Source: a bacterium (GTDB lineage Bacteria > UBA9089 > CG2-30-40-21 > SBAY01). From it: a stretch of 32,558 nucleotides of DNA. Made by a program: the position numbers and the translations under genes. Below are positions 1-32,558 of this stretch, piece by piece. The stretch is taken from assembly GCA_040755795.1 (NCBI GenBank), contig JBFLXS010000010.1, forward strand, positions 1-32,558, in the 5' to 3' direction. Within the stretch, counting starts at the first letter, position 1, and each line of letters opens with the position of its first letter. The notes under the pieces were generated by a model. The model was given only the letters and a program-made list of their open reading frames with translations, had not been told where the DNA came from and made no database searches.

Positions 1-5
1 AAACT

Positions 6-96
6 TGCCGATAAATATAATAGGTTCATCTCTTCTCCTCCTTTTAGAGATTTATTGTTTCTATTATCTTTAATCGGCAGGAGAAGAGATTTTTTT
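6..96 (+). terminator. Competing stem-loops with a T-tract (terminator/antiterminator-like)
   Basis: Seen: 28-39 (ATCTCTTCTCCT) is the exact reverse complement of 79-90, and seven T (90-96) follow, so this looks like an intrinsic terminator with a 39-nt loop. A second stem pairs 6-23 with 61-79, with one mismatch and one bulge. It uses the loop and one end of the first stem, so the two folds exclude each other. Inference: either the terminator of a gene left of the window, or an attenuator ahead of the propeller gene at 225. Bases 49-81 are repeated exactly as CRISPR spacer 15. The window edge hides the upstream context. Confidence 0.5.
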
Positions 97-192
97 AACA
101 AAATTTAAAAAATGACGAAACTATAGTCTATTATCTTATCTCCATATCACTCTTATCTCCTTATCCCCTTTCTTACACTTTTGATATATAGC

Positions 193-204
193 CTGAACGG
201 TTAC
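193..204. repeat. Solo end of the GTAACCGTTCAG repeat family
   Basis: The sequence CTGAACGGTTAC matches the right end of the larger palindromic elements at 1625, 3574 and 13978. No matching left end is seen nearby, so this is a decayed copy or a cut-off one. It lies 7 nt before the Shine-Dalgarno of the propeller gene. Confidence 0.55.
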
Positions 205-224
205 GAAAAAAGGAGGATAATAAA

Positions 225-1616
225 ATGTTAAAAAAGATAACTTTTATTAGTTTAATCATTGGGATAGTATCAGTCACATCCATAAGTCTGGCACAACAGC
301 CGATAGAGCAAGGTGGAACAGAGACAACCGCAGTTTTGGGTCCAACATTACAATTTGCTACTAAAACGGGTGGAGGGATTCAATCTGCCATTGCCTTAGG
401 GGATATAGATGGTGATGGAAAATTAGAAGTGGTTACCGCGGCTTTTGATCAGAAGGTCTATGTCTTAAATGAAGATGGAAGTTTATTGCCTGGCTGGCCT
501 GTAAAACTTCCTCAAGCATGGCTTTTACGCTCATCTCCGGCTATTGGAGATATTAATAACGATGGGAATTTAGAAATAGTCATTGGAACATTACAGGCAG
601 AGGTCTACGCCCTGGATAAAACTGGAAAACCCATTCCTGGTTGGCCAGTAAAGGTTATGGGAGGAGTCTTCTCCTCGCCTGCATTAGCTGATATTGACCA
701 GGACAAAAAATTAGAAGTGATAATAGGCTCAATAGGTGAAGGAGAGGCGATTTTTGTCTATGCCTTTAATGAAGATGGAACTATAGTTCCAGGTTGGCCG
801 GCAAAGATTAATGCTACCACCTGGTCTTGTGCCAGCATAGGGGATATAGATAAAAATGGTAAATTAGAAATAGCCGTAACGACTTGTAGTGGAAATACCT
901 ACCTCTGGGATAGAAAAGGGAAATTACTTTCTGATTGGCCTGTCCTCGCCGGTTTCTGGAATATTTCCTCTTCGGTATTTGGAAATATAGATAAGGATAA
1001 AAAATTAGAGATAATTGTAAGTTCAAATGATAAAAAGGTATATGCTTTTAAGACAAACGGAAAATTAGTTTCTGGCTGGCCTGTTCAAACTGACGGGGCG
1101 ATTACCTCTTCTCCTGCATTAGGAGATATTGATGAAGATGGAGAGTTGGAGATAATAATTGGTTCTGATGATAAAAAGGTATATGCCTTTAATGGAGATG
1201 GGAGTTTAGTTCAAGGTTGGCCTGTAACTTGCGCCGGAGGTATCCAGGCATCTCCTATCCTGGGAGATATTGATAAAGATGGGAAAATAGAGATAATCGT
1301 TGGTTGCACAGATAAAAATGTATATGCCTTCAATGGAGATGGAACATTGGTGACAGGATTCCCATTACAGACAGAAGGCGTCATCCTTTCAACTCCAGCA
1401 TTAGGGAATATCGATGATGATGATGGGCTTGAATTAATTGTGGCATCATTTGATTCAAAGGTATATTGTTGGGATTTTGGCCCAGGAACATACAATATCC
1501 CTTCAGATAAAGGGAAAAACAAGAAAAAGACAAATACCTCAAAATTATTACCCTGGCCAATGTTTCAACATGATGAATGTCATACAGGAACACATCCGGG
1601 CATATCCTCCAGATAA
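225..1616 (+). CDS. Secreted FG-GAP/VCBS-repeat beta-propeller protein
   Basis: No enzyme function can be assigned. Residues 1-23 form a signal peptide (KK, hydrophobic stretch, cleavage likely after SLA), so the protein is exported. The rest is about eight repeats of roughly 45 residues with the pattern GDIDxDGxLEIIxG...KVYAFNxDGxxxxGWPV. The DxDxDG loops are typical of calcium-binding FG-GAP/VCBS blades, and eight copies fit one closed beta-propeller. The C-terminus (around 440-463) is a short tail starting WPMFQHD, often seen at the end of such proteins. The ATG is preceded by GGAGG about 8 nt upstream. The gene stands alone between repeat elements. Proteins of this family usually sit on the cell surface and bind ligands or other proteins; that role is inference here. 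Confidence 0.85.
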   Translation: MLKKITFISLIIGIVSVTSISLAQQPIEQGGTETTAVLGPTLQFATKTGGGIQSAIALGDIDGDGKLEVVTAAFDQKVYVLNEDGSLLPGWPVKLPQAWLLRSSPAIGDINNDGNLEIVIGTLQAEVYALDKTGKPIPGWPVKVMGGVFSSPALADIDQDKKLEVIIGSIGEGEAIFVYAFNEDGTIVPGWPAKINATTWSCASIGDIDKNGKLEIAVTTCSGNTYLWDRKGKLLSDWPVLAGFWNISSSVFGNIDKDKKLEIIVSSNDKKVYAFKTNGKLVSGWPVQTDGAITSSPALGDIDEDGELEIIIGSDDKKVYAFNGDGSLVQGWPVTCAGGIQASPILGDIDKDGKIEIIVGCTDKNVYAFNGDGTLVTGFPLQTEGVILSTPALGNIDDDDGLELIVASFDSKVYCWDFGPGTYNIPSDKGKNKKKTNTSKLLPWPMFQHDECHTGTHPGISSR

Positions 1617-1624
1617 CTATTTTG

Positions 1625-1857
1625 GTAAGCGTTCAGCCCCAGAGGCACAGAGTTCACAGAGAATTAAGGAAATTAACCACATAAGGATACGAATTAACCT
1701 GTGACATTCGATAAATGTAGTGCGAACCTTTAAGTTCGCCTTTTGGCTTGTCAGAAGCGAGGCTAAAGTCTCGCACTACAAATCTTTTTATTATTCGTGT
1801 TCATTCGGGGTTATATATTCCCTCTGTGTTCTCTGTGGCTATATCCTGAACGGTTAC
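1625..1857. repeat. MITE-like palindromic element, copy E1
   Basis: The ends are GTAAGCGTTCAG and CTGAACGGTTAC, near-perfect inverted repeats. Inside are inverted CACAGAG-rich arms and an inner hairpin whose arms are GTAGTGCGA and TCGCACTAC. It is closely similar, across almost its full length, to copy E2 at 20118-20359. It encodes no transposase and has no long ORF of its own. It starts 8 nt after the stop codon of the propeller gene. The rest of 1858-2022 holds only fragments of similar repeats (for example GTGAATAGTTAC near 1940). Confidence 0.75.
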
Positions 1858-2022
1858 AAAAAATTGTAGTTATTGTCAGACACTACCAAAATTACAAGAC
1901 ATTAAATTCCATTTCGTGTCCTTCGTGCTCTTCGTGGTGAATAGTTACAAATTAAGTAAAAAATAAGGTGACCATTTAGACGATTACAAAATAAGAAGTA
2001 ATTGAACAGTTGCAAAAAATAT

Positions 2023-2051
2023 TTGCAATTCTATTATAAATATTGTATAAT
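2023..2051 (+). promoter_or_regulatory. Sigma-70-type promoter for the AAA ATPase gene
   Basis: TTGCAA (2023-2028) is followed after 17 nt by a perfect TATAAT (2046-2051). The ATG at 2089 has AAGAGG 5 nt upstream. Initiation would be near 2058, giving a leader of about 30 nt. Confidence 0.7.
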
Positions 2052-2088
2052 ATACGCAATAACAATGCACATATTATAAGAGGCATCT

Positions 2089-3459
2089 ATGAACAAGGAA
2101 TACTTGAAGAATGTAATTATTGACCAACAAAAAGACATTCTTGAGAAAATTATGAATACAAATGTTATATCCCGTGAAGGTGCGGATAGATGTGAAAGGT
2201 ATATAAGATACCCGAATGTCTTGTTAATAACCGGGTTACGAAGAGCGGGTAAGTCATTTTTTGCCAGCCAGCTTGTGAAAAATAAAAAATATGCATATTT
2301 AAACTTTGATGATGAAAGATTGATTGAATTTAATATCCAGGATTTTAATCTTATTCTGGAATGTTTTTATGAACTCTATCCTGATTTTGAGTATCTGTTA
2401 TTTGACGAAATACAAAATGTAGGTGGCTGGGAACTCTTTGTTAGTAGATTAAGGGATAAATACAAAATAATTATCACTGGTTCAAACGCAAATCTATTAA
2501 GTAAAGAAATGGCAACCCATTTGACAGGAAGATATAGTGATTTTGTCCTCTTTCCGATGAGTTTTAGAGAATACCTTGATTACAATAATGTTGGGATAAT
2601 ATCATCATATTCTACCACTGAGAGAAGTAAGATTACTTCATTCTTTGACAGATATGTTAAGGAAAGTAGTATTTTTGATTATTATAAATTCGGTAAGGAG
2701 TTTTTAAGAAATTTATGGGCTTCTGTAATTGTCAAGGATATCACTATTCGTTACAAGATAAAGTATCCTTCAGTGTTGGAGAAACTATCTGTTATGCTGA
2801 TAAATTATTTTACATCTAAAATTTCTATTAGTAATCTAACCAGAAATCTAAAAGTAAAAAGTCCAAATACAGTGGCTGAATATATAAGGTATCTGGAAAA
2901 CAGTTTTCTCGTTTTTACCTTAAATAAATTTTCATATAAAATCAAGGAACAGTTATTAACATTTAAAAAGATATATATTATGGACAATGGTTTTATTAAT
3001 GCTATGATTTTTAATTTCAGTGAAAACAGAGGAAAACTCCTGGAAAACATTGTGGCTATTGAATTGAAGCGTAGAAGCATAAGAGACGATTTTGAAATAT
3101 TTTACTGGGATAATTACTATGTAGAATGTGATTTTATAATAAAAAAGGGAAAACAAGTTATTTCTGCATATCAGGTATGTTCTGAACTAAATATCAATAA
3201 TAAGGAAAGAGAGATTAGCGGATTAACTGCGGCAATGAAAGAATTTGGTTTAAAAAACGGCACGATTCTTACTGAATCAACGGAAGATGAAATATCAATA
3301 AACAGTTCTAAAATACAGGTAACACCAGTATGGAAATGGCTTTTGTCTGAATTTTCGATGGTGTCTGAAAATAACTCTAATAGTGAAATCTATGCAGATT
3401 TGGTGTCCAAAAGGGATTTCCTCCAAAAGAGCAAAATGCAAAACTCGTTTATAGTTTAG
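2089..3459 (+). CDS. AAA family ATPase with DUF4143-like C-terminal domain
   Basis: A P-loop ATPase of the AAA_14/DUF4143 group, whose cellular role is generally unknown. Seen: Walker A GLRRAGKS around residues 49-56, Walker B LLFDEIQN around 103-110, and a sensor-like ITGSNANLL stretch near 130-138 followed by HLTGR. A middle winged-helix-like part follows. The C-terminal part has IELKRR and, further on, ECDFIIKKG, which resembles the PD-(D/E)XK-like fold described for DUF4143. The length of 456 aa is near the usual 380-460. It has its own promoter and no operon partners, as is common for these often horizontally transferred genes. It looks more AT-rich than the housekeeping genes. The last codons (SFIV, stop) fall inside a TTATAGT repeat, so the C-terminus may have been altered by repeat insertion. 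Confidence 0.85.
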   Translation: MNKEYLKNVIIDQQKDILEKIMNTNVISREGADRCERYIRYPNVLLITGLRRAGKSFFASQLVKNKKYAYLNFDDERLIEFNIQDFNLILECFYELYPDFEYLLFDEIQNVGGWELFVSRLRDKYKIIITGSNANLLSKEMATHLTGRYSDFVLFPMSFREYLDYNNVGIISSYSTTERSKITSFFDRYVKESSIFDYYKFGKEFLRNLWASVIVKDITIRYKIKYPSVLEKLSVMLINYFTSKISISNLTRNLKVKSPNTVAEYIRYLENSFLVFTLNKFSYKIKEQLLTFKKIYIMDNGFINAMIFNFSENRGKLLENIVAIELKRRSIRDDFEIFYWDNYYVECDFIIKKGKQVISAYQVCSELNINNKEREISGLTAAMKEFGLKNGTILTESTEDEISINSSKIQVTPVWKWLLSEFSMVSENNSNSEIYADLVSKRDFLQKSKMQNSFIV

Positions 3460-3523
3460 GGTTTATAGTGTATAGTTTATAGTGTATAGTTTATAGTCCT
3501 TCAACTATCAACTATAAACTATC
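3447..3523. repeat. TTATAGT tandem repeat and hairpin
   Basis: Units close to GTTTATAGTGTATA occur about three times in a row and are followed by their reverse complement (CTATAAACTAT). RNA across this stretch would form a long AT hairpin. The repeat begins inside the last codons of the upstream ATPase gene. Confidence 0.65.
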
Positions 3524-3573
3524 TTTGCCAAAGTTCAGTAAAATTATCTCTTCCCTTTCAGCGTTAAAATACT

Positions 3574-3812
3574 TGTAACTGTTCAGATAGTAATTCACCG
3601 CAGAGACGCAGAGAAACAGAAAGGAAAATATCTTTTTTTCGTGTTTTTCGGTGTTTAAAAAAGTTTAAAAACAGTTAGGTGAAAGTAAGTATTAAAAGAT
3701 TAATAAACAACGAAAGACCCGAAATGCACAAAAAAAGGAAATTTCTGTCTCTGGTGAATAGATTTTAATTTTTTTCTCTGCGTCTCTGTGGCATCTTGCG
3801 GTGAACGGTTAC
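3574..3812. repeat. MITE-like palindromic element, copy E4
   Basis: The ends are GTAACTGTTCA and TGAACGGTTAC. Just inside are arms CACCGCAGAGACGCAGAG and its near-complement CTCTGCGTCTCTGTGG...GCGGTG. The centre differs from that of copies E1 and E2. No ORF. The rest of the gap to 4094 holds AT-rich short repeats (TTTGATATTTAATATTTAA around 3870-3895) and then 3900-4090, where I recognise nothing. Confidence 0.65.
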
Positions 3813-4094
3813 AAATACTTGAAGTCCTTTTTGAAATTTGATTTGTAATTTTGCATTTCGATATTTATATTTGATATTTAATATTTAATATTTATTTGTT
3901 GTCTCCCTCAAATCCTATTTTGCAGAACCTATACACTATTTTAACCTTTATGATAGATTAAGACACCACCAAAAATTCAGGGAGTGAAGTTTTGAGGATA
4001 GTTTCCCAAATGTCGCTAATTTCCTGCATAAATAGAGTCTATAGTCTTGTGTCTGATGTCCAGTGTCTGAATCACACCCCAGATAATTATTGTA

Positions 4095-4124
4095 TTGACT
4101 TTCTATATAAAAGTATGTTATACT
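4095..4124 (+). promoter_or_regulatory. Promoter of the first ligase-TPR gene
   Basis: TTGACT (4095-4100) and TATACT (4119-4124) are 18 nt apart. Initiation would fall near 4131, only a few bases before the ATG at 4134, and no Shine-Dalgarno lies between. The transcript may therefore be leaderless. The upstream in-frame TTG at 4095 is part of the -35 box and is an unlikely start. Confidence 0.6.
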
Positions 4125-4133
4125 AAAAACACA

Positions 4134-6380
4134 ATGAATCTCTCAAATTTCTTAAAGATAGGGAGCGAATATTGTGATAAAGTGATAATCTGGATTGTGT
4201 TTTTAATGATTTTAATCATTCCACTTATCTTTGACCCACACATAACCAGTTTTGATTTAGCCAAAGTAACCGCCATGCGGATATTAACCCTTGTTATTAT
4301 TGGACTTTGGTTATTAAAACTCACCTTTTTCGCTCAAGAATATCAATTCATAAAAACACCTCTTGACTTACCAATTCTTGCCTTTTTAATTATAAGCATC
4401 GCCGCCACCATAACCGGTATTCATCCATTAATGAGTTTGGTTGGCGAATATAAAAGATACGATGGATTAATTAGCACCATTAATTACATATTTATCTACT
4501 ATATTGCGGTTAATTTTTTAAGACAACGCAAATATCTTAAAAGAACTGTTGCGGTTATTAGTTTTGCTGGGGTTTTAGTGGCTGGTTGCGGGATATTGCA
4601 ATCTTATGGAATTGATTTAACCAGATGGGAGTCAGGGATAATCTCGACAATGGGCAATCCTAATTTCTTAGGGGGTTATTTAGCTATGGTCTTTTTTCCC
4701 CCTTTAACTTTATTCTTCCTTGTATCTTCAAAAAAGAAAAGTCAAGTAATGAAAATCATCTTTTTAGGGATTTCTTTAGTCAGTCTCCTCTTAATTTATA
4801 AATGTTTTTCTTTACTTGCACATCGAGGAGGAGCACTGGGACTTGGTGCCGGCATTCTTTTGTTTGGAATACTATTGGCAAAACAATTTCTTAAAAATAA
4901 GATGAGGACGATAGTGATTTTAGGTGTGATGTGTCTGGCAACAATCTTATTTTTTGTCAAAGAGCAGTCAGGTTTAGTTCAAAAATTTGCCTCAACTATT
5001 GCCGTAGAAAAAGAAGAAGGGAAGGCAATCCCAACTCTAAAATTTACCTCAACGGCTGAAACAAGATTCTATATCTGGAAGACAGGATTGGAGATTATAA
5101 AAAAATATCCTTTGTTAGGAGTAGGTCCGGATGCTTTAAGGATGGCCTCGACTCAATATGAGAAGATTGAATTTATTCGCACCGAAGGAGGAAGGAATTG
5201 CCTGATTGATAAGGCTCATATGGAAGTGTTAGATATGGCTATAACTCGTGGGTTATTAGGTTTAGCCGCTTACTTCTGGATTATAATTTTACTATTTGTA
5301 GTCGTATATAAAACCTATTCCTCAATTAAAGAAGAAAACAGGATTTTATTAGTCGGGGTCTTATCGGCTGTGCTTTCTTATCTTGTTCAGAATGAGGTTG
5401 GTTTTGGAATTATCGCGACTTCTTCCTTATTCTGGTTATTATTAGGGATGGCAATACCAATAGCCATACCCAAACCTCAATTCACAAAGCCCTTTAAACT
5501 GCACATTCTTCCCCGTATTATCATTTGTCTCCCTTTATTGATATTAATTTATTATTTCATCTCATTATCGTTACGACCATATATTGCTGATATTTATTAT
5601 AAAAATGGCCTGGCGATGATTTCACAGGGTAATATTGACCAGGCGATTGCCAGTTATGACCGTGCATTAGGATATAATCCGTTGGAAGAATTTTATTATG
5701 GTGAGGTTTTAAATGCCTATGATATGAAATTTAAACAAACTCAAGATATAGGCTGGTTAGATAGACTTATGGCTAAAGGGGAAGAGGCAGTCAGATGTAA
5801 TCCTCTTCACGCATATTATTACAATCTTTTAAGTGCGGTTTATGGAGAGAAATATGTTCGGGGAGACCCAACATACGCCGAGAAATCAATTGAGGCTTCT
5901 AAAAAGGCACTTAAATGTAAACCTCTATTTGCTGACCCATACAATAATATCGCCGCAATTTATGTTCGTCAGGAAAGATATGATGAAGCGATAAAAGAAA
6001 TGGAGCAAGCCTCCCAACTTTTCCCCGATGACCCGAATTATCTCCGAATTTTAGGTGAACTATACCATGTGAAAGGTCAGACAAATAAGGCAATAGACTT
6101 ATTGAAAAAGGCGATTGAATATAATCCGCAAAATCCAGACCCTTATGCCAAACTGGGCAAGATTTACTTTGACCAAAAAAGATATAAAGAGGCAGAAACT
6201 CATTTTAAAAAGGCAATCTCGTTAGATGCAAAAAATATCTTTGCCCGTAATAACTTAGGCACTATCTATATCAATCAACAAAGGTTTGGAGAAGCCAAAG
6301 ACGAATTTGAATCTGTTTTAAAGGTTGATTTACAAAATAACTATGCCAGAGAAATGCTGGCAATAATCAGAGGACAGTAA
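4134..6380 (+). CDS. O-antigen ligase/Wzy-like polytopic membrane protein with C-terminal TPRs
   Basis: Inner-membrane protein of the Wzy_C/O-antigen-ligase superfamily, which transfers or polymerises lipid-linked glycans in the periplasm; the substrate here is unknown. From the ATG it has 748 aa. Residues 1 to about 475 hold some 10-12 hydrophobic segments, with the large loop around 280-370 expected for the Wzy_C domain (YIWKTGLEIIKKYPLLGVGPD, then HMEVLD). Residues about 490-748 are tetratricopeptide repeats (for example RQERYDEAIKEMEQASQLFPDDP). The same layout occurs in the paralogue at 7178-9514. The start at 4134 is chosen because the longer frame would begin inside the promoter. The gene ends 38 nt before the MNT start. 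Family assignment is firm; the glycan or protein substrate is not known. Confidence 0.82.
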   Translation: MNLSNFLKIGSEYCDKVIIWIVFLMILIIPLIFDPHITSFDLAKVTAMRILTLVIIGLWLLKLTFFAQEYQFIKTPLDLPILAFLIISIAATITGIHPLMSLVGEYKRYDGLISTINYIFIYYIAVNFLRQRKYLKRTVAVISFAGVLVAGCGILQSYGIDLTRWESGIISTMGNPNFLGGYLAMVFFPPLTLFFLVSSKKKSQVMKIIFLGISLVSLLLIYKCFSLLAHRGGALGLGAGILLFGILLAKQFLKNKMRTIVILGVMCLATILFFVKEQSGLVQKFASTIAVEKEEGKAIPTLKFTSTAETRFYIWKTGLEIIKKYPLLGVGPDALRMASTQYEKIEFIRTEGGRNCLIDKAHMEVLDMAITRGLLGLAAYFWIIILLFVVVYKTYSSIKEENRILLVGVLSAVLSYLVQNEVGFGIIATSSLFWLLLGMAIPIAIPKPQFTKPFKLHILPRIIICLPLLILIYYFISLSLRPYIADIYYKNGLAMISQGNIDQAIASYDRALGYNPLEEFYYGEVLNAYDMKFKQTQDIGWLDRLMAKGEEAVRCNPLHAYYYNLLSAVYGEKYVRGDPTYAEKSIEASKKALKCKPLFADPYNNIAAIYVRQERYDEAIKEMEQASQLFPDDPNYLRILGELYHVKGQTNKAIDLLKKAIEYNPQNPDPYAKLGKIYFDQKRYKEAETHFKKAISLDAKNIFARNNLGTIYINQQRFGEAKDEFESVLKVDLQNNYAREMLAIIRGQ

Positions 6381-6418
6381 TCTATTCTCTGGTGATCGAT
6401 GCTGATGTGGAGAAAAAT

Positions 6419-6688
6419 ATGGGAATCACGAAAGAACAAATTGAGAAAACTATAGCCATAGCAAAAAAATATGGTGCTAAAAAATTGATTCTTTTTGGAA
6501 GTGTTCTGGAAGAATCTGGACAGGCAAGAGATATTGATCTGGCATGTGATGGAATTGACGGCTGGAAATTATTTGAGTTTGGAGGTATTCTCGAACAGGA
6601 ATTGCATCTATCAGTTGATATTATTCCTTTGAAGCCAGGAACACGATTTACCCGATACATTGAAACTAAAGGGAGGAGTCTATTGTGA
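6419..6688 (+). CDS. MNT-type nucleotidyltransferase, antitoxin of a MNT-HEPN pair
   Basis: Small nucleotidyltransferase-fold protein of 89 aa. The motif LFGSVLEESGQARDIDLAC gives the GS...DxD signature of minimal nucleotidyltransferases (GSX9DXD here). In characterised MntA-HepT pairs this protein AMPylates the HEPN toxin and neutralises it. The start at ATG 6419 is preferred over the in-frame GTG at 6392 because GGAG lies 6 nt upstream of it. The stop overlaps the start of the HEPN gene by 4 nt (GTGA), as expected for coupled toxin-antitoxin translation. The catalytic residues look intact. Its role as an antitoxin is inferred from the partner gene. Confidence 0.8.
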   Translation: MGITKEQIEKTIAIAKKYGAKKLILFGSVLEESGQARDIDLACDGIDGWKLFEFGGILEQELHLSVDIIPLKPGTRFTRYIETKGRSLL

Positions 6689-7212
6689 ATTTATCAGATA
6701 TTAGGGAGGAAATAGAAATTGAAATGGAATTGGTAGAAGCAACTATTAAGGAATTATTGTCTTTACGACAAGATGTATCAAAGAGGAATCCAACTGTGCG
6801 GGAAAAAACTGCCGCAGCTACTTTTCTGGCACAATGTTATACTGGTATTGAAAATATATTGAAACGAATCTGCAAGTTTTATGAAGTTCCATTGCCAACG
6901 GGTACTACCTGGCATGTAGATTTGTTCAATTACTTCTGCGAATCACCCAAGATACCATTGCCGTGTTTGTTCGATTCAAGCTTCGCAACTGCTCTTATCC
7001 CATTCCGTAAATTTAGACATGTAGTATTTCATGGATATGGTTTTCAATTGGAGTGGAAACAAATGCAGGAAGGTATCGAAAGAATTGAAGATATTTTTTA
7101 CCACTTCAGGACTATTATCTATTCCTATTTGCAAACATTGGAATCTTATAATAAACCAATTATTAAGGAGTTAGGAGATGAAGCAAATCTCAAGAATTGT
7201 TCTCTATTGTGA
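6685..7212 (+). CDS. HEPN-domain protein, probable HepT-like RNase toxin
   Basis: A helical protein of 175 aa with the HEPN motif RHVVFHGY near residues 111-118, which fits the RX4HXY active site of HepT ribonucleases. In known pairs HepT cuts RNA and is silenced by di- or tri-AMPylation of the Tyr in this motif; that Tyr is present. It starts at GTG with GGGAGGAG 6 nt upstream and overlaps the MNT gene by 4 nt. Its last 35 nt overlap the start of the next gene (ATG 7178) in another frame. It is longer than many HepT proteins (about 110-150 aa), with a C-terminal helix reading YLQTLESYNKPIIKELG. Activity is inference. Confidence 0.78.
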   Translation: MNLSDIREEIEIEMELVEATIKELLSLRQDVSKRNPTVREKTAAATFLAQCYTGIENILKRICKFYEVPLPTGTTWHVDLFNYFCESPKIPLPCLFDSSFATALIPFRKFRHVVFHGYGFQLEWKQMQEGIERIEDIFYHFRTIIYSYLQTLESYNKPIIKELGDEANLKNCSLL

Positions 7213-9514
7213 TAGAATTATTGTTGGTTGTCTAATGCTCATGGTATTTGGGATACCGCTGTATTTTGGGTTAAATGTTAATAGCCTTGATTTACAAAAA
7301 ATAGCCTTTATGTGGACACTCTCGTTAATTATAGCCATTACCTGGATAACCAAAATTGTCTGGACAAGAGAATTTAACTTTGTCAGAACTCCACTTGATA
7401 TTCCAATACTTGCCTTTTTGTTAGTAAGTATCCTGGCGACTATTTTCTCTATTCATCCCATCATTAGCCTGATTGGTTTTTATGGTCATCATGAAGGATT
7501 ACTCATAACCATTACCTACATCTTTTTATTCTATGGCGTGGTTAATTTTATAAATAAAGAATTAATGCCCTGGATGATGGATGTTATTATTCTTAGTGGG
7601 GTATTGGTGGCAGGTTATGGTATTATTCAACATTATGGTCTTGACCCGGTAAAATGGGAATTATTTATGGGCGGTCGAGTCTCATCAAGTCTGGGCAATC
7701 CAATTGGTTTTGGGAATCATATCGTTATGGTTTTAGGAATAGCGGTATGTTTATTTCTCTCCAAAGAGATTATTACCAGGCGAAAAACTAAGCAAATTCC
7801 ATCATCAAAGAAAAAGAAAAAAATGATTTTAAAACCTGCCCAACAACACAAGCCCATCGTAGAAATACCCTGGTGGATATATGGAATATGTATTGGTATA
7901 ATTTTGTATGGGTTTGTTTTTTCTGGTAGTCGGGCGCCTTTTCTTGGTATGCTGGGTGGAATTGGACTAATAGGAATTTTATTAGCTAAGAGAATAGTTA
8001 TCCGGAGAAAACAACTTGGAATATTTGGACTGATGTTTGTTGGTTATTTAGTGTTTTCCAATATAAATCCAGAGATTGCCATAATTGGTAGGTTCACAAG
8101 TATGCTTAAACCTCCGGTGCCAAAGGTTGCTTCACCTTTTGAAGTTGGCACTTTCACCGCAACCTCTATCGCTTATCGAACCCCTCGAATCTACCTCTGG
8201 CAAGGGGCATTAAACATCGTTCGTGAGCATCCTGTTTTAGGTGTGGGATTAGATACCATCGGACTTGTTCATTCCCGGTATAAACCCATAGAATCTGCAA
8301 TGGCAGAAGGGGCTTATGCCACCGCAGCCAGTGCCCATAATGAACTATTAGATGTGTGGGTTTCCAGAGGAACAATTGGATTAATCATCTACCTCTGGAT
8401 GCTGATTGCTTTCCTGGTTATTTCTTTAAAAAACTATTGGTCTTATGAGGGGGTAGAAAAATTCTTTATTACGGGATTATTAGCCAGCTGGTTTTCTTAT
8501 CTTATCCAAAATCAATTTAGCCCAACAGGTATCTCATCTTCTTATCTTTTCTGGACAATTATGGCTTTAGGTATGGTATTTAGTGGAAAGCAGAAGTCGT
8601 TCGTCTTATCTCCGCTAATCAAAGAATTTCGATGGCTTATTGTTTTGACCACATTGGGAATAGGAATTGGGTTGTGGATTTTATTAGTCGTCCGACCCTG
8701 TATTGCTGATTTTAATTATGAACAAGGAACTTTACTTCAAACTATGCCTCAATATGAGAAAGAAACTCAATACCGGTTTGAGCGGGCACTAAAATATAAC
8801 CCTTATGAAACACAGTACCATCGGGAGGTGTGTTCTATTTACCTTAATCGGGCACAAACTACAGGGGATGAGACCTGGATTAAAAAGACTATTGAGCAAT
8901 CTAAAAAGTTAGTCAAATTTAATCCTGAGGATGGTGTGGGGAATTCTATTTTAGGGGCAGGATATTATCTGGAAGGCAAGGAATTAAATGAGGCGGTGAA
9001 GTATTTCAAAAGGGCAATAGAGATAGACCCCTATAACCCTGACCCACATAATACCCTTGCTTTAGGCTATCAAAGACTCGGAAAATATGATGAGGCAATT
9101 AAAGAATTTAAACAAGCATTCTGGTTAAAGCCTGATTATTCTATGTCTATTGAGAACTTGATGCGTCTCTATGCCAATATTGGTAAAGGTGATATTAGAT
9201 CTGATATTAAGGAGGTATTAACCAGAGAATCTGGAGGGCGAACTAGCAGGATGAGAGAACGATTAGTTGAATTTTATCTTAAAGAGAATAATCTGGATGA
9301 GGCGGCTAAAGAATGTATCATAATTCTTCACCTTATGCCAGAAAATGTAAATATCTGTAGAATTTTAGGTAATATTTATATCCAGCAAGGAAAGATTGAT
9401 GAGGCAAAAAAGGCATTTAATCATTTATTAAAGATTAAGCCAGATGATATTTATGCCAGGGAATTTTTGGCAAAGATGGATAAACAAATAGGGCTTCACG
9501 AAATTATAAAGTAA
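7178..9514 (+). CDS. O-antigen ligase/Wzy-like membrane protein with C-terminal TPRs (paralogue)
   Basis: Paralogue of the product of 4134-6380 with the same architecture in 778 aa. About 12 hydrophobic segments span residues 1 to about 500, including a Wzy_C-type loop (IYLWQGALNIVREHPVLGVG, then AHNELLDVWVSRG). TPRs run from about 520 to the end (NEAVKYFKRAIEIDPYNPDP; KYDEAIKEFKQAFWLKPDY). A lysine-rich cytoplasmic loop lies near residues 205-225. AAGGAG stands 7 nt before the ATG, which lies inside the end of the HEPN gene, so the two are likely cotranscribed. Expected role: glycan polymerisation, or transfer to lipid or protein, at the outer face of the inner membrane. TPRs may recruit partners. 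The substrate is unknown. Confidence 0.82.
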   Translation: MKQISRIVLYCDRIIVGCLMLMVFGIPLYFGLNVNSLDLQKIAFMWTLSLIIAITWITKIVWTREFNFVRTPLDIPILAFLLVSILATIFSIHPIISLIGFYGHHEGLLITITYIFLFYGVVNFINKELMPWMMDVIILSGVLVAGYGIIQHYGLDPVKWELFMGGRVSSSLGNPIGFGNHIVMVLGIAVCLFLSKEIITRRKTKQIPSSKKKKKMILKPAQQHKPIVEIPWWIYGICIGIILYGFVFSGSRAPFLGMLGGIGLIGILLAKRIVIRRKQLGIFGLMFVGYLVFSNINPEIAIIGRFTSMLKPPVPKVASPFEVGTFTATSIAYRTPRIYLWQGALNIVREHPVLGVGLDTIGLVHSRYKPIESAMAEGAYATAASAHNELLDVWVSRGTIGLIIYLWMLIAFLVISLKNYWSYEGVEKFFITGLLASWFSYLIQNQFSPTGISSSYLFWTIMALGMVFSGKQKSFVLSPLIKEFRWLIVLTTLGIGIGLWILLVVRPCIADFNYEQGTLLQTMPQYEKETQYRFERALKYNPYETQYHREVCSIYLNRAQTTGDETWIKKTIEQSKKLVKFNPEDGVGNSILGAGYYLEGKELNEAVKYFKRAIEIDPYNPDPHNTLALGYQRLGKYDEAIKEFKQAFWLKPDYSMSIENLMRLYANIGKGDIRSDIKEVLTRESGGRTSRMRERLVEFYLKENNLDEAAKECIIILHLMPENVNICRILGNIYIQQGKIDEAKKAFNHLLKIKPDDIYAREFLAKMDKQIGLHEIIK

Positions 9515-9528
9515 GTAATCGGTTAAAT

Positions 9529-9563
9529 GGTAACTGGTAACTAATTACCATTCACCAGTTACC
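9529..9563. repeat. GGTAACTGGT hairpin
   Basis: GGTAACTGGT (9529-9538) and ACCAGTTACC (9554-9563) are perfect 10-bp inverted repeats. Related GGTAATTAG/GGTAACTGG sequences occur near 14333, 16930 and 18297. It may act as the terminator of the ligase gene, but there is no T-tract. Confidence 0.55.
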
Positions 9564-9592
9564 AATTACCAAAAAGAAGGAGGTATAGAAAT

Positions 9593-10609
9593 ATGAACGG
9601 ATATAAAGTTGCGGTTGTGGGTGCGACGGGCGCCGTGGGGACAGAAATGATAAAGGTTCTTGAGCAAAGAGATTTTCCGGTTGCAGAGTTAAAATTATTT
9701 GCATCATCACGCTCGGTAGGGAAAAAATTAGAGTTTAAAAATCAACCAATACCGGTTTTTGAACTGACTCAGGATTCATTTAAGGGGATTGAGATTGCCT
9801 TGTTTTCTGCAGGTGCCTCACGAAGTAAGGATTTTGCACCTTATGCGGTCAAATCAGGTGCAGTCGTCATCGACAATAGTAGTGCCTTTCGGATGGATAA
9901 GGATGTCCCATTGGTTGTGCCAGAGGTCAATCCTCAAGATATTGCCTGGCATAAAGGTATTATCGCTAATCCTAATTGCTCGACTATTCAGATGGTGGTG
10001 GTCTTAAAACCACTTCACGACCTGGCTAAAATTAAACGAATAGTAGTTGCTACCTATCAATCTGTAGGAGGGACTGGTGCTAAGGCTATGCAAGAGTTAC
10101 TATTACAAACAAAGGCGTATGTATCAGGAGATGAATTACCGATAGATGTCTATCCACATCAAATCTTGTTTAATGTTATCCCTGAAATAGGCAAATTTTT
10201 GGATACGGGATATACGGAAGAGGAGATGAAAATGGTAAATGAAACAAGAAAGATTATGGGCGATGAGAGGATTAGAGTTACGGCTACGACGGCCAGAGTT
10301 CCGGTATTTATCTCGCATTCAGAGGCAGTAAATGTAGAGTTTGAAAAAGAGATAACCCCTGAGCAGGCAAGAGAAGTATTACGACACTCCCCAGGCGTTG
10401 AAGTCATAGACAACCCTGCCAATCATGAATATCCATTAGTCATCAATGCCGCACATAAAGACCCGGTCTATGTTGGTCGGATAAGAAAAGATACCTCTGT
10501 TGAACACGGATTAGACTTATGGATAGTTGCTGATAACATCCGCAAAGGTGCGGCACTAAATGCCGTCCAGATTGCGGAGGAGTTGATTAAGGAGGGAACT
10601 AAAATATGA
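9593..10609 (+). CDS. asd: Aspartate-semialdehyde dehydrogenase
   Basis: Cytoplasmic enzyme that reduces aspartyl phosphate to aspartate semialdehyde with NADPH, the branch point to lysine/diaminopimelate, threonine and methionine. Seen: NADP-binding GATGAVGTE at residues 10-18, catalytic Cys129 in NPNCSTIQ, and the substrate-binding SVGGTGAKAM stretch. The length of 338 aa is normal. AAGGAGG lies 9 nt before the ATG. The stop overlaps the next gene by 4 nt (ATGA). No other lysine-pathway gene is adjacent. The identification is secure. Confidence 0.96.
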   Translation: MNGYKVAVVGATGAVGTEMIKVLEQRDFPVAELKLFASSRSVGKKLEFKNQPIPVFELTQDSFKGIEIALFSAGASRSKDFAPYAVKSGAVVIDNSSAFRMDKDVPLVVPEVNPQDIAWHKGIIANPNCSTIQMVVVLKPLHDLAKIKRIVVATYQSVGGTGAKAMQELLLQTKAYVSGDELPIDVYPHQILFNVIPEIGKFLDTGYTEEEMKMVNETRKIMGDERIRVTATTARVPVFISHSEAVNVEFEKEITPEQAREVLRHSPGVEVIDNPANHEYPLVINAAHKDPVYVGRIRKDTSVEHGLDLWIVADNIRKGAALNAVQIAEELIKEGTKI

Positions 10610-11838
10610 AATTTATAGCTGATTTTCATATCCATTCTAAATATTCACGCGCCACAAGCCCACAAATGGAGATACCGACTTTAAGTAAATATGCCAGACG
10701 AAAAGGGATAGCCTTAATGGGCACTGGTGATTGGACACACCCTGTCTGGCTATATGAATTAAAAAAGGTATTAGAACCAGTTAGTTATGGGTTATTTAAG
10801 TATGAGGATACTTTTTTTATGCTCACCGCGGAGGTGTCTAATCTATTTAATCGGAAAGGTAAAGGGAAGAAGGTTCATAATATTATCTTTGCCCCATCTT
10901 TTGAGAGCGTTGAAAAAATAAACAGCCATCTTGAAAAATATGGTGATTTAAGTGCTGATGGCAGACCAATGCTTTCCTTAGATGCAAAAAATTTAGTTAA
11001 AATAATCCTTGATATTGACCCAGATTGCTTTGTTGTTCCAGCACATGCCTGGACTCCCTGGTTTTCTGTATTTGGCTCTAATTCTGGATTTGACTCGGTA
11101 GAAGAATGTTTTGAAGAAGAAACACGGAATATCTATGCCTTAGAGACCGGCCTTTCATCTGACCCACCAATGAATTGGCGATTATCCGAATTAGACCAAT
11201 ATACACTTATCTCTAATTCTGATAGCCACTCTCCGGCTAAAATAGGTCGAGAGGCAAATGCCTTTGATTGTGAGATAAATTACAAAGAAATAATTGATGT
11301 TCTGAAAAGAAAGGATAGAAATAAATTTCTGTTCACCATTGAGTTCTTCCCGGAAGAAGGAAAGTATCATTATGATGGACACAGGTTGTGTAATCTTAGA
11401 TTTACACCTGCCCAAACGAAGGCACATAATGGTATCTGCCCTTCCTGTGGTAAAAAAATAACGGTTGGTGTCGTCAATCGTGTTGAAAAATTAGCTGATA
11501 GACCCGAAGGATTCGTCCCGGAAAATCATATCCCGTGTAAACACCTTATTCCATTAGAAGAAATAATAAGTAAGGTGACTAAAAAAGGCGTTGGCACAGC
11601 CGCAGTAGAAAATGAGTATTTGAAACTCACACAATCCCGACATACGGAATTTGATATTCTTCTCTATCTTTCTAAAGAAGAACTAAGTCAATTTGTATCT
11701 AAAGAAATTCTTAGAGGCATACTAAATGTGCGAGAAAAAAAGGTGAATATCCTACCCGGCTATGATGGCGTTTATGGTGAAATAGATATACCATTAGAAG
11801 AAGAAAAAGAAGAAATAGTTCAATTAAGTCTATTTTAG
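10606..11838 (+). CDS. PHP-domain protein, endonuclease Q-like
   Basis: Resembles endonuclease Q (EndoQ), a repair nuclease best known from archaea that cuts 5' of deaminated bases such as uracil and hypoxanthine. Seen: PHP metal motifs ADFHIHSKYS at the N-terminus, GTGDWTHP near 38-45, VPAHAWTPW around 144-152, and NSDSHSP near 203-209. A zinc-finger-like module follows, with CPSC (Cys278, Cys281) and CKH (Cys311, His313). The length of 410 aa fits EndoQ. It overlaps asd by 4 nt and its stop directly abuts the convergent cdsA stop. The family match is good, but the biochemical activity in bacteria is known for only a few members, so substrate is inference. Confidence 0.8.
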   Translation: MKFIADFHIHSKYSRATSPQMEIPTLSKYARRKGIALMGTGDWTHPVWLYELKKVLEPVSYGLFKYEDTFFMLTAEVSNLFNRKGKGKKVHNIIFAPSFESVEKINSHLEKYGDLSADGRPMLSLDAKNLVKIILDIDPDCFVVPAHAWTPWFSVFGSNSGFDSVEECFEEETRNIYALETGLSSDPPMNWRLSELDQYTLISNSDSHSPAKIGREANAFDCEINYKEIIDVLKRKDRNKFLFTIEFFPEEGKYHYDGHRLCNLRFTPAQTKAHNGICPSCGKKITVGVVNRVEKLADRPEGFVPENHIPCKHLIPLEEIISKVTKKGVGTAAVENEYLKLTQSRHTEFDILLYLSKEELSQFVSKEILRGILNVREKKVNILPGYDGVYGEIDIPLEEEKEEIVQLSLF

Positions 11839-12639
11839 TTACGTTAAAGGAAAAAAAAGGAAATAATAATAAATTATTGGTGCGTTAAAAATCACACTAT
11901 CAAAAACATCTAATACCCCACCATGCCCGGGTATCCAGGTTGCTGAGTCTTTAACCCCGGTCAACCGTTTTATCTTAGATTCTAACAAATCTCCTACTTG
12001 CCCGCAAAAGCTTAATAACAATCCAATAATTATTGCCTGAATTATTGAGATATATCCTGTGATTAAACTAACAATGATAGAAGTCAAAATTCCACCTATT
12101 AATCCAGCCACAGTTCCTTCTACGGATTTTTTGGGGCTAATCTGTGGGATTAATTTGTGTTTGCCAAACTTCAATCCGATGCCAAAGGCAAAAGTATCGG
12201 TTAACCAGGTGATTAAGAATAATAACACGATGTAGAAACTACCATTTTGCAAGTGTTTTAATAAAAGAATATGATTGAGTAAATAACTAATATAGAGCAC
12301 ACCGGCTAATGTTACCCCGATTTCTAAAAAATACCTTTTGATAAAAAAGGTTAATAGATAACCGATTAATAATGGGGAGATTAAAATAGAGGTTAGTAAA
12401 TAAAATTGTGATGGGATAAAATGGGCAACTAAGGCAAAAAGAAGGCTAATGATTACACCAATAATTTTAAATGGTTTTATCTGGACTTTTGAGGATAAGG
12501 AATAAAATTCCATTAGTCCTAAAAATATGACGAGGCAGATTATTAATAATAAGAAAAGGGTATTTTTTGAGAAGATACAATAAATTAATATCGGAACAAA
12601 TATAACTGAAGTAATTATTCTTTTAAATGTAGAACTCAC
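11839..12639 (-). CDS. cdsA: Phosphatidate cytidylyltransferase
   Basis: Membrane enzyme that makes CDP-diacylglycerol from phosphatidate and CTP, the precursor of all major phospholipids. The protein of 266 aa has about eight hydrophobic segments. Near the C-terminus it carries the CDP-transferase signature (SKIKRLTGVKDSATWIPGHGG, then DVFDS). Earlier conserved stretches are FLITWLTDTFAFGIG and SPKKSVEGTVAG. It starts at GTG, which overlaps the uppS stop by 4 nt (GTGA). It is the last gene of the rpsB operon in this window. The dxr gene that often follows is not here; instead a convergent gene ends right at its stop. Confidence 0.95.
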   Translation of the reverse strand: MSSTFKRIITSVIFVPILIYCIFSKNTLFLLLIICLVIFLGLMEFYSLSSKVQIKPFKIIGVIISLLFALVAHFIPSQFYLLTSILISPLLIGYLLTFFIKRYFLEIGVTLAGVLYISYLLNHILLLKHLQNGSFYIVLLFLITWLTDTFAFGIGLKFGKHKLIPQISPKKSVEGTVAGLIGGILTSIIVSLITGYISIIQAIIIGLLLSFCGQVGDLLESKIKRLTGVKDSATWIPGHGGVLDVFDSVIFNAPIIYYYFLFFPLT

Positions 12640-13397
12640 TTTTTCATCTCCAATATCCCACCAAATCTTCTTTCTCTTTTTTGGTAATCGACAATGGCAG
12701 ACAGAAAATGTTTTCTTGAAAAATCAGGCCAGTAAGCAGGGGTAATATAAATTTCGGTATATGCAATTTGCCACAATAAAAAGTTGCTAATTCTCATCTC
12801 GCCACTTGTTCGAATAAGTAAATCTGGTTCTGGTAAATTTGCTGTAGAGAGATATTTTTCAAACAATGGTTCATTGATGTCTTCTGAACTGCATTTTTTG
12901 TTTTCAATATCTGCAGTTAATTTTTTAATAGCATCAATAATATCTGCCCGACCACTATAATTCAGGGCAATATTTAATATTAAACCGGTGTTATGAGCCG
13001 TTTTCTCCGTTGCCCATTTTAAATCTTTAATTATCAAGTCTGATAACTGCTCGATTCTCCCAATGAAATTCAATTTAACATTATCTCGGTTTAATTCACC
13101 AGTCTCTTTGCGTAAATATTCTCGCAAAAGATTCATTAAGGTATTAACCTCTTTTTGAGGTCTGGTCCAATTTTCTGTCGAAAAAGCATAAAGAGTCAAA
13201 ACCTTAATTCCTAATTCACCGCATAACTTAACAATCCTTTTAACCGTTTTCATTCCCGCACGGTGGCCAGCAACTCGCGGCAATTTTTTCCCTTTTGCCC
13301 ATCTTCCATTTCCATCCATAATAATCGCAATATGTCCTGGTAATTTATCTTTATCTATGAGAGACAATAACTGAAATTCATCTTTGGGGATGGACAT
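12636..13397 (-). CDS. uppS: Undecaprenyl pyrophosphate synthase (cis-prenyltransferase)
   Basis: Condenses isopentenyl diphosphate onto farnesyl diphosphate to make the C55 lipid carrier for peptidoglycan and surface glycans. Seen: the signature IAIIMDGNGRWAKG around residues 23-36 with the catalytic Asp, GHRAG, LTLYAFSTENWTRP, and the C-terminal PDLLIRTSGEMRISNFLLWQ block. The length of 253 aa is normal. Its ATG shares one base with the frr stop (TAATG), and its stop overlaps cdsA. Its product could supply the carrier used by the two ligase-like proteins at 4134-9514; that link is inference. Confidence 0.96.
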   Translation of the reverse strand: MSIPKDEFQLLSLIDKDKLPGHIAIIMDGNGRWAKGKKLPRVAGHRAGMKTVKRIVKLCGELGIKVLTLYAFSTENWTRPQKEVNTLMNLLREYLRKETGELNRDNVKLNFIGRIEQLSDLIIKDLKWATEKTAHNTGLILNIALNYSGRADIIDAIKKLTADIENKKCSSEDINEPLFEKYLSTANLPEPDLLIRTSGEMRISNFLLWQIAYTEIYITPAYWPDFSRKHFLSAIVDYQKRERRFGGILEMKK

Positions 13398-13954
13398 TAT
13401 CCTTCTAAAATCTCCTTTTCTTTACTCGCCAGCAATTGGTCTATTTTCTCTATGAATCTATCGGTTATTTTTTGGATTTCATCATGGCCATGTCTTGATT
13501 CATCTTCGGATATTTCTTTATCCTTTTCCTTTTCTTTGATCTGGGAATTAATCTTGTGTCTGATATTGCGTATTCCAATTCTTCCTTCTTCTGCTTTTTT
13601 CTTAATCACTCGGTCTAACTCTTTTCTTCGTTCCTGGGTCAATGAAGGGATGGAGATTCTAATTACATTTCCATCAGTATTTGGCATAAGGCTTAAATCG
13701 GACTTAATAATTGCCTTACAAATAGACTCCGTAACAGATTTATCCCAGGGGGAAATAAGAAGGAGTCGTGGTTCTGGGACAGAGATAGTGGCAAGTTGAT
13801 GAATGGGCATCTGACTACCATAGCATTCTACCCGAATATGTTCAACAAGAGAAGGTGAGGCTTTACCTGTTCGGATTGTGGCAAATTCATTTTTTGTTGC
13901 CTCCACAACCTTTGTCATTTTCTCTTCTGCTTCTTTATAAATATTTTTTAGCAT
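13397..13954 (-). CDS. frr: Ribosome recycling factor
   Basis: Cytoplasmic factor that with EF-G splits the post-termination ribosome. I start it at the ATG at 13954 (MLKNIYKEAEEKM), giving 185 aa, the usual RRF length. GGAGGGG stands 9 nt upstream. A longer frame upstream reads into a repeat element and is rejected. Seen: TGKASPSLVEHIRVECYGS, the ISPWDKS stretch, IRISIPSLTQERRKEL and the long C-terminal helix ending EKIDQLLASKEKEI. It is coupled to uppS by a one-base overlap. A 341-bp repeat element separates it from pyrH, which is unusual for these normally adjacent genes. Confidence 0.96.
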   Translation of the reverse strand: MLKNIYKEAEEKMTKVVEATKNEFATIRTGKASPSLVEHIRVECYGSQMPIHQLATISVPEPRLLLISPWDKSVTESICKAIIKSDLSLMPNTDGNVIRISIPSLTQERRKELDRVIKKKAEEGRIGIRNIRHKINSQIKEKEKDKEISEDESRHGHDEIQKITDRFIEKIDQLLASKEKEILEG

Positions 13955-13977
13955 AAATTTTATCCCCTCCTTTTTAG

Positions 13978-14318
13978 GTAACCGTTCAGCCACAGAGGCA
14001 CAGAGTTCACAGAGAATTAGAGAAATTAGTCACAAATGGACACGAATTATAGCACTTATTAATCGAAATTTAACATAGATATGGCTATGAAATTCCAAAT
14101 CACAAATTCCAAATTCCAAACAAATTCGAATGACCAAAATTCAAAACATTACCCCCCATAGTTTGGTATTTAGGACTTGGAATTTGGTGCTTATTTGAGA
14201 TTTGGTGCTTGGAATTTGGGATTTTTTCCTTATCCACTCTGAGTAAAATTTTGACTAATAACTGCTATATTCCCTCTCTGTTCTCTGTGACTCTGTGGCT
14301 ATATCCCTCAACGGTTAC
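13978..14318. repeat. MITE-like palindromic element, copy E3, with nested repeat
   Basis: The left end GTAACCGTTCAGCCACAGAG and the right end CTCTGTGGCTA...CAACGGTTAC are inverted repeats of the E family. Between them, about 14085-14225 is a second palindrome of the AAATTCCAAATCACAAATTCC / GGAATTTGGTGCTT type, so it looks like an element inside an element. It interrupts the pyrH-frr spacing of the ribosomal operon. Confidence 0.7.
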
Positions 14319-14332
14319 CTTTTTAGTTGGTA

Positions 14333-14366
14333 ATTAGTTAAATGGTAGCTGGTAATTAGTTACCAG
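14333..14366. repeat. GGTAATTAG/GGTAGCTGG repeat
   Basis: Short GGTAATTAGTTA-type units next to the 3' end of pyrH, related to the hairpin before asd (9529) and the repeats at 16930 and 18297. The tail GTTACCAG can pair with CTGGTAA. Confidence 0.5.
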
Positions 14367-14368
14367 TT

Positions 14369-15091
14369 TTATGAAACAATAGTTCCAATCTTTTCTCCTA
14401 AAATAATATTAAGCAGGTTATTGGGTTTTAATAGATTAAAGACAATTATGGGGATGTTATTTTCCATACATAAAGATATTGCGGTGAAATCCATTATTCG
14501 CAATCTTTCGTTAATGACCTCCATATAGGATATTTTATCATATTTAACTGCATCGGGATATTTAACCGGGTCTTTAGAAAAGATACCATCTACTTTAGTT
14601 GCTTTCAGGATAACCTCAGCCCCAATTTCTGCGGCTCGAAGTGCCGCGGCTGTATCTGTGGAAAAAAAAGGATTACCTGTTCCTGCGGCAAAAATCACTA
14701 CCCGTCCTTTTTCCAAATGCCTGATTGCCCTTCTGCGAATATACGGTTCAGCAATTCTTTGCATCTCAATGGCACTCTGGACCCGGCAAAAAACCTGCCG
14801 TGTCTCCAGGGCATCTTGCAAGGCAATGGCATTTATCACCGTGGCTAACATACCCATATGGTCAGCTGAGGTTCTATCCATTTGTGAACCATAAACACTC
14901 ACGCCACGAAAGATATTCCCGCCGCCGATACTAATGGCTATTTCTACCCCCAGATTGTGAATGTCTTTAATTTGTTCGGCAATGGAGGCAATAACTTCTG
15001 GTTCAATTCCATAACCTTTTTTACCTTGAAGCACTTCACCACTGAGTTTGAACAAAACTCGTTTAAAGACAGGTTTTTTATTATCAGTCAC
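14369..15091 (-). CDS. pyrH: Uridylate kinase
   Basis: Hexameric bacterial UMP kinase, making UDP from UMP and ATP. Seen: [15 protein letters not shown] at the N-terminus, [11 protein letters not shown] around residues 55-65, the [20 protein letters not shown] block, and [21 protein letters not shown]. The length of 240 aa is typical. It starts at GTG with AAGGA upstream and lies 14 nt after the 106-aa gene that separates it from tsf. Feedback control by UTP and GTP is known for the family. Confidence 0.96.
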
Positions 15092-15105
15092 CTTTTGTGT
15101 TTCCT

Positions 15106-15426
15106 TTATTTAAAAATCATAGTTAACACTGCTCCAGTTACAGATAAGATTAGCGGGACAAATAAACCAATTAGCCAATAAAAGAGGTGGTCAATTTTAC
15201 CTGAAATTCCATCCATTCGTTTTTCGAATCCATCCATTCGTTTTTCAAATCCATCCATCCGGACTTCAAGTGCATCAATCCGTTGATTTATTTGTTGATT
15301 CCCACTTTTTATCAAATCTTCTAATCGTTGAATTTCTGCGACAAACCTTTTCTCGCGTTCATCTATAAATCTATCATAATAAGGTGGAAGTGTATATTCT
15401 TTATAAGCTACTGATTCTCCTGGCAT
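15106..15426 (-). CDS. Small coiled-coil protein with C-terminal membrane segment
   Basis: Not recognised as a named family. The 106-aa protein has a polar N-terminus, a helix from about 20 to 80 with heptad-like spacing and near-exact repeats of RMDGFEK, and a hydrophobic segment at about 83-104 ([19 protein letters not shown]) that should anchor it in the membrane with a short cytoplasmic or outer tail. It resembles XhlA/DUF1640-like small anchors in layout only. AAGGAGGG, its ribosome binding site, is formed by the last codons of tsf, and only 3 nt separate the tsf stop from its ATG. It is therefore translationally coupled inside the rpsB-tsf-pyrH operon, where an extra gene is unusual. 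Function unknown. Confidence 0.72.
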
Positions 15427-15429
15427 TGC

Positions 15430-16038
15430 CTATCCCTCCTTAATTTTCTCACCAATCGCATAGCGAACAAACCTGCGAATGGTTATGTTTTCTCTTAATT
15501 TGGCAATCACACTCGCCACATAGTCAGAAACAGTTATAGCGGGGTCTTTAATATAAGGTTGTTCCAACAAACAGATTTCCTTATAATATTTTTCCAATCT
15601 GCCTTCAACAATTTTATCCCAGAATTTTTCTGGTTTACCTGATTTTTTCGCCTGTTCTATGTAAATTTCCCTTTCATTGGCAACCATTTCTTCTCTAACC
15701 TGGTCTTTGGAGACAACATAAGGATTAGAGGCGGCGATTTGCATGGCGATATTTTTCACTAATTCTTGAAATTCAGAATTTTTAGCCACAAAATCTGTTT
15801 CACAATTAATTTCAACCAACACCCCAAGTTTTCCACCAGGATGGATATAAGAAAATATTGTTCCTTCTTTGGTTTCGCGGACTTGTTTTTTCTTTGCTTC
15901 GGCTAATCCCTGTGTGCGTAAAATTTTCAATGCCTCTTCAACAACTCCATTAGCCTTTTGTAATGCCTCTTTGCATTCCATCATCGGTGCTCCGGTAATT
16001 TCGCGGAGCTGTTTTACTTGTTCTGCACTAATAACCAT
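15430..16038 (-). CDS. tsf: Elongation factor Ts
   Basis: Nucleotide exchange factor for EF-Tu. Seen: the N-terminal UBA-like domain (VKQLREITGAPMMECKEALQKANG, about residues 8-31) and the EF-Tu-contacting TDFVA motif near residues 80-84. The protein of 202 aa is the short form with one core subdomain, as in Thermus-like and several other lineages. It follows rpsB after 15 nt. Its final codons carry the ribosome binding site for the next small gene. Confidence 0.96.
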   Translation of the reverse strand: MVISAEQVKQLREITGAPMMECKEALQKANGVVEEALKILRTQGLAEAKKKQVRETKEGTIFSYIHPGGKLGVLVEINCETDFVAKNSEFQELVKNIAMQIAASNPYVVSKDQVREEMVANEREIYIEQAKKSGKPEKFWDKIVEGRLEKYYKEICLLEQPYIKDPAITVSDYVASVIAKLRENITIRRFVRYAIGEKIKEG

Positions 16039-16053
16039 AATTTTTCTCCTTTC

Positions 16054-16905
16054 TTAATCTTCCACTATTTCTTCTTTTTCCTTGAGTGTTTTTTCTATAA
16101 GCTCTTTGTCTAATTCCTCATAGAATTGTGGGAGTAATTCTTCCTCTTCTTCTAACTTCAGAAATATTTTTTCCTCTTCTTCCTCTACTTGAGCCGTCTC
16201 TTCTTCAACTGGTAGTTTATCTGCTAATCTTTTACCTTCCATTATACCATCGGCAATCACCGAGGCAATTAACTTCACCGAACGAATCGCATCATCATTA
16301 CCAGGGATGCAATAATCTACCTCATCCGGGTCGCCATTGGTATCAACAACGCCCACAATTGGAATGTTTAATCTTCTCGCTTCTAGAATAGCTATCTTTT
16401 CTTTTTTCGTATCCACAATAAATAATGCCCCTGGCAAGGTTTTTATCTCTTTAATCCCACCCAATAGAATTTCCAATCTATTCATTTCCTTTTTTAAAAG
16501 AGCCACTTCCTTTTTGGGTAATTTTTCAAATACCCCTCCTTCCTCCATTTTCTTAATCTCATTAAGTCTTTTAATACTTTTCTTTACTGTCTCAAAATTA
16601 GTCAGAGTTCCTCCTAACCAGCGTTGAGTTACATACGGCATCTGACATCGAATTGCCTCTTCCATAACTACGGTTTGAATTTGTTTCTTTGTCCCAACAA
16701 ATAAGACAGGCTTTTTTGTCTTAGCCGTTTCCTGAACAAAGCTATATGCCTCTTTTAACCCTTTCATTGCCTTTTGAAGATTAATGATATGAATATCATT
16801 CCTCTCTGAAAAGATATAAGGTGCCATCTTTGGATTCCATCGTTGGGTTTGATGACCAAAGTGCACCCCTGCTTCTAAAAGTTGTTTCATTGTAATCGTC
16901 GTCAC
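16054..16905 (-). CDS. rpsB: Ribosomal protein uS2
   Basis: Small-subunit ribosomal protein S2. Seen: [22 protein letters not shown] near the N-terminus, [18 protein letters not shown], and [11 protein letters not shown]...[10 protein letters not shown]. The protein of 283 aa carries a Glu-rich C-terminal extension (about 230-283) beyond the core. The GTG start at 16905 has GGAGG 11 nt upstream; the ATG five codons in would be 26 nt away and is less likely. It is the first gene of the operon, behind a good promoter at 17009-17037. In many bacteria S2 represses its own operon through the leader; no such fold was identified here. Confidence 0.96.
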
Positions 16906-16929
16906 TTATTTTATAACCTCCTTAAATTT

Positions 16930-16975
16930 GGTAAATGGTAATTGGTAAATGGTAATTAGGTACCCGTTACCAGTT
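16930..16975. repeat. GGTAAATGGTAATT repeat in the rpsB leader
   Basis: Three GGTAA units separated by ATGGTAATT spacers, ending GGTACCCGTTACC. It lies between the rpsB promoter and its ribosome binding site, so it is part of the untranslated leader of the ribosomal operon and could fold in that RNA. Confidence 0.5.
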
Positions 16976-17008
16976 AAATTTTGCAAAACCCTATTTTAAA
17001 TTTTTTAT

Positions 17009-17037
17009 AATATATCATATTTTAAAATTTTTTGCAA
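17009..17037 (-). promoter_or_regulatory. Promoter of the rpsB operon
   Basis: On the minus strand TTGCAA (17037-17032) is followed after 17 nt by TATATT (17014-17009). It faces rpsB and would give a leader of about 95-100 nt. Confidence 0.6.
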
Positions 17038-17076
17038 GAAAAAAATTTAAAATTAACAAAATTCTCGGTCAGCCTC

Positions 17077-17105
17077 TTGACAACTCTTAAAAATTATGCT
17101 ATAAA
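17077..17105 (+). promoter_or_regulatory. Promoter of the GxxExxY remnant
   Basis: TTGACA (17077-17082) and TATAAA (17100-17105) are 17 nt apart, a strong consensus. It faces the remnant at 17155, divergent from the rpsB promoter. Confidence 0.6.
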
Positions 17106-17154
17106 CTTATTAGTAAGAGTTCAGGTAGGATAAAAATAAGGAGAAAGGGAGAAA

Positions 17155-17340
17155 ATGGAGAAGTGGAGAAAAGAAGAGTTAACTGATAAGATTATTAATG
17201 CCTGTATTAATGTCCATAAAAAGTTAGTGTCGTGTTGAACAAATAATGCACGGAATTTGATTCTGGTAACTATCCGTTTGCAGGTTACGAAACCTGATGA
17301 TGCCCCGTGCAAAACTTACTCAACACGACACCAGGATTGA
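17155..17340 (+). pseudogene. GxxExxY-protein remnant interrupted by a small inverted-repeat element
   Basis: From ATG 17155, preceded by GGAG and GGGAG, the frame reads MEKWRKEELTDKIINACI then NVHKKL. This is the N-terminus of the GxxExxY family, small proteins of unclear role that resemble PD-(D/E)XK nucleases. The frame meets a stop at 17236 inside an inserted element (17228-17330). After the element CCAGGATTG would restore KL-x-PGL if about 101 bp were removed, matching the family's KLGPGLL stretch. Beyond that the family sequence is lost, so the gene is both interrupted and 3' truncated. A full-length protein is about 125 aa. Confidence 0.6.
17228..17330. mobile_element. 103-bp MITE-like element
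   Basis: The ends TGTCGTGTTGA (17228-17238) and TCAACACGACA (17320-17330) are perfect inverted repeats, with a second pair GCACGG/CCGTGC inside. There is no coding capacity. It sits in the GxxExxY reading frame. No clear target-site duplication is visible. Confidence 0.65.
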
Positions 17341-17432
17341 TGTCCGAAAGGTGGAGCAAGAAAAAGTTTAAGCCATTTCTCCAATTCTCCCTTTTCCCCA
17401 TTTCTCCTTGTTTACACTTCTAATGTATAGCC

Positions 17433-17444
17433 CTGAACGGTTAC
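17433..17444. repeat. Solo end of the GTAACCGTTCAG repeat family
   Basis: CTGAACGGTTAC, identical to the right ends of the larger E elements and to the solo copy at 193-204. Like that copy it follows a pyrimidine-rich TCTCC run. Confidence 0.55.
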
Positions 17445-17549
17445 ACTTATTAAATAATTGTTGATATACAGGTCAAAAATATACCTGAATAGATACAAAA
17501 ATAATTGAGTTGACTGAATCAGGTTAAAATTTACGGGAGATTTTGTAAG

Positions 17550-18266
17550 ATGAACAAATATATTCTTTTCATAATTTTGCTTATGAGTTTAAACTTAATT
17601 TCCTGCCAGAAATCTACATTACCAGCGAGTAAATACACATCTCTACGAGAACAAATGATTCAGGAACAGATTATCGCCAGAGGTGTATCTGACCAATTAG
17701 TCTTAAAGGCAATGCTAAAGGTAGAAAGGCATAAGTTTGTTCCAGATGAAGTAAAAGAAATGGCTTATATTGATAGCCCACTTCCAATAGGGGAAAACCA
17801 AACTATTTCTCAACCATATATTGTTGCCTTGATGACCGAGTTATTAGGGTTAAAAGGGGATGAGAAGGTGCTTGAAATAGGCACTGGTTCTGGCTATCAG
17901 GCGGCAATATTAGCCGAGATAGTCAAAGAAGTCTATACCATTGAAATCCTCAAACCTTTAGCTGATACTGCCCGCCAAAAACTACAAAAATTAGGTTATA
18001 AGAACATCAAAGTTAAATGCGGAGATGGATATAAAGGTTGGGAAGAATATGCACCCTATGATGGGATAATAGTTACCTGCGCCCCAGACCATATCCCACA
18101 ACCACTAACAGAACAATTAAAAATAGGTGGCAGAATGGTTATCCCGGTTGGAGAATCATATCAAGTGCTTTTACTACTGACTAAAATATCAAATACACAA
18201 TTTAGTCGTAAACCTATCATCCCGGTGAGATTTGTGCCTATGACTGGCGAGGGACAAAAAAGATAG
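17550..18266 (+). CDS. pcm: Protein-L-isoaspartate O-methyltransferase with lipoprotein signal
   Basis: Methylates L-isoaspartyl residues in aged proteins with S-adenosylmethionine, starting their repair. Seen: the family N-terminus REQMIQEQIIARGVSD, the block RHKFVPDEVKEMAYID, the substrate stretch PIGENQTISQPYIVA, and SAM motif I VLEIGTGSGYQAA. Unlike the classic cytosolic enzyme of about 210 aa, it begins with a hydrophobic signal and a lipobox (LISC, Cys19), so it is predicted to be an exported lipoprotein of 238 aa. Exported forms are known in some Gram-negative lineages. How it would obtain S-adenosylmethionine outside the cytoplasm is unclear. It stands alone, with repeat elements on both sides. 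Confidence 0.9.
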   Translation: MNKYILFIILLMSLNLISCQKSTLPASKYTSLREQMIQEQIIARGVSDQLVLKAMLKVERHKFVPDEVKEMAYIDSPLPIGENQTISQPYIVALMTELLGLKGDEKVLEIGTGSGYQAAILAEIVKEVYTIEILKPLADTARQKLQKLGYKNIKVKCGDGYKGWEEYAPYDGIIVTCAPDHIPQPLTEQLKIGGRMVIPVGESYQVLLLLTKISNTQFSRKPIIPVRFVPMTGEGQKR

Positions 18267-18268
18267 AG

Positions 18269-18415
18269 GTAACTATTTACCCAAATGAAGTGCAAGGTAA
18301 TCGGTAATCAGGTAATCGGTAATCGGTAACAACCAATTGATCTTTTCCCTTTACCGATAACCTGATGACCGATAACTGATTACCTGAATTTCACTTCAGA
18401 TGGCTAAAATGTTAC
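18269..18415. repeat. Imperfect palindrome with GGTAATC units
   Basis: The ends GTAAC/GTTAC and the arms TGAAGTG/CACTTCA enclose a stretch of GGTAATCGGTAATCAGG units facing their near-complement TTACCGATAACCTGATGACC. RNA across it would fold into one long hairpin between pcm and tgt. Confidence 0.6.
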
Positions 18416-18424
18416 AGATAGAGG

Positions 18425-18488
18425 GTAACTATTCAGCCACTGATTAACTCAGTGTTTCATCCGTGTTCATCTGTGGCTGAACAGTTAC
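18425..18488. repeat. Short E-family element, copy E5
   Basis: GTAACTATTCAGCCAC and GTGGCTGAACAGTTAC are inverted repeats with 15 of 16 positions matching, enclosing only about 32 bp. This is the smallest copy of the family. It ends 11 nt before the tgt start. Confidence 0.65.
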
Positions 18489-18493
18489 AGTGA

Positions 18494-19621
<1,128 letters not shown>

Positions 19622-19829
19622 GCCTGCGGCACACAAAGGACAATGAAAATATAGCACGGAGCGTGGAGCACAAAGCAAGAAACAGAGAAGGGGAGATGGG
19701 GAGAAAGGGAGTGAAATTCGGGATGCGGGAAGCTTGCAAAAGCACGGACGCAACCTAATTCGCTAATCTCTAATTCACTAATTCGCTATTTCCATTTCAC
19801 TGACGCATTGCTGGTGTTACTTTATTTCC

Positions 19830-20073
19830 ACCTGTGCGGTTAGGGTGAGAAAAAGAATACACAGGTCGCTCCTCTGGAGCTAATTATGTTGTTAAGGATA
19901 TAATCTTTCTACAAACAGACCGCTCCTCTGGAGCTAATATAAATAAAGCTCCGTAGGAGCAATCTGTTTGTAGCATTCCGCAAAAGCAATATGTTTGTAG
20001 CTCCGTAGGAGCGACCTGTTTGTAGCATTGAATATCTGCTTCTTGCATTTTATTTAAACCTAACCGCACAGGT
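19830..20073. mobile_element. 244-bp element with perfect 15-bp inverted ends
   Basis: ACCTGTGCGGTTAGG (19830-19844) and CCTAACCGCACAGGT (20059-20073) are perfect inverted repeats. Inside, units of the type CTGTTTGTAGCTCCGTAGGAG and their complement recur four or more times. There is no transposase and no convincing ORF. The segment 19622-19829 before it holds only short purine-rich and TAATTCGCTAAT repeats. Confidence 0.7.
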
Positions 20074-20117
20074 CGAATTTTTTTCTTGACACTCATTAGG
20101 ATTTAGGATAAAATGTT

Positions 20118-20359
20118 GTAAGCGTTCAGTCACAGAGGCACAGAGTTCACAGAGAATTAAGGCAATTAGCCACATAAGGACACGAATTAACCTGTGACAT
20201 TCGATAAATGTAGTGCGAACCTTTAGGTTCGCTTTCCTGTTTGCCAGAAGCGAGGCTAAAGCCTCGCACTACAAATCTTTTTGTGCATTCGTGGTCATTC
20301 GTGGTTATATATTCCCTCTGTGTTCTCTGTGACTCTGTGGCTATATCCTGAACAGTTAC
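20118..20359. repeat. MITE-like palindromic element, copy E2
   Basis: The ends are GTAAGCGTTCAG and CTGAACAGTTAC. It is closely similar to copy E1 (1625-1857) across its length, including the inner GTAGTGCGAACCTTT module and GCCTCGCACTAC. It lies just upstream of the Cas3-type relic, at the left edge of the CRISPR-Cas locus. Confidence 0.75.
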
Positions 20360-20387
20360 AAAATGTTAAAAACTTTCATAGGAATTG

Positions 20388-20678
20388 ATGATGAACAAAG
20401 CAATGACTTATTTTTGGGCAAAAACTACTTCGGAGGGAAAACCCGGTATTTCTGTCTACCAGCATATGGTAAATGTCGGGTGTGTAGCATGCTGTATTGC
20501 TGAGGCTTTACCGAATATCATTAATCTTTTTCAGTTAAAACCAAAAGATATTGGATCTATTGTGGCTATTCATGACCTGGGTAAGATATCGCCTGGATTT
20601 CAGCGAAAGTGTGGACAATGGCTTGAAGAGAATGGTTTGACCAAAACTGAGCGCAACAAACCCGTCCAAAAGTGCTAA
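20388..20678 (+). pseudogene. N-terminal HD-nuclease fragment of a different Cas3
   Basis: About 96 aa reading YFWAKTTSEGKPGISVYQHM, then IVAIHDLGKISPGFQRKC. The conserved His and the HD pair are those of a Cas3'' HD nuclease, and this wording is unlike the I-C Cas3 that follows. A full Cas3 is about 700-900 aa, so over 85% is missing. Family-like sequence ends near WLEENGL; the last dozen codons look like fusion to unrelated sequence. AGGA lies 4 to 7 nt before two possible ATGs. Most likely a relic of another type I system once at this site. Confidence 0.65.
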
Positions 20679-20959
20679 ACTATAGACATCTCAAGAGAAG
20701 AATATTTTGAGTTGTTAAAGGAAGTGTAGTTAAATAAAAAAGGGGATGCGTTTTTGATAGATTTAGCAACTACTGTTGAGAAACGAAGGGGAAATGAGTC
20801 GAAAGAGTTAACAGCATTGATGGAAAATTTACGGATGAATGGCAACCGCTTGATGAGTACCTGCTAAATGTTCTCGGACTTGTACAGAAATTTGCAGAGG
20901 AATTCGGAGCCGGGGAATGGACTTATCTACCAATAGAAATAAATCTGTGCCGAAAGTGA
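20679..20959 (+). pseudogene. Degraded coding fragments between Cas3 relic and cas3
   Basis: Two protein-like pieces with no proper start are visible. 20679-20729 reads TIDISREEYFELLKEV, in the same frame as the HD fragment but after its stop. 20798-20959 reads DGKFTDEWQPLDEYLLNVLG and on to GAGEWTYLPIEINLCRK, then a stop. I recognise neither. They look like remains of genes lost when the present cas operon replaced an older locus. The second overlaps the first codons of the longer cas3 frame. Confidence 0.4.
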
Positions 20960-20970
20960 GAATTTTCAAT

Positions 20971-23433
20971 ATGTTTTTAAACTTTGATTATATTGCTCAT
21001 CGCAGAAAAAAAGATGGAGAAATACACTGGCTTTCCCATCATCTCGAAGCGGTTTCAAAGAAAACAGGTGAATTTGCTTCAAAGATTGGACTTCAAAAGC
21101 AAGGTGAGTTAATAGGGCTTTTACATGATATCGGAAAAGCAAGTCAGGAATTTCAAGAATACATTAAAGTATCTGTTGGTCTTGTTAATCCGGACGAAGA
21201 TGAGTATGTGGATACGGTTGGATTAAAGGGAAAAGTAGATCACTCTACTGCTGGAGCACAATTGATCTGTCGTAATCTCGCAGAAAAAGGGTATGAAGCA
21301 TTGTTTGTTTCGCAAATTTTATCGCTTTGTATTGCTTCCCATCACTCAGGATTACTGGATTGTATTACCCCTGAAGGTATAGATACTTATTCAGAACGCA
21401 TGGGCAAAAGGGAAGAAAGATCGCATTTTGATGAAGTGCTCAAAAAAATTAGCAATAAAGCAAACATAATAAATCTGTTGCAGTCAGAAGAATTTTTGGG
21501 AAATGTTGTAAATCGATTCAAAACATTGAGAACCTCACTGGATTCTCAAGAAACACTATCTTTTAAATGTGGTCTGCTTGTACGGTTTCTATACAGTTGC
21601 CTTATTGATGCTGACCGATTGGATACGGCTGATTTTGAATCACCATCCTTAGCAAAAATGAGAAATCATGGTAAATATAAGAATTGGACTGTCCTAATAG
21701 AAAAATTAAACAAAAAGCTACAGCATTTTGACTCAAAAGGAATTAATGCCATACGGCAAGAAATATCAAAAGCCTGTTACGATTTTGCCGATAAGCCTAA
21801 TGGATTGTATCAGTTGACTGTTGCAACCGGTGGTGGAAAAACATTTGCCAGCCTGAGATTTGCTTTGCATCATGCGGATAAACACAAAATGGATAGAATT
21901 ATCTATGTATTGCCATATACAACTATTATCGACCAGAATGCCGAAGAGATACGCAAGGTATTAGAGGAAAAGGACGAAAATGGTAACTATCCAAATGATG
22001 TTGTATTAGAACACCACTCTAATCTTATGCCGGATAAAGAAACAGCCATGCAAAAAGTGCTCTCTGAAAATTGGGATGCACCTGTTGTGCTGACAACAAA
22101 TGTGCAGATTCTGGATGCTTTGTTTGGTTCTGGCACAAGAGGTGCACGTAGGATGCATCAGCTTGCAAACGCAGTGATTATTTTTGATGAAGTTCAAACT
22201 TTACCGGTGAAGTGTGTACACTTGTTTAATACAGCCATAAATTTTTTGGTAAATAACTGTAATTCTACAGTTGTGCTTTGTACGGCTACTCAGCCGCTTT
22301 TGGATAAAATCGAACCGAAATCAAGGGCACTGCCTATTACAAAAGAACAACAAATGGTTTCTGATGCAAGACAAATATTTGATGATTTAAAGCGGGTTGA
22401 GGTTTATGATAAGACAAAGGTTGGCGGATGGAGAAATGATGAAATAACAGAGCTTGCAAAAGAACAGGTTAATAAATCAAAAAGTGTTCTGGTGGTTGTA
22501 AACACAAAAACATCAGCCCGGGAAATCTATCAACAATGCAAACAGCTCGAACATATTGAAACATATCATTTAAGCACTCATATGTGTCCGGCTCATCGCA
22601 TGGTGGTGCTGGATCAGGTTAAAGCCTGTTTGCCTGACAAAAAACCTGTTATTTGTATCAGTACTCAGCTTATTGAGGCCGGTGTTGACATTTCTTTTGG
22701 CTCGGTCATTCGCTTTTTGGCAGGGCTTGATTCAATTGTGCAAGCAGCAGGCAGATGTAATCGTCATCGTGAACGATCAACTGGCGAAGCATTAATAATC
22801 AATCCGGCGAAAGAAAATATAGATATGATTGAGGATATTAGAATAGGTAAAGAGAAAACAGAGCGATTGCTAAATGAATTTAAAAACAGCCCCGAAAGAT
22901 TTGGGAATAACATCTTAAGCCCTGAGGCAGTGGAACAGTATTACCAGTACTACTTCTATCAAAGAAAGGATGAAATGAAATATTCTGTTACGGCTAATTC
23001 TTCTGTTGGGAGGGCTGATGATTTGTTTAATCTTTTATCGGTTAATTCCCTGTCAGTAGATGAGTATAAGCGAATCAAGAATAAGCCGCCTACGATTCCT
23101 TTAAGACAGGCTTTTATGACGGCTGCGAAGTCTTTTCAAGTTATTGATTCTATATCGCGTGGAATTATTGTGCCATATGGGAAAGAAGGAAAAGAGCTTA
23201 TCAATAACCTTTGTTCCATTCAAGGATTAGAAAAACAATATAAGTTAATTAGGCAAGCCCAGCGGTATTCGGTGAATGTGTTTCCGGATGTACTAAAAAG
23301 GTTACAAGAAGAGCAAGCTGTCTATGAAGCCCGGGAAAACTCAGGGATTTTGTACCTTGATGAACGGTATTATAGTGATGAATTCGGGTTAAACGAAATG
23401 CCGGTGAAAGACATGAGATTTTTAAATGTTTAA
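20971..23433 (+). CDS. cas3: CRISPR-associated helicase/nuclease Cas3, type I-C
   Basis: Effector that unwinds and degrades DNA recruited by the Cascade R-loop. It carries an N-terminal HD nuclease (His23/24, then LLHDIGK with His52-Asp53). The superfamily 2 helicase part has Walker A VATGGGKT near 284-291, DEVQ near 406-409, CTATQP as motif III and QAAGRCNRHRE near 591. From ATG 20971 it has 820 aa, a normal length. I prefer this start over the in-frame ATG at 20917 because type I-C Cas3 proteins begin close to the YIAH stretch, and the extra 18 codons overlap an older coding relic. No strong ribosome binding site is seen. cas5c follows after 17 nt. All key residues look intact. Confidence 0.95.
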   Translation: MFLNFDYIAHRRKKDGEIHWLSHHLEAVSKKTGEFASKIGLQKQGELIGLLHDIGKASQEFQEYIKVSVGLVNPDEDEYVDTVGLKGKVDHSTAGAQLICRNLAEKGYEALFVSQILSLCIASHHSGLLDCITPEGIDTYSERMGKREERSHFDEVLKKISNKANIINLLQSEEFLGNVVNRFKTLRTSLDSQETLSFKCGLLVRFLYSCLIDADRLDTADFESPSLAKMRNHGKYKNWTVLIEKLNKKLQHFDSKGINAIRQEISKACYDFADKPNGLYQLTVATGGGKTFASLRFALHHADKHKMDRIIYVLPYTTIIDQNAEEIRKVLEEKDENGNYPNDVVLEHHSNLMPDKETAMQKVLSENWDAPVVLTTNVQILDALFGSGTRGARRMHQLANAVIIFDEVQTLPVKCVHLFNTAINFLVNNCNSTVVLCTATQPLLDKIEPKSRALPITKEQQMVSDARQIFDDLKRVEVYDKTKVGGWRNDEITELAKEQVNKSKSVLVVVNTKTSAREIYQQCKQLEHIETYHLSTHMCPAHRMVVLDQVKACLPDKKPVICISTQLIEAGVDISFGSVIRFLAGLDSIVQAAGRCNRHRERSTGEALIINPAKENIDMIEDIRIGKEKTERLLNEFKNSPERFGNNILSPEAVEQYYQYYFYQRKDEMKYSVTANSSVGRADDLFNLLSVNSLSVDEYKRIKNKPPTIPLRQAFMTAAKSFQVIDSISRGIIVPYGKEGKELINNLCSIQGLEKQYKLIRQAQRYSVNVFPDVLKRLQEEQAVYEARENSGILYLDERYYSDEFGLNEMPVKDMRFLNV

Positions 23434-23450
23434 TTGCCAGGGAGGTATTT

Positions 23451-24170
23451 ATGGAAAAAGCAAATAAAGTAGAACTAAAAATCCAGGGTAAATACGCCCT
23501 TTTTACTGATCCGCTAACAAAAATTGGTGGAGAGAAATGTTCATATCATATCCCGACTTATGAAGCATTGAAAGGTGTATTAAGCTCGGTTTATTGGACA
23601 CCGACTATTGTGTGGATTATCGATTGCGTCAGGGTAATGAAACGGATTAGAACACAGACTCGTAGCGCAAAGCCTGTTGATTATAGCGGAGGCAATTCTC
23701 TGGCTATCTACACTTACCTTGCCCATGTAGAGTATCAAGTTCAGGCACATTTTGAGTGGAATATGAATCGCAAGGATATGGCAGGCGATAGGAACGAAAA
23801 CAAACATTATTTTGTTGCCAAGCGAATGATAGAAAAGGGTGGGAGAAGAGATATTTTTTTGGGTGCGAGGGAATGTCAGGGGTATGTAGAACCGTGTAGA
23901 TTTGGAGAAGGGATAGGCGACTATGATAATTATGGCGAAATCGCATTTGATTTAATGTTTCACGGCTTTGATTATCCTGACGAATTTGGGAAAGATGAAC
24001 TTCATGCCCGATTCTGGCGTCCTAAGATGATTGATGGCCAAATTGATTTTATTCGACCTGAAAAATGCACCATCCGAAAACTTGTAAGACCAATGAACGC
24101 CAATCCACCACAATCGGTGGGATTACAAGAGGAGGGATTATTCGATGAGCTGGATACAAAAACTGTATGA
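23451..24170 (+). CDS. cas5: Cas5c (Cas5d), crRNA-processing Cascade subunit
   Basis: In type I-C systems Cas5 replaces Cas6: it cuts the repeat at the base of its hairpin and caps the 5' handle of the crRNA. Seen: the N-terminal RAMP strand (VELKIQGKYALFTDPLTKIG), the SYHIPTYEALKGVLSSVYW block with Tyr48, and NENKHYF with Lys118-His119. Tyr48, Lys118 and His119 are in the positions expected for the catalytic triad described for Bacillus halodurans Cas5d. The length of 239 aa is typical. GGGAGG lies 6 to 8 nt before the ATG. Its last 26 nt overlap cas8c. Confidence 0.95.
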   Translation: MEKANKVELKIQGKYALFTDPLTKIGGEKCSYHIPTYEALKGVLSSVYWTPTIVWIIDCVRVMKRIRTQTRSAKPVDYSGGNSLAIYTYLAHVEYQVQAHFEWNMNRKDMAGDRNENKHYFVAKRMIEKGGRRDIFLGARECQGYVEPCRFGEGIGDYDNYGEIAFDLMFHGFDYPDEFGKDELHARFWRPKMIDGQIDFIRPEKCTIRKLVRPMNANPPQSVGLQEEGLFDELDTKTV

Positions 24171-26121
24171 AACATATGAAAACTGTCAATCGATGATTGG
24201 AAAGGTTGGCGAAGAAAATGAAGTGCCGCTTCTCCCAATTTGCCATACAATACAGAATGCGCAGATAAATATTGTTATCAACCTCTCCGGCGAATTTGTC
24301 AGGGCGGCAGTTGTGCCAAGATCAGAAGCAAAAACTATTATTCCAGCAACCGAAGAATCAGCAGGAAGATCTGGTAAAAAACCTGCTTGTTACCCTCTTT
24401 GCGATAAGTTGCAATATATCGCCGGAGATTTCCTTGAATTTGGTGGAGAAGTTACGGTTGGTTTTACAGATGATCCTCATGAACCGCATAATGCCTACGT
24501 TAAGCAATTGTCTGACTGGTGTGATTCTTCATATAAGCATCCAAAAGTATTAGCAATACTGGATTATGTGAAAAAAGGTACTGTTGTGGCTGATCTTGTC
24601 AAAGAAGGTATACTACATCTGCGACCAAGTACCAGATTGCTAATGAACCAATGGTCAGAGAATGATAATATCCTGGAAATATTTAAATTGCTTCCGGGAG
24701 GTGTTGATAATAAGGGCAAGAAGAAACCCTGGCAGGCTGATGCCTTTGTGCGATGGAGTGTAGAAGTTCCTGGTGACCCGCAGTCGTCCATTTGGACTGA
24801 TCCGACTATATGGGAATCATGGGTGAATTATTACGGAAGTGTAAAATCGGTCAAGGGGCTTTGCTATGTTACAGGAGAACAAAGATTCATGGCAAGCCAG
24901 CATCCCAAAAAAATTAGATACAGTGATGATGGTGCAAAAATTATCTCATCAAATGATTGGAGTGGATTCACTTTTCGAGGCCGATTCACAGACACAAAAA
25001 AACATAACACATATCAAACCTGTGGCGTTGGCTTTGAAGTTACTCAGAAATCGCATAGTGCTCTTCGTTGGCTTATCAGCCGTCAGGGATATCGTAGTGG
25101 AGATCAGGCTATTGTTGCTTGGGCTACATCCGGGATGTCAATCCCCAATCCTCTTGATGATCCTCTATCAATTTTGGGAGAAAAGAATCTTAAGAACGAT
25201 GATTGTGGTAGCATATTTACCGCGCAGAACCTTGCCATCAAGCTGAAGAAAAAAATAGCGGGATATAAATCTGACTTGGGAGATGCAAGTGGTGTTGTGG
25301 TTATGGGTCTTGATTCAGCAACACCGGGACGTATAGCGATTACTTTCTACCGTGAACTGACAGGATCGGAATTTCTTAGCCGTTTAGAAAAATGGCATGA
25401 TACCTGTGCCTGGATTCATGACTATGGATATAATCCTGAAACAAAAGGACACATTCGATTTGTCGGCGCTCCGGCACCCAAAGATATCGCTGAAGCGGCA
25501 TATGGAAGCAAGGTGGACAATAAATTAAAAAAAACAACAGTTGAAAGACTTTTGCCCTGCATTATTGATGGGCAGCAGATTCCTCGGGATATTGTTGATT
25601 CAGCAATTCGTCGGGCAAGTAATAGGGCAGGAATGGAGGAATGGGAATGGAATAAAACGCTCAGTATAGCCTGTGCGATTTTTAGAAAATTAAACGAAAA
25701 GGAGGGATATGATATGGCTTTAGACGAGAACAGAAAAACAAGAGATTACCTTTATGGAAGGCTGTTGGCATTAGCAGACAGTCTGGAGCAATGGGCTTTG
25801 AATGAGGCGAAGGAGGATAGACAGACCAATGCTGCGAGGTTGATGCAGAGGTTTGCGGATCATCCTTACAGCACCTGGAAGATAATCGAGCTTTCGCTTG
25901 CACCCTATAAAGCCCGGTTGAAAGCAAAATCTCAAAAAAGACAAGTATTGATTGATAAGGTGCATGCTATGTTTGAGCATCCTGATGATTACATCAGTGA
26001 CAAAAAATTAAGTGGTGAATTTTTGCTTGGCTATCATTGTCAGCGAGAATCGCTCAGACCAAAGGAGGTGGAAACAACAAATGAAAGCGAACCAGAAATG
26101 GTAACAAAAATTGATGAATAA
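24145..26121 (+). CDS. cas8c: Cas8c (Csd1), large Cascade subunit
   Basis: Large subunit of type I-C Cascade; recognises the PAM and recruits Cas3. In characterised systems an internal start also makes the small subunit Cas11c from its C-terminus, and the ATGs near 25704-25714 (following GGAGGGATATG) are a possible internal start here. The protein of 658 aa is longer than the common 570-610. Seen: the N-terminal WIQKLYETYENC, then VPLLPICHTIQNAQINI, SGRSGKKPACYPLCDKLQYI-like text, and VVMGLDSATPGRIAITFYREL in the middle. AGAGGAGGG lies about 8 nt before the ATG inside cas5c. cas7 follows after 19 nt. Confidence 0.93.
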   Translation: MSWIQKLYETYENCQSMIGKVGEENEVPLLPICHTIQNAQINIVINLSGEFVRAAVVPRSEAKTIIPATEESAGRSGKKPACYPLCDKLQYIAGDFLEFGGEVTVGFTDDPHEPHNAYVKQLSDWCDSSYKHPKVLAILDYVKKGTVVADLVKEGILHLRPSTRLLMNQWSENDNILEIFKLLPGGVDNKGKKKPWQADAFVRWSVEVPGDPQSSIWTDPTIWESWVNYYGSVKSVKGLCYVTGEQRFMASQHPKKIRYSDDGAKIISSNDWSGFTFRGRFTDTKKHNTYQTCGVGFEVTQKSHSALRWLISRQGYRSGDQAIVAWATSGMSIPNPLDDPLSILGEKNLKNDDCGSIFTAQNLAIKLKKKIAGYKSDLGDASGVVVMGLDSATPGRIAITFYRELTGSEFLSRLEKWHDTCAWIHDYGYNPETKGHIRFVGAPAPKDIAEAAYGSKVDNKLKKTTVERLLPCIIDGQQIPRDIVDSAIRRASNRAGMEEWEWNKTLSIACAIFRKLNEKEGYDMALDENRKTRDYLYGRLLALADSLEQWALNEAKEDRQTNAARLMQRFADHPYSTWKIIELSLAPYKARLKAKSQKRQVLIDKVHAMFEHPDDYISDKKLSGEFLLGYHCQRESLRPKEVETTNESEPEMVTKIDE

Positions 26122-26140
26122 AAAAGAGGAGGATAATTTC

Positions 26141-27037
26141 ATGGGAACTTTGAAAAACAAGATTGATTTTGCAGTGGTGTTTAGTGTGAACGGAGCTAAT
26201 CCTAATGGTGATCCATTAAATGGCAATCGTCCACGAACAAACTATGATGGGTTGGGCGAGTTGTCTGATGTCTGCATTAAACGAAAAATCAGGAATCGAT
26301 TGATGGAGATGAAGAATGATAAGGATGAATATTTATACAGTATTTTTGTTCAATCAGACGATAATAGGGTGGATAATTACCGTAGTTTACGGTCAAGGGC
26401 AGAAGGCGAATTAAAAAAGGCGATGAATGACGAAAACACTTTTAGAGAAGAGGCCTGTAAGAAATGGGTAGATGTTCGAGCTTTTGGTCAAGTGTTTGCG
26501 TATGGGAGCGAAAAGAAAGGTGGAGGAGTGTCTGTTGGAATTAGAGGTCCTGTCTCAATCCATTCTGCTTTTTCGGTTACGCCGGTAAGTGTGTCCAGCA
26601 TACAAATCACAAAAAGCGTTAGTGGTGAAGGAGACGGGGAGAAGAAAGCATCGGATACTATGGGGATGAAACATCGTGTTGATCATGGACTGTATGTATT
26701 CTACGGCGCAATAAATCCTCAGCTTGCCTCAAAAACAGGGTTTACCAATGAGGATGCTGCAGCAATAAAAAATGCACTCGAACATTTGTTTGACAATGAT
26801 GCTTCTTCTGCACGGCCTGAAGGCAGCATGGAACTATTAACCGTTATATGGTGGCAACATAATTGCAAATCTGGTCAATATTCGTCTGCTGTGGTCCATC
26901 GGGCATTAAGCGTTGATCTTAAAAAAGGGATAAGTGATCCGAAAAAGATTGATGATTATTCAATAAAGCTCAAAGATATTTCCGGATTAACGCCGGAAAT
27001 ATTTAATCCGAACAATATTGTCATTGAGAAAAATTAA
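26141..27037 (+). CDS. cas7: Cas7c (Csd2), Cascade backbone subunit
   Basis: Forms the filament along the crRNA spacer. I choose ATG 26141 because GAGGAGG lies 8 nt upstream; a longer frame from 26111 would read through that site. From there it has 298 aa, close to the usual 280-300. Seen: FAVVFSVNGANPNGDPLNGNRPR near the N-terminus, KKWVDVRAFGQVFAYG, GIRGPVSIHSAFSVTPV and MGMKHRVDHGLYVFYG, all typical of Csd2. Its stop shares one base with the cas4 start (TAATG). Confidence 0.95.
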   Translation: MGTLKNKIDFAVVFSVNGANPNGDPLNGNRPRTNYDGLGELSDVCIKRKIRNRLMEMKNDKDEYLYSIFVQSDDNRVDNYRSLRSRAEGELKKAMNDENTFREEACKKWVDVRAFGQVFAYGSEKKGGGVSVGIRGPVSIHSAFSVTPVSVSSIQITKSVSGEGDGEKKASDTMGMKHRVDHGLYVFYGAINPQLASKTGFTNEDAAAIKNALEHLFDNDASSARPEGSMELLTVIWWQHNCKSGQYSSAVVHRALSVDLKKGISDPKKIDDYSIKLKDISGLTPEIFNPNNIVIEKN

Positions 27038-27672
27038 TGTCATATTCATATACTGAAGACGATCTCCTTCCACTCTCGGCATTACAGCATCTATTGTTTT
27101 GCGAGCGTCAATGTGCGTTGATACATATTGAACAGGCATGGAGCGAAAACCTGTTTACTGCTGAGGGTCGGATTATGCATGACCGTGTTGATACAGGAAA
27201 GCATGAAACACGGCATAATATCCGGAGTGAATTCGCAGTGCCGCTTCGCTCGTTTCGGCTTGGATTAGCAGGTAAGGCGGATGTTGTGGAATTCCACCGG
27301 CAGGGTAATATGTGGCATCCCTTCCCTGTGGAATTCAAGCGGGGGCAACCAAAACAGGATAACTGCGATAGGGTACAGCTTTGTGCCCAGGCTATATGTC
27401 TGGAAGAGATGCTAAATGTCGAAATAGATGGCGGTGCCCTGTTTTACGGAAAGATACGACGAAGGCAGGATGTTGTGTTTGACCTGAATCTGAGGAAGGA
27501 AACAGAAGAGGCCTCTAAAAGATTACACCAGCTTATTGCATCGGGAATTACTCCTGCGCCGCAGTATTCTAAGAAGTGTGAAAGTTGCTCTCTGATTGAA
27601 GTGTGCCTTCCGAAAACTTGCAACCGAAATGGATCAGCAGGCAGGTATCTGACTAGGGCAATGGTGGAGTGA
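27037..27672 (+). CDS. cas4: Cas4, iron-sulphur PD-(D/E)XK nuclease for spacer selection
   Basis: Trims prespacers and selects those with a PAM, working with Cas1-Cas2. Seen: Cys22 in LLFCERQC, Asp82 in GKADVV, Glu99-x-Lys101 in PVEFKRG, and Cys181, Cys184 and Cys190 near the C-terminus. Together these give the four-Cys cluster and the nuclease site. The length of 211 aa is typical. The one-base overlap with cas7 and the 3-nt gap to cas1 show tight coupling. Confidence 0.95.
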   Translation: MSYSYTEDDLLPLSALQHLLFCERQCALIHIEQAWSENLFTAEGRIMHDRVDTGKHETRHNIRSEFAVPLRSFRLGLAGKADVVEFHRQGNMWHPFPVEFKRGQPKQDNCDRVQLCAQAICLEEMLNVEIDGGALFYGKIRRRQDVVFDLNLRKETEEASKRLHQLIASGITPAPQYSKKCESCSLIEVCLPKTCNRNGSAGRYLTRAMVE

Positions 27673-27675
27673 ATA

Positions 27676-28707
27676 ATGAAGAGACATCTAAATACATTAT
27701 TTGTAACAACCCAGGGGGCGTATCTTGCCAAAGAGGGTGAAACCGTAGTTGTAAAGGTTGATAAAGAAATCCGGTTGAGGGTGCCTGTTCATACAATAGG
27801 CGGTATTGTCTGTTTTGGCCAGATAACCTGCAGCCCATACTTGATGGGCTATTGTGCTGAGCAGAATGTTGCCATAAGTTTCCTTACCGAGTACGGACGC
27901 TTTCTGGCAAAGGTTCAAGGCCCTGTTTCAGGCAATGTACTGCTGCGACGGGAACAGTACCGGCGTGCGGATGATGAAGCAGGGTCTGCAAATATCGCCA
28001 GGGCTGTCCTGACAGGAAAAATTGCTAACTGCAGAACGGTCTTGCAGCGATTTCTAAGGGACCACCAGGAGAAATCAAATACCGATGGAGTTAGCCATGC
28101 ATCAAAACTTTTAAGTTCATCGCTACGACGAATACAGAACGAGAATTCGCTTGATGTTATCAGGGGAATTGAGGGGGATGTGGCACATACATATTTTAGC
28201 GTTTTTGATCATCTCATTACCTCCCAAAAAGAGGAGTTTTCTTTTTTGCAGCGAAACCGAAGGCCACCTCTGGATAAGGTAAACTGCTTGCTGTCGTTTT
28301 TGTACACACTCCTAATGCATGATGTCCGTTCTGCACTTGAAGTGGCCGGGCTTGACCCTGCGGTCGGTTTTCTGCACAGAGACCGTCCGGGACGCTATGG
28401 GCTGGCACTTGATATGATGGAAGAGTTCAGGCCATTCCTTGCTGACAGACTGGCACTCTCCCTGGTAAACCTCAGTCAGATCCAGGGAAAAGGATTTGAA
28501 GAAAAAGAAAACAGTGCGGTGCTTATGAATGATGATACAAGAAAAACTGTACTGATTGCTTATCAGAATCGTAAACAAGATGAGATTATGCATCCGTTTC
28601 TTGATGAAAAAGTAACCATCGGCTTGCTCTTTCATATTCAAGCATTACTGCTTGCACGGCATTTGCGTGGGGATTTGGATACTTATCCGCCTTTTATCTG
28701 GAAGTGA
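27676..28707 (+). CDS. cas1: Cas1 spacer-acquisition integrase
   Basis: Catalyses insertion of new spacers at the leader-proximal repeat. Seen: the three metal ligands Glu166 (IEGDVAHTYF), His234 (GFLHRDRPGRYGLALD) and Asp246/Glu249 (LALDMMEEFRPF). The length of 343 aa is typical for type I-C. It starts 3 nt after the cas4 stop, and cas2 follows after 9 nt. The active site looks intact, so adaptation should be possible. Confidence 0.96.
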   Translation: MKRHLNTLFVTTQGAYLAKEGETVVVKVDKEIRLRVPVHTIGGIVCFGQITCSPYLMGYCAEQNVAISFLTEYGRFLAKVQGPVSGNVLLRREQYRRADDEAGSANIARAVLTGKIANCRTVLQRFLRDHQEKSNTDGVSHASKLLSSSLRRIQNENSLDVIRGIEGDVAHTYFSVFDHLITSQKEEFSFLQRNRRPPLDKVNCLLSFLYTLLMHDVRSALEVAGLDPAVGFLHRDRPGRYGLALDMMEEFRPFLADRLALSLVNLSQIQGKGFEEKENSAVLMNDDTRKTVLIAYQNRKQDEIMHPFLDEKVTIGLLFHIQALLLARHLRGDLDTYPPFIWK

Positions 28708-28716
28708 GGTAATGTA

Positions 28717-29004
28717 ATGTTTGTGATAGTCAGTTATGATGTTTCTACGGAAGCTTCGGGACAGCGTCGCTTACGCAGAGTGGCAAAAGCCTGTCAAGAC
28801 TATGGACAGAGGGTTCAGTACTCTGTTTTTGAATGCATGGTTGATCCTGCCCAGTGGACGGTTTTGCGTCAAAGGTTGCTTGATGAGATCGATCCTGAAA
28901 AAGATAGCTTGCGATTTTATTATCTTGGCTCTAATTGGAAACGCCGCATAGAGCATGTTGGTCTAAAAAAATCGCCTGATCAGGATGGTCCGTTGATTGT
29001 TTGA
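28717..29004 (+). CDS. cas2: Cas2 adaptation subunit
   Basis: Small protein that holds two Cas1 dimers and sets spacer length. Seen: the N-terminal strand FVIVSYDVS with the conserved Asp8, the [21 protein letters not shown] stretch and [15 protein letters not shown] at the C-terminal side. The length of 95 aa is normal. It is the last cas gene; the CRISPR leader begins right after its stop. Confidence 0.96.
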
Positions 29005-29008
29005 TCAG

Positions 29009-29053
29009 AATGCGAACCTTAAGTTCACATAAATTCCCAGGAGGGTTCGCATT
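29009..29053 (+). terminator. Hairpin after cas2
   Basis: AATGCGAACC (29009-29018) and GGTTCGCATT (29044-29053) are perfect 10-bp inverted repeats. No T-tract follows, so termination is uncertain. The left part TGCGAACCTTAAGTTC resembles the inner module of elements E1 and E2. Confidence 0.45.
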
Positions 29054-29186
29054 GGGTATAACATATTTAAAATGTGTTGGTTAGGAATATTGTTCTTTGA
29101 CAATTGGAGATTAATTGCCATTAAAATTGGTGGTTCGCAAAAAGTGGTTGATTACCAGTTGAGAAACAATGAGTTATATGGAAACG
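29054..29186 (+). promoter_or_regulatory. CRISPR leader with array promoter
   Basis: AT-rich sequence between the cas2 hairpin and the first repeat. TTGACA (29097-29102) is a consensus -35. TTAAAAT at 29121-29127 is a weak -10 at 18-19 nt spacing. Position and orientation fit a leader: the array runs away from cas2, and the repeat polarity agrees. New spacers should enter at 29187. Confidence 0.6.
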
Positions 29187-30130
29187 GTCGCCCCCCATGC
29201 GGGGGCGTGGATTGAAACTGGAAAACCAAATGTCTCTTTTAGAAATTTTGCCGTCGCCCCCCATGCGGGGGCGTGGATTGAAACTTAGATGATTTTTTAT
29301 ATTTTTCCCTTACGGAGTCGCCCCCCATGCGGGGGCGTGGATTGAAACTATAATAGTATCATTACTTCCTACGCTTTGCCAAGTCGCCCCCCATGCGGGG
29401 GCGTGGATTGAAACAGAATAGAAAGGAGGAAAGAATGAAAAAGTTATTGTCGCCCCCCATGCGGGGGCGTGGATTGAAACAGAAGCCAGTCAGGAGATAG
29501 ATATTTCCTGGCGTCGCCCCCCATGCGGGGGCGTGGATTGAAACTTTCGTGCCATCCTCTAATAAATAACCCGTCTTAGTCGCCCCCCATGCGGGGGCGT
29601 GGATTGAAACTTTCGTGCCATCCTCTAATAAATAACCCGTCTTAGTCGCCCCCCATGCGGGGGCGTGGATTGAAACAGGAAGAATTGAAACTATATCAAA
29701 AAAGATTAGGTCGCCCCCCATGCGGGGGCGTGGATTGAAACCTTGTAATTCTTCAAGGTTAGATGCTCCTGACAGTCGCCCCCCATGCGGGGGCGTGGAT
29801 TGAAACTACTAGGTTAAATGACAGAAAGCAAGACAGCGTCGCCCCCCATGCGGGGGCGTGGATTGAAACCTGCACCAGAGGGAAAAACCTATTTTCCTTA
29901 CCGTCGCCCCCCATGCGGGGGCGTGGATTGAAACTAGACCACGCCAGAAGACAACATTGTCTCAATCGTCGCCCCCCATGCGGGGGCGTGGATTGAAACC
30001 ATAAAACTCAAGCCTTACAATCTGATTATTCCGTCGCCCCCCATGCGGGGGCGTGGATTGAAACCTGTTAAGTATATTTTTTTTGTCGCTTGTATGCCGT
30101 CGCCCCCCATGCGGGGGCGTGGATTGAAAC

Positions 30131-30163
30131 GATTTATTGTTTCTATTATCTTTAATCGGCAGG
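30131..30163 (+). other. CRISPR spacer 15, identical to window positions 49-81
   Basis: All 33 bases (GATTTATTG... to ...AATCGGCAGG) match 49-81 on the same strand. The three bases before the target, 46-48, are AGA rather than the TTC expected for type I-C, which may explain tolerance. On the other strand, TTC lies one base outside the target (83-85 read as GAA), as if the spacer had been taken in reverse and shifted by one. Confidence 0.95.
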
Positions 30164-30454
30164 GTCGCCCCCCATGCGGGGGCGTGGATTGAAACCACCT
30201 AAACCCTAAACTTTTCGCTTTTTCTCTAGTCGCCCCCCATGCGGGGGCGTGGATTGAAACTCTTACTATCTCATTTGAGCAATTTCAGCAGATGTCGCCC
30301 CCCATGCGGGGGCGTGGATTGAAACTTAATAGCCGTATCCCACGATTGATATTTCATTGGTCGCCCCCCATGCGGGGGCGTGGATTGAAACTCATTTATC
30401 ATCTCCATAAGTAAATTTCAATGTCGCCCCCCATGCGGGGGCGTGGATTGAAAC

Positions 30455-30486
30455 TATCATCATAGCTGACATCAGCTATGATGATA
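30455..30486 (+). other. CRISPR spacer 20, a near-perfect palindrome
   Basis: The 32-nt spacer is 15 nt (TATCATCATAGCTGA), two central bases CA, then the exact reverse complement. The crRNA guide could fold on itself completely. Confidence 0.97.
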
Positions 30487-30585
30487 GTCGCCCCCCATGC
30501 GGGGGCGTGGATTGAAACATAAGAAATTTGTAATTGAGGAAAATCGGTTTAAGGTCGCCCCCCATGCGGGGGCGTGGATTGAAAC

Positions 30586-30621
30586 AAGAAAAATTTGGAA
30601 GTCAAGCGGTTCATTTGACAG
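30586..30621 (+). other. CRISPR spacer 22, overlaps spacer 40 end to end
   Basis: It is 36 nt and ends ...GGTTCATTTGACAG. The last nine bases, ATTTGACAG, are the first nine of spacer 40 (31767-31800). Confidence 0.8.
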
Positions 30622-30810
30622 GTCGCCCCCCATGCGGGGGCGTGGATTGAAACACCCTGAACTCACCTAAAAATACTCTCTGAGCCGTCGCCCCCCATGC
30701 GGGGGCGTGGATTGAAACTCAATATGCTCGATTACCGCAGGGATTTTCGCCGTCGCCCCCCATGCGGGGGCGTGGATTGAAACCCTTCATTTCTTGTCTC
30801 CTTGTTTTAA

Positions 30811-31053
<243 letters not shown>

Positions 31054-32558
31054 TGATACACTAATAGGACATCAATTAGCGTCGCCCCCCATGCGGGGGC
31101 GTGGATTGAAACTAATTTTGCAGGGAAAGTTACTGTTATCTTTGTTGTCGCCCCCCATGCGGGGGCGTGGATTGAAACAATCTCGGGCTGAAACCTCTGA
31201 TATTACTATTCGTCGCCCCCCATGCGGGGGCGTGGATTGAAACAATCTCGGGCTGAAACCTCTGATATTACTATTCGTCGCCCCCCATGCGGGGGCGTGG
31301 ATTGAAACTTGCTGTTGGCGCAGCTGTCTCTGCGATGACGATGTCGCCCCCCATGCGGGGGCGTGGATTGAAACAGATAATCAAGAAGCCGATTGTGATT
31401 TTTCAAAGTCGCCCCCCATGCGGGGGCGTGGATTGAAACACACTGATTGGAAAATAGAGAAGATAGGAAAAGGTCGCCCCCCATGCGGGGGCGTGGATTG
31501 AAACTTTTGACAAAAGGCATATATTTGATTTTTCCAAAGTCGCCCCCCATGCGGGGGCGTGGATTGAAACACTATAGAAAAAACAGAAGAGGATTATAGC
31601 TTGGTCGCCCCCCATGCGGGGGCGTGGATTGAAACTAAAAATAGAAGAAGTTAGAAAAGATGCAAAGAGTCGCCCCCCATGCGGGGGCGTGGATTGAAAC
31701 TTTTTAAAAGTGGAATATTTTTTCTACGAATGAAGTCGCCCCCCATGCGGGGGCGTGGATTGAAACATTTGACAGGACAGGATAACATTGAGGCAAGACA
31801 GTCGCCCCCCATGCGGGGGCGTGGATTGAAACTTTGCAACGACAAAGTTGCACGAAAAATTGGAAGTCGCCCCCCATGCGGGGGCGTGGATTGAAACTTT
31901 TTTTAAGCGAGGTAACAGCCCACCAATGAAAGTCGCCCCCCATGCGGGGGCGTGGATTGAAACTTACCTCTTAAACCAGATAAGAAACCAGATAGGGTCG
32001 CCCCCCATGCGGGGGCGTGGATTGAAACTTGTAACTCCTTTATTGTTAAATTAGCAATTAGGTCGCCCCCCATGCGGGGGCGTGGATTGAAACTGACCTA
32101 GAATTTGAAGCAATTAAAAAAGTATGGGTCGCCCCCCATGCGGGGGCGTGGATTGAAACTACCAAAATTATAGCAAGTGATGTAGCAAAAAGCTGTCGCC
32201 CCCCATGCGGGGGCGTGGATTGAAACTATGCTTTGCTCTGCTCCTGCTCTTAAGGTTATCGTCGCCCCCCATGCGGGGGCGTGGATTGAAACAAGATTGC
32301 CAGACAATGTGGGCAGAGCGAGGGCGTCGCCCCCCATGCGGGGGCGTGGATTGAAACGGGCAAAAGAGATTAAGAAGCAGAGGGAAGATGGTCGCCCCCC
32401 ATGCGGGGGCGTGGATTGAAACAGAAACGAAATGATAGGCAGGTAAATTAAATGGCAGAGTCGCCCCCCATGCGGGGGCGTGGATTGAAACACAATTTAA
32501 TCTGGCGTGGAAGATGCCATATTGGGCGTCGCCCCCCATGCGGGGGCGTGGATTGAAA

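Follow-up and report, generated by a model that had tools for sequence, protein, structure and literature searches.

Self-matching spacers are a known feature of CRISPR arrays: surveys quoted by PMC6990116 place them in 7-18% of CRISPR-bearing genomes, and in one survey mentioned there about half of the perfect self-matches hit mobile elements. It is recognised that such spacers can derive from transposons and prophages, and in the type I-F system of Pectobacterium atrosepticum a natural self-match is tolerated through mutation of the PAM (PMC6990116). As reviewed in the same paper, the self-matches of Stern et al. (2010) combine a perfect match to a transposable element, intact cas genes and a non-permissive flank. 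The type I-C locus described here shares these properties, and nothing essential separates it from those cases; its particular features are that the target lies in the leader of a transposase gene and that the genome is metagenome-assembled. It is also like the P. atrosepticum case in that a natural self-match appears to be tolerated through a non-functional PAM, although the subtype is a different one. All in all, the match has the look of a commonplace self memory of a mobile element that the cell tolerates, of a kind already known.

The window, that is, the entire stretch of 32,558 nucleotides that was analysed, is one complete contig (G000:C10:1-32558, hereafter C10) of a 771-contig genome bin, and its position 1 is an assembly end. 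On the + strand it carries seven uninterrupted genes in the order cas3-cas5c-cas8c-cas7c-cas4-cas1-cas2, identified by profile matches as cas3 (I-C) at 20917-23433, cas5c at 23451-24170, cas8c at 24145-26121, cas7c at 26111-27037, cas4 at 27037-27672, cas1 at 27676-28707 and cas2 at 28717-29004. All are full-length by profile, and the gene order is that of type I-C. The near-full-length profile matches bear out the initial annotation, which had described intact cas genes beside a self-match. The CRISPR array (29187-32558, + strand), whose leader side adjoins cas2, is made up of 52 repeats and 51 spacers (49 different sequences) and continues past the contig end, which truncates the last repeat. 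The repeat is 32 bp long with the 3' end ATTGAAAC, and the spacers measure 31-37 nt, as fits type I-C.

Several features of the arrays may be recorded here. Repeat-spacer units are duplicated in two places, spacer 6 being equal to spacer 7 (29545-29644) and spacer 31 to spacer 32 (31179-31276). Spacers 27 (30915-30947) and 46 (32160-32194) have about 20 bases in common in opposite orientation and thus probably derive from overlapping sites of one invader. Spacer 20 (30455-30486) is a near-perfect palindrome (TATCATCATAGCTGA...TCAGCTATGATGATA). In addition, a solo mini-array, consisting of a single spacer and two repeats that share the I-C type of the main array (the first one degenerate), is found on another contig (G000:C171; L103 305-402), away from any cas gene seen.

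Spacer 15 (30131-30163, + strand) is identical at 33 of 33 bases to positions 49-81, likewise on the + strand (BLAST E 1e-14), and this perfect match outside the array in the same genome makes it a self-matching spacer. Two matches to the 33-mer occur in the window, versus 0.00 expected from 100 dinucleotide shuffles, and a third occurrence lies on contig C39 (C39:47-79), again at a contig start. The self-match claimed in the initial annotation was thereby confirmed at full identity, the shuffled windows yielding no match. Its further suggestion of a terminator-like sequence at 49-81 did not hold: no terminator was predicted at these positions, a search for RNA families over window positions 1-700 gave nothing near gathering score, and the site proves to be the leader of an insertion sequence.

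Positions 1-126 (- strand) belong to an IS701-family-like insertion sequence, of which they form the transposase-proximal end, cut short by the contig edge. Read in minus-strand order, this end comprises a terminal inverted repeat (CTATAGTTTCGTCATTTT, 109-126), a leader, a Shine-Dalgarno-like AAAGGAGG (37-44), an ATG and the first transposase codons (MNLLYLSAS..., 1-29), which are still open at the contig end and read MNLLYLSASFY in the copy on contig C173 of a second genome of the same genus (G001). The protospacer of spacer 15 (49-81, + strand) falls within the leader, shortly before the Shine-Dalgarno sequence and ATG of this transposase. An exact copy of the end occupies C39:1-124, the identity extending over window positions 3-127 (125 bases) at the start of that contig. 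Diverged copies (77-80%) are present at the ends of contigs C404, C186 and C20 and in the interior of C21, and related ends lie by transposase reading frames in G001, where homologous sequence on C66 is joined to a 207-residue reading frame with a DDE_5 match. The element on G001 C173 is nearly complete and frameshifted, and two pieces of it match IS701_3. Terminal inverted repeats (CTATAGTTTCGTCATT and CTGAACTTTCGTCATT, the latter at the opposite end, on C67) are a further likeness to the IS701 family (NF049999, NF033540). The element differs from that family in that the transposase pieces fall below the curated cut-offs (against NF049999, E 7.8e-16 and 2e-39, each below the 170-bit cut-off) and in its target-site duplication. 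The interior of the element is absent from the bin, and the transposase of the C10 copy is presumed from these relatives.

The bin points to residence of the element in at least two places. The terminal 127 bases of contig C67 are the opposite end of a related element, 92% identical to the element on G001 C173. TTTGA ends the flank of C67 and begins that of C39, and joining the two flanks over a single TTTGA gives a continuous open reading frame resembling Fn3 repeats; because of this duplication and the open joined frame, C67 and C39 are, from their sequence, most simply taken as the two sides of one insertion. The duplication is of 5 bp if the element ends after CTATAG, while a T shared beyond that end permits a 4-bp reading. 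IS701 elements duplicate 4 bp of target, and the element is therefore filed as IS701-like only. The C10 copy, at the contig start and upstream of an FG-GAP gene, lies within a MITE-like repeat whose right part spans 127-206 (+ strand) and recurs across the genome as about 40 near-identical hits. This MITE copy is broken exactly at the end of the insertion sequence (base 127), whereas other copies continue uninterrupted. Hits of the MITE-like repeat are often at contig ends.

The flanks of the protospacer offer a likely reason for its tolerance. On the crRNA-sense strand its 5' flank is CTTTTAGA (AGA), and on the other strand TCTCTTCT precedes CCTGCC. The PAMs catalogued for type I-C are CTN, CCN, CTT, TTC, TTN and TTT (PMC8482600); AGA is outside this list, so that the site lacks a PAM known to make self-targeting competent for interference. 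The proposal in the initial annotation that survival may rest on AGA in place of TTC is thereby supported as likely, and resident copies would be ignored by Cascade since their protospacer carries no TTC-type PAM. PAM inference from outside protospacers gave nothing significant, either with spacer 15 and four other spacers against viral contigs or with 48 joined spacers against phages, where one weak match of 38 bases (87%, E 0.04) was left out of the inference.

A second self-match has the same property. Spacer 19 (30392-30422, + strand) is identical at 31 of 31 bases to C45:7812-7842 (- strand), and its target (L080 813-843) lies where a chromosomal gene has its ribosome-binding site and start; the product of this gene resembles a site-2 protease-type (M50) peptidase, and the equivalent position in G001 matches at 94%. 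The match is flanked by GAT, so that the PAM is missing in both of the two self-matches. Spacer-versus-genome searches, in which 40 candidates were scored and the unscored spacers together with part of the rest were rerun, returned no self-match other than those of spacers 15 and 19.

The position of the protospacer in a transposase leader also invites comparison with elements whose leaders control their own transposase. In IS10 and IS50, leader hairpins hide the transposase start, and only read-through transcripts carry the upstream strand. Two helices can be drawn on the - strand of the present leader. Helix 1 (28-90) pairs 80-90 with 28-38 and covers the Shine-Dalgarno sequence and AUG, and helix 2 (7-78) pairs 61-78, within the protospacer strand, with 7-23 in the early transposase codons. 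Across five diverged but related leaders of this IS group, with the structure written from one of them, helix 1 is paired in 98% of cells with three pairs changed on both sides, and helix 2 in 89% with four. Neither helix is nested in the other, and both are stable when folded singly (-14.8 and -12.9 kcal/mol, respectively); they therefore probably alternate and may form a two-state lock on the transposase start, for which covariation among so few and related sequences, read on the structure of one of the five, is suggestive only. As in IS10 and IS50, the Shine-Dalgarno sequence and AUG would be paired with an upstream strand expected in read-through transcripts only, and by analogy the lock would be present in transcripts that read through from outside and missing from those started internally. 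Unlike in those elements, a second, non-nested covarying helix involves the early codons.

Taken together, the likely source of spacer 15 is an IS701-family-like insertion sequence resident, or later resident, at at least two sites of this genome, and the spacer is probably a PAM-less and neutral self-match. A mobile-element origin, one of the alternatives in the initial annotation, is the best supported because the target is the end of an insertion sequence. Under this reading the element, already or subsequently resident, would have supplied the spacer, Cascade would pass over the resident copies for want of a TTC-type PAM, and the spacer would persist without effect. One may argue that the match is an assembly error, as positions 49-81 lie at a contig end beside two repeats, but this is very improbable. 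Where contigs end in the insertion sequence or in the MITE, they have 119-127 bases in common (mostly 122-127), a pattern as from a de Bruijn assembly, presumably with k = 127, broken at unresolved repeats; since such a k is larger than the MITE part (80 bases), it can span the passage from insertion sequence across the MITE into unique sequence. The misassembly at the window start considered in the initial annotation is accordingly unlikely, the contig beginning at a repeat and overlapping others as expected of the assembler, and even with a wrong join the 33-mer would also be in the bin at C39. An inactive system, or an anti-CRISPR encoded elsewhere, would also permit survival, and activity cannot be judged from sequence; if the system were silenced or inhibited, the self-match would be harmless whatever its PAM. 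This is nonetheless unlikely, given that the cas genes are intact and that both self-matches are PAM-less, which fits what an active system would leave after purging PAM-bearing self spacers, although two cases are few.

Capture from the insertion sequence could have given a PAM-less spacer by two routes, namely faulty processing or inversion at uptake, or acquisition from a variant element that did carry a PAM. In the former, rather doubtful route, the spacer would come from the insertion sequence itself, flipped and one base off, using a PAM on the opposite strand. TTCT does stand before the protospacer on that strand, and loss of Cas4 is known to give rise to spacers that lack a correct PAM and do not function (PMC6519985), but cas4 looks intact here, and in spacer 19 the TTC is at another displacement, 2 bases into the spacer. 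The initial annotation had suggested such a reversed and slipped event; the opposite-strand TTC one base off is indeed there, but about 25% of random genome positions have a displaced or flipped TTC no more than 3 bases from an edge, versus 2% for an exact PAM. The latter route, a tentative possibility, holds that a variant of the element or a mobile carrier had the proper PAM and the resident copies do not. The leader does vary among IS families of this genus, but TTC is absent at this place in C404, C21, G001 C66 and C4, the viral contigs contain no exact match to spacer 15, and window positions 1-126 had no match in phages or plasmids; a related 29-mer pattern was likewise absent from the genome contigs. 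It is also conceivable, but extremely improbable, that crRNA 15 with Cascade binds the leader without cleavage and represses the transposase in addition to any lock that the element's leader itself provides. The target does lie in a transposase leader, and repression is among the roles of self-matching spacers discussed in PMC6990116. Against this, a perfect full-length match is expected to license cleavage once bound, and there is neither a PAM for binding nor evidence of conservation. Nothing speaks positively for the regulatory role proposed in the initial annotation, and stable binding of Cascade is made less likely by the lack of a PAM.

The case carries a lesson of method: where a "self-target" lies close to the end of a contig, one should ask whether it is a collapsed repeat. 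An effect of crRNA 15 on the insertion sequence would make this a rare instance of CRISPR control of such an element, but nothing here shows it. With capture from the resident insertion sequence as the likely origin of spacer 15, the locus adds one more natural array that holds a perfect, apparently PAM-less memory of a resident mobile element.
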